A stretch of DNA of 64,000 nucleotides, taken from NCBI GenBank assembly GCA_028821605.1, contig JAPPFM010000041.1:186001-250000 (forward strand). Direction: 5' to 3'. The notes beneath the pieces are model-generated. The model was given only the letters and a program-made list of their open reading frames with translations. It had not been told where the DNA came from and did not search any database. This DNA is from Candidatus Poribacteria bacterium (GTDB taxonomy: Bacteria > Poribacteria > WGA-4E > WGA-3G). Positions 1 through 64,000 of the stretch are shown piece after piece. Each line of letters starts with the position of its first letter. Position 1 is the stretch's first letter. The position numbers and the translations under genes were made by a program.

Positions 1-52
1 TGTTTTTCTCTCTTCTCGGTCTTTTGGTTTTCTCTTAATTGCGACACGCCGC

Positions 53-1672
53 CTAAACTGCTGATGGCGGTCTCTGTAAAACAGGAATGACATAACTCCG
101 AATTTCTACGCCATCTACTTCCTCTGTTTCTACTTGTGCTTCTGGATTCTGACGATGATCGAAAACGACATAGTATCCCTCTACCGCGGTCTCTAATTTC
201 ATGTACGCGGCAAGTTGCTTTTTACCTGCCTGATAATACCGGACACCTTCCCATATCTTTGTTTCAACAATGTATTTTCGCTGATTATATACGATGAGTA
301 GATCTATTCGACCCCGCCCGGTTTGAACTTCAAGAAACATATCGGCACCCACGACACGGACGAAGTGATCCAAATAGGCGTAAAGGAGGTGCTGACCGAC
401 GTATTCTTGTGGGGTATCCGGTACCTGCAGTATGCGGAAACCGGCACGCGCGATAAACGCCTGAAAGTTATCGAGAAGGGATTCCATCGCAAGTTCACCT
501 GTAGGTGTGAGGTAATCAATAAAATTCTCCCCGCTATCTTCCGAAAAGTACACATTTTCAAGTCCGTTAAAAGTAGGCTTGAATATCTGGAGGATTCGGT
601 GCTGATAAATCGGGTTAACAATCTCACACATACCGTCAACTCCTTCTGCGATAACCCCATACGTGACGAGTTCATTCATAAGAGTGTCATCTGGACTGAA
701 TGGCAAACCGTTTTCATAAGAGGCGATTTGCAAGAGGAGTGTTTCAAAGCGGCGGTCGCGACGGACGTTAGTTCGTAGGTGATCAATGTTGGTATTCCCT
801 TCCGCCAGGAGCCGCTTATGTGCCTTGGCAAAATCTATCATTGTAATCGTTTCTGTTTTAGGAATATCCAGTTCCTCCGTGAGTACCTGCGCACACCGAT
901 TGACAAGAAAGGGTTGTCCAGCTGTCTGTTTATGAAGAGCTTCAATGACTTCCGGTGCGAAGGCTTGTCCGACTTCAGCCGTATATTGCCCAAACAACTC
1001 TTGCACTTGTTCAACCGTAAAATTAGGTAAACGGAACTCGTCTTGGATATTGAAGGGCGAAATGGACCTGTCGTAGTCAAGTTGTGTGATACTCTTTACT
1101 CCTACAATACCGACACTATGCGGACATTGCATTTCATCAGAAAGGTAAATCTGACGAAGCGCGTACAAAAAATCACTCACAACCGTCTTCGGGATGCCAT
1201 CAAACTCGTCAATAAGGAGTACAACCCTCTTGAAAGCAGGCACACCCTGGTGGGAATCGCTGTTCAACAAACCTGTGAGCTGTTTAAAAAACAGCAGCAT
1301 CGAAAAATCATCGGTTAATGTTGTGTTTTCCAGAAACTGTGTTAAGGCTTGAGAAAGCACGCCCCGGCGTTTTTGGAAAACGCTCTCAATTTGCATGCAA
1401 ATCATTTGATAGAGTCGATCGTAAAAAGTAGCAGGGGAGGCATTTCGCATCGTTTGGAAGTCCAATTGAATCGGGAAATAGGTTGGATCCTCTTCTGTGA
1501 GGGCCTCAATTGCCAATCGAAAAAAAGTAGTTTTGCCGGTTTGCCGCGGTGCGAACAACACGATATACTTGCCATCTTTGATCCGACTGATGAAATCAGC
1601 AATCTCCTTGCTGCGTGAGACAATATAATGCTGTTCAGGGCGTACGCGTCCATGTGTTCCGAAACTTCGCAT
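53..1672 (-). CDS. P-loop ATPase with C-terminal PD-(D/E)XK nuclease-like domain
   Basis: A 539-residue protein. A Walker A motif (APRQTGKTT) lies near residues 41-49 and a Walker B motif (VVLLIDEFDG) near residues 150-159, which fits the AAA-like ATPases of the STAND/ATPase_2 type. The C-terminus carries the pattern GRIDLLIVYNQRKYIVETK near residues 455-475. The D and the E-x-K match the core of a PD-(D/E)XK nuclease fold, as in related AAA-ATPase/DUF1703-like proteins. No signal peptide or membrane segment is visible, so it should be cytoplasmic. A GAGGAG ribosome-binding site precedes the ATG. Such proteins are abundant in genomes rich in mobile DNA and their substrate is unknown. A nuclease or defence role is inference only; the ATPase call is firm. 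Confidence 0.75.
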   Translation of the reverse strand: MRSFGTHGRVRPEQHYIVSRSKEIADFISRIKDGKYIVLFAPRQTGKTTFFRLAIEALTEEDPTYFPIQLDFQTMRNASPATFYDRLYQMICMQIESVFQKRRGVLSQALTQFLENTTLTDDFSMLLFFKQLTGLLNSDSHQGVPAFKRVVLLIDEFDGIPKTVVSDFLYALRQIYLSDEMQCPHSVGIVGVKSITQLDYDRSISPFNIQDEFRLPNFTVEQVQELFGQYTAEVGQAFAPEVIEALHKQTAGQPFLVNRCAQVLTEELDIPKTETITMIDFAKAHKRLLAEGNTNIDHLRTNVRRDRRFETLLLQIASYENGLPFSPDDTLMNELVTYGVIAEGVDGMCEIVNPIYQHRILQIFKPTFNGLENVYFSEDSGENFIDYLTPTGELAMESLLDNFQAFIARAGFRILQVPDTPQEYVGQHLLYAYLDHFVRVVGADMFLEVQTGRGRIDLLIVYNQRKYIVETKIWEGVRYYQAGKKQLAAYMKLETAVEGYYVVFDHRQNPEAQVETEEVDGVEIRSYVIPVLQRPPSAV

Positions 1673-1816
1673 TTTTCTCCTCGTCTTTGGTATCTTTTGT
1701 TCTTTATTCTATTATATTGCTGAATGAAAGTCTATATCTAATTTTTTATTCAATCCTAAAAATTTGCCTTTTGATTGCTTCTGTGGTATTCTATACAAGG
1801 TAGAAGGAAACAATTA

Positions 1817-1924
1817 ATGCCTGCTAAAGACATTTATCACGACACCGTGAAGAACGCGTTAATCAAGGATGGGCTGCTTATCTTTAGCAAAAGCAAGGAG
1901 GTAATTGTGAAATGGAACGCATAG
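1817..1924 (+). pseudogene. xisH: xisH remnant with internal in-frame deletion
   Basis: This 35-codon frame begins MPAKDIYHDTVKNALIKDG, the typical start of XisH (fdxN element excision controlling factor, a PD-(D/E)XK-type protein of about 135-140 residues). It then jumps directly to LLIFSKSKEVIVKW, which resembles the XisH C-terminus. About 100 central residues, including the nuclease core, are missing, and the join is in frame. The stop overlaps the start of the xisI remnant, the usual tight XisH-XisI arrangement. The product cannot be a functional XisH. The family match rests on remembered family sequences, not a search. Confidence 0.7.
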
Positions 1925-2254
1925 AGAAGTATCGGGAGATTATAATGCGAGTCTTGCGTGAATGGACAGAAGTCCCACCGGCTTACGGTGAGATGATAGA
2001 TGAAATCATTGTTGACAGGGAAGTGGGCCGCTATCTATGGATGACACGCGGGTACCAGCAGAAACATAAACGTATCCATGCTTGTATCGTCCGCATTGAT
2101 ATTATTGATGGGAAGTTGTGGATCCAACAGGATAATACCGATGGCAGTACACATCGCTCCCGAATTAGAGCGATACGGCGTTCCGAAAGAGCATATCGTC
2201 TTAGGATTTCGTTCTCCAGATATTCGACCCTACACAGGATACGCCGTTGAGTGA
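1912..2254 (+). pseudogene. xisI: xisI with +1 frameshift
   Basis: Reading from 1912 gives a good XisI N-terminal two-thirds (MERIEKYREIIMRVLREW, then RIHACIVRIDIIDGKLWIQ). After the codons for DNTDG, near 2143-2147, the frame loses family similarity. Shifting by one base restores VHIAPELERYGVPKEHIV and a C-terminal GFRSPDIRPYTGYAVE followed by TGA at 2252-2254. The two frames together give about 113 residues, the usual XisI length. The unshifted frame runs to 2250 and yields an unrelated Arg/Ser-rich tail. With the deleted xisH upstream, the whole pair is decayed. A sequencing error could mimic the frameshift but not the xisH deletion. Confidence 0.75.
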
Positions 2255-2306
2255 CATACGCAACAGCGAAAACATTAGGATTTCAACGCGAAAGGAAAAA
2301 AATAAA

Positions 2307-2555
2307 ATGGACACGCGAGAGTTATATGAATTGTTGTCAAAGCAGTTATCTGAAATGGATGCACGATTCACAAGGCAGTTTGAGTCGCTTGATACTCGAC
2401 TTGAATCCCTTGATACTCGACTTCGGAATGTTGAGGTAGATGTTGCTGAAATAAAAGGACAGAAAGCTGGGTGGGATTCTGCTCGGAATTGGGTATCCAC
2501 GGGCATCGCGCTTATTGCGCTTGGGGTCGCAATAGCCGTGGCTTTATGGAAGTAA
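2307..2555 (+). CDS. Small coiled-coil membrane protein
   Basis: An 82-residue protein starting MDTRELYELLSKQLSEMDAR. The start at 2307 is chosen because a GAAAGGAAA ribosome-binding site lies just upstream; an in-frame upstream start at 2247 overlaps the xisI remnant. Residues about 5-55 form a charged coiled coil containing a duplicated SLDTRLESLDTRL heptad segment. Residues about 61-80 form a transmembrane helix (STGIALIALGVAIAVALW), which puts the C-terminus at the membrane. This layout is common in small bacterial membrane-anchored coiled-coil proteins of unknown function. It sits between xisI and a protease gene with about 34 bases of spacing and may be co-transcribed with the protease. 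Confidence 0.55.
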   Translation: MDTRELYELLSKQLSEMDARFTRQFESLDTRLESLDTRLRNVEVDVAEIKGQKAGWDSARNWVSTGIALIALGVAIAVALWK

Positions 2556-2589
2556 CCGAGTGTCCTAAGCGAAAAAGGAAAATGCTACT

Positions 2590-4464
2590 ATGAAATTAAT
2601 TGGTAACCATAAATTTTTAGTAGGCATGTTGGTTTTTGGAGCTTTGATCGCCTGTACACAGACTCCCGAACAAATTGCCGAAGAAGCTTTACGCTCTGCT
2701 ACGGTCCGTTTGGAAGCAAAAGATGCCGACGGCGATCACCTTGGATACGGAAGTGGCTTTTTCGTGGCACGCGACCAGATAGTGACTCACATTGACGTTG
2801 TAGCAAGTGCCACGAGCATTGAGGCAGAACTTGTTAGTAAAGGAAAGAAGTATGCTATTGAAGGTGTGACAACCTTTGATGTGGAAAATAAACTTGTCAT
2901 CCTTAAGGTTAAAAGTAAAAATGCGAAATGGATCAAACTGAGTTAGAACAAAGAGGTTCAGTACCCTATTTATGTCTTGGGTTACCCTGATGGTGGTGAA
3001 GGCACAGTTAGGAAGAATCCTGTATCTGAAAAATCTAACGACAGTTTCCTACTCTTGGGACTTCCTCTGGAAACTATTGGCGGGCCAGTGCTAAACAGTC
3101 AGGGTAAGGTCATAGCAGTTGTTGGTATAACAGACATCCTCAAATCGAAACACATTGGTTCAAAGAGCGTGGAAGAATTACTCGAAAAGTCAAAATCAGG
3201 GACAGTGGAACCCTTGTCACAGTGGCAGAAAAGAAAACCGATACGTTTGGTTGCAATCGGACAATTTGCCCAAAAGAAGGGAAGACATGCTACAGTGCGC
3301 CTGATTAGGGCAAATGGCAAGAAGCGAATTGAACTTGGAGATGAGTTAGGGAGCGGTTTCTTTATAGCACCCGACAAAATTGTAACTAACATCCATTGTG
3401 TTGCAGATGCCACAAAAATTCAGGCGAAACTGTTTGGGACGGAAACCTTTTATGATATTGAAGGAGTTACTGCATTCGATCCGAAGAAAGATCTAGTTAT
3501 CTTAAAAGTCGCTAGAAAGGGACCAAAACATCTTTCCCTTGGTGACGTTCAGATAGGAGAACTGATTGCTGCTGTAGGCAACCCTCTCTATTCAGAAAAT
3601 TCAGAAACGATCCAAAAAACCATCGCAGAATCTTTTGGGAAAAACGTGGAAGAAGGCAAGATCACGAATGGCACCGTACATAGCATCCGCAAGAGCGACG
3701 AATTAATTCGACTGACAGCCGAACTTTTACCGGGGAACAGTGGAGGTCCCATACTGAGTAGTAAAGGCAAAGTTATTGGGATCGCTGTCGGTGGACTTAG
3801 CTCAGGCGATATTGGTTTCGCTATACCTTCAAGTGCCCTTGAGGAATTATTCACAAACTCTGAACCCACGCAGTTTTTGGAACTGGCGAAATGGCAAGAA
3901 AAACCCGAGATTCGAGCTTATGCTTATCGTTTCTATCAGGCACAGGAACTAATTAGCAGTGCTCTACGTGCAGAGGAAGAAAATAAGAAGCACTTGTACT
4001 ACAAAAAAGCGATTGAAGTATTAGATGAAGCTATTAGACTATACCCAAGAGATTGGCAAAGTTGCTACTTGCGAGGCGATGTCAAAACTGAACTTGGTCA
4101 ATATCAAGAGGCGATTGATGACTTTGATAAAGTTATTGAGTTAATTCCAGATGGTGCTTTTGCTTATATCGCCCGAGGTAATGCAAAACAAGATTTTGGT
4201 TATTACGAGGGGGCCATAGCGGACTATAGTAAAGCTATTCAGTTTATTCCTGATTATGCTGCTGCTTACAACAATAGGGGATGGGCGACTTATCTCTGGG
4301 CTAAGGATCGGGAAAAAGTAGAGGGGAAAAATGAAATAGTGAAGAGTCTCTATTACGCAGCAATTGAAGACTATAAGAAAACTCGTGAGTTAAGCCCTGA
4401 CCATAGACAAGCCTCCAACAATCTAAAACTTGCGGAAGAAGCTCTGACGGGTGAAACGCAATAA
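2590..4464 (+). pseudogene. Tandem trypsin-like protease lipoprotein with TPRs, interrupted by an amber codon
   Basis: One continuous frame of 625 codons is interrupted once, by TAG at 2944-2946 (codon 119). Similarity continues on both sides of it. The start encodes a lipoprotein signal (GALIAC lipobox, Cys22). Domain 1 (about 30-200) is a trypsin-like fold without catalytic residues: the His position is Asp69, the Asp position is Lys101 and the Ser position is Ile163 (ETIGGP). Domain 2 (about 225-430) is a normal HtrA/trypsin-like domain with His269 (TNIHCV), Asp301 (KKDLVIL) and Ser384 (GNSGGP). Residues about 455-610 hold TPR repeats. Without readthrough, a lipoprotein fragment of 118 residues is made. 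The active half could be translated from TTG at 2977, but without an export signal. It is labelled a pseudogene because of the stop; both halves are otherwise well preserved. Confidence 0.7.
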
Positions 4465-4493
4465 CTTGCTAATCCAAGAAAGGAATCTTAAAA

Positions 4494-4610
4494 GTGAAAA
4501 TCATGAGACGCTTGATATTTATTCTCACGTTGATGGGAACTGTATTTCTGAATAACAGTTTGGCACAACATTTACCGAAATATGAACGTAAAAAGTGTTG
4601 CCTTTTATAA
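4494..4610 (+). CDS. Short signal-peptide-like ORF, possible remnant
   Basis: A 38-codon frame (GTG 4494 or ATG 4503) preceded by AAGAAAGGAA. It encodes a classic secretion signal (MRRLIFILTLMGTVFLNNSL, then AQ) followed by only about 14 residues ending KKCCLL. Its stop overlaps the ribosome-binding site of the next protease gene. It could be the 5' remnant of a secreted protease gene truncated by deletion, or a short leader. No function is assigned. Confidence 0.35.
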   Translation: MKIMRRLIFILTLMGTVFLNNSLAQHLPKYERKKCCLL

Positions 4611-4621
4611 AGGAATTTATG

Positions 4622-6676
4622 ATGCAAAGTCTATTTATGAATAAGAAAATCCTGGTGTTAATTCTGGTACTGGTCTTAATGGTCTTTGGGAAGCAGGGTG
4701 TCAGCCAAGGTCAGAAAGCACCAATAGATATGGATTCGTCTATTTCCGATTCATTGAGCACAGCAGAGATCCGGCAAGTGGTGATCCCATCCTTGGTTTG
4801 GATTCATAGTAAGAATTCTTCAGGTAGTGGGGTGCTGCTTGACAAGGGGCAAAAGTTAGTCTGTACTAACGTCCATATTACAGATGGCAATAATACGGTA
4901 AAAGTGTTTTTTCCCGCATACGATTTAGAAGGAGTGTTGATTCGAGAAAAAGATTTCTATACTAAGATGGATAATCGCAATGCTTTACAAAAGTTTGGTT
5001 ATCTTACCAATGGACGCGTCGTTGCGGAAGACTTAAAAACAGACGTGGCAATAGTTTCCCTTGCGGGACTCCCAAAAACAGCGGAGCAGATTAAGTGGAG
5101 TCGGGAATATGACTATTCTCTTCTAGAACCAGGGAAAAGTCCGGTTCATCTCTTTGGACATCCAGGGAACCGTGATCTTCTATGGCAGTGGGATCCAGGA
5201 TTTTTCCAACAATACCATGAATCTTTTGGTAGTTTGCTCCTCGATGCTCGCGCATGGTACGGCAACAGCGGAGGCCCGATAGTTGATGCGACAGGAAAAT
5301 TAATAGGGCTCGTTAAAGCTATTTCTCATCAAAGCAGTAGCACGTACGCCGTTCCTATACCGGCAATAGTTGATTTGAAGGATAAATTAGAAGAGCTATC
5401 CATTTTCTCAATAGAAAATGACACTGAGTTTACTGTCAATTACGAAATCAAATGGATTATAAGCGAAGCTTTGGAGTCATATTCTCTTGAGCCAGGTGCT
5501 GAACCCAAAATTCACTATCGATCGTCGTTTGATATGCCTGAAATTCGGTATAAAGATGGCACCAAGAAGCAAAGTGATAAGATACCTAAAGATGAAAAAG
5601 AACTGGAGGATACGACACCCCCCTCAAAGGACACAGGCATTGGAACAGAGCATGTCCATCTACTAAACTGTAAGTATAAATACTTTGATCCTTCTGACAA
5701 GAAGCGCATTAAAACTGAGGATAGTTACCAGTACCGTTTCGAGTACGACTCACAACAAAAGAAACTCGATCTACGCGAACCGAGACGGACTTTCTGGGTT
5801 AAAAATACTACTGAGAATCCTGTCGAATACACAATCTGGTGGGCTTCCTCACGTGAAATTATGAGGGAGGAATTTCATACCCTTCAACCTTCTAAAAAAC
5901 AACCTCATTGGTGGAAAGAACTTTCAGAAGATATACCAACTGGTTATCCGCTTATTGAGTTTAGCACTCCGATTTCCGGTTTAAAGGATGTTGAAGATCC
6001 CGCAAAAATTGTGAGACTGTTAATAGAACCCAAACTACAGTTCTTCAGTATTGGTAGCGAAGCAGCTGATTACATTACAGATGTGGCAGAACAAATCAAT
6101 GTTAAAATAGAGGAGAACAATTACCACTTTAAATTTGAAGAAGAATCAGAGCTGCAACTCAAATTTTATAAGACTGGTAATAATAGCTCAGTCCCTGAAA
6201 GAACTCCAAATTTCATCAGTGATAATCTAGTTACTTTGCTAATCGCTATTGCTGGACTCGTTTTGGCTGTTGGACTTATACTTATTAGGCAATTTTATTT
6301 TCCACAACGACCGATATTCTCGATTCAAAATGAAACTCATGTTCCTATGGAGTATCAAGTCAAATGGGAGGAAAACGATGATTGGGATACTGCAGATCCT
6401 CTTGAACCAGGCGAAGATTCTATTGAATGGTATGATACATCTCCCAAAAAAATCCCCCAGGCTTACCCTAAAGTCCGCTTCGATTCTATTGTTGACGATA
6501 AGCAGGAGACTCAGGAATACACTGTGGAAATCCGGGTACTGCGTTTTAGTCCTAAAACTGAAAAGAAAATCAACCGTAAGGAAATTAGCCGAGAAGATGC
6601 CCGCCAATACCACTTCGTTCATGACTCGGGAACACAGGCTCTTAAACTTGTCGATTCGGAGATAAAAAATGAATAG
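4622..6676 (+). CDS. Membrane-anchored trypsin-like protease with three repeated C-terminal beta domains
   Basis: A 684-residue protein counted from ATG 4622, with ATG 4619 equally possible; both follow AAAGGA. Residues about 6-30 form a signal sequence. A trypsin-like domain contains His85 (CTNVHI), Asp141 (KTDVAIV) and Ser216 (YGNSGGP), so it should be active. Three related segments follow at about 262-310, 390-440 and 565-615. Each begins with a pattern like SIEN/VKNTT/SIQNET, then Y-x-(I/V)-x-W, a L-(E/Q)-P turn and a P-x-x-(Y/I)-x-x-(I/V)-(R/E)-F ending. A transmembrane helix (LLIAIAGLVLAVGLILI) at about 533-557 separates the second and third copies, so the last copy should lie on the opposite side of the membrane from the protease. 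I do not recognise the repeated domain. Confidence 0.75.
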   Translation: MQSLFMNKKILVLILVLVLMVFGKQGVSQGQKAPIDMDSSISDSLSTAEIRQVVIPSLVWIHSKNSSGSGVLLDKGQKLVCTNVHITDGNNTVKVFFPAYDLEGVLIREKDFYTKMDNRNALQKFGYLTNGRVVAEDLKTDVAIVSLAGLPKTAEQIKWSREYDYSLLEPGKSPVHLFGHPGNRDLLWQWDPGFFQQYHESFGSLLLDARAWYGNSGGPIVDATGKLIGLVKAISHQSSSTYAVPIPAIVDLKDKLEELSIFSIENDTEFTVNYEIKWIISEALESYSLEPGAEPKIHYRSSFDMPEIRYKDGTKKQSDKIPKDEKELEDTTPPSKDTGIGTEHVHLLNCKYKYFDPSDKKRIKTEDSYQYRFEYDSQQKKLDLREPRRTFWVKNTTENPVEYTIWWASSREIMREEFHTLQPSKKQPHWWKELSEDIPTGYPLIEFSTPISGLKDVEDPAKIVRLLIEPKLQFFSIGSEAADYITDVAEQINVKIEENNYHFKFEEESELQLKFYKTGNNSSVPERTPNFISDNLVTLLIAIAGLVLAVGLILIRQFYFPQRPIFSIQNETHVPMEYQVKWEENDDWDTADPLEPGEDSIEWYDTSPKKIPQAYPKVRFDSIVDDKQETQEYTVEIRVLRFSPKTEKKINRKEISREDARQYHFVHDSGTQALKLVDSEIKNE

Positions 6677-6785
6677 CCCCGGGCCATTTTGCTGGTCCGG
6701 ACAGATAGATTGAAGTAGCGATCAAGGCTGTTGTTAAGAATAGGCTGAAGTGCTACCGTTTATTCAAACCAAAATTTAACTAAAG

Positions 6786-6848
6786 TTAAGACAAGTTTTT
6801 TTGCTCAAACTCGACAGGTGTCAAATACCCTAACCCTGGAGATAGTCT
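6786..6848 (-). mobile_element. IS3-family transposase C-terminal remnant
   Basis: On the minus strand a short frame reads RLSPGLGYLTPVEFEQKNLS and then stops. It matches the C-terminal signature of IS3-family OrfB transposases (SxLGYLxPxEFE). Nothing recognisable as the DDE catalytic core remains upstream, because the M28 peptidase gene ends only about 30 bases away. This is a tail fragment, not a mobile element. No inverted terminal repeats or target duplication were identified. Confidence 0.5.
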
Positions 6849-6879
6849 ATTAATTACATGATGAGAGATAAACCCAATC

Positions 6880-8490
6880 TCACCGAAAAATCGCCAATTT
6901 CTCCAAATAGGTATATGTCTCTCCTTTTGAAACAAACGAAATGTGGCAGACATACACACCCGGCGATACCGCTAACCCATAAGAAGTTTGCTGATTCCAC
7001 CATGTCCGCCAGATACGTTGATCCAGTCTGTCAGCAACGCCTTCAATTCGCTTTATCAAGTTCCCACCCGAATCATAAATGTGTACCCGCATGTCTGTCA
7101 TGTCCACGTTTGCAGAGACGCGGAATTCGGTTAAACCGTCTGAACGTGCTGGATTAGGAAACACAATTACATCTCTCCAAGCGAACGGTTCTGTCAAAAT
7201 AACCGATTGTGCGACTGAAGTCGCACCAAGTGGATAGCGTGCTGTCACACGGAGGGTGTTCTCTCCAGGATGTAATGGCACCGTTGCTGTGTAAGTTCGC
7301 GTTTCTCGATCCAAGGTTGCTACTATTTGACTCGGATGGGCAATGATGTCAATCGGAAAACTTGAATGAAACGTTCCCTTGATTTCTAACTTACTCTCTT
7401 TCGTGGTTGGCGGAAGTTCTAATGTCACTTGTGGAATCTCCCGTGTTGCTTCAAACATGGCCGTGAGGAGACTGTCTACTGTAACAAGCACAAGTTGTGT
7501 TACCTTTCTCACTAAACCGAAGTTAACCTTATCAGCCGTATCATTAGATGTGTGATAGAAAGGATTGGCATCGTAATTTTGAGAATCTCGCCACGGTGTT
7601 GAGCTTTCCGTTAAAGTAACGGCGTTGTAGCCAGCATCCCAAAAGGGTTTGTGTGAGGAAATATCAACGAATTCGTCTTGGGTTCGACGAATCTTCAAAC
7701 CGATGTTATACCACGTATTCGCAATTATGAGAGCACGACCTATCCATGCAGAATCGTTATTCGTAACGATTTCAACGAGATCACTTTTCCAATTGAAACC
7801 GAACATATCTAAGTTAAAAACCCCGACGATGTTTTCGGGAACAGGAGCGGTGTCGTTCTCATCACTCTTGCCTATAACGGAAGCCTCTCGAACATAGTGA
7901 CGGCTGCCGAGAAAACCGAGTTCCTCGCCCCCCAATGCAACGAATCTCAATTCGTGGTTGTATTCATAACGGCTTAGAAGGTAGGCAATTTCTAACAGAG
8001 CGGCGACACCAGTTCCGTTATCGTTTGCCCCGGGTGCGGTGGAAGCTAATGGATTCCAATTCGGATCACGTTCGGCTTGCGAGTCATAATGTGCGCAAAT
8101 GATAAAAATACGATTGCTGGACGAAGTTGACCGCGCGGGTAGAACAGCCGTCACATTTCTGATGCCCCCAAAAACTTGTTCACTGACTTTCAAGCGTGGC
8201 GAACGGCTAAACTCACTCCTAATGTAACGGACGATGTTATCGGTCGCTTCTCGATGGTGTGCGCTGCGTGTGCGGTAGGCGCGCAAGTTACGTCCTGGAG
8301 CAATGTTTTCCTGCAATGCCACTACCCGCGCCTCAAGTGCCTCGGATTGCACGAGCGTGAGCAGTTCGTCACCACGGTTCAAGAACTGGTTGCCCTCTGC
8401 CGCGATAGTAGGAAAGATAATACAGAGAAGGAAAAAGATTGGGCATTTTTTTATCGAGGCTTGCAAACTGCGTCTTAATTGCCTTGACAT
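6880..8490 (-). CDS. Secreted M28-family zinc aminopeptidase with FlgD/T9SS-like C-terminal domain
   Basis: A 536-residue protein. The N-terminus is a signal peptide (hydrophobic FFLLCIIFPTIAA). The M28 peptidase domain (about 70-345) shows the expected zinc ligands: AHYD, PGANDNGTG, the catalytic pair in LGGEELGFLGSRH, NLDMFG, and a late His (SHKPF or FYHTSND). It should remove N-terminal residues from peptides outside the cytoplasm. Residues about 350-430 are Ig-like. The last about 100 residues (VFPNPARSDG, VHIYDSGGNLIKRI, SPGVYVCHI) match the FlgD-Ig or type A sorting-domain style used by type IX secretion clients. The gene stands alone on the minus strand, head to head with the GTPase operon, and its start lies beneath the plus-strand promoter at 8484. 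Confidence 0.85.
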   Translation of the reverse strand: MSRQLRRSLQASIKKCPIFFLLCIIFPTIAAEGNQFLNRGDELLTLVQSEALEARVVALQENIAPGRNLRAYRTRSAHHREATDNIVRYIRSEFSRSPRLKVSEQVFGGIRNVTAVLPARSTSSSNRIFIICAHYDSQAERDPNWNPLASTAPGANDNGTGVAALLEIAYLLSRYEYNHELRFVALGGEELGFLGSRHYVREASVIGKSDENDTAPVPENIVGVFNLDMFGFNWKSDLVEIVTNNDSAWIGRALIIANTWYNIGLKIRRTQDEFVDISSHKPFWDAGYNAVTLTESSTPWRDSQNYDANPFYHTSNDTADKVNFGLVRKVTQLVLVTVDSLLTAMFEATREIPQVTLELPPTTKESKLEIKGTFHSSFPIDIIAHPSQIVATLDRETRTYTATVPLHPGENTLRVTARYPLGATSVAQSVILTEPFAWRDVIVFPNPARSDGLTEFRVSANVDMTDMRVHIYDSGGNLIKRIEGVADRLDQRIWRTWWNQQTSYGLAVSPGVYVCHISFVSKGETYTYLEKLAIFR

Positions 8491-8512
8491 AAGCGCAAAA
8501 ATTTTGTATCCT
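8484..8512 (+). promoter_or_regulatory. Promoter for the GTPase operon
   Basis: TTGACA at 8484-8489 and TATCCT at 8507-8512 are separated by 17 bases, close to the sigma-70 consensus. The predicted start near 8519 leaves a leader of about 109 bases before the GTPase start at 8628. The -35 box overlaps the start codon of the opposite-strand M28 gene. Confidence 0.6.
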
Positions 8513-8627
8513 ATTTAGTAGTTTCTCTCATTTTAACAGATTTCACTGCAGTTGTAAATAAAGATAGTTCTCTTGGTCCGAAACTGATGCGTGTTGAAAT
8601 TTACGCGCCTATGGAAGTGAACGAAAA

Positions 8628-9581
8628 ATGCCAGCAAATCTGCCCCCGACCTACTATAAACTCAAACACCAACACGAAGCCGCCAAAACTGATGAAGAGC
8701 GGCTGGGCCTGTTAGAAGAGATGTTACGGATCATCCCGAAACACAAGGGTTCAGAAAAGGTGGTTTCCGATCTTCGTCGTCGTATCGCAAGATATAAAAA
8801 GGATCCTTCGGAAAAAGGTGGCAAGGGATCCGGCAAAAGAAGCCATAGTGAGCATATCCCAAAGCAGGGTGCTGGACAGATAGTCCTCTTCGGACCCCCA
8901 AACGCTGGCAAGTCACACATACTCGCAAACTTCACCAACGCCAAACCCGAAGTTTCACCGACTCCCTACACGACGACTATCCCCACAGTTGGAATGCTGC
9001 AATACGAAAATATCCAATTCCAGATCATTGACACACCGTCTATCATGTTAGACTTCGTTTCGTCAACAGTATTGACGCTCACCCGTAACGCCGACCTTGT
9101 CTTGCCGGTCGTAAGTCTCGCAAGCGATAATCTATTGGACGATCTTGATATGGTAGTAGCGTTTCTTGACGAAGCAGACTGCGACACGTTGGATGCTAAA
9201 CCCGTCATTGTTGCGAATCAATTGGATGCGACAGGAGCAGAGGAGAGACTGGAAATTCTCAAAGAATTCTATGGTGAAGCGTTTCAGATCTATCCAATCT
9301 CTGCCGAAACCGGTGTCGGCAAAGATGCCTTATTGCCAGAAATCTATAGCGCATTGGACATTTTGCGTGTCTACCTCAAGGCACCCGGTAAAGCGGTAGA
9401 ACGTGACGACCCGATTGTGCTTCCCACCGGTTCGACCATCCTTGATGCCGCCATTGGTTTACACAAAGACTTTGCTGAATTCAAGTTCGCACGGATCTGG
9501 GGTCCCCAATGGCACGACGGACAATCTGTCAGTCGTAATGATGTCGTTTACGATGGCGATGTGGTTGAATTTCACTTGTAG
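8628..9581 (+). CDS. DRG/Obg-like GTPase with TGS domain
   Basis: A 317-residue protein. An N-terminal helical Lys-rich region (1-80) precedes a GTPase domain: G1 is GPPNAGKS, the switch region is TPYTTTIPTVGM (compare YPFTT-x-x-PVPGM in DRG proteins), G3 is DTPS, G4 is NQLD where NKxD is usual, and G5 is ISAETG. Residues about 265-317 form a TGS domain (TILDAAIGLHKDF, then VYDGDVVEFHL). DRG and OBG-type proteins bind ribosomes or RNA and act in translation or stress control. This one resembles the archaeal/eukaryal DRG type more than bacterial ObgE. It is first in a co-directional run with 28 bases before the VWA gene. The ribosome role is inferred from the family. Confidence 0.8.
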   Translation: MPANLPPTYYKLKHQHEAAKTDEERLGLLEEMLRIIPKHKGSEKVVSDLRRRIARYKKDPSEKGGKGSGKRSHSEHIPKQGAGQIVLFGPPNAGKSHILANFTNAKPEVSPTPYTTTIPTVGMLQYENIQFQIIDTPSIMLDFVSSTVLTLTRNADLVLPVVSLASDNLLDDLDMVVAFLDEADCDTLDAKPVIVANQLDATGAEERLEILKEFYGEAFQIYPISAETGVGKDALLPEIYSALDILRVYLKAPGKAVERDDPIVLPTGSTILDAAIGLHKDFAEFKFARIWGPQWHDGQSVSRNDVVYDGDVVEFHL

Positions 9582-9609
9582 TTCCTCTAAACAAAAAGGA
9601 CTCGTATAG

Positions 9610-11166
9610 ATGTTAAGACGAAAGAGGACATCTCCATACCTCATATACTCACTCCTTATTCATGCCATACTCTTGTTGGTCTTATGGTGGGCAGTTCCGA
9701 AGCAGGTGCCACTGGTCCCCTTCCATGATGATATAGAGGTTGCGATAACGCATGTCGAGCGACCACCGCTACCGGTTAAGCCAGTGACTTTTGTTGAACC
9801 TGCTGCCCCAAGTGTCGTACCAAAAGAGGAACCCCCACTACCGCCGAAACCGAAAGCAGGCTTGTGGGAGATGGAGACGCAACGTCCAGCAGATACTCCA
9901 AAGACTGAAACACGCAAACAAGGAGGTCTCGCTAACGCGCGGCAAATCGGGGATGGACTATCTCCTGTAGTGGGAAAACCTGTTAATTACGGGACTGAAA
10001 GTCTTGTGAAGGTGAATTCGCCGAATCAGCCAAAGGTTGATTTACCCGCCACACCAAAAACAGACTATGTATCGCCACAAGGGGATACAAGCCCGGTCGT
10101 TTTAGATGCCGATGGTGCTTTAGCTTTAAAGAGTGCATCGCCAACAGTTAACACACCGAAAATTCACTACGGTAGTGAACGCGGTGACGCGCTCCGTGCT
10201 ACCAGTATGGGCAATTCTTGGGGAGGCGGTGGTTCTGCTGGAGGTAGTATAGGAGGGGTCTTTGTCTACATGATGAAGGACCTTGCCCGAACGCTTGCCT
10301 CAGCGAGTGTGACGGAAAAAATTGATGTTATCTTCGTTCTTGATGAAACAGCAAGTATGACGGACAACATCCGCGGTATCCGTGCCTATGTTGATTTTCT
10401 CTTTGAGGCGTTTGCGCGGGAAGGCCGCGATGCTACCTTCGGATTGGTGACTTTCACAGATAGAGTCCAAAAGCATGGACACACTGACGATCTCGGGACC
10501 TTCAAAAACTGGCTTTTTGACGTAGGTGTTGATGGCGGTGGAGATATCGCTGAGGCAGGCTTAGACGGACTTATGACCGCGGTAACAGAGGCTAAATTCC
10601 GAAAGGGTGCACAACGCTTCATTGTCCTCGCCAGCGATGGGGCATTTCACGATGCTGATTACGACGGAAGGTCGGCTTATAGTTTGGATCAAGTTATTGA
10701 AACCTTACAAAACGCACAGATCCGCGTTGATGTTATAGGCATCGACTATCTACCCATCCGCCAGATAGCCCTTGCGACGGGTGGCACGTGGCGCGCCATT
10801 CCCGGCAGAGGATATTTGGAGTACGTCCCACCGTTAACCCTCACTGTGAAGTTGTTCTCCAAATTGGGGACGCTCAATTTTGAAAACGGACAGATGGACG
10901 ATAAGATTACCGTCTATATCAATAATCCACCGCGTCCCAAAGAACTCACCTTGACATGGAAAGTGCTCAACCCTTTAGGAGAAAGGTGTTACGGTCCTTT
11001 CACAGAGAAGAAAACTATTCCAGATGATGGTTCAACGGAGATAGAATTGAGACCCGTGATCGACCCTACAATCTTTGAAGCCATGCCAGGGGTTTATACG
11101 ATCATCTATCGGCTTGAGAATGAACAAGGCCATCAGAGCATTTTGCGGCGGACATTGACGTTCTAA
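9610..11166 (+). CDS. Membrane-anchored von Willebrand factor A protein with TonB-like Pro-rich linker
   Basis: A 518-residue protein. One N-terminal membrane anchor (LIYSLLIHAILLLVLWWAV, about 10-28) is followed by a Pro/Lys-rich stretch (about 50-80) like the periplasmic spacer of TonB or energy-coupling proteins. A Gly-rich hinge near residue 200 leads to a VWA domain (about 235-405). Its MIDAS motif is DETAS (VFVLDETASM), followed by FGLVTFTD and IVLASDGAF. The last about 100 residues look like a beta-sandwich. VWA domains bind protein ligands through a metal ion, so a periplasmic adhesion or scaffold function is likely. It lies 28 bases after the GTPase and 38 before the M20 hydrolase, probably in the same transcript. 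Confidence 0.75.
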   Translation: MLRRKRTSPYLIYSLLIHAILLLVLWWAVPKQVPLVPFHDDIEVAITHVERPPLPVKPVTFVEPAAPSVVPKEEPPLPPKPKAGLWEMETQRPADTPKTETRKQGGLANARQIGDGLSPVVGKPVNYGTESLVKVNSPNQPKVDLPATPKTDYVSPQGDTSPVVLDADGALALKSASPTVNTPKIHYGSERGDALRATSMGNSWGGGGSAGGSIGGVFVYMMKDLARTLASASVTEKIDVIFVLDETASMTDNIRGIRAYVDFLFEAFAREGRDATFGLVTFTDRVQKHGHTDDLGTFKNWLFDVGVDGGGDIAEAGLDGLMTAVTEAKFRKGAQRFIVLASDGAFHDADYDGRSAYSLDQVIETLQNAQIRVDVIGIDYLPIRQIALATGGTWRAIPGRGYLEYVPPLTLTVKLFSKLGTLNFENGQMDDKITVYINNPPRPKELTLTWKVLNPLGERCYGPFTEKKTIPDDGSTEIELRPVIDPTIFEAMPGVYTIIYRLENEQGHQSILRRTLTF

Positions 11167-11204
11167 CCCTCATTTTTTTACGCGTATTGGGAAAATAATT
11201 GAAA

Positions 11205-12401
11205 ATGAAAGACCTGATTTTTGAACAGTGCCACCGTCATTTTAACGACATCGTTGCCATCCGACGTGATATTCATCAGTACCCTGAATTGGGATTCGAT
11301 GTCCATCGCACCGCAGGGATTGCTGCTGACGCACTTCAAGCACTCAGTATCCCAGTCAAGACCGGTATCGGTAGGACAGGTGTTGTCGGAGATTTAGAGG
11401 TACCCGGAGCATCAAAACGTATCGCGTTGCGAGCGGATATGGATGCTCTCCCAATTCAAGAACTCACCGATGTTCCCTATAAATCTAAGATTGATGGCAA
11501 AGCACATCTATGCGGACACGACGCACACACGGCGATGCTTATCGGTACAGCCCGAATCCTTTCAGAACTCCAAAGCAATCTCAAAACACACATCAGATTC
11601 GTTTTCCAACCGAGCGAAGAGGCATTACCGGGCGGAGCACCCGCCATGATAGCGGATGGTGCATTAGAAGATGTCGATGAAATCTATGGGATACATGTGT
11701 TTCCACTCTATTCTGTTGGAGAATATGCCACGTGTCCCGGTCCAATGCTCGCGCAGTCCGATACCTTTAAGATTACACTAACTGGAAGGGGTGGGCACGC
11801 TGCGTTTCCTCACCTTACTGTTGATCCAATTGTGATTGGCACCCAGTTTGTAACAGCACTCCAGTCTATTATTGCGAGAAACGTTAATCCATTGGACTCG
11901 GCGGTCGTGAGTGTCACCCAATTTCACGGCGGAGATGCGAATCTGCAAAATGGACTTACAGGTGCAGCACTTAACGTCATTCCTCCGAGTGTACTCATAG
12001 GTGGAACGGTGCGCACACTTCAAAAAGAGGTGCAGACACGAGTTCGGGGACAGTTAGAAAACCTTCTCGCGGGATTAGCAAATGCCCATGGCGCAACCTA
12101 CACTTTTGATTACCAAGAGGGGTATCCGGTAACTTATAATCATGAACCTTGCGTTACTACTGCTGTGGACACGGCGCGAGAATTGGTTGGCGAGGATAAT
12201 CTTATATTTCCGGTGTCTCCTATACTTGGGGGTGAGGATTTTGGATACTATTCACAGAAAATCCCCGCGTGTTTCGTTATGGTAGGTGCTGGAAATGAAG
12301 AGAAGGGTATCGTGAATATGTGCCATCATCCACAGTTCGACATTGACGAAACTTGCATGATCTATGGCATGGCGTTGCTCGTAAATCTCGCGATGCTCTG
12401 A
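11205..12401 (+). CDS. M20D-family amidohydrolase (N-acyl-amino-acid/hippurate hydrolase type)
   Basis: A 398-residue cytoplasmic metallohydrolase. The start is set at ATG 11205; an in-frame TTG lies two codons upstream. Family motifs are RRDIHQYPELGF, RADMDALP, LCGHDAHTAML (metal-binding Cys/His), PSEEALPGGAPAM, GRGGHAAFPHLTVDPI in the dimerisation domain, and LGGEDFGYY. Members cleave N-acyl amino acids or other amides such as hippurate and IAA-amino-acid conjugates; the exact substrate cannot be read from the sequence. It sits between the VWA and cyclase genes and ends 28 bases before the latter. Confidence 0.88.
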   Translation: MKDLIFEQCHRHFNDIVAIRRDIHQYPELGFDVHRTAGIAADALQALSIPVKTGIGRTGVVGDLEVPGASKRIALRADMDALPIQELTDVPYKSKIDGKAHLCGHDAHTAMLIGTARILSELQSNLKTHIRFVFQPSEEALPGGAPAMIADGALEDVDEIYGIHVFPLYSVGEYATCPGPMLAQSDTFKITLTGRGGHAAFPHLTVDPIVIGTQFVTALQSIIARNVNPLDSAVVSVTQFHGGDANLQNGLTGAALNVIPPSVLIGGTVRTLQKEVQTRVRGQLENLLAGLANAHGATYTFDYQEGYPVTYNHEPCVTTAVDTARELVGEDNLIFPVSPILGGEDFGYYSQKIPACFVMVGAGNEEKGIVNMCHHPQFDIDETCMIYGMALLVNLAML

Positions 12402-12429
12402 TACTCGGAACATTTGGGAATCTCGCCTA

Positions 12430-15384
12430 ATGGAATTGAAAAAAGACATTTCTGTGTCAACACACAATCCACAGACTCCCTTATCGGCTGGCACCCTGAC
12501 CTTGATGTTTACCGATATTGAAGGGTCAACGCTACTTTGGGAGAAGCACAGCAATGAGGTTATGGCAGAAATTATCAATACCCATAACACGATTTTACGG
12601 GCTGCAAATTCGGCGTGGGGTGGCACAGAGATCCAAAATGAAGGTGATGCTTTTTTCTTTGTTTTTCCTACGGCAAGTGCTGCTGTCATGTGTGCACTTG
12701 AGATACAGTTAGTGCTCAGTGCGTATCAGTGGCAGGACAACATCGAGGCGTTGCGCGTCCGCATCGGTATTCACACAGGTGATATGATCTTACTGGATGA
12801 TGAATATCACGGGATGCCTGCCAATCTTGCCAAACGAATTACAGACGCGGGACACGGTGGACAAATCCTGCTCTCCGCTGTGACGCATGCGCTTGTTAAA
12901 GCGCAGTTTCCACCTGGGAGTTTTATCACGCTCGGCGAGCATCGACTGAAAAACATTCAGCACTTGGAAACGATTTTTCAATTTCTTGCCCCGCGATCCT
13001 CCATTTTAAAGATCGTAGGTGAAGAAAGATGGAACGAAGTCTTCAGCAAAGCGGAATCTGCAGATGCCATCCCTTTTCCTGAACTACAAACCGAGTTTCC
13101 ACCTCTGAAAACCCTTAATAATTTGCCCAATAACCTACCAGCACCTATGAACAGTTTTATCGGTAGGGAAGCCGAAGTCCGCCGTATTGTGGAGTACTTC
13201 ACCAACGGACAGGCGCGACTGGTAACACTGACTGGACCTGGGGGTATTGGCAAAACGCGTCTCGCCCTACAGGTTGCAACAGAACTGCTTGATACTTATC
13301 CCGATGGTGTCTGGTTCATTGCGTTAGCCGATTTAAAACAACCCGCTCACGTCATCACAGAGATCGCAAATGCTCTCGATCTTCCATTGCAATCGACACA
13401 AGATGTTATGGAACAGGTCGTTTCACATCTGTTGGGAAAAACCCTTTTGTTGGTGTTGGACAATTTTGAGCATTTGATGGAAGCTTCCGAAGATGTTAGG
13501 ACGCTGTTGCTCGGATGTCCAACCTTACGTTGTCTCGCTACATCACGGGAACTCTTAAAGATCGCAGGTGAACAGCGATTTATCGTGCCTCCCTTATCTA
13601 TTCCATCTGAAGACGTGGACTATAATGCCCTCCGTCATTATGAAAGTGTTCAACTCTTTTTGGCGCGCGCTGAAGCCGTCGCGCCGGACTTCCAATTAAC
13701 AACCGACAATGCCGAAGCAATTGGCGCAATTTGCCGGACGGTTGATGGACTCTCCCTCGCAATTGAACTTACCGCAGCGCGCGTCCGTGCTATGACACCA
13801 CAACACATTCTTGATCGTTTAAAGGTACTACTTGACAACTCATCATCAAGTCAGTCATCTACGTTTCTTTCAACAAGAGATCGAGGCGTGCCAGCGAGAC
13901 ACCAAACCCTTAATGCGGTAATTGACTGGTCCTACAAACTTTTAGAATCAGAAGAACAACGCTTGCTTTGTCAACTCGCGCTTTTTTCGGGTGGATTCTT
14001 CTTGGAAGCCGCTGAAACTATCTGTAGTTCAGCGTATGTTCTTGCAGAACAGGATTTACCCTATACAGAAACAATCGACCTCATCTTTAATTTATACGAT
14101 AAATCGTTACTCATGACTGAAGAATATCTGACGCGAACCCGTTACCGACTCCCCGGTCCGTTACAATTATATCTCCAGGAGAAGCAATATCCGACTGGAT
14201 TCAGAGAGGCGCATGCACACTATTATCTTACGTTAGCACAAGAACAGGACAAAAAATTAGAGGGTCCAGAACAGAGCGATGCACTCTCAGAAATGGCAAT
14301 TGAACTCGATAACTTTCGTGCTGTTTTTGGGTTTGCACAGGAGAATAATGAATGGCTCCTGTTTGGGCAGCTTGCTGTCGCGCTCTCGGAATTTTTCTAT
14401 GTCCGTGGGTTATGGAATGAAGGATTAGAATGGCTGAAACAGGCAGAGACCGAATTACACCAGCGACTCGAAGAATATCAAGGATTAGAAGACATGTCTG
14501 AAACGGACGAAAGGTCGGTCCAGCTGACAATAGCAGACCTTCGGGTGGCTCTTGCGAAATTCTATAATGAACGACAGGAGTGTGAAACTGCCAAGCAATT
14601 GTGCGAAGATGCCTTGCAAGTTTTCAGGACGGCAGGGCAGCAACTCGGTGTCATTAAGGCATTAAATCGTTTCGGTGTTATTGCAAGGTATCAAGAAAAC
14701 CTTGAAGAGGCAGATATACACTTTACCGAAGCCTTAGAACTCGCGCGAGTATTAGAGGACAAATGGCATATCGCTTTCTCACTAAACAATCTGGGACTCA
14801 CAGCGTATGATCGTCGCCATTTTGAAGAGGCGAAACTGCGTTATACCGAAAGCCTGCACCTCGCTCGTGAACTTGAAGACAAACCGGGTATCGCCTATGC
14901 CCTCAACAATCTTGGGAAGACTGCAAACCAGCAAGGCTTACGAGAGGAAGCGAGGCGCTACTATACAGAAAGTCTACGTCTCACCCGTGAACTTTCTACC
15001 ACCAGCGCGGGACTTCCTTATCTACTGGATAGCCTTGGCAGAGAAGCACTTCGCCACGGTAAGTATGAGGAGGCAAGACACTGTTATACAGAAAGTCTGG
15101 AGTACCGTAAAGAGAACGGAAGCCCCCGTGAGATCGCAGACTCGCTCTATCAATTTGGACAGTTAGCGCACGCCGAAGGCGAATTTGAACAGAGTTTGTC
15201 CCTCTTTCTTAAGGTCGCGTCAATCTACGCGGAAATAGGTGAGACAACGCCATTTTATGTAGATACAGTGAATAACGCTATTGGTACATTGGAGGTAGAA
15301 CTCGGTAGTGAAAAAGTTGAGAAAGTCAAATTAGAGATGGAAAAGCGAACGCTTCATGAGATAGTTAACACCTGTCTATCGTAA
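12430..15384 (+). CDS. Class III nucleotide cyclase fused to STAND ATPase and TPR repeats
   Basis: A 984-residue multidomain signalling protein. Residues about 20-190 form a class III adenylate/guanylate cyclase domain: LMFTDIEGST carries the first metal Asp, QNEGDAFFFVF the second, and IGIHTGD follows. A STAND/NB-ARC-like ATPase follows (Walker A TGPGGIGKTR at about 267-276, Walker B LLLVLDNFEHL, and TVDGLSLAIELTAAR). From about 660 onwards there are TPR repeats, four with the phrase Y-T-E-(S/A)-L. This cyclase-ATPase-TPR design is common in Actinobacteria, Chloroflexi and other bacteria with many regulators. cAMP synthesis gated by NTP and ligand binding is inferred from the architecture. 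The downstream TPR gene starts six bases after its stop. Confidence 0.88.
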   Translation: MELKKDISVSTHNPQTPLSAGTLTLMFTDIEGSTLLWEKHSNEVMAEIINTHNTILRAANSAWGGTEIQNEGDAFFFVFPTASAAVMCALEIQLVLSAYQWQDNIEALRVRIGIHTGDMILLDDEYHGMPANLAKRITDAGHGGQILLSAVTHALVKAQFPPGSFITLGEHRLKNIQHLETIFQFLAPRSSILKIVGEERWNEVFSKAESADAIPFPELQTEFPPLKTLNNLPNNLPAPMNSFIGREAEVRRIVEYFTNGQARLVTLTGPGGIGKTRLALQVATELLDTYPDGVWFIALADLKQPAHVITEIANALDLPLQSTQDVMEQVVSHLLGKTLLLVLDNFEHLMEASEDVRTLLLGCPTLRCLATSRELLKIAGEQRFIVPPLSIPSEDVDYNALRHYESVQLFLARAEAVAPDFQLTTDNAEAIGAICRTVDGLSLAIELTAARVRAMTPQHILDRLKVLLDNSSSSQSSTFLSTRDRGVPARHQTLNAVIDWSYKLLESEEQRLLCQLALFSGGFFLEAAETICSSAYVLAEQDLPYTETIDLIFNLYDKSLLMTEEYLTRTRYRLPGPLQLYLQEKQYPTGFREAHAHYYLTLAQEQDKKLEGPEQSDALSEMAIELDNFRAVFGFAQENNEWLLFGQLAVALSEFFYVRGLWNEGLEWLKQAETELHQRLEEYQGLEDMSETDERSVQLTIADLRVALAKFYNERQECETAKQLCEDALQVFRTAGQQLGVIKALNRFGVIARYQENLEEADIHFTEALELARVLEDKWHIAFSLNNLGLTAYDRRHFEEAKLRYTESLHLARELEDKPGIAYALNNLGKTANQQGLREEARRYYTESLRLTRELSTTSAGLPYLLDSLGREALRHGKYEEARHCYTESLEYRKENGSPREIADSLYQFGQLAHAEGEFEQSLSLFLKVASIYAEIGETTPFYVDTVNNAIGTLEVELGSEKVEKVKLEMEKRTLHEIVNTCLS

Positions 15385-15389
15385 TAAAA

Positions 15390-17711
15390 ATGGATATCAC
15401 AATGCAACAACGAATCGTCTACCTGTTTATTTTACCACTACTGTTTTTTATTCTAATTGGAAATAGTTTGGATACTTTCGCTCAGGTTCGGAACGTTCCA
15501 AGCACGCCAACGGTGCGTTCCATATCGGACCCGATTGAAGATGCACATGACCATTACCATGAAGGTCGGTATACGGAAGCAATTAAAATGTATGAAGAAT
15601 TGCTTGAGAAAGGTAGTTCCAGGGATACTGACACCTACATCCCACTTCGGCAAAGCCAAAAAGACTCAATCCGCTTGATGCTGGGGCAGAGTTACGCGAA
15701 AATCGGTGAGGACCCTGCGGCACAGCGTGTCTTTAAAGAGATTATTGATGAAAATCCCGACGGTTCTTATGCCACGCAGGCAGTACATCGGTTGGGAAAC
15801 CTTCACTGGCAACGCTATCAGTTCAGAGAAGCAATTATACAGTGCAAGCAGATTCTCAACAAACATCCAGGCACGACTGCCGCCGCTACGGCTGCCTATC
15901 TCGTTGGACAATACCAACAAACAGAGGGTCAATCCGAAGAGGCAATAGAGAGTTACAGGTATTTTCTCAATAACTTCCCAAGTTCACCGTATCGCACAAG
16001 CGCGGTCACTCGGCTTATCCAACTTTACATGACGAGCCAACGCTACGCAGACGCTGAAAAACTGATTCAAGAGCGGTTGAAACAGTATCCAGACGATACA
16101 ACTTTATTGGAGCAATTGGCGGAACTTTACCAACAACAAAACGCTTATCCAAAGGCACTTGAGCTTTATCGTAAGGCAATTGAACGGAATCCTACCAATG
16201 CAACCCTCCGCAGGAAATTGGGGGCACTCTATGCAGAAACTGGCAGAGTCGATCAAGCGGTAACCGAATGGAAAAGACTTGTGGCAGATGAGACAAATCA
16301 AGGCGAGCAGCATCAACAACTTGGGGCAATCTATCTCTCTCATAAAATGTATCCGGAGGCAATCGCAGCCTACCGGAAAGCTATCCGATTGCGTCCACGA
16401 AACGCCTATCTCTATACGCAGTTAGGGGCAGCGTATAACATCCAAGGGAAAATTGAACAAGCCGCTTCGGTCTACATTGACGCGTTGCAACAGGTTGGGC
16501 TTGCTGAGAATCAGCGTGAATCGATCTGGGGTGTTATGCTCGAAATTTATGAAGGTGTTCGGCACAAATCCCTACAAGAGAAACTTATTGCGCAACTTCA
16601 GAAGCAAAGGTCCCGCGCACCGCGCAATCCGAACATTGTTATGACGTTGGGGGAGCTTCTTTTCTATGCTGGGAAAGTACCACAAGCACTTGAAACATTT
16701 AAGCAGCTCCATCGAAGTCATCCGACTTATATTGACGCGGCACTTAGGAAGTATGCACGGGTACTGGAACGAAACGAGAGTCCGCGAGCCGTTGACTTCC
16801 ATAAGGCACTGATAACAGGCTCTACAGATAGGACACGCGTCAAAAATGCCCGTTCCGATCTCGCGGCACTTTATCAGAAAATGGAGCAGTGGGACGATGC
16901 GGTCGCACTTTTAGAAGAACTGGTCGAGAACCGGGAGGCTACCGTCAAAAACAGATTGTTGCTTGGGCAATTGCAACTGCACGGCATGCGTGCTCCGAAG
17001 GTCGCACAAAAGACATTCCAAGCCTTACTCACACAACGCTTGGTTACGACTCAGTTAGTGGAAGCACAACTGGGGTTGGCAGGATGTCATATTCTACTGA
17101 AACGCTATACACTTGCGAGAGAAGTGCTTGAACCAACTGCCAATCGGATCAATCGCTTCCAAGCGACTGCCCGTAAACTGATCGGTGATTCACATTTCTT
17201 CTCGGCAGACTTTGACCAAGCCGTCAAGGAATACAACGAGGTCATCCGAATTTCAAAATCCGATCAACTCACAAACGACGCGCTTGAACGGATTGTCCTT
17301 ATTCAGAATCATTCGGATTACCTTAAAATCCCGCTCACAGATTATGCGATGGCAGTGCAACTCTATTTAAGTGGGCAAACCGAAGATGCCCTACAGCAGT
17401 GTCAGCGGACACTTGAAGTCTATCCGCAAGCCACAATTGTAGACGATATATGGTTTCTCATGGGTAATATCTATCGTGAAGAATCTAAACTCCCGGAGGC
17501 AATCAACGCCTACCAACAGGTAGTTGCACAGGAGAGTCTTATCGCCGCGAAGGCGTTGGTAAATATAGCTGAAATTTATCGACAAAAAGCCGACTTCGAC
17601 AACGCTGCTGAAACATACACCACGCTTATCACGGACTATCCTGAGAATGTTATCGTCGTCTATGCGCGCCAGCAACTCGATGAAATTATGAAACTCCAGC
17701 GAAAGGAATAA
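15390..17711 (+). CDS. Secreted TPR protein
   Basis: A 773-residue protein with an N-terminal signal peptide (IVYLFILPLLFFILIGNSL, cleavage near FAQ). TPR and Sel1-like helical repeats span most of the mature protein from about residue 50 to the end; typical units end in YPDD, NPTN or RPRN. No catalytic domain is visible. The N-terminal repeats resemble YbgF/BamD-style tetratricopeptides, so a periplasmic scaffold role is plausible but unproven. It follows the cyclase/STAND/TPR gene by six bases and so is very probably co-transcribed. The start at 15390 has only an A-rich tract upstream; a second ATG at 15402 is possible. Confidence 0.8.
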   Translation: MDITMQQRIVYLFILPLLFFILIGNSLDTFAQVRNVPSTPTVRSISDPIEDAHDHYHEGRYTEAIKMYEELLEKGSSRDTDTYIPLRQSQKDSIRLMLGQSYAKIGEDPAAQRVFKEIIDENPDGSYATQAVHRLGNLHWQRYQFREAIIQCKQILNKHPGTTAAATAAYLVGQYQQTEGQSEEAIESYRYFLNNFPSSPYRTSAVTRLIQLYMTSQRYADAEKLIQERLKQYPDDTTLLEQLAELYQQQNAYPKALELYRKAIERNPTNATLRRKLGALYAETGRVDQAVTEWKRLVADETNQGEQHQQLGAIYLSHKMYPEAIAAYRKAIRLRPRNAYLYTQLGAAYNIQGKIEQAASVYIDALQQVGLAENQRESIWGVMLEIYEGVRHKSLQEKLIAQLQKQRSRAPRNPNIVMTLGELLFYAGKVPQALETFKQLHRSHPTYIDAALRKYARVLERNESPRAVDFHKALITGSTDRTRVKNARSDLAALYQKMEQWDDAVALLEELVENREATVKNRLLLGQLQLHGMRAPKVAQKTFQALLTQRLVTTQLVEAQLGLAGCHILLKRYTLAREVLEPTANRINRFQATARKLIGDSHFFSADFDQAVKEYNEVIRISKSDQLTNDALERIVLIQNHSDYLKIPLTDYAMAVQLYLSGQTEDALQQCQRTLEVYPQATIVDDIWFLMGNIYREESKLPEAINAYQQVVAQESLIAAKALVNIAEIYRQKADFDNAAETYTTLITDYPENVIVVYARQQLDEIMKLQRKE

Positions 17712-17827
17712 CAAAGCGTATCACCTGTGGTAAAGACTGCTAACCTATATCGTTTTCAATCCTTGCTGACCGCCGCCTACCAATGAAAGCCGAAAACTGA
17801 ATTCCTCTGTCTTCCTCCTCAAAACAA

Positions 17828-17857
17828 TTGAAATCCGATGCTAACTTGTGGTAAAAT
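17828..17857 (+). promoter_or_regulatory. Promoter for acnA
   Basis: TTGAAA at 17828-17833 and TAAAAT at 17852-17857 have an 18-base spacer, and TGG directly before the -10 forms an extended -10. The predicted start is about 30 bases before the acnA ATG. Confidence 0.5.
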
Positions 17858-17894
17858 AATCTAAGAATTATTTCTAATACAAAGGAGTCAGCAG

Positions 17895-20567
17895 ATGCCC
17901 CATCCTGCCCATAATCTCTTTAATACACACCAATCCCTTGAAAGCGAAGGGGTTGCGTGCAACTATTATTCGCTTCCTGCCTTAACAGAAGCCGGTATCG
18001 GATCAATAGATAGTTTGCCCGTCAGCCTCCGCATTCTACTTGAATCTTTACTGCGAAATTACGACGGACACCAAATCACGGAAGACGATGTTGTGAATTT
18101 GGCAAATTGGAACGCACGTTCTCCAAAAGCCGCGGAGATTCCCTTCAAACCGGCGCGCGTCGTCGCACAAGATTTCACAGGGGTTCCGCTCGTTGTTGAT
18201 ATTGCTGCGATGCGTTCCGCTGTCGCAGAACTCGGTGGCGACGCTGGTATGATAGAACCGCTTGTCCCTGTCGATTTAGTCATTGATCACTCTATACAGG
18301 TCGATGCGTATGGCTCGGAGAACGCATTCCAGTACAATACACAACGGGAATTTGAACGCAACAAGGAGCGTTACGAGTTCCTCAAATGGGGACAGCAGGC
18401 GTTTGAAAAATTCAATATCATTCCGCCCTCTATCGGCATTGTGCATCAGGTGAATCTGGAATACCTCGCGAAAGTTGTTATGACGGAAGATTCTCTCGCC
18501 TATCCAGACACCGTTGTCGGCACCGACTCGCATACCACGATGATTAACGGCTTAGGTATCGTCGGGTGGGGTGTCGGTGGTATTGAAGCGGAAGCCGCGA
18601 TGTTAGGGCAACCTGTCTACATTCTGACACCAGAAGTTCTCGGCGTTCATCTGAAAGGCGAACTCCAAGAGGGTGTAACCGCAACAGATTTAGTGCTGAC
18701 TGTGACGCAACGCCTCAGAGCCGCCGCAGTCGTCGACAAGTTTGTTGAATTTTTCGGTGTGGGCGTAGAGGCTCTCTCCCTACCTGACAGAGCAACGCTC
18801 TCCAATATGTGCCCCGAATACGGCGCGACCATCGGATTCTTCCCTCCCGATGCAGAGACAATGCGATACCTTCGTCTTACCGGACGCGACGAGGCACATG
18901 TGGACATGGTAGAGGCTTATCTCAAAGCGCAAGGTATCTTCGGTATCCCACGCCTTGGAGAGGTTGAATACTCCGATGTCATCGAAATCGATCTCGCTGA
19001 TATTGAACCGAGTATTGCTGGACCGAAACGACCGCAAGATAGAATCGCCTTGTCCGATGTCAAAGAGACCTTCACCGAACTCCTCTCACGTCCTGTCGCG
19101 GAAGATGGATTTGGTGTCACAGCAAGCGATAGCGATGACAACAGTATAACGCACGGATCAGTTGTCATCTCTGCGATTACCAGCTGCACGAACACAAGTA
19201 ATCCATCTGTGATGATTGGTGCCGGACTGCTCGCTAAGAAAGCCGTTGAGAAAGGGCTGCGCGTCCCAGATTACGTTAAGACAAGTTTGGCACCCGGTTC
19301 GCGCGTCGTAACCGAGTATTTACAGAACACCGGTTTATTGCCTTACTTGGAAGAACTCGGCTACAACGTCGTAGGCTACGGCTGCACAACTTGTATCGGT
19401 AACAGCGGACCGCTGAATGATGTCGTCCAAAATGCAATTGATGAAGGAAACCTTGTTACTGCCAGTGTCTTGAGTGGCAACCGGAATTTTGAGGCACGTG
19501 TGCATCCAGAGATAAAAGCCAACTTCCTCATGTCGCCGCCACTTGTTGTCGCCTACGGAATCGCAGGACGCATCGACATAGACTTTACCACAGAACCGCT
19601 GAGCCATAACGACATTGGTGAAGCCGTTTTCCTAAAGGACATCTGGCCCACCCGCCAAGAGATTGCCGAAATGATTGGTGCAGCCGTTGACCGGCGTACG
19701 TTCCGAGAGATGTATGAGTCAATCGGTAACCAAGCACCGGAATGGGAAGACCTCGCTGGTGCAACTGGCGTCCTCTATCCGTGGAACGAAAGAAGCACCT
19801 ACGTCCAGCATCCGCCATTCTTTGGAGGCTTTTCGCGTGAACCTGCTTCTATTTCGGATGTGGTGGATGCGCGTATCCTTGGTATCTTCGGGGATTCTGT
19901 CACCACCGACCACATCTCCCCAGCAGGCGCAATTGCCGCAGCCAGTCCAGCGGGACACTATCTCCAAGAGCGCGGTGTGGAGACACAAGATTTCAATACC
20001 TACGGTTCCCGGCGCGGAAACGACCGTGTGATGAGTCGTGGCACCTTCGCTAATCGGCGTGTCCGCAACCTAATGACACCCGATGTAGAAGGCGGATTCA
20101 CTGTTCAATATCCAAAAGAGACACAGACGACCATCTATGAAGCAGCACTCCACTACAGTGAGAACAACATCCCGACTGTCATCTTCGCCGGGCAGGACTA
20201 CGGCATGGGTAGTTCCCGTGATTGGGCAGCAAAGGGACCCAAGCTTTTGGGAGTCAAGGCTGTCGTCGTAGAAAGCTTTGAACGTATCCACCGCAGTAAC
20301 CTCATCGGTATGGGTATCCTGCCGTTGCAATTCAAAGATGATGAGAACGTCCAGACGCTCAATCTTGATGGCAGCGAGATTATCAGCATCACTGGATTTG
20401 CTGATGACCTCCAGCCGGGACAAATGGCGACAATGAGCATCGTCCGGTCAAACGGTGAGACGCAGACAACGGAGTTGTTAATCAGAATTGACTCACCCGT
20501 GGAGGTAGAATACTACAAACACGGTGGGATCCTGGATTACGTGATTCGGAATTTCTTATCTGCCTAA
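17895..20567 (+). CDS. acnA: Aconitate hydratase A
   Basis: An 890-residue aconitase of the AcnA/IRP1 type (family length about 890-900). It interconverts citrate and isocitrate in the TCA cycle using a [4Fe-4S] cluster. The three cluster cysteines are visible: Cys431 in SCTNTSNP, and Cys497 and Cys500 in [13 protein letters not shown]. The swivel domain motif [13 protein letters not shown] is near residue 775. A strong AAAGGAG site lies upstream of the ATG. The gene stands alone with its own promoter and no other TCA genes adjoin it. The sequence is intact throughout. Confidence 0.97.
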
Positions 20568-20615
20568 TCGGCTCCCTCAATTCTGACAAAAATGGAAATA
20601 AAAAGGAGAATTACA

Positions 20616-20873
20616 ATGCCTTATTCCGATTATCCCCACGGGACTATCGCCGCCCGCGGCGAAGAGATCTATCATCATCAACTCCGTGAAAAAATCGAAC
20701 CAAAACACAGAGGCAAGTTTTTGACTATTGATATCGAAACAGGTGATTATGAGATTGACACTGACGAGGTAGTATCCTCAACGCACCTCCTTGAAAAGCA
20801 CCCCGAGGCTGTCATCTACTGTTTGCGAATTGGGTTTCCAGCTGCCCATCGCATACGAAATATATGGTTCTAA
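20616..20873 (+). CDS. Small conserved hypothetical protein
   Basis: An 85-residue acidic protein beginning MPYSDYPHGTIAARGEEIYH. ATG 20616 is chosen because AAAAGGAG lies just upstream; an in-frame ATG at 20592 is less likely. It resembles a family of small uncharacterised proteins, common in cyanobacteria and other bacteria, with a central GKFLTIDIETGDYEID segment and a C-terminal LRIGFPAAHRI. These are often seen next to small toxin-like or protease-like genes, but no such partner is intact here. The C-terminus after RIGFPAA is short for the family as I recall it, so a recent frameshift or truncation at the 3' end is possible. Function unknown. Confidence 0.6.
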   Translation: MPYSDYPHGTIAARGEEIYHHQLREKIEPKHRGKFLTIDIETGDYEIDTDEVVSSTHLLEKHPEAVIYCLRIGFPAAHRIRNIWF

Positions 20874-20890
20874 GCATTTATGGAATATAA

Positions 20891-20920
20891 TTGACATCTG
20901 CTTATAGAATATGTTATCAT
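20891..20920 (+). promoter_or_regulatory. Promoter for the small basic protein/FRG region
   Basis: TTGACA at 20891-20896 and TATCAT at 20915-20920 are 18 bases apart in AT-rich DNA. The predicted transcript starts near 20927 and leads to the small ORF at 21015. Confidence 0.55.
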
Positions 20921-21014
20921 TTGTTTATGTAAATATTTGATTCTCCACAATTTATTCCATAATTCGCTCATGACAATAGAGTGATGTTTCTGAGGAAAAA
21001 GGAGATGAATTTAA

Positions 21015-21152
21015 ATGGCACGTAAAAGAGCTACAACCACCAAGGTCGGCCGCGATGCTAAAACAGGGAGATTTATACCTGTCAAGGAGGCTAAGCGGCG
21101 CAAAAGCACCACAATAGTTGAAACTATCAAGCGGAAAGGAACAGCTAAATAA
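21015..21152 (+). CDS. Small basic protein (45 aa)
   Basis: The frame starts MARKRATTTKVGRDAKTGRF and ends with KRKGTAK. It is strongly basic (many Lys/Arg) and preceded by an AAAAAGGAG ribosome-binding site seven bases from the ATG. Short proteins of this type, with the phrase RDAKTGRF(I/V)P and a C-terminal TT-(I/V)-x-ET, occur beside toxin-antitoxin or mobile genes in many bacteria. It lies directly upstream of a broken FRG-domain gene. An antitoxin or DNA-binding role is only a guess. Confidence 0.55.
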   Translation: MARKRATTTKVGRDAKTGRFIPVKEAKRRKSTTIVETIKRKGTAK

Positions 21153-21203
21153 GCAAGTGGTTGCTGCAGCTGTTCATGTTAACGGATATAGCTTCAATGT
21201 TGT

Positions 21204-21244
21204 AGTAGACTCGCGGGTTTTGATGGAACGCGCGCGAGTCTACT
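21204..21244. repeat. Perfect 12-bp inverted repeat, 17-base spacer
   Basis: AGTAGACTCGCG at 21204-21215 is matched by its exact complement CGCGAGTCTACT at 21233-21244. It lies between the small basic gene and the likely start of the FRG-domain frame. It could be an operator or an RNA hairpin. There is no T-run after it, so a simple terminator is unlikely. Confidence 0.6.
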
Positions 21245-21288
21245 TAAATGAGACATTTAATAGTTTTTACCTCAAAAAAACAAGGTAT

Positions 21289-21763
21289 ATGTCTGACCAA
21301 TTTAACATCCCAGACGACATCTTATCTAACGTCAGAGACATTATTCGCGAGATAGAGGAGAAATCAGCTCTCGGAGACTACATTTACCGTGGTGAACCTG
21401 AACATCATGAAGAGCCTCCATACTATGGGAAAATTTGTTCAAGCCTTTATCGCCAATATGCTCGGATTGAAGCAGATGAGTTTGACATAGAATCTATCCA
21501 AGGAGAAATTCTGGAGGAGGCTAAAGCATATAGCAACGAAACGGACGATCCTCTTGAAATCTTAACGCTGCTTCAGCATTACGGTGGAAAAACTAACCTT
21601 ATAGATTTTACAACTGATCACCAAATTAAATCTGACCGTTGCCAAAATCCTTGAAGCGGATATTGTTTCTAAGTTCCATGATACCTACGAAAGCATAGCA
21701 GACTTTGAACAGAAAAACGATATTGACTTGCCCGAAGACATTGCAGCAATGTTAACCGCGTAA
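21289..21763 (+). pseudogene. FRG-domain protein, truncated and frameshifted
   Basis: The frame starting MSDQFNIPDDILSNVRDII contains the core of an FRG domain: YIYRGEPEHH, SSLYRQYAR and LQHYGGKTNLIDFT, the last matching the conserved LQHYG-x-x-T-x-L-(L/I)-D motif. It then goes off family and stops at 21654. Another frame from about 21626 runs to TAA 21761-21763 and reads LNLTVAKILEADIVSKFHD and then DLPEDIAAMLTA, which looks like the displaced C-terminus. Normal FRG proteins continue well past the LDFT motif, so sequence appears to have been deleted with a frame change. FRG proteins are often found in defence or toxin contexts; their biochemical role is unclear. An upstream in-frame start at 21118 is possible but overlaps the previous gene. 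Confidence 0.6.
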
Positions 21764-21774
21764 GGAATTTTCCA

Positions 21775-23250
21775 ATGAAAGATCAGAACAGACCATTATG
21801 GCAGCTCTTTATAGTAACATTTACAGTGCTCTTGTTCTGCTTAACAAATAGCACTCCCGCTCAAACCGTTCCAGAAATCGCTGAAAAAGCGTTAGCTGCC
21901 ACCGTCTATTTAGAGATGCAGGATAGTAACGGCAAAATCCTTGGTTTTGGCAGCGGCTTTTTTGTCCGCGAAAACCTGATTGCTACTAACTACCATGTTA
22001 TCAACAGGGCGATGAGTGGAACAGCAAAATTAGTTGATAAGTCTATAACGTACACCATTGAAGGTGTTGCAGCGATTGACAAAACAAACGACCTCGCTGT
22101 CCTAAAAGCCACGGCCTCTGCAATTAAACCTCTTCCGCTTGGTGATAGTGATACCGTTCGTATTGGTGAGGCCGTGTATGTCGCAGGTAATCCTAAAGGA
22201 CTAGAAGGAACGTTCTCAAACGGTATTATCAGCGGTCTTCGCGGTAATTCTACAAAAGAACGGCTTCAAATGACAGCCCCGATTTCTCCGGGGAGTAGTG
22301 GAGGTCCCGTACTAAATAGTAAGGGTGAGGTTATTGGAGTTTCTTTTTTAACACTGGTAGGTGGGCAGAATCTCAATTTCGCTATCTCTATAAATCTCCT
22401 CAAGAAATTACTTAATCGATCAGGGGCAGTGATACCTTTCACACATGTAGACCCTGTCTGGTTTGCTGATGTCTACTTTAAATGGGGAGAAGAGAAATAC
22501 AAATTAGGTGATTATGAAAATGCTATTGCCGATTATGACATGGCCGTACAGTTAAATCCTGATCATGCTGACGCATACAACAACCGCGGGAACGTGAAGT
22601 ACAAACTTAAACAGTGTAATGCCGCTATTGCTGATTACGACCTGGCTATACGACTAAACCCTAATCATGCTGACGCATACAACAATCGTGGAAAGGCGAA
22701 GCACAAACTCGGACAATACCGCGCCGCTATAACTGATTATAATGCTGCCATCCAATTAAAACCTGATCACGCTGAGGTGTACAATAATCGTGGAAAAGCA
22801 GAGCATAATCTTGGACAATATGTTATTGCTATTACCGACTATGACATGGCTATTCATCTAAACCGTGATAATGCTGACGCGTATAACAATCGCGGAAGAG
22901 CGAAGCACAAACTTAAACAATATGCTGCCGCTATCGCCGATTATGATACCGCTATCCGATTAAAACCTGATTATGCTTACACCTATATCAGGCGCGGATT
23001 TGTGAAAGAAAAACTTGGACAACCCAGTGCCGCTATCGCTGACTATGATACCGCTATCCGATTAAAACCTGATTATGCCTTTACATACTACAATCGTGGA
23101 AGTGTGAAACTTTTATTGGGGCACACGTATGAGGCAAAACAGGATTTCCAAACTGCCTTGAGACTCGCGGAACATGCTTCTGATGACCAAGTTAAAGTAC
23201 TAACAAAAAAAGCCCTTGAACTAATTGAGCAACAAGATCTGAAACAGTAG
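21775..23250 (+). CDS. Secreted trypsin/HtrA-like serine protease with TPR repeats
   Basis: A 491-residue protein. A signal peptide (LFIVTFTVLLFCLTNSTPAQ) is followed by a trypsin-like domain with His74 (ATNYHVI), Asp106 (TNDLAVLK) and Ser175 (PGSSGGP). From about residue 235 there are about seven TPR units of the form A-I-A-D-Y-D-x-A-I-x-L-x-P-D, nearly identical to one another, which suggests recent expansion. It lacks the PDZ domain of HtrA/DegP; the TPR array takes that position and probably selects substrate. It has the same layout as the second half of the interrupted gene at 2590, and the two share the EKALAATVYLE-like start and a Y-x-IEGV-x-(A/T) segment. Intact and likely active. Confidence 0.88.
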   Translation: MKDQNRPLWQLFIVTFTVLLFCLTNSTPAQTVPEIAEKALAATVYLEMQDSNGKILGFGSGFFVRENLIATNYHVINRAMSGTAKLVDKSITYTIEGVAAIDKTNDLAVLKATASAIKPLPLGDSDTVRIGEAVYVAGNPKGLEGTFSNGIISGLRGNSTKERLQMTAPISPGSSGGPVLNSKGEVIGVSFLTLVGGQNLNFAISINLLKKLLNRSGAVIPFTHVDPVWFADVYFKWGEEKYKLGDYENAIADYDMAVQLNPDHADAYNNRGNVKYKLKQCNAAIADYDLAIRLNPNHADAYNNRGKAKHKLGQYRAAITDYNAAIQLKPDHAEVYNNRGKAEHNLGQYVIAITDYDMAIHLNRDNADAYNNRGRAKHKLKQYAAAIADYDTAIRLKPDYAYTYIRRGFVKEKLGQPSAAIADYDTAIRLKPDYAFTYYNRGSVKLLLGHTYEAKQDFQTALRLAEHASDDQVKVLTKKALELIEQQDLKQ

Positions 23251-23263
23251 AAAAATGTGTCTG

Positions 23264-24085
23264 CTACCTTCCATGAACTGCGCGCAAATCTAACCGTCCG
23301 TCCACATTGTCCGACACAGCGTTTGTCCAATCTACATCGTCAATGCTTTGTAGACTCATCAGTGCAACGTTCACCATTGGGTTCGAGAGCGAATAGTTGA
23401 GCAGGAAACTGTCCACATCAACATCCGCCATTTCGTTGGGGAAGCAGTTCTTCATGAGGTTCTGGAAGGCATTGCTGGTGGTAGATCGCATCAACACAAT
23501 CCCCATCTCCTGTGCGACAGCATCTGGGATAACACCGCGTCTGCCGAACGCATCGCAGGTGCTCTGATACATCAGATTGTAGTGGATCTGCATCATATCA
23601 AACTCACCGGTGGCAATAAATTGCTCCGTACCACCTGAGGGACCGTCCGCAGAGAAACCGATAAAACGAACTTTCCCGTCCGCTTTCAGTTTTTGATACG
23701 TCTCCAATCCGCCTTGATTGAGAATCGTGTCAACATCGTCAGCATAAAACCAACCGCCGTGGAACTGCAGGACATCAATGTAGTCAGTGCCGAGGCGTTG
23801 GAGGCTACCCTCCACATCGGTGGCGATACCATCTGGGTCGTAGGCTTCCGTCTTCGTGGCAATGATGCACGATTCTCGCCGTCCCGCAATTGCTTTGCCG
23901 ATAATCGTTTCACTGTAACCCCCACCATAATCAGGTGCGGTATCGAGATAGTTAAGCCCACAATCCATAGCGTAATGGAGCATTTTAACGAGCGATGTCT
24001 CATCGTGCTCTGGACGAACCCTGCCACCACCGTATCCAATTTCTGAGGCGCTAAGTCCTGTTTTACCGAGTGTGCGGTACTGCAT
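23264..24085 (-). CDS. Aldo/keto reductase family protein
   Basis: A 273-residue protein from ATG 24085 (MQYRTLGKTGLSASEIGYGG). An upstream in-frame start at 24127 is unlikely. Family motifs are LDTAPDYGGGYSE (catalytic Asp and Tyr), IATKTEAYD (Lys), LGTDYIDVLQFHG (His) and a C-terminal region typical of AKRs. It probably reduces an aldehyde or ketone with NADPH; the substrate is unknown. The C-terminus is about 40 residues shorter than many AKRs. It follows dnaE by about 50 bases on the same strand, so co-transcription is possible, and converges on the protease gene with only 13 bases between them. Confidence 0.85.
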   Translation of the reverse strand: MQYRTLGKTGLSASEIGYGGGRVRPEHDETSLVKMLHYAMDCGLNYLDTAPDYGGGYSETIIGKAIAGRRESCIIATKTEAYDPDGIATDVEGSLQRLGTDYIDVLQFHGGWFYADDVDTILNQGGLETYQKLKADGKVRFIGFSADGPSGGTEQFIATGEFDMMQIHYNLMYQSTCDAFGRRGVIPDAVAQEMGIVLMRSTTSNAFQNLMKNCFPNEMADVDVDSFLLNYSLSNPMVNVALMSLQSIDDVDWTNAVSDNVDGRLDLRAVHGR

Positions 24086-24137
24086 AATAAGCGAATCTTC
24101 TCCTATGCAATTTGATGCAAAGCGCATCTACTGGAAA

Positions 24138-27100
24138 TTACACATAATCCATCTGCGAAATACGGCTCTTATTCCCGCGTATTGTGCGATTGCTCGGCTT
24201 GATGCAATCCGCACCAAATAACCCTTCAACCTGTTCAATAATTTGCGGTTTATATGCCATATTGTATTTCTGAGCACACCGCGCGATAACTTCACCGTAA
24301 CGGGAACTCATGAGGCGCAAAATTAGATCGTGGTCGCCTTGGTTGGCACGCGCAATTTCCTGAAGAGCTTCCAATTTCTTAGTGTTTTCGATGTCAGATT
24401 CTGGAATCGTTACCTCAAGCGCAGAAGTCTGCTGCTCACTGACAGACTCAATATCCAATATTTTGTCCGCTTGGAGCTGCCGTGCCTCATTTTGCGTATC
24501 TTCATCAGAATTGTTGCGGCTTCTGTTATCAAGTTTGATGGTTCCGCGAATCCAAACCACTTTTCCTTCTACGAGTTCAACAGCGTTTTTGTATGCCTCT
24601 GGGAAAACGACGACTTTTACGGCACCTTCTAAATCCTCCAATTCAATGACCGCCATGGACGCTCCTTTTTTTGTCGTGTGATTATTCACTTCCGTGATCA
24701 TACCGGCCACATCAACCTCAGAGTCAATACGGTGTCCATTAAGGGTTTGGGTGCTTACACTCGTATAGTTTTCAATGATGTCGCTATATTCTTCGAGCGG
24801 ATGCCCGGAAACGTAGAAACCGAGCTGCTCCTTTTCTCGCATAAGCCGTTCCAACGGGTCCAATTCAGGTGCTGCTACGAGTGCTACGGTTGCCTTCGGT
24901 GCTTCCTCTCCGTCTCCAAAGAGACTCATCTGTCCACGATCGCGTTCCGCTTGTGCGTTCTGTGCTGCTTTCATGATATTCTCTAAACTCGCGAGGTATT
25001 GCGCACGATGACCTTCAAGTGAATCAAATGCGCCGCTCAGAATCAGGCTTTCAACAGCACGTTTATTGACCTGTTTTGTATCTACGCGTTCGCAGAAATC
25101 CTGTAGCGATGTAAACGAACCGCCTTGTTCCCGTGCTTCCACAATTGAATCTATCGCGCCATCACCGACACCTTTTACAGCAACAAGTCCGAAACAGATA
25201 TCGCTACCATCCACCGTGAATTCTCTCTTACTGGTATTGACATCTGGTGGGAGCAGGTTGATTTCCACATCCAAAAAGTCAGCAAGTTTCTTACATTCGG
25301 ATCGGTAACGGGTAATTTTCGCTGAATCACCTGCTTCTCCGGTCATCATTGCTGCCATAAATTCGTGCGGATAATAGGTTTTCAGATACGCCATGTGGTA
25401 TGCTAACATAGAGTAAGCGACGGTGTGTGACTTGTTGAAAGCGTAGCCTCCGAAGGGTTCAAGTAGATCATATATCTCCGCTGCCTCCTCGGCGTGGACT
25501 CCCTTTTCAGTCGCGCCTTTGATGAATTTTGGACGCTGTTCTTTGAGCAAGTCCACTTTCTTTTTCCCCATCGCATCGCGGAGGATATCTGCCTCGCCCA
25601 GCGTAAAACCTGCCATATCGCGTGCGATTTGCATGACCTGTTCCTGATAGATACAGACACCGTAGGTGTTTTTGAGCGCGCCTTCAAGCAACTCATGCAG
25701 ATATTCCACCTTTTGCAACCCGTTTTTTCTGTCTATAAACTGTTGCATCATGCCGCTTGCTATCGGGCCCGGACGATAGAGCGCAGGAATTGCAGAGAAT
25801 TCCTCAAAGTTATCCGGTTTGAGTTGGGTAACAACCCGATACATACCACCAGATTTTTCCAACTGGAACAAGCCCGGAATGAGCCCTTTGCTGATGAGCG
25901 AGTAGGTCTTCTTGTCATCAAGCGGAATCTCTTCTAACTTGATATCCTTACCGTGATTTCTCTTAATCATTTGTAGGCAGTCGTAGGTCTCAGTGAGGCT
26001 TCGTAGACCGAGGGAATCGAACTTGACAATACCGACCCCTTCAACAGTTTTTCCTTCAAACTGCGATGCAACTTGGTCGTGTTTATCTTTGAATAACGGG
26101 ACGTAATTTGCCAACGGACCGTTTGAGACAACAATCGCAGAGGCATGACAGGAGACGTGCCGTTTTGTCCCTTCAACTGCTTTGCTGAGATCCATCAACT
26201 CTCTATTTTCAGGACGTTCAGCGAGTGCCTGAAATTCTGGTACATCTTTCAAAACTTCATCAAGCGTTATGCCCGGGATGGACGGAATAAGTTCTGTCAG
26301 CTTTGCCACATCCTCAAGAGGCACCTCAAGTGCGCGTCCGACATCCTTGATTGCAGCTTTGGCACCCAGTGTGGCAAAGGTCGCGACTTTACCGACAGAA
26401 TCCTCACCGTATTTTTTAACGAGATAATCGATAACATGTTCTCGCGCCCGGTCGGAGAAATCAATGTCGATATCAGGAGGACTGATACGCTCAAGGTTCA
26501 GAAACCTTTCAAAGAGACAATCATAGTCCATCGGGTTGAAGGTAATCACATCAAGCGCATACAACACAAGACTGCTGGCGGCAGAGCCGCGTGCAGAGAG
26601 CGGATACCCCTGTTTATGTGCGTATTTAACGTAATCCCACACAATGAGGAAGTAGCCGGGGTAACCTGTTTTGTTAATAATATCTAGTTCGTAATCAAGT
26701 CGCTGCTGAATTTCTTCAGAAAGTTCCCCACACTTTTCGCGTAAGCCTTGGTAACACAATTCCCTGAGATAACTGTCATTTGTATGTCCTTCAGGCACCT
26801 CATATTTCGGCATCACACTCTCGCCGTAATCAAGTTCAAGGTTACACCGATTGGCTATTTCAAGTGTATTCGCGATGGCTTCCGGTGGATAAGCCTTAAG
26901 TGCTTCCCGCATTTCGTCAACGTTTTTAAAGTAGAAATGGTTGTCGAACCGCAGCCGTTGCTGATCGTTGACGGTTTTCTTTGTCTGGATACAAAGGAGG
27001 ACATCGTGCATTCCATGGTCGGATTTGCGGAGGTAGTGGCAATCGTTTGTGCCGACGAGCGGAAGATTGAACTCTTTCGCCAACTGCACCATTATGGGAT

Positions 27101-27659
27101 ACGCCTCCTGTTCCTTGTCAATATAATGGTTCTGAACCTCAACGTATAAATTTCGTTCTCCCATTATCTCCATCAGCGTCTTGAAGTGTTGGCGGCCTTC
27201 TTCTTGGCGACTTGAGCAGAGGAGTTGCGGCACTTGTCCTTGGATACACCCCGTCAGTGCGATAATTCCATCACGGTATTCGCGCAGGATTTCCATATCA
27301 ATACGAGGTCTGCTGTAGAATCCCTCTGTATACCCAAGCGATATCAATTTCAGGAGATTATGGTAACCGGTTGCATCCTCTGCGAGCAGTGTAAGGTGAT
27401 AGGGACCTCCCTGTTCCTTCCCGCGCGTTTTCCGGTCGCCGGGTGCGACGTATGCCTCGCAACCAACAATTGGGTTGACACCCGCCTCTTTCGCTTTACT
27501 GTATAACTCCCATGCGCCGAACATGTTGCCGTGGTCAGTGAGTGCGACAGCGGGGGCACTGTTTTCGACTGCCCAATCGACCATGTCCTCAATACGGCAC
27601 GCGCCGTCAAGCATGCTGTACTCGCTGTGATTGTGTAGATGAACAAATTCGGATGCCAT
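24138..27659 (-). CDS. dnaE: DNA polymerase III subunit alpha
   Basis: A 1173-residue replicative polymerase (E. coli DnaE is 1160). The N-terminal PHP domain begins VHLHNHSEYSMLDGACRI. The polymerase catalytic aspartates lie in PPDIDIDFSDRAREHVIDY near residue 395. A later AFNKSHTVAYSMLAYHMAYLK segment marks the fingers, and the helix-hairpin-helix and OB-fold (VAGMITEVNNHTTKKG) follow. The C-terminal tail is shorter than in E. coli. Start choice: ATG 27659 with a GGAGGA site. It is the first gene of a minus-strand pair with the aldo/keto reductase. Intact. Confidence 0.97.
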   Translation of the reverse strand: MASEFVHLHNHSEYSMLDGACRIEDMVDWAVENSAPAVALTDHGNMFGAWELYSKAKEAGVNPIVGCEAYVAPGDRKTRGKEQGGPYHLTLLAEDATGYHNLLKLISLGYTEGFYSRPRIDMEILREYRDGIIALTGCIQGQVPQLLCSSRQEEGRQHFKTLMEIMGERNLYVEVQNHYIDKEQEAYPIMVQLAKEFNLPLVGTNDCHYLRKSDHGMHDVLLCIQTKKTVNDQQRLRFDNHFYFKNVDEMREALKAYPPEAIANTLEIANRCNLELDYGESVMPKYEVPEGHTNDSYLRELCYQGLREKCGELSEEIQQRLDYELDIINKTGYPGYFLIVWDYVKYAHKQGYPLSARGSAASSLVLYALDVITFNPMDYDCLFERFLNLERISPPDIDIDFSDRAREHVIDYLVKKYGEDSVGKVATFATLGAKAAIKDVGRALEVPLEDVAKLTELIPSIPGITLDEVLKDVPEFQALAERPENRELMDLSKAVEGTKRHVSCHASAIVVSNGPLANYVPLFKDKHDQVASQFEGKTVEGVGIVKFDSLGLRSLTETYDCLQMIKRNHGKDIKLEEIPLDDKKTYSLISKGLIPGLFQLEKSGGMYRVVTQLKPDNFEEFSAIPALYRPGPIASGMMQQFIDRKNGLQKVEYLHELLEGALKNTYGVCIYQEQVMQIARDMAGFTLGEADILRDAMGKKKVDLLKEQRPKFIKGATEKGVHAEEAAEIYDLLEPFGGYAFNKSHTVAYSMLAYHMAYLKTYYPHEFMAAMMTGEAGDSAKITRYRSECKKLADFLDVEINLLPPDVNTSKREFTVDGSDICFGLVAVKGVGDGAIDSIVEAREQGGSFTSLQDFCERVDTKQVNKRAVESLILSGAFDSLEGHRAQYLASLENIMKAAQNAQAERDRGQMSLFGDGEEAPKATVALVAAPELDPLERLMREKEQLGFYVSGHPLEEYSDIIENYTSVSTQTLNGHRIDSEVDVAGMITEVNNHTTKKGASMAVIELEDLEGAVKVVVFPEAYKNAVELVEGKVVWIRGTIKLDNRSRNNSDEDTQNEARQLQADKILDIESVSEQQTSALEVTIPESDIENTKKLEALQEIARANQGDHDLILRLMSSRYGEVIARCAQKYNMAYKPQIIEQVEGLFGADCIKPSNRTIRGNKSRISQMDYV

Positions 27660-27970
27660 CCGTCCTCCAATTTTTAGGTGCGATCATTGAATATATTAAG
27701 AACTATGAAATCTTCTTTAATAATATCAAAAATATTGTAAAATTACCATAATAAATTTTCCAGTGAACACATTTCCAATTGTCCTTTTTCGCGGAAAAAT
27801 TCTACCATTTAACGCGGCGAAATTATATGTAAATCAGGTTTTTAGATTGACATACCCGTCTCAAACTTGCTATAATAAACGATATTATTTTTTTATAAAT
27901 TGCTCCCCAATCACACCTATTAATTGGAAAGGATACGTATTCTTCATCGCGGATTTTCGCGTTCAATTAG
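27660..27970. other. Divergent intergenic region between dnaE and the MFS gene
   Basis: This 311-base AT-rich region separates two divergent genes. The left part holds the dnaE ribosome-binding site and an A/T-rich stretch. The right part holds the promoter at 27847-27876 and a leader of about 90 bases for the MFS gene. No small gene or stable hairpin was recognised. Confidence 0.6.
27847..27876 (+). promoter_or_regulatory. Promoter for the MFS transporter
   Basis: TTGACA at 27847-27852 and TATAAT at 27871-27876 are both perfect sigma-70 hexamers, with an 18-base spacer. The predicted start is near 27883, giving a leader of about 88 bases before ATG 27971. Confidence 0.75.
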
Positions 27971-29158
27971 ATGGACAAACCGAAACTTCTCCTACTGTTC
28001 TTAACCCTATTTTTTGTGATGCTTGGGTTTGGCATCATCATTCCGAACCTCGCTTATTACGCCAAAGATATTGGGGCAACTACCACTGAAATCGCTATAC
28101 TAATGTCTATCTATTCCGGCATGCAGCTACTGTTTGCACCACTCTGGGGTAGATTATCGGACAAACACGGCAGAAAACCTTTGATTCTGCTCGGATTGCT
28201 TGGGAATGCCATTGCCTTGGTCGGATTTGGATTGGCCAAGGCTTATGTGTGGCTTTTCATTGCTCGTAGTGCAGCGGGTATCGCTTCAGCGGCGGTGTTG
28301 CCGAGTGTAATGGCTTACGTTGCCGACGTTACCACAACAGAGGAACGCGGCAGAGGGATGGGGTTAATGGGTGCGGCGATGGGACTCGGTTTCATTCTCG
28401 GACCGGCAATTGGCGGTATCATGGGAAGGCATGATATGCCGTTCTTTGTTGCTGGCGGTCTGTCGCTACTCACTTTTCTCTTTGCATTCGTTTTACTTCC
28501 AGAATCGCTTCAGAAAGGTCTCATAGGTGAGGAACATGAAGATCGGCATGAATGGGTCTCTCCGCGTGAAATCTTTCGCCAGACGACTTTGAGATCGCCG
28601 CTTACGCCCCTTTTTCTGGTTGCCTTCTTCTCTACCTTCAGTTTCGCAGGATTGGAGATGACTTTTCCGCTTTTCATCGAAGCGGGTTGGGACTATGGAG
28701 AACGGGAGATGGGGTGGATGTTTATGGTCATGGGCGCGATTGTTGTGCCATTGCAGGGTGGATTGCTTGGAAAATTAATTAATAAATTTGGGGAGCGGCG
28801 AATTATTCTTACCGGATTACTGCTCAACGCGCTCGGTATCGTGCTACTGATCGCAGCTTACTCCTTCGCATCGCTGACTTTGTATCTCACCATTGCTGGT
28901 ATCGGTAATCAGTTGATCCGTCCGACGAATACATCATGGATTTCCAAGCAAACTCAGATTGGTCAAGGCGCAGCTATCGGTATTATGGATGCTTTTTTAA
29001 GTTTAGGACGCATTTTGGGACCACTGCTCGGCGGGTGGCTCTATGCGAAAGAGGCGTATCCTTACGTAGTGCTGGCGGGCATCTTGGTGATTGCAACGCT
29101 CTGTCTCTATTTCCCCTTACGGCGAATTAAAAATGAAATTGCATATACCTCACGATGA
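27971..29158 (+). CDS. MFS transporter, TetA/drug-resistance type
   Basis: A 395-residue, roughly 12-helix inner-membrane carrier. The Major Facilitator signature GRLSDKHGRKPLI lies after helix 2, and helix 4-5 shows RSAAGIASAAVLPSVMAYVAD, then GPAIGGIMG (motif C, GPxxGG), typical of the proton-antiport drug exporters DHA1/TetA. A probable drug or metabolite exporter; the substrate is unknown. A consensus promoter drives it alone. It ends 65 bases from the convergent FG-GAP gene. Confidence 0.88.
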   Translation: MDKPKLLLLFLTLFFVMLGFGIIIPNLAYYAKDIGATTTEIAILMSIYSGMQLLFAPLWGRLSDKHGRKPLILLGLLGNAIALVGFGLAKAYVWLFIARSAAGIASAAVLPSVMAYVADVTTTEERGRGMGLMGAAMGLGFILGPAIGGIMGRHDMPFFVAGGLSLLTFLFAFVLLPESLQKGLIGEEHEDRHEWVSPREIFRQTTLRSPLTPLFLVAFFSTFSFAGLEMTFPLFIEAGWDYGEREMGWMFMVMGAIVVPLQGGLLGKLINKFGERRIILTGLLLNALGIVLLIAAYSFASLTLYLTIAGIGNQLIRPTNTSWISKQTQIGQGAAIGIMDAFLSLGRILGPLLGGWLYAKEAYPYVVLAGILVIATLCLYFPLRRIKNEIAYTSR

Positions 29159-29222
29159 TCGTATCCCTACGTATCAGTTGTGAGGTGAAAGGTTAGAAAC
29201 CTTCCTAATGAAGATTACCCCT

Positions 29223-32200
29223 CTACTCCACTGTATTACCTCCTAAAGGTGGTAAACGGTGCTCAACGCGCCGCGTGTTATACTTAAGCTGATACTGCTG
29301 ATGCACTTCGTCATCCGGATAATGCTCAGTTTCAGGATAGGGATAGGCAGACATCCCGTGAAACGGCAGCGGTTCAACCGTTTGCGATGTGAGCGTATTG
29401 ATGTCGCCATCTTTGTCCCAACCGTCGCTATAGAGAATAAAATCGCGTACCCATCCCGGTTTTAATTCGGGGAGACGTGCAGCATCAAATTCTACTGTGA
29501 TTTCATCCCCAGCATTGAGAATAACGTACATATCGTCAACTTCCTGCAACAACGGATTGACATCGCCATAACGGGTATAATACCCAGCGAGGTCACGCCA
29601 CTGCGCCTCTGTTGTCACCTTTTGGTAATCGAATAGGTGCGGCGCGTGTGGATTCGGACGATACATCTCAGAGAAACCTCGGTAGTGTAAATCTGCGCTG
29701 TCTGGATTCAGCGTTGTTACCTCCATCGGTACATCTTGTGTGCCGACAGTGAAAAATGCCGCATCCCAGTAAATCTGCATATCAGTTTCGATCCGAACAT
29801 GCCGGTCATTCGACAGAAATTTGCCGGTCAAATCAACCGTGATAGTCTTGTTTTTACCAGCGGGTAACCCTATCATATCAATAACGGTTTTCCATTCTCC
29901 CGCTTTGTCCTTTACTGCAACTGAGGGGAAACTCGGATTAATTTCAGGATTCTGGAACAGCGCGACATTGATACTGGTATCCGTCGGAAAAATCCATCCA
30001 CTGAGGAAGAGTGTCACTGGTGTGTCGTTCGACACATCGCCGAGGTCAAGGACAATCGCATGCGGTTCAACAACACCTTGATAAGGACCGGGTGCGTGTT
30101 CAACAGCATAGTGATAATCGAACGTTTTCAGGGCATCGGATACATCTTTACCGCGGTGATCGACAGCAGATTTCGGAAACAGTTTCTCGGCAACACCGTA
30201 GACCTTGAATTCTGCAAACGGTGGTGGCGTGTATTGTTCGTTTACAAAGATGTCAGTGTCTGCTGGATGATCAACGGCTATGAGTTTGACCTCATCGAAA
30301 TAAGCGGTTTCCCACAATTCCTCTGTAATCTGAATAGAGTATTTGCCTGATTTCGGTTGTATCTGCGTCTCTGAAATTTTCACAAAATCCTTTGTTTCAT
30401 CGGGTGCGACGAATCCCATCGAGGTAACGAGTCCCAACGGTGCGCGCCAGAGCAGGTCGGTGACGAATTGATACCGCTCACCGTCGTAGACATAGAGGAA
30501 CGGACAGGAACCTTTCAATACCTGTTTTTCCAAAATACGTTGGTTCGCTTGGGGTTGGACAACGTTCTGTGGCACACCGTTCGTCCAGACGACGCGAACA
30601 ACATCCGCAGTGTCAGACGCTCCTAATCCAAAATGGGAGACTTGTCCCGTTACATATCGTAGTTGATACAGACCACCGACTTTCACCTCTAATTTCGAGC
30701 CGATGCCATCTCTATTGACCTTGTTATTTCCTGCAGTGATGCCCTCCAATCGCACCTGTATCCAGTTGTTTTTGTTTCCACCCTCGTTTTGCAAGGCGCG
30801 GAGTTGTCCATCGTCGTTGATGAAAAAGAGGTCGAGATCGCCATCGTTATCATAATCACCGACAGTTCCAGCCTTAGCACTCAGGAGAAGTGCACCACTC
30901 GTAGGAGTGATTGATCCTATCAACGGGTAGGGTTCGTCAAACATCGCTATGCTACCACCGTTCCGAAACAGGAACATTCCGTCTTGCCCGCTAACCCATA
31001 CGTCAACAAACCCATCGTTATCGTAGTCAATGTTTCTCAATAGAGCAGGCGGGAGATCTTGCACACTTGTCGGCAAATCCGGCTCGCTGACAAAACTCCC
31101 ATCCCCTTTATTAAGGTAGAGATAGGTAAAATCTGCTGTAGCCAAGAACAGGTCGAGATCGCCATCATTGTCATAATCACCCGCAGTAGCTGTGGTATAA
31201 CGCATATCCTGCGGAATCCCCGTTTCACCCGAAACCGCACGGAGTTTTCCTTGACGGAGATTATCGAAGAGTGTGCATCCTGTTCCGTGATGTGTAACAA
31301 AAATATCTATATCTCCGTCGTCATCAAAATCGGCAGAGAGGACTTCGGTAGGTGTCCGTTGCACCGGGGACGGGTCGTCTGCATCTGTTGTTACAAAGGT
31401 TTGCTCGCTAACGTCTATGAACCCTTTATTGCCGTTATTCTGATACATGGTGATATGAGTCCGTCCTGAAAAGAGATCAAGATCGCCATCATGGTCGAAA
31501 TCAACAGGAAGGAGCACACCGGTCTCGAATTCTGCCTTCTGATGTTGGGCAAGGGGTGATGTTATCCATTTTCCGTCTGCCTCCATTCGGAGAGACGTTA
31601 TGCCTTCACGGGTTTGCAGTAGAAATTCTTGTGTCCCATCCTTATCCAGATCTGCGAACGCAACGGTGTGCGGCTGTAAAGCCTGTTGTTCCAATATCTC
31701 TTGAACCTGCTGGACGGCGACAAACTTCCCACCCGTATTTTGGAAGAGCATTCCCGTGAGTGTTGTATAGAGATCCAAATTTCCATCGCCATCGTAGTCG
31801 ATCAGCGCAACATCTGTAGAACTCGTAGGCACACCTTCCACTTCAGCAAGTCCAATTTGCTCGGTGACATCCACAAAATCCACCGTAATCGGCGCGTCTT
31901 GTTTAGCAGTGATCCGAGCCTGAAACCCCGGAGCAAACGACTCTATCGGATGTCCACGGATGTTGGTTACCAATTCGCCGATGCCTTGCTGGTAGCGCGG
32001 ACTTGCCCGATGGACGTTCTCAAAAATTCGCATATTGAGTGTAGCGAGTTTTAGGTCGCCTTGCGCTATTGCGTCTATTCCTTGTGTAAGATATTCGAGT
32101 TTGTCTGGGTCAGTATCGCCTAAAAGGAGCATCAGTTCCTGACAGAGTTTTCCGGCAGCTTCCATTTGCCCCTGTGCCAACAACGTCTGCGTCAACTTCA

Positions 32201-32762
32201 ATAGCACGACAACATTCACCGGTGAACGGGCGTGAAGTTCCTGCAGATGTCGAGCTGCTTCCCGCTGCGCTTCTGGATCGTTCCGCTGTGCGAGATAGTG
32301 GCGAACCAGTTTGTAACGAAACTCCAATTCGTCGGGTGCCAAACGCACGGCTTCCTTCATCGCCTCTACGGCTAAATCACGCTTCCCTTCTTGTAGTTCA
32401 TAGACCTCAGACAGGATGAAGTGTAATTGGCTGTCCATCGGTGCGACAGCGATGCCGCGCTTGACCCACTCTTCGGCAGTATCCACTTGTTGTAAGCGCA
32501 AGTATGCGACAGCAAGATTGCCATAACCGATCGCTTCGTTAGGCAGCAATTCAATAAGTGTCGTAAACGCTTCGACCGCCTTTGAGGGTTGTGATTCTTC
32601 GAGATAAGCCAACCCTAAATTCTGCTGTTGGATCGCCTTTTCAATAATTTGGCTGCTATCTGTTTCCTGTGCATTCACCGTCCAGATAGCAAAAAAGCAC
32701 ATTAGGAGCAGCGCACACTGCCCACATTTTCTTATATCAGGAGACGCGAATCTAAATCTCAT
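29223..32762 (-). CDS. Secreted TPR/FG-GAP (VCBS)/ASPIC-UnbV protein
   Basis: A 1179-residue exported protein. A signal peptide (LLLMCFFAIWTVNAQ) is followed by about four TPR units (about 40-220). Seven or eight FG-GAP/VCBS calcium-binding repeats follow, marked by DYDGDGNLDLY, DFDHDGDLDLF, DFDDDGDIDIF and DYDNDGDLDLF (about 310-650). An ASPIC/UnbV region (NNWIQVRLEG and GIGSKLEVKVGG) comes next, with a further 400-residue beta-rich C-terminus. FG-GAP repeats fold as a beta-propeller that binds Ca2+ and ligands; related CRTAC1-like proteins are frequent in Poribacteria and Planctomycetes. An extracellular adhesion role is inferred. Its start overlaps the stop of the small gene upstream by four bases. 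Confidence 0.9.
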   Translation of the reverse strand: MRFRFASPDIRKCGQCALLLMCFFAIWTVNAQETDSSQIIEKAIQQQNLGLAYLEESQPSKAVEAFTTLIELLPNEAIGYGNLAVAYLRLQQVDTAEEWVKRGIAVAPMDSQLHFILSEVYELQEGKRDLAVEAMKEAVRLAPDELEFRYKLVRHYLAQRNDPEAQREAARHLQELHARSPVNVVVLLKLTQTLLAQGQMEAAGKLCQELMLLLGDTDPDKLEYLTQGIDAIAQGDLKLATLNMRIFENVHRASPRYQQGIGELVTNIRGHPIESFAPGFQARITAKQDAPITVDFVDVTEQIGLAEVEGVPTSSTDVALIDYDGDGNLDLYTTLTGMLFQNTGGKFVAVQQVQEILEQQALQPHTVAFADLDKDGTQEFLLQTREGITSLRMEADGKWITSPLAQHQKAEFETGVLLPVDFDHDGDLDLFSGRTHITMYQNNGNKGFIDVSEQTFVTTDADDPSPVQRTPTEVLSADFDDDGDIDIFVTHHGTGCTLFDNLRQGKLRAVSGETGIPQDMRYTTATAGDYDNDGDLDLFLATADFTYLYLNKGDGSFVSEPDLPTSVQDLPPALLRNIDYDNDGFVDVWVSGQDGMFLFRNGGSIAMFDEPYPLIGSITPTSGALLLSAKAGTVGDYDNDGDLDLFFINDDGQLRALQNEGGNKNNWIQVRLEGITAGNNKVNRDGIGSKLEVKVGGLYQLRYVTGQVSHFGLGASDTADVVRVVWTNGVPQNVVQPQANQRILEKQVLKGSCPFLYVYDGERYQFVTDLLWRAPLGLVTSMGFVAPDETKDFVKISETQIQPKSGKYSIQITEELWETAYFDEVKLIAVDHPADTDIFVNEQYTPPPFAEFKVYGVAEKLFPKSAVDHRGKDVSDALKTFDYHYAVEHAPGPYQGVVEPHAIVLDLGDVSNDTPVTLFLSGWIFPTDTSINVALFQNPEINPSFPSVAVKDKAGEWKTVIDMIGLPAGKNKTITVDLTGKFLSNDRHVRIETDMQIYWDAAFFTVGTQDVPMEVTTLNPDSADLHYRGFSEMYRPNPHAPHLFDYQKVTTEAQWRDLAGYYTRYGDVNPLLQEVDDMYVILNAGDEITVEFDAARLPELKPGWVRDFILYSDGWDKDGDINTLTSQTVEPLPFHGMSAYPYPETEHYPDDEVHQQYQLKYNTRRVEHRLPPLGGNTVE

Positions 32763-33022
32763 GCATTTTCCTCTTTCTGAATATCGTCTGCGGCTTCTCG
32801 GACTGCCTGTTGTATACTGTTCTGCCTAAGTTTGAGTGAGTCCTCAAGCTGTTTGAGATGGAGAAGCCACGATTGCTTAGAATCGCCTTCCTCCTCGCCA
32901 AATCCGTTTGTCATGGAGAGTCGAATATATTTCAACCGTTCTGTCTGTAAAATCTTCATCTGGGCATCGTAGTCCTCAATCCCAGATTCCAACAGAGAAA
33001 TCAGTTCACGAATCTTTTCCAA
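32759..33022 (-). CDS. Small coiled-coil protein
   Basis: An 87-residue soluble protein (M/L)EKIRELISLLESGIEDYDAQ with long charged helices and no recognised domain. The start is set at TTG 33022 because AAGGAG lies eight bases upstream; an ATG-led frame from 33067 has no such site. Its stop overlaps the FG-GAP gene start (ATGA), implying translational coupling. Function unknown. Confidence 0.6.
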   Translation of the reverse strand: MEKIRELISLLESGIEDYDAQMKILQTERLKYIRLSMTNGFGEEEGDSKQSWLLHLKQLEDSLKLRQNSIQQAVREAADDIQKEENA

Positions 33023-33187
33023 TGTATGTCTCCTTTTAGGTTGTGTTTTAACAATTAGGTGTATCAAGGCAATATGTAAAAATAGTTTATCTTATTTTAT
33101 ATTTGTAATCAAATGAAAATTCGGTGGAAACCGCGATGAGGAGGCGGATATTTATGGGTTGGTATGACACTACTTTTCAGGTTTTCG

Positions 33188-33216
33188 TTGCGTTTTCGGG
33201 TGGAAAGGCGTATAAT
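33188..33216 (+). promoter_or_regulatory. Promoter for the ATPase/PIN pair
   Basis: TTGCGT at 33188-33193 and TATAAT at 33211-33216 are spaced by 17 bases. The predicted start at about 33223 gives a 17-base leader containing GGAGGG before the ATG. Confidence 0.6.
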
Positions 33217-33239
33217 AGGGTTAACACGGAGGGACGGAA

Positions 33240-34526
33240 ATGATTACACATATACGGATGAAGAACTTCAAATCGTGGCGAGATAGTGACATAGTGAAAC
33301 TTGCGCCACTGACAGGCTTTTTTGGGACAAACAGTTCTGGTAAAAGCAGTCTGTTGCAGATGCTACTATTGCTCAAACAGACTGTTGGTAAGGGTGAGGT
33401 TCTTTTCTTCGGGGACGAAAAATCTCTTGTTAATCTTGGCAATTTCCAAGAGGTGGTTCATGGACATGAAGTAGGTAATGAACTGTACTTAGGTCTGAGT
33501 GGCAAACTCAGCCACACCGTTCCTTATAATTTTGTTACTACTCACTGGCAAATGCTTAATTTTTCTTTTGACACTGTTATCCGAGAAGTTGAGGGAAATC
33601 AAGTTATTAAAGATTTCCGATACAGAAGTTTAACTAGTCCTGCGACAGTCGTTTGGGAAAATAATAATCTTTTTCTTAGCAATCGAAACTCAATACCAAT
33701 CCATGTCCAAAATTGTTATGGTCTACCATCACCCGAAAATTCTGATGTTCCAGAAGTTCTAACCCGATTTACATCTGTATTTGAGGAACTGTTTTCCCAG
33801 GTTTATTATCTTGGTCCAGCCCGTGCTTACCCAAAACGTTGTTATCAATGGGAAGGGGTTCATCCAAAAGATATCAATTTGTGGGGAGACGAAACGATTG
33901 ACGCTCTTCTCTCAGCTCGCGTGCGGCAGTTGAAAACTTCCAATAAGGAAAGTGGTGTCCCCATTGAGAATCGGATTTCAGAATGGCTTCAAAGGATGGG
34001 GTTCGCTCATTCTTTTTCGCTTGGACCTAGCGGATCCTTAGATAATAACAACTACGAGGTTCGCATCCAACATAGTTCTGGTGGAGTCAAAGTAACGCTA
34101 GCAGACATAGGCTATGGAGTAGCACAATTTTTACCGGTTCTTGTTTTGTGTTATTATGTCCCAGTAGGATCAACATTAATTCTGGAAGAACCTGGAACTC
34201 ACCTTCACCCGAAAGCACAAGCCGATCTCGCTGACCTCTTGATAGAAGTTATCACCGAACGCAACCTCCAAATTTTGGTAGAAAGCCATAGTGAACATCT
34301 ATTAACCCGTCTGCAATTGCGAATTGCAGAAGAAAAGATTTCTGCCGATGAGACAGCACTCTATTTTTGCGAAAACGAGAATGGAGCTTCTAATATTAAT
34401 CCGCTTGACATGGATGAACTCGGTAACATCAAGAACTGGCCCAAAAACTTTTTTGGCAACGTGAGAGGGGACCTCGTTAAAATGAAACGAGAACAGATGA
34501 AACGTCAAAAGAAAGAAGAGGATTGA
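33240..34526 (+). CDS. OLD-like/DUF3696-type AAA ATPase
   Basis: A 428-residue ABC-class ATPase. It starts with MITHIRMKNFKSW, then Walker A GTNSSGKSS (about 30-38). The C-terminal half carries the signature-like region, Walker B LILEEPGTHLHP (about 316-327) and the His switch LVESHSEHLL. The Lys-rich tail after NFFGNVRGDLVKM is typical of DUF3696 proteins. There is no TOPRIM domain, so it is not a full OLD nuclease. A GGAGGG site and its own promoter lie upstream. It overlaps the PIN-like gene by one base (TGATG). Such ATPases usually act as sensor/activator of a separate toxic effector in phage defence; this function is inferred from pairing. Confidence 0.85.
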   Translation: MITHIRMKNFKSWRDSDIVKLAPLTGFFGTNSSGKSSLLQMLLLLKQTVGKGEVLFFGDEKSLVNLGNFQEVVHGHEVGNELYLGLSGKLSHTVPYNFVTTHWQMLNFSFDTVIREVEGNQVIKDFRYRSLTSPATVVWENNNLFLSNRNSIPIHVQNCYGLPSPENSDVPEVLTRFTSVFEELFSQVYYLGPARAYPKRCYQWEGVHPKDINLWGDETIDALLSARVRQLKTSNKESGVPIENRISEWLQRMGFAHSFSLGPSGSLDNNNYEVRIQHSSGGVKVTLADIGYGVAQFLPVLVLCYYVPVGSTLILEEPGTHLHPKAQADLADLLIEVITERNLQILVESHSEHLLTRLQLRIAEEKISADETALYFCENENGASNINPLDMDELGNIKNWPKNFFGNVRGDLVKMKREQMKRQKKEED

Positions 34527-35056
34527 TGAAGGCTGTTGTCATAGATACAAATGTTATTTTAGCTGCAAAGGGTATGTCTGAACAAGCGTGGCCAGAGTGT
34601 GTAGTAGCATGTCAAGAACGATTAGATCGTATTATTGATGGTCCAGAAAAGGTGGTTATTGACGATGATTGGATAATTCTGGGTGAATATGATACTTACC
34701 TTGAAGACGATGACTTAACCACAGATGATCGAATCAGCGAGCACTTTTTGGAATGGTTCATCCGTAATTATGAAAATTCGGAACAGTGTGTTCAGGTAAC
34801 TATTACACCAACGCAAGACGAGCAAGGTTTTGAAGATTTACCCAGTGCTTTTAGGAACTTTGATTCGGACGATAAAAAATTTATTGCTGTAGCAGTCGCG
34901 TACGAGAACGTTCATCAACAGAAAGCACCAATCTTACAAGCAGTAGACAGTCAATGGTATGGATTCCGTGAGACGTTCCTTCAGAATGGCTTGATAGTTG
35001 AATTTGTCTGTGGGGAAAACATCCGCTATTTGTATGAAAGACGAGAGGAAAATTGA
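34526..35056 (+). CDS. PIN-like nuclease paired with the ATPase
   Basis: A 176-residue protein with the PIN-fold pattern. An N-terminal VVIDTNVIL (Asp7) is followed by a central acidic region, then NFDSDDKKFIAVAVAY and a C-terminal AVDSQWYGF. These give the spaced acidic residues of a Mg2+-dependent RNase. The start at ATG 34526 shares a base with the ATPase stop, so the two are coupled. No antitoxin-like partner is visible. An RNA-cleaving effector controlled by the ATPase is the natural reading, but nuclease activity is inferred from the fold pattern only. Confidence 0.65.
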   Translation: MKAVVIDTNVILAAKGMSEQAWPECVVACQERLDRIIDGPEKVVIDDDWIILGEYDTYLEDDDLTTDDRISEHFLEWFIRNYENSEQCVQVTITPTQDEQGFEDLPSAFRNFDSDDKKFIAVAVAYENVHQQKAPILQAVDSQWYGFRETFLQNGLIVEFVCGENIRYLYERREEN

Positions 35057-35128
35057 AATTTCAACGTCCGTTCTTGATTCTCCCGAAGTTAAGCAAAATT
35101 TAATATCATGACCTAACCTCAAACAAAA

Positions 35129-35977
35129 ATGCGTCGTAATTACCACCTCTTGATACTCCTCTTCCCCGTTATATTCTGGCTTGTCTGCTTCTTCCTGCTC
35201 CCGCTTGTGTCAGTGTTCATTTATAGTTTTCTGGAACGCGGGACGTACGGCGGTGTCCAATGGAATTTCACACTGGAAAACTACACGCGTTTGTTTGATG
35301 GACTGTATCTCGGTATCCTCTGGAGATCAGTCTCAACGGCACTGGTCTGCACTGCGATCTGCCTACTCCTCGGTTACCCGTTCGCCTACTATCTGGCACA
35401 CTATAAACCGAAACACCGAAGCATCTTACTACTACTTGTCGTCGTTCCGTTCTGGACGAACTTCCTTATCCGAACTTATGCGTGGGTTCTCATTTTACGT
35501 ACAGAAGGACTCATGAACAGCCTTCTGGGATCGGTATTTCCTAATTGGAGTCCATTGGAACTGCTGAACACACCGCTCGCTGTGCAGATAGGGCTTGTTT
35601 ATGGATACCTACCGTTTATGATACTCCCCTTGTATGCAGCATTGGAACAATTGGATATGTCCCTGCTTGAAGCCGCGCAAGATTTAGGTGCATCTCCGCG
35701 GCGTGCATTTTGGCACGTAACGGTGCCGCTCAGCCTCCCTGGCATCCTCGCCGGATCCATGTTAGTGTTTATCCCGACGGTAGGTGCGTTCCTAACGCCA
35801 GACCTCCTCGGTGGCGGAAAAGTGAGTTATATCGGGAATGTCATTGAACGACAATTCAAAACGGCACGAGATTGGCCCTTCGGTTCTGCACTTTCGTTCA
35901 TGCTCATGGGGATAGTTCTTGTCGGTACGGTGCTGTATTTCCGCGCTTTACAACAGGATGAGCCTAACTCAACTTAA
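35129..35977 (+). CDS. potB: Spermidine/putrescine-type ABC transporter permease PotB
   Basis: A 282-residue inner-membrane permease, about six helices. It starts MRRNYHLLILLFPVIFWLVC. The EAA loop that contacts the ATPase is EAAQDLGASPRRAFWHVTVP near residue 190. It forms the first half of a PotB/PotC pair that moves polyamines or similar ligands across the inner membrane. No PotA ATPase or PotD binding protein is in the window. Only an A-rich tract precedes the start. Orientation and order (B then C) match the usual operon, but 134 bases separate the two genes. Confidence 0.85.
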   Translation: MRRNYHLLILLFPVIFWLVCFFLLPLVSVFIYSFLERGTYGGVQWNFTLENYTRLFDGLYLGILWRSVSTALVCTAICLLLGYPFAYYLAHYKPKHRSILLLLVVVPFWTNFLIRTYAWVLILRTEGLMNSLLGSVFPNWSPLELLNTPLAVQIGLVYGYLPFMILPLYAALEQLDMSLLEAAQDLGASPRRAFWHVTVPLSLPGILAGSMLVFIPTVGAFLTPDLLGGGKVSYIGNVIERQFKTARDWPFGSALSFMLMGIVLVGTVLYFRALQQDEPNST

Positions 35978-36111
35978 CTGCCTCCGTTAGAGGAAATAAA
36001 ATTAGCCAAGGACTGTAGCCTATAGCCGAAGGCGAAGGCGGATTCTTGAATGCATCGCCTATTATCTCAGGCAACCTGACAGCTCCCGATAGGGCAAAAT
36101 TAAAATAAAAA

Positions 36112-36900
36112 ATGAAACGAATTCTTGAAGCCAACATAGGATTAGTTTTCCTATTCCTTTATGTCCCGATCTTAGCGGTCGTGGTGTTCTCGTTCAACAG
36201 CGGCGAGCAGATCTCCGTTTGGGAAGGATTCACGTTCGGTTGGTATGCGAAACTGTTTGAAGATGACGCACTATGGCGTGCCTGTAGAAATAGCCTTATG
36301 GTAGCAGGCGTTGCCACTGTCATCGCTACTGTTATTGGAACGGCAGCTGCGCTCGCGATAGAACGATATAGGTTCCGTTTCCGAACCGCGCTCGTGCGGT
36401 GCCTCTACCTGCCGATTATCATTCCAGACATCGTGCTGGCGATTGCGTTATTGACGTTTTATGTGCAAGCCCGTATCCCGTTGGGTTTAATCACGGTGAT
36501 TATAGCACACGGTGTTTTCAACATCGCGTACGTTACCATTGTCGTGCGGGCGCGTCTACAAGGCTATGATAATACCTTAGAAGAGGCGGCTCGCGACCTT
36601 GGCGCGAATGAATGGCAGACGTTTTGGCGGATAACGCTCCCTCTCATCGCTCCCGGAATTATCGGCGGTGCGTTGCTTGCCTTCACGCTTTCTATAGATG
36701 ACTTTGTCATCACGTTCTTCACCGCTGGTGTCGGTTATACGACCCTGTCTGTGCATATCTATTCGTTGTTGAAGTTCGGTATCACACCAAAAATCAACGC
36801 GATCTCGACGATGCTATTGGCGAATTCAATCGTATTTATTTTGCTGTTCTCATGGTTCCAAGGCAGTGCTACAACCCCTCAAAAACAGGATGCACAATAG
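36112..36900 (+). CDS. potC: Spermidine/putrescine-type ABC transporter permease PotC
   Basis: A 262-residue inner-membrane permease with about six helices, following PotB. The EAA loop is EAARDLGANEWQTFWRITLP near residue 160, and the C-terminal region fits PotC (DDFVITFFTAGVG). Together with PotB it forms the membrane channel of an ABC importer. The 134-base gap before it is unusually long for a pot operon, with no ORF or clear promoter. Partner ATPase and binding protein are absent here. Confidence 0.87.
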   Translation: MKRILEANIGLVFLFLYVPILAVVVFSFNSGEQISVWEGFTFGWYAKLFEDDALWRACRNSLMVAGVATVIATVIGTAAALAIERYRFRFRTALVRCLYLPIIIPDIVLAIALLTFYVQARIPLGLITVIIAHGVFNIAYVTIVVRARLQGYDNTLEEAARDLGANEWQTFWRITLPLIAPGIIGGALLAFTLSIDDFVITFFTAGVGYTTLSVHIYSLLKFGITPKINAISTMLLANSIVFILLFSWFQGSATTPQKQDAQ

Positions 36901-36952
36901 CGGGTCTAACAACTGAGGCGTAAAACATCTCGCAAATTTGTGTTGGTTGTGG

Positions 36953-36958
36953 TATAAT
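36953..36958 (+). promoter_or_regulatory. Extended -10 promoter for alr
   Basis: TATAAT directly preceded by TGG forms an extended -10 element. No good -35 box is present at the usual distance. The predicted start leaves a leader of about 30 bases before ATG 36995. Confidence 0.5.
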
Positions 36959-36994
36959 TTTCCTGTTGACGCTGTAAAGTTAAAAAAAGACGAT

Positions 36995-38086
36995 ATGCAT
37001 TATCTCAGAACACACACAGAAATTGATCTGCAAGCAATCCAACACAATGCTGAAGCAATTAAGGGACATACCAAGAAAAAGTTGATAGCAGTCATAAAAG
37101 CGGATGCCTACGGGCACGGTGCGGTCCGCGTCGCAGAGGTATTGGACGCAACCGCTGATATGTTCGCTGTCGCAACGGTTGAGGAAGGGATTGCGCTACG
37201 TCAAGCGGATATCCATAAACCGATTCTGGTTCTGTTTAGTTCTTTACCTGCGCAGGTGGCACCAATCGTTGAATATGGATTGACACCAACGATAGGTGAT
37301 TGGGAGTTTGCAAAGGCGTTGAATGAGGTTGCTTCTGTAAAGGTTCATGTCAACATCAATACCGGAATGAATCGGAGCGGTGTGTGTTATACGGAAGCGA
37401 TGGGGTTTCTGAGCAAACTGAAAACACTGCGTCGGCTTGAGGTTGAGGGGTTATTTACACATCTTGCTACTGCGGACGAGGCAGATAAAAGTTTTGTATC
37501 GGTGCAGCTAAAGCGATTTTCATCTGTACTTGCACACGTTAGTGGAAAGATGATTCACGCAGCAAACAGTGCGGCAGCACTTTCAGTTCCTGAGTCGTAT
37601 TTTGATGCCGTGCGTCCGGGTTTGAGTCTGTATGGCATCTACCCTGCCGCTGAAAAACCTATCCAATTAAAACCGGCACTTACATGGAAAACGCGTGTCG
37701 GTTGGATAGAGACTATCTCAGAAGGGGAAGGCGTAAGTTACGGATTAACCTATAAGGCACCACAACAAACCCGCGTGGCGATGGTGCAAGTAGGCTATGG
37801 CGATGGTTATCCGCGTGCGCTTTCCAACAGTGGCGAGGTGTTGATTGATGGGAAACGCCGTCCAATTATCGGAAGGGTTTGCATGGATGTGAGCGTGGTG
37901 CAACTCCAACCTGAAGATAAGGTGTCAGTTGACGATGAAGTGGTGCTGATAGGAAGCCAAGGGGGTGCGGAAATCACTGTTGATGAAGTTGCGCACCGTG
38001 CTGGAACAATCTCGTATGAAATCTTAACACAGATAGGCCCACGCGTAAATCGAACCTTTCTTCCATCGAATTATAAAAACAAGTAG
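36995..38086 (+). CDS. alr: Alanine racemase
   Basis: A 363-residue PLP enzyme that makes D-alanine for peptidoglycan. The PLP lysine lies in AVIKADAYGHGA near residue 35 and the second catalytic Tyr in EGVSYGLTY near residue 245. The C-terminal beta domain contains GRVCMDVSVVQL. Start ATG 36995 (MHYLRTHTEIDLQAI) is preferred over the longer frame from 36938, which overlaps the predicted promoter. It stands alone; a hairpin repeat follows 12 bases after the stop. Confidence 0.95.
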   Translation: MHYLRTHTEIDLQAIQHNAEAIKGHTKKKLIAVIKADAYGHGAVRVAEVLDATADMFAVATVEEGIALRQADIHKPILVLFSSLPAQVAPIVEYGLTPTIGDWEFAKALNEVASVKVHVNINTGMNRSGVCYTEAMGFLSKLKTLRRLEVEGLFTHLATADEADKSFVSVQLKRFSSVLAHVSGKMIHAANSAAALSVPESYFDAVRPGLSLYGIYPAAEKPIQLKPALTWKTRVGWIETISEGEGVSYGLTYKAPQQTRVAMVQVGYGDGYPRALSNSGEVLIDGKRRPIIGRVCMDVSVVQLQPEDKVSVDDEVVLIGSQGGAEITVDEVAHRAGTISYEILTQIGPRVNRTFLPSNYKNK

Positions 38087-38097
38087 ACATCTTGTAG

Positions 38098-38118
38098 GGG
38101 CAGCCCTTGTGGCTGCCC
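38098..38118. repeat. Palindromic hairpin element
   Basis: GGGCAGCC at 38098-38105 and GGCTGCCC at 38111-38118 form a perfect 8-bp stem with a 5-base loop, between alr and the ABC ATPase gene. No T-run follows, so it is more REP-like than a terminator. Its design parallels the palindromes at 40268 and 60390. Confidence 0.6.
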
Positions 38119-38173
38119 GCAAACTCACAGGGACCAACGTCTAATTAACTCTAAAATCTACCATAGTTAAAAA

Positions 38174-39097
38174 ATGCTGATTAAAATAAAGAACGTCTCA
38201 CTCTCTTTTGGCACAACGACTGCGCTGGATAATCTTTCATTAGAAGTTCAAGGCGGGGCTGTCGGTTTATTGGGACCTAATGGTGCGGGAAAAAGCACCT
38301 TGCTCAAAACGCTACTCGGATTTGTCCAGCCGAATCAGGGTACAGCCGCTGTGTTCGGGCTGGATGTGCAAACAGATCCATTAGAGATTCGGAAACAGAT
38401 CGGATACATGCCGGAAGATGAATGTTTAATTCAGGGGATGAACGCCGTTCAGCTTGTTTCTTACGCAGGCGAACTCTGTGGAATGCCGAAGCGCGATGCA
38501 CTACAACGCGCACATGAAGTGCTCTATTATGTCGGTTTGGATGAAGAGCGTTATCGGTCCATAGACGGCTACTCAGTTGGCATGAAACAACGCGTGAAGT
38601 TAGCACAGGCACTGGCGCACGATCCAAAGTTACTACTTCTTGACGAACCAACAAACGGGATGGACACCAGCGGTAGAGAGGAGATGTTGGAACTCGTCAA
38701 AGACATTGCAACGGATAAGGGCATCAATGTGATCTTGTCTTCGCATCTACTTCCAGATGTAGAGTTTGCATGCGAAGAGATTATTGCGCTCTCACACGGA
38801 AGCCTTGCTATTCAAGGACACATAGAAGCACTCAAAGAGAACAAAGGACAGTTGTTTGATCTGAAGATTGTCGGGGACAGCGAGTCTTACATCGCTGCGT
38901 TAGAACGACACAATTATCAGGTTGAACTACATCCGGATAAACGCCTCCGAGTTACGTCCGACAATCAGGCACAAACGGATACAAAATTCTTCTTCAAACT
39001 CGCTTACGAGACTCGGGTCCAGCTCCGTCAGTTGCGTGAGGTGAAACATTCGCTGGAGGACATTTTCGCTGAGGTGATGAGTGTGGATTCACAATAG
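38174..39097 (+). CDS. ABC transporter ATP-binding protein
   Basis: A 307-residue ATPase of the CcmA/multidrug type. It has Walker A GPNGAGKST near residues 35-43, a signature YSVGMKQRVKLA, Walker B LLLLDEPTNGMD and the switch His LSSHLL. The C-terminal about 90 residues form the extension seen in Nod/DrrA-like ATPases. No permease lies nearby, so the membrane partner is unknown. The last 17 bases overlap the start of the outer-membrane protein gene in another frame, implying coupled expression. Confidence 0.92.
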   Translation: MLIKIKNVSLSFGTTTALDNLSLEVQGGAVGLLGPNGAGKSTLLKTLLGFVQPNQGTAAVFGLDVQTDPLEIRKQIGYMPEDECLIQGMNAVQLVSYAGELCGMPKRDALQRAHEVLYYVGLDEERYRSIDGYSVGMKQRVKLAQALAHDPKLLLLDEPTNGMDTSGREEMLELVKDIATDKGINVILSSHLLPDVEFACEEIIALSHGSLAIQGHIEALKENKGQLFDLKIVGDSESYIAALERHNYQVELHPDKRLRVTSDNQAQTDTKFFFKLAYETRVQLRQLREVKHSLEDIFAEVMSVDSQ

Positions 39098-40244
39098 AAC
39101 GAGATGTCAGCTCCTCACGACTTTTTGGGTATTTTGTATCTTAGCCGCGATTATGCCATCATCCAGCACCGCAAACGAGATGCTCCGCATTGCGGGAATG
39201 GGCGGCACCCGTATCGCAATGCTGACAGATGATGCGGGTATATTTGGGAATCCTGCATCGCTTGTGTCCGTCAAACACCATAACCTTGCGCTCGGCATTG
39301 CTGCTGGGAACATCCACTGGACGGAGTTACCGAAACACGGAACGACGCAATTCGCCGCTGAAGCCAATATCAACGTCTCACCAGCGTTCTATTATTCGTC
39401 AGCGTTCAGTAAATGGGGTATGAGTGTCGGCTATATCGCGAGATCCACGAATTTTGCGAACTTCACGTTTGACAGAACGCATGCCGAATATAACCGAAAC
39501 TCGCGTCAGTTTACCGCCACAACGGATCTATTCACAGATTACAATCTGCTCCAAGAAGGCAGTTGGATAGCAGGCTTCAGTCGCGAGTTTGGAAAATCTA
39601 CTGCAGGTGCGCGCCTGAAATGGGTACGGCAAGCCGTAGACCGAGGCACAACGATTTCGACCTTAAATTTGGTAGCACGCCATGGACCTGAAGTAGACGT
39701 AGAGATGCCCGAAGAACTGATTGAGGCAATCATTGATGAATTGCAATTCGGTGATCGGATTCGGGAGATCGTCCACGAACAGCAGCCAACGCTTGAAAGA
39801 ACAGTCAGTCGATTGGAATTAGATATCGGTTTTCAAAGAGAGATTTGGTTCAACCCAGCACGGATAAACCCACCGCTACAAATAGGTATCCTTTTTGAAA
39901 ACGTCCTGCGCGCAGACTTGGTAGAACCGCTTCCATTCCGATTGGGTATCGGTGTCGCCTATGAACCTCTGCGATGGGTTACAGTGGCGACAGACCTCTG
40001 GCGGGATACAGGACAGAAGGGAATTAGTTTCGCTATTGGTGGTGAATTACACAAAACGTGGACAGGAGCAGTTCCAAAGACTGTGGCACTCCGAGCCGGT
40101 GTCGGACGAGCAAATTCAGAGTTCTATTCCTCTTTCGGTGTCGGTCTGAGGCTTGGCACCACATATTTGGAATACACGACAAACATAGAAAATGGTGCCT
40201 ATGATTCAAACAAACATCTATTCGCATTCACCCTACGATTCTAA
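39081..40244 (+). CDS. PorV/FadL-like outer-membrane beta-barrel protein
   Basis: A 387-residue protein. A cleavable signal (LLTTFWVFCILAAIMP, cleavage near STA) precedes a beta-barrel. The mature N-terminus AGMGGTRIAMLTDDAGIFGNPASL is characteristic of the PorV/UPF0164 and FadL-like families. The protein ends in an aromatic residue (FAFTLRF). The start is GTG 39081 inside the end of the ABC ATPase gene; no later in-frame start would retain the full signal peptide. Possible roles are outer-membrane transport, or type IX secretion attachment as for PorV, the latter a weaker suggestion. Confidence 0.7.
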   Translation: MWIHNRTRCQLLTTFWVFCILAAIMPSSSTANEMLRIAGMGGTRIAMLTDDAGIFGNPASLVSVKHHNLALGIAAGNIHWTELPKHGTTQFAAEANINVSPAFYYSSAFSKWGMSVGYIARSTNFANFTFDRTHAEYNRNSRQFTATTDLFTDYNLLQEGSWIAGFSREFGKSTAGARLKWVRQAVDRGTTISTLNLVARHGPEVDVEMPEELIEAIIDELQFGDRIREIVHEQQPTLERTVSRLELDIGFQREIWFNPARINPPLQIGILFENVLRADLVEPLPFRLGIGVAYEPLRWVTVATDLWRDTGQKGISFAIGGELHKTWTGAVPKTVALRAGVGRANSEFYSSFGVGLRLGTTYLEYTTNIENGAYDSNKHLFAFTLRF

Positions 40245-40267
40245 CTCAAATAGAATTTTCACACCCT

Positions 40268-40296
40268 CGCTGGCGAGGTTTAAAACCTCGCCAGCG
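40268..40296. repeat. Near-perfect 29-bp palindrome
   Basis: CGCTGGCGAGGTTT at 40268-40281 and AAACCTCGCCAGCG at 40283-40296 are exact complements around a single central base. The palindrome lies 23 bases after the outer-membrane protein gene and 39 bases before the ceramidase-like gene. It has no T-run. It is probably a dispersed palindromic repeat or a processing hairpin. Confidence 0.7.
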
Positions 40297-40335
40297 GCAT
40301 GTAGGCAGTAAGGTCTATCGCGGAGGTAACTCGGT

Positions 40336-41658
40336 ATGGCAGATAAAAATAGCGTTATTCAGGTTGGCGTTGCAGAAGTAGATATTACGCCAGACTATCC
40401 GATTCGACTCAGTGGTTATGGGAGTCGCCGCACAGAATCCGACGGTATTATCCAGCCGATATGGTCGAAGGCACTTGCTATCGGTAATGATACAGATGAA
40501 CCGGTTGTTTTAGTGACGGTTGAAAATTGCGGTTTACCGGATGAACTCACCGAAGAGGTATCGCGCCGAATCAAGCAGAAAACAGGGATTTCCCGCGCCC
40601 ACTTTGCAGCATGTTTTACGCACACGCATAGCGCGCCCTGTCTAACAAACGCCGCGCCGTTTCTATTTAGTTCGGATATACCCCCGGAACAACAGGAAAC
40701 GATCGATAAATACACCCAGCAACTTACCGACTGGATGGAAGCCGTCGCACTGGAAGCACTCGCAAATCGTGAGCCATCACGGTTGACATGGGGTATTGGA
40801 GAACTCGGATTCGCCAAAAATCGGCGAACCGAGGGTGGACCGGTGGATCACTCACTGCCGTGTATGCAAGTCAGGGATTTAGACGGCACCCTGCGCGCTG
40901 TGTGGGCGAGTTACGCTTGCCACTGTACAACGTTGGCTGGAACGGACAATCATATCTGTGGCGACTGGGCAGGATACGCGCAAGATGCGATCCAAGATGC
41001 TCTTCCGGGTGTAACTGCGTTAATCACAATCGGATGTGGTGCCGACGCGAATCCCGAATCCCGTATGATGCCGATGCCAGATGGGGAAGAGGAAGTCTTT
41101 AGTACTCGCCTTGCGTATGCGAAAGCACACGGAGAGGCACTTTCAGAAGAAATCCAACGGATGCTGAAAAGGGATGCCAATCCGCTTTCTGAAGCCCCGA
41201 CAGGTGCGTTTGAACGGGTTAATCTACCGTTTGACACACTGCCGACACATGAAGAATGGGAGGCACGTGTAGCAGCAGGCGGTCACGATGCCTATCATGC
41301 CCAAAAGCACCTCGAACGCTTACAGAAAGGACAGTCGATACAAACGGAACTCTCCTATCCGGTACAAGCGTGGAGGTTCGGTGATGAGCTCGGTGTTGTT
41401 TTCCTTGCAAGCGAGGTCGTCGTGGATTATTCACTGCGTCTCAAGAGCGAGTTAGATGCCGAAAGACTGTGGGTAGGGGCATACGCAAACGCTTTTCCGT
41501 GCTATATCCCATCGGAACGCGTGTTAGCCGAAGGTGGCTATGAGGGTGGTGGTGCGATGCTCTATTTCGGTCCACCAACTCGATTCGCCACCGGTGTTGA
41601 GCAGTTGGTGATTGACACAGTCCATCGACTGTTGCCGGAGGATTTCTCAAGGGGATGA
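40336..41658 (+). CDS. Neutral/alkaline ceramidase-like hydrolase
   Basis: A 440-residue protein resembling the N-terminal catalytic domain of neutral/alkaline non-lysosomal ceramidases. Its motifs are VDITPDYPIRLSGYGSR at the start, FTHTHSAP near residue 95 (zinc His pair), ASYACHCTTLAG near residue 195 and a GCGADANP segment. There is no signal peptide or C-terminal Ig domain, so it is shorter than true ceramidases (about 650-700 residues) and probably cytoplasmic. Many such proteins in Poribacteria and Planctomycetes are of unknown substrate. It ends just before the SUMF1-like gene. Confidence 0.8.
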   Translation: MADKNSVIQVGVAEVDITPDYPIRLSGYGSRRTESDGIIQPIWSKALAIGNDTDEPVVLVTVENCGLPDELTEEVSRRIKQKTGISRAHFAACFTHTHSAPCLTNAAPFLFSSDIPPEQQETIDKYTQQLTDWMEAVALEALANREPSRLTWGIGELGFAKNRRTEGGPVDHSLPCMQVRDLDGTLRAVWASYACHCTTLAGTDNHICGDWAGYAQDAIQDALPGVTALITIGCGADANPESRMMPMPDGEEEVFSTRLAYAKAHGEALSEEIQRMLKRDANPLSEAPTGAFERVNLPFDTLPTHEEWEARVAAGGHDAYHAQKHLERLQKGQSIQTELSYPVQAWRFGDELGVVFLASEVVVDYSLRLKSELDAERLWVGAYANAFPCYIPSERVLAEGGYEGGGAMLYFGPPTRFATGVEQLVIDTVHRLLPEDFSRG

Positions 41659-41662
41659 TCTT

Positions 41663-42517
41663 ATGAAAACAGTATTTACGGTACTTGTGATGCTCCTGAT
41701 GGTGTTGATGCCCGAAGGAGATCATCTCATGAGAACGACAGTCGCCCAATCACCAAGTGTTCCAGAAGGGATGGTACTTATTCCTGCAGGCGAATTTCAG
41801 ATGGGCAGCACCGACTCTGAGGGAGATAGCGACGAGCTGCCCGTACATACCGTCTACTTGGATGCGTTCTATATGGACATATTCGAGGTGACTGTCGGTC
41901 AGTATAACGAATTTGTCCGAGCCACCGGGTATACACCTTTAGGGAATCAGGTTTTGAATCTTTCACCAACGGATTGGCATCCTGTTGTTGGTGTGAATTG
42001 GTATGATGCCATGGCTTACGCGACATGGGCGGGTAAACGGTTACCGACTGAGGCAGAATGGGAAAAAGCTGCCCGCGGCGGTTTAGCAGGTAAGAAGTAT
42101 CCGTGGGGCGACACGCCGCCGGACGGAACACAGTGTAACTTCGCCGATATGCTCGCAGGGCATCTTGAATGGGCAAATCTGGACGTTGATGATGGTTATG
42201 CACATTCCGCACCAGTTGGAAACTTCCCACCAAATGGATATGGATTGTATGATATGGGTGGCAATGTGCGTGAGTGGTGTCTTGACGCGTGGGATGCTGA
42301 TTTTTATGCGAATTCCCCGCGTCAGAATCCGTTTGCTGATGGGAGTTTGGAAGATGTTTTATCTAATTTTAAGACGATTACATCTGCGCGTGTGACGCGC
42401 GGCGGTTCTTGGTGGACACCACCGGATTTTCTGCGTGTGGCTTTCCGAAATGAGAGCAGCCCATCAGCCGCATATATCAATAATGGGTTTCGCTGCGTGA
42501 AGGATATCGCCCCTTAA
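41663..42517 (+). CDS. Exported SUMF1/formylglycine-generating-enzyme-like protein
   Basis: A 284-residue protein. The start at 41663 is preferred because AAGGGGATG lies upstream and MKTVFTVLVMLLMVLM gives a signal peptide. The SUMF1 fold is clear: VPEGMVLIPAGEFQMGS, then GVNWYDAMAYATWAGKRLPTEAEWE, GLYDMGGNVREW, RGGSWW and FRNES-(x)-GFRC. Canonical formylglycine-generating enzymes need two active-site cysteines. Only the late one (GFRCV) is seen here, so sulfatase activation is unlikely and a related role (sugar binding or protein modification) is more probable. It starts four bases after the ceramidase-like stop, so it is co-transcribed. Confidence 0.82.
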   Translation: MKTVFTVLVMLLMVLMPEGDHLMRTTVAQSPSVPEGMVLIPAGEFQMGSTDSEGDSDELPVHTVYLDAFYMDIFEVTVGQYNEFVRATGYTPLGNQVLNLSPTDWHPVVGVNWYDAMAYATWAGKRLPTEAEWEKAARGGLAGKKYPWGDTPPDGTQCNFADMLAGHLEWANLDVDDGYAHSAPVGNFPPNGYGLYDMGGNVREWCLDAWDADFYANSPRQNPFADGSLEDVLSNFKTITSARVTRGGSWWTPPDFLRVAFRNESSPSAAYINNGFRCVKDIAP

Positions 42518-42560
42518 AACTGTTTGTAGACGTGGTTGAATGTTTAGTGCATAAGATAGT

Positions 42561-42836
42561 TCACGGCGATATGAATTTGCTTGCGAGTGGTTCTACGTGT
42601 TTATGCATTGCTGTGCCGCCAATCCAACCTGCAAATCCGACAACGATTGTACCCACAGTAAATATCAGGGCATTCACATAGCGATGGATTCGGGACCATC
42701 CTTCGCTGGCTGCACGAGCATTTTCTATAAACAGGATAGACACAACTATAATCATTGATATTCCTACAGTTATGGCTATTCCGATCCACGGCTCCAGTTT
42801 AGTCCAGTCAAGAGTAAAAGCCCACATGCCCGCCAA
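42561..42836 (-). CDS. Small membrane protein with two or three helices, possibly 5'-truncated
   Basis: A 91-residue frame from TTG 42836 with helices near residues 15-37 and 51-73 (ITVGISMIIVVSILFI and ALIFTVGTIVVGFAGWI). The same frame is open further upstream to 42926, reading FRGFIKKPKKSWSAATLKW before the TTG, with no start codon and a TAG at 42927-42929. This upstream coding-like stretch suggests the true N-terminus was lost. Function unknown. Confidence 0.45.
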   Translation of the reverse strand: MAGMWAFTLDWTKLEPWIGIAITVGISMIIVVSILFIENARAASEGWSRIHRYVNALIFTVGTIVVGFAGWIGGTAMHKHVEPLASKFISP

Positions 42837-43003
42837 AATCCCAATGCTGTAGAGTGAAAACCACTTTAAGGTAGCGGCAGACCATGACTTTTTAGGTTTT
42901 TTTATAAAACCACGAAAAGAGCGAAACTAACGACGCAGGTCAGAATTCACACGGTTTTGGATGTGTTCCATGGAATCGTCAGACATTTGGATGCCCCCAA
43001 TGC

Positions 43004-43037
43004 AAAAAAGAAGGCGCGATCGGAACATCGCACCTTC
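43004..43037 (-). terminator. Rho-independent terminator for dapA
   Basis: On the minus strand GAAGGTGCGAT (43037-43027) pairs with ATCGCGCCTTC (43020-43010), with one mismatched position and a 6-base loop. It is followed by a T-run at 43009-43004. It lies 12 bases after the dapA stop. Confidence 0.85.
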
Positions 43038-43048
43038 CACTTTTTTCA

Positions 43049-43924
43049 CTAAATCAAACCCGTTTCCGAAAGCGTATCCCGCAAGGACTCAAGGTTCGCA
43101 GGAACCATTGGTGCGAGCGGCAACCGCAATTTCCCGTTGAGTTTGCCCATCAGTTGGAGAGCGGTTTTCGCAGGAATCGGGTTCGTCTCAATAAAGAGAT
43201 CAACCGCCAGCGGCAACGTTTTATAGTGAAGTTTTTGGGCGAGTTCAAGATTTCCCGCATGGAAAGCATTACACATCTCCGCAACATCTGCCGGTGCGAT
43301 GTTCGCCACAACTGAAATAACACCCTTACCACCAACAGCCATAATCGGTAGGGTATTGACATCATCGCCGGAAAGCACGACAAAATCATCGGGGCATAAG
43401 TTGACAACTTCACTGGCGCGTTTGAGCTCGCCAGTCGCCTCCTTGAGAGCGACGATGTTCGGGTGCTCCGCAAGCCTTGCGATCGTAGGTGAAAGGATGT
43501 CGGTCCCGCATCGTCCGGGAACGTTATAGACAACGATCGGGATGTCCACCGTGTCGGCGATTTTCATATAGTGGGCATACAACCCCTCTTGGGTCGGTTT
43601 GTTGTAATAGGGAGTGACAATCAGGGCAGCATCTGCACCAGCGGCTTTCGCGTGTTCTGTTGCGCGCAAGGTGCGTGTTGTCGAGTTGGAACCCGTGCCA
43701 GCGATAATAGGCACCTGCCCATTCACAGTTTCGACAGTGAGTTCTATCACCCTATCGTGTTCAGCCTCAGACAGCGCAGGAGATTCACCTGTTGTGCCAC
43801 ACGGGACGATGCCGTGCGTGCCGCCGTCAAGCTGAAATTGAATCAGTTCCTTGAGTTTCGCTTCGTCAAGCGATTCATCGTCCTTAAATGGTGTGACGAG
43901 TGCAACATAAGAGCCTTGAAACAT
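43049..43924 (-). CDS. dapA: 4-hydroxy-tetrahydrodipicolinate synthase
   Basis: A 291-residue TIM-barrel lyase that condenses pyruvate with aspartate semialdehyde, the first lysine/diaminopimelate step. Motifs: GTTGESPALSEAEH near residue 43, Tyr in PIVVYNVPGRCG near residue 133, and the Schiff-base Lys in NIVALKEATGE near residue 161. A GAGGG-type site precedes the ATG. It follows dapF by about 55 bases on the same strand, forming a dapF-dapA unit that ends at the terminator at 43004. Confidence 0.97.
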   Translation of the reverse strand: MFQGSYVALVTPFKDDESLDEAKLKELIQFQLDGGTHGIVPCGTTGESPALSEAEHDRVIELTVETVNGQVPIIAGTGSNSTTRTLRATEHAKAAGADAALIVTPYYNKPTQEGLYAHYMKIADTVDIPIVVYNVPGRCGTDILSPTIARLAEHPNIVALKEATGELKRASEVVNLCPDDFVVLSGDDVNTLPIMAVGGKGVISVVANIAPADVAEMCNAFHAGNLELAQKLHYKTLPLAVDLFIETNPIPAKTALQLMGKLNGKLRLPLAPMVPANLESLRDTLSETGLI

Positions 43925-43979
43925 GTAAACCCTCCTTGCTGGCTACGGAAACCCAACGGTGTGGGTTTTCCTGCTACTT

Positions 43980-44804
43980 TTAATAATTCCATGCGTCTGT
44001 TGTGAGTTCACCAACGTAGATAACGCGAGCATCGCCTTCGAGGTAGACGTTCTGAGCTTCTCCGTTTTCTACGTCAAAATGGATTTTAAGAACCACGCCA
44101 CTCGCTGTTTTGACAGCAACAGGAGATGCGACTTTTCCCAATGTCGCAGCGACAATAGCAGAAGCGATTGAACCTGTGCCACAAGCGAGTGTCTCATCTT
44201 CAACGCCACGTTCATACGTTCGGATGTCAATTAATCCTGATGACTGAACACGGATAAAATTCGCGTTGGTGCCATCGGGTTTGAAATCGTCGTGATAGCG
44301 TGTCTGTTGTCCCAAGTCAAAGACATCTGTTCCTTCCAAGTCCTCTACAAAGAAAACAACGTGCGGTACACCGCTGTTCGCGAACCCGACGGTATGCATC
44401 CCATCGTCTAACTGGAGTCGGACATTGAGCCGAATGTCCGTTGGATCGCTCATACGGACTTTAACGTTCGTACCCACTATCTCGGATTCATAAATTCCAG
44501 CGTTCGTCAGAAACCGCATTTTTTCAGACGCGATTCCATTCAGATAAGCGAACTTAGAAATACAGCGTGCGCCATTCCCACAAGTCTCCACTTCACCACC
44601 ATCAGCGTTGAAGTAGCGCATGCGAAAATCGACATCGTCTGCTTTTTCGACGAGAAGAACACCATCAGCTCCAACTGACATACGACGTTGGCAGAGTTTT
44701 TTGACAAAATCTGTATCGGTGCTATCAACAATTTCCGCCAGATTATTAATGATGACGAAATCGTTCCCAGCACCGCTGAGTTTCATAAAGGGTATCTTTT
44801 CCAT
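43980..44804 (-). CDS. dapF: Diaminopimelate epimerase
   Basis: A 274-residue epimerase converting LL- to meso-diaminopimelate. Both active-site cysteines are present, in ADGGEVETCGNGARC near residue 76 and in ETLACGTGSIAS near residue 212. The N-terminus MEKIPFMKLSGAGNDFVII is typical. It is first in the minus-strand dapF-dapA unit and has a clear promoter at 44841-44869. It provides meso-DAP for peptidoglycan as well as lysine. Confidence 0.97.
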   Translation of the reverse strand: MEKIPFMKLSGAGNDFVIINNLAEIVDSTDTDFVKKLCQRRMSVGADGVLLVEKADDVDFRMRYFNADGGEVETCGNGARCISKFAYLNGIASEKMRFLTNAGIYESEIVGTNVKVRMSDPTDIRLNVRLQLDDGMHTVGFANSGVPHVVFFVEDLEGTDVFDLGQQTRYHDDFKPDGTNANFIRVQSSGLIDIRTYERGVEDETLACGTGSIASAIVAATLGKVASPVAVKTASGVVLKIHFDVENGEAQNVYLEGDARVIYVGELTTDAWNY

Positions 44805-44840
44805 TCCAGGTCCTTTACTGCGGAGGTATAGTTTTAGTTT

Positions 44841-44869
44841 ATGATAATATTATGTGGTTTTCAAGTCAA
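44841..44869 (-). promoter_or_regulatory. Promoter for dapF-dapA
   Basis: On the minus strand TTGACT (44869-44864) and TATCAT (44846-44841) are 17 bases apart. The predicted start lies about 30 bases before the dapF ATG. Confidence 0.65.
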
Positions 44870-44899
44870 GTGTTTTTTCAGGCTCTCTGAATCCTATTC

Positions 44900-45892
44900 C
44901 TACGAGAACCCTAACATTAGGGCATGCGTCCGGAGTTCCGATACAATGCCTAAAACACCGTCGTAACTATCACATGTAACCAGGCGATAGCGAAAGGGTT
45001 TGACGTGCGGGATGCCCTTAAAATAGTTGCTATAGTGCCGACGCATCTCAACGAGACCGAGTTTTAATCCTTTCCATTTAATGGAAAAATCGAGATGTTT
45101 TCTAAAAACCTTGATGCGTTCATCTATAGAGGGCGGTGGGAGCGATTCCGCGGTTGCGAAATAGTGTTTTATCTCGTTGAAAATCCACGGATAACCGATC
45201 GCGGCGCGCCCAATCATAATGCCGTCAACACCGTATTGCTGCCGCATCTCTGCCGCTTTTTGCGGACTATCGACATCACCGTTGCCGAAGACAGGGATCG
45301 TCATACGCGGGTTATCTTTAATCCTACCGATGAGCGTCCAATCGGCCTCTCCTTTATACATCTGTCGGCGGGTTCTGCCGTGAATAGCGATTGCTTGAAT
45401 ACCGACATCCTGTAGCCGCTCGGCGACTTCAACAATGTATTTTGTTTTATCGTCCCATCCGAGACGGGTTTTGACGGTGACAGGCAACTGCGTGGCTTTG
45501 ACCATTTCGGCAGTCATTTTCACCATCTTCGGTATGTCTTGTAGGATACCGGCACCTGCCCCTTTGCATGTAACCTTCTTGACAGGACACCCATAGTTAA
45601 TGTCGATGATGTCAGGTTGGACCTTTTCGGTGATCTCGACAGAGACGCGCATGGAGTCGATGTCGTGCCCAAAGATTTGGATGCCGATGGGTCTTTCCGC
45701 TTCAAAAATATCCAATTTGGCAACACTTGGTGCCGCGTCCCGAATAAGTGCTTCGGAGGAGATGAATTCGGTGTACATGAGATCCGCACCGTTTTCCTTG
45801 CAGACGGCGCGGAAAGGCGGATCGCTCACATCTTCCATCGGTGCGAGCAACAGTGGAAAGTCTGGGATATTGAGGTTGCCGATTGTTAACAT
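44900..45892 (-). CDS. dusB: tRNA-dihydrouridine synthase
   Basis: A 330-residue FMN enzyme that reduces uridine in the tRNA D-loop. Motifs: LAPMEDVSDPPFR near the start, DINYGCPVKKVTCKGAGAGIL with the catalytic Cys, VTVKTRLGWDD, IHGRTRRQMY and GNGDVDSP. DusB is the best match for a protein with this layout in a phylum outside Proteobacteria; dusA or dusC are less likely. It sits alone, just downstream of the broken toxin gene. Confidence 0.92.
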   Translation of the reverse strand: MLTIGNLNIPDFPLLLAPMEDVSDPPFRAVCKENGADLMYTEFISSEALIRDAAPSVAKLDIFEAERPIGIQIFGHDIDSMRVSVEITEKVQPDIIDINYGCPVKKVTCKGAGAGILQDIPKMVKMTAEMVKATQLPVTVKTRLGWDDKTKYIVEVAERLQDVGIQAIAIHGRTRRQMYKGEADWTLIGRIKDNPRMTIPVFGNGDVDSPQKAAEMRQQYGVDGIMIGRAAIGYPWIFNEIKHYFATAESLPPPSIDERIKVFRKHLDFSIKWKGLKLGLVEMRRHYSNYFKGIPHVKPFRYRLVTCDSYDGVLGIVSELRTHALMLGFS

Positions 45893-45923
45893 GGTATCTT
45901 ATTTTAAGGTGTTTTGGAAAATT

Positions 45924-46173
45924 TTATTGATGGATCCTGCGTATATATTCATCGTGTTTGCCGATCCAAAACCAGACGAGGGTACCATCTTCTTCACGTG
46001 CTAAAGCGCGATAGTTTCTGCTGATTCGTACAGACCACCGAGTTTTCCCAACCCTTTTAAAATTTAGAGATGGGTGTTCGGGATCTTGCTTCAGTAAAGC
46101 AAAATTCTTATCTGCGCGGCGTTGAATCTCCCGCGGAAGGCTGTGATAGCATGCCTAAAATGCTTGGTTAGTT
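45924..46173 (-). pseudogene. RelE/ParE-like toxin, inactivated by an amber codon
   Basis: On the minus strand a frame reads ACYHSLPREIQRRADKNFAL, then HPSLNFKRVGKTRWSVRIS, NYRALAREE and WFWIGKHDEYIRRIH before TAA at 45924-45926. These are the hallmarks of a RelE-type toxin. Immediately before Ala-Cys-Tyr the same frame has TAG (46155-46157), and upstream of it TNQAF. The family normally has F-W-A-C-Y here, so TGG has become TAG. No usable start lies downstream of the stop. The antitoxin gene directly upstream is intact. Confidence 0.7.
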
Positions 46174-46476
46174 TTATAGATCTTTGCACCTACCTGCCCG
46201 CAAATCCTCAAGGACGCTCCCATCCAATTTATTGAGTTTACCAGTTTTAGCGTCCTCTTCCAACTGTTTATCCCATGCTTCCCAGTCGGCTTCCAAAGTC
46301 TCATAAAGCGTGTTTTCAAGGGTCTTCAGCAATGCTGCTTGTGTACCTTCCTCACATTTCACCTTCGGGTGTTCTTGTATCCATCCTATCCAGCTACTGC
46401 CGTTTTTTTGAATCTGGGCAGTATAGGTTGTCTCGTATTCTGCATCGTAGATTTTGACGGTCTGAATTTTTTCCAT
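46174..46476 (-). CDS. HicB-like antitoxin
   Basis: A 100-residue protein. The central segment TAQIQKNGSSWIGWIQEHP, then CEEGTQAALLKTLENTL, matches the single-domain HicB-like antitoxins that pair with RelE-type toxins. Its Lys/Arg-rich C-terminus (LEDLRAGRCKDL) also fits. The start has an AAGGAGG site. A perfect promoter lies upstream at 46515-46543. The partner toxin is nonsense-mutated, so only the antitoxin is likely made. Confidence 0.7.
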   Translation of the reverse strand: MEKIQTVKIYDAEYETTYTAQIQKNGSSWIGWIQEHPKVKCEEGTQAALLKTLENTLYETLEADWEAWDKQLEEDAKTGKLNKLDGSVLEDLRAGRCKDL

Positions 46477-46514
46477 GTCTGCCTCCTTATGTTCAATCTG
46501 TTTACGATAAAGTT

Positions 46515-46543
46515 ATTATACGCGCTTGTGGTGTGAATGTCAA
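46515..46543 (-). promoter_or_regulatory. Consensus promoter for the toxin-antitoxin pair
   Basis: On the minus strand TTGACA (46543-46538) and TATAAT (46520-46515) match the sigma-70 consensus exactly, with a 17-base spacer. Confidence 0.8.
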
Positions 46544-46678
46544 GGCGATTTTCCTTTTTTTAAAAGTAAAAAGGCACAGGTAAAGTATTAACTGTCCTTA
46601 CTGTATGTACCGCTGTGGGTGCCGCGATCATAGCCCTTATTGCCTTGTTCATCTAATATCCACGATTTGGATTTCTCC

Positions 46679-46708
46679 TTGCTTTATCTCCTCAAAGCCT
46701 GCTATCAT
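46679..46708 (+). promoter_or_regulatory. Promoter of the type ISP gene (predicted leaderless)
   Basis: TTGCTT at 46679-46684 and TATCAT at 46703-46708 have an 18-base spacer. Counting from the -10 box, +1 falls on the A of the ATG at 46715, so the transcript may have no leader. Confidence 0.5.
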
Positions 46709-46714
46709 ATCCGC

Positions 46715-49700
46715 ATGCCGAAACTCAATCTCAAACCCAACCACAAAGCAATCCGCGACTACTACGCCACGCTGCAGCAATACGAACACCAAGGCATCAC
46801 ACACGAAGGTGCCGTCAGTTCACCTTTTGATACGCTACTCCAATCCTGTGCAAAGCAGATAAACGCCACGCTTGTCCCACAATACCCCATGCGCGCCCGA
46901 AAAGGAAACCGTATCGTCATTGACGGCGCAATCCTCGACGAATACGGACTCCCACTCGGCTACTGGGAAGCGAAAGATATAGACGACGACCTCGCCAAAG
47001 CCGTGCAGGAGAAACAGAACGTAGGCTATCCGCTCGACAATATCCTCTTTCAAACGCCACAGCGCGCCATCTTATGCCAGAACGGACAGGAGGTACTGGA
47101 CGTTGACATTACCGAGCCCGCGCATCTGATTGATACCCTGCAATACCTTTTCTCTTATGCCCCACCCGCGCTGGACAATTGGCAGACTGCGGTCTCCGAT
47201 TTCAGGGAACACGTCCCTGACCTCGCAAGCAAACTAAAGGAACTCATCGAGCAACGCTATGAAACCGATCCAGCCTTCAAGAAAGCGTTCTCCGATTTTT
47301 ACGAAATCTGCCGCACCGCGATTAACCCCGAACTCTCACAGGATGCAGTCGAGGAGATGCTCATCCAGCATATCCTCACCGAACGCATCTTCAGGACTGT
47401 CTTTAACAACTCCGCCTTCACCCGACGAAACATTATCGCACGTGAGATTGAAAACGTCGTTGACGAACTTATCCGACAAGCGTTCAGTCGCGAGGAATTC
47501 CTCAAACCTTTAGACCGGTTCTACGTCGCGATTGAGCAAGCCGCGATGCTCTGCAAAGACTTCACCCAAAAACAGCACTTCCTCAACACGTTCTATGAGA
47601 AATTCTTTCAGGGGTTCTCCGAAGACGTGGCGGACACACACGGCATCGTCTATACACCGCAACCGATCGTTGATTTCATGGTGAACAGTGTGGCACATAT
47701 CCTCGAAACCGAGTTCGGTCGATCGCTCTCGGATACGGGGGTGCATATCATTGATCCATTCGTCGGCACGGGCAACTTCATCGTCCGGCTCATGCAGGAC
47801 ATCCAAGGCACCGCGTTAGAGGAGAAATACCGCCACGAGCTCCACTGCAACGAAGTGATGCTACTGCCCTACTACATCGCCAGTCTGAACATTGAACAAG
47901 AGTTCTTCCAACGCACAGGGACATATCTACCGTTTGAAGGCATCGCGCTTGCGGATACGTTTGAATTGCTTGAACAGCAGCAAGGCGAGCTCTTCACGCG
48001 TGAGAACACAGAACGCGTAAAGAAACAGAAGGCGGCGGATATGTTCGTCGTTATCGGTAACCCACCGTACAACGCTTGGCAGGTTAACGAAAATGATAAC
48101 AACAAAAATCGCAAATATGAGACGATGGACAAGCAGATCGCAGAGACGTATGCTAAAGACTCCAAAGCAACGCTCAAAAACGCACTCTACGATCCGTATG
48201 TGAAAGCGATCCGATGGGCATCAAAGCGGATTGGAGAGGAAGGGGTTGTCGCATTTGTAACAAATAATGGCTTCCTTGACGGTTTGGCGTTTGACGGGAT
48301 GCGAAAACATCTTGCAGAAGATTTCGACGCGATCTACATTCTGGATTTGGGAGGGAATGCGCGGAAAGGATTAAAGGTTTCTGATGCCAATGTGTTCGGC
48401 ATTCGGGTTGGGGTGAGCATCAACCTATTTATCAAGACAAAGCAGAATCCATCACCGTCTGGTCATATCTTTTATTATCAAACAGACGAACTATGGAACA
48501 AAGAGCATAAATTTGAATTTCTCAATGAACATCAACACATTGGGGCTATTGAGTGGAAATCTATTCAACCGGATGCACGGCACACATGGCTCACCGAAGG
48601 GCTCCGCACCGAGTTTGATGCCTTCATCCCAATGGGAACTAAGGAAACGAAGAGAAAAAAAGACACAGCAATAAATGTAATCTTTAAGACTTACAGTAGT
48701 GGTGTTACGACCGGACGCGACCCATGGATTTACAACTTCGACCAAAACGCACTTGCTAATAACATGCACAGAATGATTGAGAATTACAATGCCGAGGTCG
48801 CTCGATGGGCGCAAAGGACGAACCGAAGTGCCAATCTTGATGATTTTGTAGTGTCAGATGATACGAAAATCAAATGGAGTTCAACCTTAAAACAAAAACT
48901 GAAGGGTGGACAAACCGCCTCATTTGCGGAAGCGAAAATCCGACAGTCAATCTATCGTCCCTTTACAAAATCTCACCTCTATTTCGACAGAATGGTAAAC
49001 GATAGAATGCTTGTATTTCCATTTATCTTTCCTACTGTGGAAACAGAATCGGAAAATAGAGTGATTATCGTTAGCGATCACGGCTTCCGAGCAGGCTTTA
49101 ATACCCTGATGGCAAATCTGATTTCTGACTCCCACATACTTGCGGCTCAGGACCGCTTTCAATGCTTTCCCTTCTACACCTACGACGAAGATGGCACAAA
49201 CCGACAGGAAAACATCACCGATTGGGCATTGGTAGAATTCCGAACCCACTACAATGACAACACCATCACCAAATGGGACATCTTCCACTACAACTACGCG
49301 CTCCTGCACCATCCTACCTATCGCGAGAAATACGAGATGAACCTCAAGCGCGATCTTCCACATATTCCCTTCGCCGAAGACTTTTGGGAATTTGCCAATG
49401 CTGGCGCGGTGTTAGCAGACCTCCACGTTAACTACGAATCCGCTCCGAAATACGATAAACTGAAAGTCATCGAAACACCGGGGATACAGGTAGATTGGCG
49501 CGTCGAGAAGATGAAATTCTCCAAAGACAAGACGCAGCTGAAATACAACGATTTCCTCACACTGGACGGCATCCCTACGGAGGTCTACGATTATCGACTC
49601 GGCACGCGTTCCGCGTTGGAGTGGGTGGTAGATCAGTATCGTGTTAAGACAGACAAACGGAGCGGCATCGTCAACGACCCGAACCGTGAGGCAGAACCGC

Positions 49701-49783
49701 GGTATATCGTCGATCTCATCACCAGCGTCATCACCGTCAGCCTAAAGACGGTGGAGATCGTTAGAAACTTGCCTACGTTGTAA
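46715..49783 (+). CDS. Type ISP/IIG-like restriction-modification enzyme lacking a helicase domain
   Basis: A 1022-residue protein. N-terminal PD-(D/E)XK nuclease residues lie near 67-87 (IDGAILDEY and GYWEAKD). A helical coupler follows (about 110-320), then an N6-adenine methylase with motif I DPFVGTGNF near 348 and motif IV GNPPYNAW near 448. The rest (about 600-1022) fits the type ISP C-terminal specificity region. True type ISP enzymes (LlaGI, LlaBIII) are about 1570 residues with a RecA-like helicase between nuclease and methylase. Here there is no room for one, so this is closer to a type IIG layout. The start MPKLNLKPNHKAIRDYY at 46715 is preferred over 46640. Confidence 0.85.
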   Translation: MPKLNLKPNHKAIRDYYATLQQYEHQGITHEGAVSSPFDTLLQSCAKQINATLVPQYPMRARKGNRIVIDGAILDEYGLPLGYWEAKDIDDDLAKAVQEKQNVGYPLDNILFQTPQRAILCQNGQEVLDVDITEPAHLIDTLQYLFSYAPPALDNWQTAVSDFREHVPDLASKLKELIEQRYETDPAFKKAFSDFYEICRTAINPELSQDAVEEMLIQHILTERIFRTVFNNSAFTRRNIIAREIENVVDELIRQAFSREEFLKPLDRFYVAIEQAAMLCKDFTQKQHFLNTFYEKFFQGFSEDVADTHGIVYTPQPIVDFMVNSVAHILETEFGRSLSDTGVHIIDPFVGTGNFIVRLMQDIQGTALEEKYRHELHCNEVMLLPYYIASLNIEQEFFQRTGTYLPFEGIALADTFELLEQQQGELFTRENTERVKKQKAADMFVVIGNPPYNAWQVNENDNNKNRKYETMDKQIAETYAKDSKATLKNALYDPYVKAIRWASKRIGEEGVVAFVTNNGFLDGLAFDGMRKHLAEDFDAIYILDLGGNARKGLKVSDANVFGIRVGVSINLFIKTKQNPSPSGHIFYYQTDELWNKEHKFEFLNEHQHIGAIEWKSIQPDARHTWLTEGLRTEFDAFIPMGTKETKRKKDTAINVIFKTYSSGVTTGRDPWIYNFDQNALANNMHRMIENYNAEVARWAQRTNRSANLDDFVVSDDTKIKWSSTLKQKLKGGQTASFAEAKIRQSIYRPFTKSHLYFDRMVNDRMLVFPFIFPTVETESENRVIIVSDHGFRAGFNTLMANLISDSHILAAQDRFQCFPFYTYDEDGTNRQENITDWALVEFRTHYNDNTITKWDIFHYNYALLHHPTYREKYEMNLKRDLPHIPFAEDFWEFANAGAVLADLHVNYESAPKYDKLKVIETPGIQVDWRVEKMKFSKDKTQLKYNDFLTLDGIPTEVYDYRLGTRSALEWVVDQYRVKTDKRSGIVNDPNREAEPRYIVDLITSVITVSLKTVEIVRNLPTL

Positions 49784-49853
49784 AGGTTTCTTGTGCGGGG
49801 ACTTGTAAATCCATCCTTTTTTTGAAAAATCGGAAGAACTATGGAGCATTCCA

Positions 49854-50612
49854 ATGTTTAGATATTTTGTCGTTTTACTCACACTCGTCGGAATCTTCAA
49901 CGATGTATCCGCACATAACAGGAAGATAGCATCGGACGGCTGTCACCGAGAAGGTGATTCTTATCACTGCCATTCCGCAGATACAACGATAGGTTTTATA
50001 TCGAACGAAGCCCGTTATTACGAAGTAGACCGGGTTATTGACGGAGACACCCTCGATTTCATCTATAGCGACCAGGGTATCATTACAACACGGCTCTACG
50101 GTGTCGATACCCCTGAAATCCGTAAAGGGACAAAACTCACGAAGGATGCGAAATCTGTATTGGAACAAGGCGGCACTACACCTGACCACGATGACTATAA
50201 CGACCTCTTGGAAGCCGAGAAAAAGCACCAATTGGAACTCGGTGCAGCGGCAAGGCAATACGTTGAGGATACCCTCAAAGACAAGGACATATTCGTACTT
50301 TTCGACAATTCTGACACATTTCCGTTTATCCAAAAGGATTCTGTAGGGAGGTTCTTGGCGTACGTGTTTTACACAGATGACACCGGGACTCGCATGCTGA
50401 ACTTACAACTTATTGCCGAGGGGTATGCCGAAGCCGATTACCTGGACGCTCCGTTCCGATACAGATGGGCATTCATTGATGACGACATAGACGCAGTAAG
50501 GGAAAACATTGCGTCTGTAGCACTCCCAGAGAAGCCTGTAGCACTTTCACCTGCATCCATCCATCGCAGCTTCACAACTTTTTGGGCATCGCTCAAGAAG
50601 CGATACCGCTAA
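49854..50612 (+). CDS. Secreted SNase-type thermonuclease with YHCH motif
   Basis: A 252-residue exported protein. A signal peptide (YFVVLLTLVGIFNDVSA) is followed by GCHREGDSYHCH, a YHYH-like metal-binding motif. A staphylococcal-nuclease fold comes next: VIDGDTLDF, TTRLYGVDTPEI (Arg and Asp), then a region ending VGRFLAYVFY and LIAEGYAEADY. It should cleave DNA or RNA outside the cytoplasm. An acidic insertion (DHDDYNDLLEAEKKH) lies in the nuclease fold. The gene sits 70 bases after the restriction-modification gene; that proximity may be accidental. Confidence 0.85.
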   Translation: MFRYFVVLLTLVGIFNDVSAHNRKIASDGCHREGDSYHCHSADTTIGFISNEARYYEVDRVIDGDTLDFIYSDQGIITTRLYGVDTPEIRKGTKLTKDAKSVLEQGGTTPDHDDYNDLLEAEKKHQLELGAAARQYVEDTLKDKDIFVLFDNSDTFPFIQKDSVGRFLAYVFYTDDTGTRMLNLQLIAEGYAEADYLDAPFRYRWAFIDDDIDAVRENIASVALPEKPVALSPASIHRSFTTFWASLKKRYR

Positions 50613-50631
50613 ACCAAAACCTCTTAAAATT

Positions 50632-50670
50632 CGCGCAATCCGCGTCATCCGCGACAATCCGCGATTCAGA
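50632..50670. repeat. Short tandem ATCCGCG-type repeat
   Basis: After the nuclease gene the DNA reads CAATCCGCG, TCATCCGCG and CAATCCGCG with short spacers. Three copies of (A/T)CCGCG fall within about 35 bases. No hairpin or coding function was recognised. Confidence 0.45.
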
Positions 50671-50700
50671 CGAATTAGCAATCAGCCATCCACTAAAAAC

Positions 50701-50729
50701 TTGACACCAACCGAAACATCCTATACAAT
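50701..50729 (+). promoter_or_regulatory. Promoter of the peroxiredoxin gene (predicted leaderless)
   Basis: TTGACA at 50701-50706 and TACAAT at 50724-50729 have a 17-base spacer. The predicted +1 coincides with the A of ATG 50736. Confidence 0.65.
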
Positions 50730-50735
50730 ATGCCC

Positions 50736-51233
50736 ATGCCACGAAAAAACAAGATACTCAACATCGGCGACACCGCGCCACCATTCACGCTGCCATCACA
50801 CCAACGCGAGGAAATATCGCTGGAAACGTATCGCGAAGCGCAAAATATCATCTTAACCTTCTTTCGAGGGACATGGTGACCAAACAGTCGCCGCCAGTTG
50901 TCGGCAGTGCAAGAAAACGTCAAAGCATACACAGAACACACAGCGACACCACTCGCCATCGCGGGACAGTGGCCCCGTGAACTCCGAGGCTACGCCGACA
51001 AAAACGGCATTACATTCCCTTTGCTGGTGGACAAAACCCGAAACGTCATCAAAAGTTATGGGGTCTACCACTGGCTGAGTTTAGAGGCTTATAACATTGC
51101 GCGTCCCGCAACATTCATCATTGACAAAACTGGGATTATCAGATATATGTATATCGGTACACATCAATTCGATCTCGTCCAACAGACAGAAGTCCTCGAA
51201 TTGCTCAAAGAGATCGCAGGACTACAAAAATGA
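50736..51233 (+). CDS. Candidate selenocysteine peroxiredoxin (AhpC/TSA-Redoxin family)
   Basis: A single frame of 166 codons is interrupted only by TGA at 50877-50879 (codon 48). The protein starts MPRKNKILNIGDTAPPFTLP. The segment before TGA is LTFFRGTW and after it PNSRRQLSAVQ. In AhpC/TSA-type peroxiredoxins this is FFRGTW-C-P-(N/Y)-C-R-x-Q-L, so TGA replaces the peroxidatic Cys; the usual second Cys is Ser. Downstream, GITFPLLVDKTRNVIKSYGV and ARPATFIIDKTGIIRYMYIG are fully conserved and the frame is open to TGA 51231-51233. This pattern fits selenocysteine insertion and is hard to explain as decay. A hairpin follows at 50890-50905. A chance TGY-to-TGA mutation is the alternative. Selenoprotein machinery is not in the window. 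Confidence 0.75.
50890..50905 (+). promoter_or_regulatory. Candidate bacterial SECIS hairpin
   Basis: Ten bases after the TGA, GCCGCC (50890-50895) pairs with GTCGGC (50900-50905) in a stem with one mismatch and an AGTT loop. Bacterial SECIS elements are hairpins just 3' of the UGA with a G among the first bases of the apical loop, as here. Spacing is close to that of E. coli fdhF. Identification is by eye only. Confidence 0.5.
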
Positions 51234-51235
51234 TT

Positions 51236-51263
51236 TTGATTTCTGGTCGAAATATGATATAAT
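51236..51263 (+). promoter_or_regulatory. Promoter for the rib operon
   Basis: TTGATT at 51236-51241 and TATAAT at 51258-51263 have a 16-base spacer. It begins just after the peroxiredoxin stop, about 35 bases before the ribD start. No FMN riboswitch-like leader fits in the short gap. Confidence 0.6.
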
Positions 51264-51296
51264 TTAAAGAAACTTGGGTGTAGATAACGCATCGCT

Positions 51297-52397
51297 ATGG
51301 ACGAAACACATATAACCTTCATGCAACGCGCGCTGGATTTAGCACGGCAGGCAAAGGGACGCACGAGTCCCAATCCGCTCGTTGGGGCGGTCATTGTAAA
51401 AGATGGAAAGGTTATCGGTGAAGGGTATCACAAGAAAGCAGGAACGCCGCACGCAGAAGTCCATGCATTGAACGCCGCAGGCGAAAACGCCAAAGGTGCA
51501 ACGCTTTACACAAACCTTGAGCCGTGTTGTCATTGGGGACGGACACCCCCCTGCACAGAGGCACTGATTCGCGCAGGTATCGCGCACGTCTATGTCGCAG
51601 AAGTTGATCCGAATCCGAGTGTCGCAGGCAAAGGTGTCCAACAACTTCAAAATGCGGGTATCAACGTCCATGTAGGTGTCTGTGAACAAGAAGCATCAGA
51701 CTTGAACGAGGTGCATCGGAAATACATTCAGACGGGCAAGCCGTTTGTGATCCTCAAAACCGCGATGAGTCTCGATGGAAAAATCGCCACCGCCTCTGGC
51801 GAATCGCAATGGATTACATCGGAGGCATCGCGACAGCGCGGACACGAGGTTCGGGACGCGGTAGATGCGATTCTTGTCGGTAGAGGCACAGTCGAACGTG
51901 ACAATCCATCACTAACGACACGACTTCACGATAGAAAAGGACAGGACGCGACCCGGATTGTGTTAGATTCACACGGGAGAATTTGCAGGGATGCACGCAT
52001 TTTTAATGCCGAAAGCGAGGCAGGCGTTATCATAGCAGTAACGGCAGAGGCACCCCGTGAAAACGTTAACGCTCTCGAAAAGGCAGGTGCGGAAGTTATC
52101 ACTGTGCCAGCAGCACACAGCAAAGTCTGTTTCAAGCGTTTGATGGAAATATTAGGGAAACGTGAGATAACAAGCGTACTGATAGAAGGCGGTGGTGAGA
52201 TCAACGCATCGGCGATCGCTGCAGGTGTTGTGGACAAGGTTATGTGCTTCGTTGCGCCCAAACTCATCGGTGGGCAGAATGCGCCTGGACCGATCGGTGG
52301 TGTAGGTATCCGCAGTTTAGCTGACGCAGTAAACCTACAGCGAATCAACGTCACACCGATACCTGAGCACGACCTTTTAATTGAGGGATATCTATAA
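51297..52397 (+). CDS. ribD: Bifunctional riboflavin deaminase-reductase RibD
   Basis: A 366-residue enzyme that deaminates and then reduces the pyrimidine intermediate of riboflavin synthesis. The N-terminal zinc deaminase motifs are PHAEVHAL (His and Glu) near residue 51 and EPCCHWGRTPPC (two Cys) near residue 76. The C-terminal reductase begins near 145 (FVILKTAMSLDGKIA) and contains ILVGRGTVERDNPSLT and LIEGGGEINASAI. It is the first gene of the rib set, with ribE starting two bases after its stop. Confidence 0.96.
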   Translation: MDETHITFMQRALDLARQAKGRTSPNPLVGAVIVKDGKVIGEGYHKKAGTPHAEVHALNAAGENAKGATLYTNLEPCCHWGRTPPCTEALIRAGIAHVYVAEVDPNPSVAGKGVQQLQNAGINVHVGVCEQEASDLNEVHRKYIQTGKPFVILKTAMSLDGKIATASGESQWITSEASRQRGHEVRDAVDAILVGRGTVERDNPSLTTRLHDRKGQDATRIVLDSHGRICRDARIFNAESEAGVIIAVTAEAPRENVNALEKAGAEVITVPAAHSKVCFKRLMEILGKREITSVLIEGGGEINASAIAAGVVDKVMCFVAPKLIGGQNAPGPIGGVGIRSLADAVNLQRINVTPIPEHDLLIEGYL

Positions 52398-52398
52398 C

Positions 52399-53070
52399 AT
52401 GTTTACCGGAATCGTTGAGGAGCTCGGAAAGGTTAGGAGCATCCAAGTCAAATCTCAAGATGCGACGCTTGAAATTCAGGCGACCGATGTTCTTAGCGAT
52501 GCGAAAGTCGGGGACAGTATTTCTATTGATGGTGCCTGCCTCACGATCCGTTTTCTCACATCGGAAGTATTCACTGTTGATGTATCCGCTGAGACCTTGC
52601 GTCGGACGACATTGGGCGAACGGAAAGTTGGAGACTCCGTTAATTTAGAACGTTCACTTCGACTCAGCGATAGATTAGGTGGACATCTCGTACTCGGACA
52701 CGTCGATGAAGTAGCAACAATCTGTGGATGGAAAGACGAAGGCGACGCTTCTCTGATGCAGGTAACGATAAGCAGTGCCACCAAACCTTACATCGCATAT
52801 AAAGGATCGGTTACCGTTGACGGTGTCAGTTTAACTGTATCAAACCTACACGCAGATGCTTTTGAAGTTGCCTTGATTCCACATACGAAGAACGTGACAA
52901 CCTTAGGAACCAAACGCACCGGTGCGAAGGTTAACCTCGAAGTTGACATCGTCGCACGTTATATTGAAACGCTTCTCAGAAATACCGAGGAAAAGAGGGA
53001 CTGGACTGACCAAGCCTCTACCGAGCCTCTTAATTTGAACTTTTTATCGAAACACGGCTATATTAGTTAA
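52399..53070 (+). CDS. ribE: Riboflavin synthase alpha subunit
   Basis: A 223-residue enzyme that dismutates 6,7-dimethyl-8-ribityllumazine to riboflavin. Two tandem lumazine-binding domains start MFTGIVEELGKV and, at about residue 98, LVLGHVDEVATI. SIDGACLT and TVDGVSLTV are the paired ligand motifs. Start MFTGIVEE at 52399 is universal for the family; an in-frame ATG at 52381 lies inside ribD. A heptamer repeat begins immediately after the stop. Confidence 0.95.
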   Translation: MFTGIVEELGKVRSIQVKSQDATLEIQATDVLSDAKVGDSISIDGACLTIRFLTSEVFTVDVSAETLRRTTLGERKVGDSVNLERSLRLSDRLGGHLVLGHVDEVATICGWKDEGDASLMQVTISSATKPYIAYKGSVTVDGVSLTVSNLHADAFEVALIPHTKNVTTLGTKRTGAKVNLEVDIVARYIETLLRNTEEKRDWTDQASTEPLNLNFLSKHGYIS

Positions 53071-53212
53071 TAGTTATCAGTTTTCAGTACGGTTTTTCTG
53101 CGAAAAACCTTTCAGTTATCAGTTAAAGAGGTATACTGTGGTGGTAACAACATATTTACCTGCCACAAGAGAGTAACTGACGACTGACAACCGATGACCG
53201 ATAACTGATAAC
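53071..53212. repeat. Heptamer inverted repeat, copy A
   Basis: Between ribE and ribBA lie tandem seven-base units (GTTATCA, GTTTTCA, GTTATCG, GTTGTCA and similar). They are direct on the left side and inverted on the right. An inner GGTTTTTC-TGC-GAAAAACC hairpin (53091-53109) lies near the left side. It fills nearly the whole intergenic gap. Confidence 0.75.
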
Positions 53213-53230
53213 ATGAAATGGTAGGCAAGA

Positions 53231-54463
53231 ATGCCAAATAATTTTAACACCATTCCTGAAGCACTCTCTGCAATCCAAAATGGGGAAATGATCATTGTCG
53301 TTGATGAACCCGATCGCGAGAACGAAGGCGATCTCATCATGGCGGCTGAAAAGGTAACGGCAGAGACCATCAATTTCATGGCAAGATACGGTAGGGGTTT
53401 GATATGCCTACCGACCTGTTCAGAACGCCTTACCGAACTCGAACTCTACCCTATGGTCGCGTCGAACACGGCGCAAATGCAGACGGCTTTCACGGTCACC
53501 ATTGATGCCAAAGAGGTGACGACCGGTATTTCGGCACAAGAACGCGCCTACACGATCCAGAAATTCGTTGACCCTGAAGCCATCCCCTCAGACTTCGTCC
53601 GCCCTGGGCATATTTTCCCCTTAGAAGCGAAACCGGGCGGTGTCCTCCGGCGCGCAGGACATACCGAAGCCACCGTCGATTTAGCACAGATGGCGGGACT
53701 CTATCCCGCGGGTGTCCTCTGTGAGATACTCAATGAAGATGGGAGCATGGCACGCGTCCCTGAGCTCATGGCGTTCGCCGCGCAACATCAACTCAAGATT
53801 ATCACCATTTCCGACCTTATCGCATACCGCCGCGAGACGGAGACCCTGATTAGACGTGTCGCCACTGCCGATGTCCCGACCGCGCACGGTGAGTTCAAAC
53901 TCTACGCCTACGAAAGCACCGACACAGGGGGTGAAAGCGTCGAAGACGATAGAACACACATTGCACTCACAAAAGGCGATCTTACCGATGCAGCCCCGAT
54001 CTTAGTCCGTGTGCACTCGCAATGCCTCACAGGTGATGTCTTCGGCTCTCTCAGATGCGATTGTGGCGAACAACTCGAAATCGCCTTGCAAACCATCGAG
54101 AAGGAGGGTAGGGGCGTACTCGTCTATATGCGACAAGAAGGGAGAGGGATGGGACTCAAAGGGAAACTGCGTGCATATCAATTACAAGATAACGATGGAT
54201 TGGACACCGTTGAGGCGAATGAACACCTCGGATTTCCCGCAGATTTGCGAGATTACGGCATCGGCGCACAGATATTAGCCGACTTAGGTGTCCGAAAGAT
54301 GCGATTGATGACGAACAACCCACAAAAGGTCACAGGACTGTCCGGACATGGACTTGAAATCGTCGAGCGGATCCCTTTGCAAACCAAACCGAACGCCTTT
54401 AACCGCCGATATTTAGAAACAAAACGTTCTAAACTCGGTCATCTCCTCCTACATGAGGAATAA
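53231..54463 (+). CDS. ribBA: Bifunctional 3,4-DHBP synthase/GTP cyclohydrolase II
   Basis: A 410-residue fusion. The RibB half (about 1-205) has [19 protein letters not shown] with acidic metal ligands and [14 protein letters not shown] with the His. The RibA half (about 210-410) has the three zinc cysteines in [31 protein letters not shown] and the MTNNPQK motif. It supplies both branch precursors, ribulose-derived DHBP and the pyrimidine from GTP. Both halves appear intact. Confidence 0.97.
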
Positions 54464-54472
54464 AGAAGGGAG

Positions 54473-54567
54473 AGTTGACGGTTAACAGTTAACAGTTAAA
54501 AAAGGCATTCGGTTCACCAAAATCTCTCTTTAACCGAAAACTGACAACTGACAACCGATAACTAATA
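54473..54567. repeat. Heptamer inverted repeat, copy B
   Basis: Left arm units GTTGACG, GTTAACA, GTTAACA end in GTTAAA. The right arm, read on the other strand, gives GTTATCG, GTTGTCA, GTTGTCA and GTTTTCG ending in GTTAAA. It lies between ribBA and ribH. Confidence 0.75.
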
Positions 54568-54575
54568 AAAAAACT

Positions 54576-55067
54576 ATGCCAAACGTCTACGAAGGACATC
54601 TTCTCGGTGCAGGTCTCAGCTTCGGTATTGTTGTCAGTCGATTCAATAGTTTCGTTACCGAAAAACTCCTCGCTGGCGCGCAAGATGCCTTAAAACGGCA
54701 CGGTGTCGATCTGGACGAGGTCGATATTTTCTGGACACCCGGTGCTTTCGAGATACCGGGAATCGCTAAACGCCTCGCAGAAAGCGGACGCTACGATGCC
54801 ATTCTCTGCCTCGGCGCAGTGATCCGAGGTGCGACCCCACATTTCGATTACGTCGCAGCTGAAAGCGCGAAGGGAATCGCTAACATATCATCAAACACCA
54901 ACATCCCCGTCATTTACGGCGTTATCACCACAGATACAATAGAACAAGCACTTGAACGCGCTGGCATAAAAGCCGGAAACAAAGGGGCTGAAGCTGCCAT
55001 TACTGGCATTGAAACAGTCAACCTTTATAAAGCCGTCGAAAAAGTCCTAAATCAAAACGAAACTTAG
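54576..55067 (+). CDS. ribH: 6,7-dimethyl-8-ribityllumazine synthase
   Basis: A 163-residue enzyme (family about 150-160) condensing DHBP with the ribitylamino-pyrimidine. Motifs: [48 protein letters not shown] with catalytic His, [12 protein letters not shown] and KGAEAA. Probably assembles as an icosahedral capsid or pentamer. Last of the rib set. The upstream DNA is an A-tract without a Shine-Dalgarno sequence. Confidence 0.96.
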
Positions 55068-55152
55068 CCCGTAATGAAATGGAGGGCGGATATACGGAAA
55101 TGTGCTTCAAACCGAAACAGACCCTGACCGAACCGCAAGGAAAATTAAAATA

Positions 55153-55770
55153 GTGATTGCAATTATAGACTACGAAGCAGGAAACCTTACAAGCGTCGCG
55201 CGTGCCTTGACACATCTCGGCTATAAAAACCAGATTACATCCACCGCTGAAACGATACTCACAGCCGACCGCGTTATTTTTCCCGGTGTCGGTGCCGCAA
55301 AAGCCACGATGCAAACCTTACACAAACGCGGGTTGAACCAAGTACTCACAGACTTCTACCGCACCGGCAAACCGATGCTCGGTATCTGCATCGGTATTCA
55401 AATCCTTTTTGAACACAGCGAAGAAGAGGATGCCGAATGTCTGGGTCTCTTATCGGGACGTGTAAAGAAATATCCAACGGTAGGGATTGGGTCACCCAAC
55501 GCCTACAAAGTCCCACAAATCGGTTGGAACGAAGTGTATCAGACAAAACCGCACGCAATCTTCAAAGACGTTCCGAATCCGGCACACTTCTATTTCGTCA
55601 ATTCCTACTATCCTGAGCCAGAAAAAGCGGATGTTGTGATCGGGAAGACGACGTACGGACTTGAGTTCTGTAGTGCGATTGCCCAAGACAATCTCATCGC
55701 AACACAGTTCCACCTCGAAAAGAGTGGTCGTGTCGGACTAAAAATGCTTAATAACTTCCTGAGTCTTTGA
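55153..55770 (+). CDS. hisH: Imidazole glycerol phosphate synthase subunit HisH
   Basis: A 205-residue glutamine amidotransferase subunit from GTG 55153 (MIAIIDYEAGNLTSV), with AAGGA upstream; longer frames begin at 55102. The class I glutaminase nucleophile Cys lies in GICIGIQILFE, and the His/Glu pair in ATQFHLEKSG. It hydrolyses glutamine to feed ammonia to HisF in histidine synthesis. HisF and other his genes are not present in the window, so it is separated from its partner. Intact. Confidence 0.95.
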   Translation: MIAIIDYEAGNLTSVARALTHLGYKNQITSTAETILTADRVIFPGVGAAKATMQTLHKRGLNQVLTDFYRTGKPMLGICIGIQILFEHSEEEDAECLGLLSGRVKKYPTVGIGSPNAYKVPQIGWNEVYQTKPHAIFKDVPNPAHFYFVNSYYPEPEKADVVIGKTTYGLEFCSAIAQDNLIATQFHLEKSGRVGLKMLNNFLSL

Positions 55771-55866
55771 TTATCAGTACTCAGTACTCGGTTATCAGTT
55801 AAGAGGCACTCTGAATAATCAAATCTTTCTTTAACTGAGTACTGATAACTGAAAACTGAGTACTAA
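55771..55866. repeat. Heptamer inverted repeat, copy C
   Basis: Left arm units GTACTCA, GTACTCG, GTTATCA end in GTTAAGAG. The right arm on the other strand reads GTACTCA, GTTTTCA, GTTATCA, GTACTCA ending in GTTAAAGA. Nearly the whole hisH-kinase gap is this element. Confidence 0.78.
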
Positions 55867-55869
55867 AAA

Positions 55870-57441
55870 ATGCTAATATTCTTTCTTGCACTTTTTGTGC
55901 TCTTCATCAACGTCAGCACGCATCTGTTCCAGATGCAAGAATACTATCCAGCAGTGAGCCACTGCTACTACGGGGGCATGGTTCTCTCGGTCCTCTACGT
56001 GAAACGCCGCGGGCAGAATATCCTGTTCGCCATTACAGCAGTAGCCAACTGGATTTATGTCTTCCGTTATCCGAATCAAATCGAAAGCATCATCATCGCA
56101 CTTCTCTATCCGTTTGTTGTATTCGGCGTTATCCGCGTTATCCGTCACTTCCAAACGCAGGGACTCAGCGGTGCTGAAGAGATAGAGGAGATACACAGCG
56201 TCAATGCGAATTTAGAGAAACAGGTGCGGGACATCTCCACGCTTTTTGAGGTAAGCAAAGCGGCAAACGCAAACCTTGAGTTAGAAGGGTTATTTCAGCG
56301 CATCATTGAGATTCTGTCCGAGCGACTCGGCATATATCGCGGGGCTTTACACCTCTACGAAAACGGGAAGGTCATCACTGAGGTCGAAACCGTCTTAGGA
56401 CTCACACCGGCTGAGATGAAACGTGGCACCGATAATCAGATGGAAGACATTCAGAGACAGGTCCTCGCAACAGGTAAAGCGATCGGCGTTCCACAAACTC
56501 GAAATCCGCTCAGTTATGTTAAACTTTTTGAATCCGAACGCGTTGAATCCAAAGACAGAATTGCTTTCTGGTGTATCCCGATTGTTGTTGAAGAAAACGT
56601 CATCGGTACATTGACGATTGATAAAGCATCCGATGAATTTTCAGCAGAAGACGATCGGAGGCTCTTAACGATCATCGCCTCCACCATTGCACAAGGCGTT
56701 AAAATCCAGCAGACAATCGACGCGCTTGTCGAATCAGAACGGATGGCAATACTCGGAAGATTGGTCCGAACGATCGCGCACGAGGTGCGGAACCCACTCG
56801 GCAGTATCCGACTCGGTACACAACTGCTCCAAAACTCAGACATTGAGGGATTTTCGCAACCCGAAACTTATTCTGAAAACGTCCAACTCTCTCAAGACGA
56901 GATTCAGGAATACACCGCAATTATTATCAAAGAGGTGGATAGGCTGAACCGATTCATTGAGCAATTGTTGGCTTTCAGCAAACCCGCAATGCATGCAGCG
57001 AAACGGATCGATATCCACCAACTCCTTAATAACAGTCTCGCGATTTGCCGTCCGGAATTGGAGCATCAAGCCATCACGGTAATCACGCAATACGACACTT
57101 GTCCAGAAGTCAATGTCAATGAAGACGGTATAACGCAGGTCATTCTCAACCTATTTTACAACGCCATTGAAGCGATGGATACAGAAGGAACGTTGACAAT
57201 TCAGACAGAATATGTACCGGAGACAGAAGTCGTCCTTATGCGCGTTCAGGATGACGGCCCCGGGATTCCGTCTGAAGATATACCGATGCTGTTCGATCCG
57301 TTTTACACCACCAAACAGAAAGGCACCGGGTTGGGACTCCACATCAGCCAAAGAATTCTTGCTGAACATCAAGGCAGCATCGAAGTTGATGAGAACCTCG
57401 AAGTCGGCACAGCGTTTGTTATGTCCCTCCCTGTGTATTAA
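55870..57441 (+). CDS. Membrane sensor histidine kinase with GAF domain
   Basis: A 523-residue protein. The N-terminal membrane region (about 1-95, three or four helices) is followed by a coiled linker, a GAF domain (about 125-270), a HisKA helix with His304 (TIAHEVRNPLGSIRLG) and an HATPase domain (LNLFYNAIEAMDT, DDGPGIP, GTGLGLHIS). It phosphorylates a partner regulator in response to a signal; the NtrC-type gene that begins 13 bases downstream is the obvious partner. The start has only an A-rich upstream. Confidence 0.92.
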   Translation: MLIFFLALFVLFINVSTHLFQMQEYYPAVSHCYYGGMVLSVLYVKRRGQNILFAITAVANWIYVFRYPNQIESIIIALLYPFVVFGVIRVIRHFQTQGLSGAEEIEEIHSVNANLEKQVRDISTLFEVSKAANANLELEGLFQRIIEILSERLGIYRGALHLYENGKVITEVETVLGLTPAEMKRGTDNQMEDIQRQVLATGKAIGVPQTRNPLSYVKLFESERVESKDRIAFWCIPIVVEENVIGTLTIDKASDEFSAEDDRRLLTIIASTIAQGVKIQQTIDALVESERMAILGRLVRTIAHEVRNPLGSIRLGTQLLQNSDIEGFSQPETYSENVQLSQDEIQEYTAIIIKEVDRLNRFIEQLLAFSKPAMHAAKRIDIHQLLNNSLAICRPELEHQAITVITQYDTCPEVNVNEDGITQVILNLFYNAIEAMDTEGTLTIQTEYVPETEVVLMRVQDDGPGIPSEDIPMLFDPFYTTKQKGTGLGLHISQRILAEHQGSIEVDENLEVGTAFVMSLPVY

Positions 57442-57454
57442 GGAAAATCAAAAA

Positions 57455-58876
57455 ATGTCGAATTTTGTGCTTATTGCTGACGATGACGACAGCCTCCGCC
57501 AAATACTCGCCGCCACCCTTAAAAAGGCAGGTTATCAGACCCTTACAGCCCGAAACGGCGCGGAGACCTTAGCCTGTGTCAAGAAAGCAAACGTCGATGT
57601 CATTCTGCTCGATATCTGGTTAGGTGATGCCAACGGAATCGAACTGATTGAGGATATTCAGCAATACAACAGCACCACCGCAATTATTATAATCACAGCA
57701 CACGGAACGACACAGACTGCGATCGACGCGGCGAAACAGCGGGCGTATGGATACCTCACAAAGCCTATCGACCAGCGGCAGCTGTTAGAGCTCGTCTCGC
57801 GCGCCGCCGCTGCAACCAATCAAACAAAGAACGTCAAAACGTCAACAACGTCCATTGATGTTGACGGGCAGGGAAGAATGGTTGGACAGAGTCCGGCAAT
57901 GCAAGAGGTGTACCATAAAATTGGACGCGCGGCTGTCAGCGACGAAACCGTCCTTGTTTTAGGTGAAAGTGGAACCGGCAAAGAACTCGTCGCCCAATTA
58001 ATTCACCAAAACAGCCACCGCTCTCATAATCCGTTCATCGTTGTCGATTGTGGTGCGATGCCGTCCAGTCTCATCGAAAGCGCACTCTTTGGACATGTCA
58101 AAGGCGCGTATACCGATGCACACACTGCACGGAAGGGAAAATTTCAGCAGGCAGACAGTGGGACGATCTTCCTCGATGAAATCGGAGAACTGCCGATTGA
58201 GGTTCAGATGAAATTGTTGCGCGTGTTACAAGAGCGAGAGGTTGAACCGATGGGCGGTACCGAGACCCACGCTGTTGATGTTCGGATCATCGCTGCAACC
58301 AATCAACGACTTGAAACCGCAATCGCGCAGAAATCCTTTAGGGAGGACCTCTACTATCGACTCAACGTCATCCCCATTTCTCTCCCACCGCTCCGGGAAC
58401 GGAAAGAGGATATACCGGAACTCATAGACCTCTTCACACACAGGTTCGTTGAAGAATACCAATTGCCTGAAATCGGTATCTCTCCAGAGGTGGTAAAACG
58501 CCTCACGGCACATGAGTGGCCCGGCAACGTGCGTGAATTAGAAAATGCCATCAAGCGGGCACTTGTGATGTGTTCAGGACAAATGCTATTACCTGAACAT
58601 TTCGATCCGATTCTCGATCAACCGGGTCCCACCAGTGAATCAGGAAACCTTGACGTGCAAATTTATAGCCTCCTCCAAGCGTATGTTCAACAGTATATGG
58701 ACTCCGAAACATCGCCAGACGAACTCTACGCTGAAATCCGGGCGATCTTTGAGAAACCGCTCTTTAAAATCGTGCTTGAGTACACCAATGGAAACCGGAG
58801 TAAAGCATCAGATATTCTCGGTATTAACCGGAACACGCTCCACACAAAACTTATTGAGTACAAGCTTGTCTCTTAG
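57455..58876 (+). CDS. NtrC-family sigma-54 response regulator
   Basis: A 473-residue protein. The receiver domain has Asp53 (VILLDIWLGD) and Lys in YLTKPID. The AAA+ domain has Walker A GESGTGKEL and sigma-54-contact loop GAYTDA in place of GAFTGA (a known variant). Walker B lies in GTIFLDEIGELP and the arginine finger in FREDLYYRLNV. The C-terminal Fis helix-turn-helix reads NRSKASDILGINRNTLHTKL. It activates sigma-54 promoters when phosphorylated. The true start is 57455 (MSNFVLIADDD); a longer frame begins inside the kinase gene. It lies immediately before the microcompartment genes and may control them. Confidence 0.94.
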   Translation: MSNFVLIADDDDSLRQILAATLKKAGYQTLTARNGAETLACVKKANVDVILLDIWLGDANGIELIEDIQQYNSTTAIIIITAHGTTQTAIDAAKQRAYGYLTKPIDQRQLLELVSRAAAATNQTKNVKTSTTSIDVDGQGRMVGQSPAMQEVYHKIGRAAVSDETVLVLGESGTGKELVAQLIHQNSHRSHNPFIVVDCGAMPSSLIESALFGHVKGAYTDAHTARKGKFQQADSGTIFLDEIGELPIEVQMKLLRVLQEREVEPMGGTETHAVDVRIIAATNQRLETAIAQKSFREDLYYRLNVIPISLPPLRERKEDIPELIDLFTHRFVEEYQLPEIGISPEVVKRLTAHEWPGNVRELENAIKRALVMCSGQMLLPEHFDPILDQPGPTSESGNLDVQIYSLLQAYVQQYMDSETSPDELYAEIRAIFEKPLFKIVLEYTNGNRSKASDILGINRNTLHTKLIEYKLVS

Positions 58877-58878
58877 GA

Positions 58879-58975
58879 GTTGTCAGTTAACAGTGATCAG
58901 TTAAGAGATGGTTTATTTAAATCATATCCCTCCTTAACTGATAACTCTCACTGTGAGGCAAACTGAAACTGAAAA
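58879..58975. repeat. Heptamer inverted repeat, copy D
   Basis: Left arm units GTTGTCA? (as TTGTCA), GTTAACA, GTGATCA end in GTTAAGAG. The right arm on the other strand has GTTATCA and GTTAAGGA. It lies between the response regulator and the first vertex gene. Confidence 0.65.
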
Positions 58976-58986
58976 TTATTAAAAAA

Positions 58987-59301
58987 ATGGATTTAGCAAA
59001 AGTTATTGGAACAGTCGTCGCAACTCGAAAAGACCCGAGCTTAGAAGGCACGCGTCTCCTCATCGTCCAACCTTTAGATGAGAAACATAACCCCATCTCC
59101 GAGCCGCTTGTCGCAGTTGATACACTGCACGACGCAGGTGCCGGCGAAATTGTCTACATCGTCACCGGAGGCGATGCCGTAAGCGTGATACCCGGAAAAC
59201 GGATGCCGGTTGATGTCGCGATCGTTGGCATTGTCGATTCTATTTCCCTTATTGATACACCGAACACATCAACAGAAGTACCTTCCGAAACGGAGTCTTG
59301 A
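58987..59301 (+). CDS. EutN/CcmL-family microcompartment vertex protein 1
   Basis: A 104-residue BMC-P protein. It starts MDLAKVIGTVVATRKDPSLEGTRL and contains QPLDEKH, VAVDTLHDAGAGEIVYI and the C-terminal VDVAIVGIVD segment. Family members form pentamers that cap the corners of bacterial microcompartments. The tail after VDSISL is extended by about 15 Ser/Thr/Glu-rich residues. It is first of three tightly packed genes, three bases before the second vertex gene. No hexameric BMC-H gene or enzyme core lies in the window. Confidence 0.9.
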   Translation: MDLAKVIGTVVATRKDPSLEGTRLLIVQPLDEKHNPISEPLVAVDTLHDAGAGEIVYIVTGGDAVSVIPGKRMPVDVAIVGIVDSISLIDTPNTSTEVPSETES

Positions 59302-59304
59302 AAA

Positions 59305-59592
59305 ATGTACATCGCTAAAGTAATCGGAAAAGCCGTTTCTATCGTTAAACATCCTGCATACGAAAATCGCACACTGCTGCTTATCCAACCGTTGAGCGTC
59401 AGATCCGAACTCGTTCGCACCCCAACGATTGCTGTCGATTATGTCGGCGCAGGTGAAGGAGACACGGTGATTGTCGGTGCAGGTCCGGGCGTTGCGCAAG
59501 AAGTATTCGGTATTGAAGACGCACCTATCCGTGAACTCGTCATGGGGATTGTCGATCGGGTCGATATAACACTCCAGGAGGAAAAACAATGA
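59305..59592 (+). CDS. EutN/CcmL-family microcompartment vertex protein 2
   Basis: A 95-residue BMC-P paralogue: MYIAKVIGKAVSIVKHPAYENRTLLLIQP, then IAVDYVGAGEGDTVIVGAG and a C-terminal VMGIVDRVDI. It differs enough from the first copy to be a separate vertex type. Its stop overlaps the downstream lipoprotein start by four bases (ATGA), so translation is coupled. Confidence 0.9.
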   Translation: MYIAKVIGKAVSIVKHPAYENRTLLLIQPLSVRSELVRTPTIAVDYVGAGEGDTVIVGAGPGVAQEVFGIEDAPIRELVMGIVDRVDITLQEEKQ

Positions 59593-60182
59593 AGCGCATC
59601 ACTTTATCTATTTGCTGCCTCATAGCCATCGGCTTACATCTCAATGCTTGCAGAGTTGCCCAAGTGTTATCCACGCAGTACAGCCAAAACATCGCGAGTG
59701 CCACTTACGGCACTGAAGCAAATCATCCCGGTATAAACGACGGAAATCTCGAAACGCTGGCAACACTTCCAGCACAAAATGAACGGAACTTCATCGTCAG
59801 ATTTGCCGAGGTCCATCCCGTCCGAAAGATCGTCATTCACAATGGCAACCTCTTCCGGTTTGAGATGGATTACCTGAACGATGAAACCGGCGAATGGGAA
59901 ACTTTTGACACAGTCATTCAGCGACGCAATATCGGCGATGAACGCGCACAAGCCGAGTTTGTTTTCGATAGATTGGACTTTCAGACGAAGATGATCCGTG
60001 TCCATGTTACTCGAACCGTCGATGATGTCATTGTAAATAAAATATTGGCAGAACCGGGAGACAAAGTCATTGACCAGCGGAAAACACTCGCAGGCAGATA
60101 TTTCCCACACTATCGTATCATGCAACCCGCAATCGCCCAAATTCGGGAAATTGAAGTCTATCACCTCGCTGAAAACAATTAA
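59589..60182 (+). CDS. Lipoprotein with possible discoidin-like beta fold
   Basis: A 197-residue lipoprotein: the signal LSICCLIAIGLHLNAC ends in a lipobox (LNAC). The mature part is beta-rich with FIVRFAEVHPVRKIVIHNG, resembling F5/8 type C or discoidin-like sandwiches. This family assignment is uncertain. It ends IREIEVYHLAENN. Translationally coupled to the vertex gene; no direct tie to the compartment is known. Confidence 0.6.
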   Translation: MKRITLSICCLIAIGLHLNACRVAQVLSTQYSQNIASATYGTEANHPGINDGNLETLATLPAQNERNFIVRFAEVHPVRKIVIHNGNLFRFEMDYLNDETGEWETFDTVIQRRNIGDERAQAEFVFDRLDFQTKMIRVHVTRTVDDVIVNKILAEPGDKVIDQRKTLAGRYFPHYRIMQPAIAQIREIEVYHLAENN

Positions 60183-60198
60183 ATGTAATCCGCATAAC

Positions 60199-60281
60199 GG
60201 CTATCGGCTATCGGCAGGAATGGAAACCATCAGCGGTCAGGACGGTTTTTCTGCGAAAAAACCCTTCAGGTTGCTTCGCAG
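60199..60281. repeat. Degenerate heptamer repeat, copy E
   Basis: Units GGCTATC repeat twice. The same GGTTTTTC-TGC-GAAAAAACC hairpin seen in copy A is at 60244-60263, followed by CTTCAGG. The right arm is missing or decayed. Confidence 0.6.
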
Positions 60282-60389
60282 TGAGAACAAAGAGAAAACC
60301 AAGAGGTAGAACTTCTTGAAATATCTTTGCTGATTGCTATTCTTGCTGACGGCTTCTTTTCTTAAACGTGAGTTTGATAAAAGTACATT

Positions 60390-60446
60390 GTAGCGCAAAC
60401 TTTCCAGTTTGCGCCCACAGCACACAAACTGGAAAGTTTGTGCTAC
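60390..60446. repeat. Nested double palindrome
   Basis: GCGCAAACT-TTCC-AGTTTGCGC (60393-60414) and CACAAACT-GGAA-AGTTTGTG (60423-60442) are each perfect hairpins. Together the two halves are an outer inverted repeat (GTAGCGCAAAC against GTTTGTGCTAC) with three mismatches. REP-like; no T-run. Confidence 0.7.
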
Positions 60447-60641
60447 AAGGACCGCAAGGTGGTTCTCGGGAGAAAAGACCTGTTATTGAACTCACATTAT
60501 TTATTATGAAACTGGCGTTTTCTTAAAGAAAAAGGAAACAACCTACAACAAACACAATAAACAACGTCTACTTGATTACAGAAATTTTCAAATTACAACT
60601 TGCCAGTACGATAAATTTAGAATCTTGGAGTTAATTTTTTA

Positions 60642-63600
60642 ATGCAAACTCGCCTCACGAAGATATGCACACGGTTACCCATACTATTCATAACACTATT
60701 CCTCTATGCGGAAATAGGCAACCTGCCTATCATGCCTCCAATTGACTCGAAGAACGTCGCCGTAGCGGCACCACTCTCATCAAAGCAACGTCCGCGCGTT
60801 GCTACGAGGAAGAGAGCAAAAACCCAAAGAGAGATCGAATTAGTGAGTAGCACCTCGCAAGGTGTAACTATTCAGCTCGTCATCCCGAAATCGGATTTTT
60901 CGTTTGATAATAAACCTGGACTTTTCAGCGGTACCGAAACAGGAACAGGCGCTCAATTAGGGCGTGACGCACAGATTTCCGATTTTGAAAGTCCAACTAT
61001 CTCTTTCCCCGGATGCCGCTTCACGACTGAATTAGGGATGCTGCGTCTTCCCATTCAATCCACGCTCATCGGTGTTCCTGCTGACACCCATTTTCAACTA
61101 CGGATTGTTGAAAAGGATTTCAGCACACATAAGGTGGAAGACCTTATGTCCACCTCAAATTTCTCGACGCAGTTAGAAACCAGAGAAAAAAAAGATAACT
61201 TCTTCCCAGAAAATCTGGTAAAAATCGGAGAAGCAAGTCAGATTCGAGAGAACCGCGTCCTACCCGTTCAGCTCAACCCGGTCCAGTACAACCCTATCCG
61301 CCGTGAAATAAGGCTGCACCACCGACTTGTGGTAGAAATCCGCTTCAGCAGCACCGGTACACATGAGCGGTCCACCGTCCTATCCACAATACCACGGAGT
61401 TTACACACCGAATCCACTGTGTATGACGCGATCTTCGATGATATGCTCATTAACCCACAGAGTGCTAATCGGTGGCGTTCTCCTATCCAACGAGCACCCG
61501 CAGCACCGAGTATTTCTCCCACAGGACCGCGTTATAGAATCCGTGTGACCGAATCCGCAATGTACAGCATCACAGGGCAAGATCTCGCCGCTGCTGGTGC
61601 TAATTTAGGGACTATTACCCCGACAACACTGACGTTGACAAACAAAGGAAACCAGATACCGATCTTTGTCCGCGGCGAAGACGACCAAAGCTTCGATCCA
61701 ACGGATGAGATTATTTTCTACGGTGAACGCCAACATGGAGAAACCAGTTATCTTGATCCGTACTCTGATGAGAATATCTACTGGCTCTCCTGGAATACCG
61801 GACGAGGGATCCGGATGGTAACGAAAACGCCTCTCGCAAATGCAAACAACGCGCAGCCTTACTCACACTTCCTTACACGCGTACATTTCGAGAAAGACCG
61901 AGAGTTTAGACGCTTCCGTAATGCGAATCTCACCGAAAACCAAGTTTATACAGAATTCAGCCAAGGACTCCAACAACGTTTTTTCACGCTGACAGAACTA
62001 CCACCGCTCCCGAACGACAGTTGGTTCTGGGCACAACTATCCGCGCCAGCGTCAAAGCCATTTTCCTTCATGCTGCCGGGTGTTGAAGCAACCGCTCGAC
62101 CCGCGACAGTCCGTGTCGCTCTTCACGGTAGATCCAATACAGAACACGATTGCAATGTCTGGCTCAACGACAAAATCGAGCTCGGAGAAGCACGCTGGAA
62201 TGGCGAAACCGAATATCAACTTCAGAATCCGGAAATTTTCCAATCCTTTCTCAACAACGGAAAGAACACTATTCGGATTACAAATCCCACAAGCGCAGGA
62301 GCATTTATAGACATCCTCATGCTTAATTGGATTCAGATTGATTATTGGCGAAATTTCGAAGCAGAAAAAGATGTGCTTCCCTTTGCAATCACCCCGCTTC
62401 TGGATGAAACTGGTGCTGTGAATCCAAACTTTGAAGTCCAATTAAAGAACTTCTCTACACCCGACATAGAAATTTACGGTATTGATGGCACCCGTTACGT
62501 CGGTTTATCGCCCATTGCTGACGATAAGGTTCCCGGAACTTATAAGGTCCTGTTCCAATCGAGCCAAATTCGGCCTAAGCGTGTGGACGACCCCACCATC
62601 CAATACATCGCACTGACCCGTAACCAATTCCGAAAACCGAAAATCTCAGTAGACGCACCATCGGATTTGCGTAGCACTCAGAACGGGGCAGACTATATCA
62701 TTATTACACACAAGCATTTTCTTCAAGATGTCCAGCCCCTCGCAGACTTCCGCCGTCAACAAGGGATGCGTACCAAAATCGTTGACGTTCAAAACATCTA
62801 TGACGAATTTAACCACGGCATCCTCACTCCCAAGGCTATCCGTGAATTCCTTAGTTACGCCTACCACAATTGGCAACCACCCGCCCCGACCTATGTGCTT
62901 CTCGTCGGCGATACCGACATCAAAAACAAGATCGATTTTGTCCCAACGATGCAGGTGCAAATCCCGGGCTACGGATCCAGCGCGAGTGATCATCAGTTCG
63001 TCACATTCCGAGGCACAGACAGTTTCCCAGACATGCTGATCGGAAGAATGCCAGCCAATAACCGTGTCGATGCACGTATATTCGTTGAGCGCGCTATCAA
63101 CTATGAAACTGCTCCCAAAGTCGGTCCATGGCACAAACGATTCCTCATGCTCGCAGGTTCGGATATTAGATTCCATTGGCAAACCAATGGACTTATTTCC
63201 AATAATCAACTGAGTGGCAGATACGAGATCCAACGTATTTACGCGCCCTATACAGAGGGTGAACTGACTTTAAGAGACGACGATGTCCTCACGCCTATCG
63301 GGAGACGCGTCATTGATGGCTTCAACGACGGTGCCAGTATCGTCAACTACATCGGGCACGGTGGTGGTGGTAGATGGGCTTCCAGTCGGATGCTCGATTT
63401 TAAAGATCCAGAACAGAACTTAACCAACATCTCACAACTCCCGTTCGTTATCAGTATGACCTGTTACACCGGCTCGTTTGACGGCATCAAAAACAGTCTC
63501 GCTGAGGAACTCCTCCGCTCCGAAAACGGCGGTGCCATTGCAGTCATCGGGGCAACCAGTATCGGACTCTTGGATGGCGACTACCTACTCAACCTCGAAA

Positions 63601-64000
63601 TTTTTGATGTTATCTTCAACGATCAAACACACAATATCGGTGCCATCGTTGCTCAAGCCAAAACCCAATTTCTTATTAACGCCTCCAAATTTCTTGATCT
63701 CGCTGAAGTCTTCACCCTCTTCGGTGACCCAGCAACAAATCTGAGAATACCACGCAACGAGATACAGGTCACAGCGGATATGAGTCCCTTCCAAGGACGA
63801 AACGCGTCTCAAGGAGATACACTCCTCTCCGTTTCTGCAACGCTGCCTGAACGTCTCTCCAATGCAGATGTTGAAATTACCCTTGTTCCCACAACTGAAA
63901 CCGCAGTCGCCAACAATATCGTCCTTGAACAGGAACCTGTTGCCATTGTTAACGGGCAGATCAGCACACAAATACGAGTTCCATCTGATCCCGAATTTGA
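60642..64000 (+). CDS. Gingipain-type C25 peptidase, 3' end outside the window
   Basis: A partial frame of 1119 codons, open to the window edge. After an N-terminal hydrophobic signal (LPILFITLFLYAEIG) comes a long beta-rich prodomain (about 30-650). The C25 catalytic domain starts near residue 680 (NGADYIIITHKHFLQDV) and includes VLLVGDTD. The catalytic His906 is in YIGHGGGGRW and Cys941 is in SMTCYTGSFDG. The enzyme is a secreted cysteine peptidase specific for Arg or Lys bonds in the characterised gingipains; specificity here is unknown. Full-length homologues usually end in a sorting domain, not seen because the gene runs off the window. There is no strong Shine-Dalgarno, though GGAG lies 14 bases before the ATG. 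Confidence 0.88.
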   Translation, partial: MQTRLTKICTRLPILFITLFLYAEIGNLPIMPPIDSKNVAVAAPLSSKQRPRVATRKRAKTQREIELVSSTSQGVTIQLVIPKSDFSFDNKPGLFSGTETGTGAQLGRDAQISDFESPTISFPGCRFTTELGMLRLPIQSTLIGVPADTHFQLRIVEKDFSTHKVEDLMSTSNFSTQLETREKKDNFFPENLVKIGEASQIRENRVLPVQLNPVQYNPIRREIRLHHRLVVEIRFSSTGTHERSTVLSTIPRSLHTESTVYDAIFDDMLINPQSANRWRSPIQRAPAAPSISPTGPRYRIRVTESAMYSITGQDLAAAGANLGTITPTTLTLTNKGNQIPIFVRGEDDQSFDPTDEIIFYGERQHGETSYLDPYSDENIYWLSWNTGRGIRMVTKTPLANANNAQPYSHFLTRVHFEKDREFRRFRNANLTENQVYTEFSQGLQQRFFTLTELPPLPNDSWFWAQLSAPASKPFSFMLPGVEATARPATVRVALHGRSNTEHDCNVWLNDKIELGEARWNGETEYQLQNPEIFQSFLNNGKNTIRITNPTSAGAFIDILMLNWIQIDYWRNFEAEKDVLPFAITPLLDETGAVNPNFEVQLKNFSTPDIEIYGIDGTRYVGLSPIADDKVPGTYKVLFQSSQIRPKRVDDPTIQYIALTRNQFRKPKISVDAPSDLRSTQNGADYIIITHKHFLQDVQPLADFRRQQGMRTKIVDVQNIYDEFNHGILTPKAIREFLSYAYHNWQPPAPTYVLLVGDTDIKNKIDFVPTMQVQIPGYGSSASDHQFVTFRGTDSFPDMLIGRMPANNRVDARIFVERAINYETAPKVGPWHKRFLMLAGSDIRFHWQTNGLISNNQLSGRYEIQRIYAPYTEGELTLRDDDVLTPIGRRVIDGFNDGASIVNYIGHGGGGRWASSRMLDFKDPEQNLTNISQLPFVISMTCYTGSFDGIKNSLAEELLRSENGGAIAVIGATSIGLLDGDYLLNLEIFDVIFNDQTHNIGAIVAQAKTQFLINASKFLDLAEVFTLFGDPATNLRIPRNEIQVTADMSPFQGRNASQGDTLLSVSATLPERLSNADVEITLVPTTETAVANNIVLEQEPVAIVNGQISTQIRVPSDPEF

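Follow-up and report, generated by a model that had tools for sequence, protein, structure and literature searches.

In the uncultivated and often sponge-associated Poribacteria, an internal UGA codon in the gene of a small redox enzyme is almost certainly read as selenocysteine (Sec). The gene lies on the forward strand at positions 50736-51233 of the window, by which we mean the whole 64,000-nucleotide stretch of Candidatus Poribacteria DNA analysed here, and encodes an AhpC/TSA-fold protein of 165 residues, from an ATG start to a TGA stop at 51231-51233. As an earlier note on this DNA had proposed, the frame is open except for one TGA, codon 48 (50877-50879), embedded in the motif RGTW-U-PNS with a Ser at +3; standard-code gene finding splits the gene in two at this point. 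Given the conservation of the UGA, its exchange for Cys in one relative, and the complete selenocysteine machinery, we are very confident that codon 48 is a genuine Sec codon and infer that Sec is actually inserted there.

Conservation of the UGA codon

When 84,980 species genomes were scanned with patterns derived from the window protein alone, a design that would miss distant homologues outside Poribacteria, 47 relatives were recovered, every one from Poribacteria; the closest relatives of the window (genome G000, contig C41) in this collection are likewise all Candidatus Poribacteria. In this first set, codon 48 is TGA in 46 of the 47 relatives and TGT in one (L033). A search of the phylum recovered a close orthologue in 67 of 85 Poribacteria genomes, and the two sets, when pooled, comprise 67 distinct gene sequences that span three families of one order. 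The codon is TGA in 66 of these and TGT (Cys) in one, with no other in-frame stop and no frameshift at the codon in any of the 67. The comparison of Cys and Sec homologues called for in the earlier note thus returned UGA or Cys throughout, and its contention that a chance nonsense mutation at this site is improbable is amply supported. Its further claim, that the rest of the protein is conserved, holds as well: purifying selection is equal on both sides of the TGA, with a median dN/dS among orthologue pairs of 0.088 before and 0.076 after the codon (rough values, distant pairs being near synonymous saturation). Between the window and L009, dS is 0.49 and 0.43, and dN is 0.05 and 0.04, before and after the UGA, respectively, and 52 residues are invariant among the 66 full-length orthologues.

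The single Cys copy (L033, in genome G041) is the sister of a TGA copy from the same genus (L129, in G040), with support of 100/99, and the next branch outward (L130) also carries TGA. With the Cys copy thus placed inside a group of UGA copies, the branching order indicates that UGA is ancestral in the clade and that the Cys form is derived, that is, the product of a Sec-to-Cys change. The Cys genome retains selA, selB, selD, and tRNA-Sec. The same locus, the only Cys orthologue, also lacks both the promoter and the ribD neighbour described below, which suggests relocation of the gene along with the Sec-to-Cys change while all the Sec machinery remained in place. As a separate observation, three genomes of family f4 (G037-G039) possess selA but show no match to the gene at 1e-20, either because they lost it or because it arose later.

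The selenocysteine machinery

The earlier note made its proposal contingent on selA, selB, selC, and selD, and the machinery proved to be complete in the window's own genome: selA (600 bits), selB, selD (359 bits), and tRNA-Sec (78 bits, anticodon tca), the last of these located 3' of selB, all score above curated cut-offs, and the same four are found in 13 relatives. The selD gene itself is interrupted by a single in-frame TGA in each of the 14 genomes examined at the outset, including the window genome (L099, contig C30, 71300-72223), and in 7 more examined later, so that SelD is probably a selenoprotein in Poribacteria too. Across the phylum, selA was detected in 72 of the 85 species genomes searched. 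Eight metagenome-assembled genomes carry a UGA orthologue with no detectable selA; among these, selD with its TGA is present in seven, selB in four, and tRNA-Sec in four, a pattern that fits assembly gaps. With respect to gene order, selA adjoins selB and tRNA-Sec in the deeper genomes G008 (C21), G010 (C2), G011 (C10), and G012 (C78), reached via L052, L050, L051, and L053, respectively, and lies apart from them in the window genome (C46/C49).

The window genome also encodes a candidate for a second Sec protein (L098, contig C10, 318953-319336), in which an AhpC/TSA domain with the motif RGGWUPFCRG (UxxC) follows carboxypeptidase-regulatory-like domains. A paralogue with one TGA is present in most Poribacteria genomes.

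The putative SECIS element

Synonymous variability in this gene is lowest immediately 3' of the UGA, which is where a SECIS has to lie in bacteria; the minimum falls in the nine-codon windows that start at codons 47-51. The constraint on synonymous codon choice is extreme in codons 51-55 (50886-50900): Ser51 is AGY in 67 of 67 sequences, compared with 169/476 for Ser elsewhere in the gene; Arg52 and Arg53 are CGY in 132 of 134 cases (263/675 elsewhere); Gln54 is always CAG (67/67, against 188/362); and Leu55 is always TTG or TTA (67/67, against 231/919). In one of several possible registers, the probable SECIS hairpin occupies positions 50890-50905, with a stem formed by +14..+19 and +24..+29, counted from the U of the UGA, and a loop, AGUU (+20..+23), that is invariant in all 67 sequences. 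Under a loose description of the bacterial SECIS, the best hairpin has a mean energy of -8.2 kcal/mol compared with -3.4 for synonymous shuffles, but the window's own hairpin surpasses its shuffles only modestly, 10% of them reaching it. Each of the six pairs of the stem is kept in 42-60 of the 67 rows, with roughly one row in three failing to form pairs 16-27 and 18-25; several overlapping registers reach equal scores, none of them fits every orthologue, and RNAalifold over all rows retains nearly no structure (-0.03). Hence, the part of the earlier note that placed a hairpin at SECIS distance stands insofar as the strongest synonymous constraint is found there, but the stem contains a mismatch in the window and competes with other registers. 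By contrast, the L098 paralogue has a textbook hairpin, GCAACUC-GGU-GAGUUGC.

Active site, fold, and likely function

The window protein matches Pfam AhpC-TSA (PF00578) with an E-value of 3.9e-29 (101.5 bits, cut-off 26) and Redoxin with 1.3e-14; no NCBIfam model reaches its cut-off for this protein, the best sub-threshold match being ResA (1e-15). The predicted fold (AlphaFold AF2 model, pLDDT 88, pTM 0.86) is closest to Bcp4 and AhpE among PDB structures, with TM scores of 0.84-0.88 on the query length. In an alignment that is gap-free around the motif, Sec48 coincides with the Thr/Ser of AhpE FTGIC and PrxQ FSPVC, and it is Ser51 (50886-50888), invariant in all orthologues, that coincides with the peroxidatic Cys of these proteins, as well as with the second Cys of WCxxC. 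Thus, the claim that the UGA replaces the catalytic Cys is right in the WCxxC sense of TlpA and thioredoxin but not for the classical peroxidatic position, and the Ser noted in place of the usual second Cys is indeed there. The active-site helix begins at residue 49 in the model, which would put Sec48 at its N-cap, the site of the nucleophilic first Cys of TlpA and thioredoxin and of the Sec of glutathione peroxidase (GPX). Apart from S51, the residues R44, T46, Q78, W79, N120, and R123 are invariant in the 66 full-length rows. No second Cys is conserved among these rows: C156 is found in only 28 of the 66 and is missing from the window protein. GTWUPNS looks like a thioredoxin/TlpA-type site whose two Cys are replaced by Sec and Ser, respectively (UxxS).

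The scenario that we propose begins with SelB, Sec-tRNA-Sec (anticodon UCA), and the in-gene SECIS hairpin 3' of the UGA, which together would direct Sec to codon 48. The product would be a single-Sec oxidoreductase of the thioredoxin fold and of the AhpC/TSA (peroxiredoxin-like) kind, whose selenolate most likely acts as the nucleophile towards a hydroperoxide and is thereby converted into a selenenic acid; the latter would then be reduced by an external thiol (thioredoxin, for instance, or a thiol of low molecular weight), in the manner of 1-Cys peroxiredoxins and GPX. The reductant is probably external because there is no conserved second Cys and Ser51 occupies the +3 position. On balance, we lean somewhat towards this peroxidase step and, with it, towards a 1-Sec peroxidase-like enzyme that would depend on an external reductant.

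The principal alternative concerns the function of the protein rather than the identity of residue 48. It is possible, although we give it clearly less weight, that the protein is a Sec-dependent thiol-disulfide oxidoreductase, a monoselenol enzyme comparable to TlpA/ResA or to a monothiol glutaredoxin. The resemblance of GTWU-P-x-S to the WCxxC site of ResA-type proteins, the sub-threshold ResA match, and the absence of the peroxiredoxin T/SxxC all point in that direction, whereas peroxidases (PrxQ/Bcp and AhpE) come out on top in both the structure comparison and the PDB sequence search, the peroxiredoxin-type Arg (R123) is invariant, and the resolving Cys that disulfide reductases normally need is missing.

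Far more improbable are the readings that dispense with Sec altogether. If the TGA were a true stop, the locus would be a pseudogene or would encode a 47-residue peptide, possibly with a restart at TTG 50898 that would yield only the C-terminal part, and standard-code gene finding does yield precisely such a split; however, the stop is shared by 66 of 67 orthologues, is never TAA or TAG, gives way to Cys in the last one, and is flanked by equally strong purifying selection, and the Sec machinery is complete, all of which leaves this reading with a minimal probability. Much the same applies to the notion that the UGA is read as another residue, for example Trp or whatever a reassigned code would give, or that it is passed by readthrough of a general kind. 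Any of these readings would leave the frame open, but TGA terminates 5 of the window's 32 frames that exceed 250 codons, no other convincing TGA-interrupted frame turned up when the window was scanned for them, and the tRNA-Trp that was found has the anticodon CCA. Moreover, the only replacement seen in nature is TGT, which encodes the Cys that homologues use, and tRNA-Sec, SelA, SelB, and SelD are all present, so that we consider this possibility equally slight. On the evidence of conservation, selection, and frame ends, we reject the pseudogene, readthrough, and alternative code and retain the selenocysteine reading.

Relationship to known selenoproteins

Peroxiredoxin-like selenoproteins are already a known kind, and the question is where among them the poribacterial protein belongs. 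Glutathione peroxidase likewise combines a single Sec with a hydroxyl residue at +3, and its Sec is located where the active-site helix starts; the GPX motif is UxxT (PMC1088965). We rejected assignment to GPX, given that no GPX family match was found in Pfam or NCBIfam for the window protein. With the peroxiredoxin-like thiol:disulfide oxidoreductase selenoproteins, the protein shares the PF00578 fold, Sec in the first position of the thioredoxin-like motif, and a bacterial SECIS region a short way downstream; these are listed in Table 1 of PMC13188914 only as UxxC and UxxU, whereas the poribacterial protein has an invariant Ser in second position and lacks any other conserved Cys. Sec-peroxiredoxin PrxU (TxxU; NF040737, PF00578) has in common with it the peroxiredoxin fold and Sec for a catalytic Cys, but the Sec of PrxU is peroxidatic, and here Sec comes three residues earlier, with Ser51 at the position filled by Cys or Sec in the classical PxxxTxxC/TxxU motif; since NF040737 scores 28 bits and its cut-off is 270, filing under PrxU was rejected as well. 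The closest solved structures, by sequence and by fold, are Cys peroxiredoxins, namely, AhpE of M. tuberculosis and archaeal Bcp/PrxQ, which have Cys instead of Sec and whose peroxidatic Cys aligns with Ser51.

A UxxS selenoprotein of the AhpC/TSA superfamily (cd02970/pfam13911) reportedly originates from a study of Olavius algarvensis symbionts. It has the motif and the superfamily in common with the protein described here. The published compilation of 119 prokaryotic selenoprotein families or subfamilies, which treats a differing Sec motif as a separate subfamily, lists PF00578 with TxxU, UxxC, and UxxU, and UxxS under cd02970 (PMC13188914); the UxxS protein was assigned to pfam13911 (PMC9312934). 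The window protein, unlike that family, matches PF00578 strongly and PF13911 not at all at E<=1, and its relatives reach only 0.003-0.16, below the cut-off, so that this assignment was also rejected. Judging from motif and profile matches, PF00578 with UxxS would accordingly be a new subfamily by published criteria, set apart from the cd02970 UxxS family by the comparison with PF13911.

Promoter and gene neighbourhood

The near-consensus promoter claimed in the earlier note is real and is conserved in most family-level relatives; it is of the sigma-70 type, TTGACA-N17-TACAAT (50701-50729, forward strand), with TTGACA at 50701-50706 and TACAAT at 50724-50729, and is absent in L033 and in the deeper L050-L054. 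Immediately after the -10 box comes a non-conserved ATG at 50730, and the box ends six bases ahead of the conserved ATG at 50736; given this position, the mRNA is predicted to be leaderless, with transcription starting at about the ATG. Downstream, on the same strand and after a gap of 63 bases, lies ribD (51297-52397, identified by Pfam), followed by ribE. In most of the 47 loci, ribD is found within 2 kb downstream, and in most, ribE also follows directly; co-transcription of the selenoprotein gene with these flavin synthesis genes (51297-53070 for ribD with ribE), as a putative operon, is possible.

Implications

A search for Poribacteria selenoproteins found no published example among the papers covered. 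The full picture that we tentatively draw, and that is less likely than not to hold in all its parts, is that of a phylum-restricted 1-Sec PF00578 enzyme of the UxxS type without a conserved Cys, a GPX-like convergence from a TlpA/peroxiredoxin-like scaffold, with Sec kept through most of Poribacteria, a leaderless mRNA, and a non-canonical, register-flexible SECIS.

Poribacteria are, very probably, selenocysteine users, with a conserved selenoenzyme that appears as two separate pieces in standard annotation. SelA and SelB are recurrent and co-occur in most sponge symbiont bins from several phyla (PMC5649159), and the gene at 50736-51233 is a candidate reason for their retention. The natural Sec-to-Cys change, in a genome where the machinery is intact, offers a ready comparison for what Sec buys.
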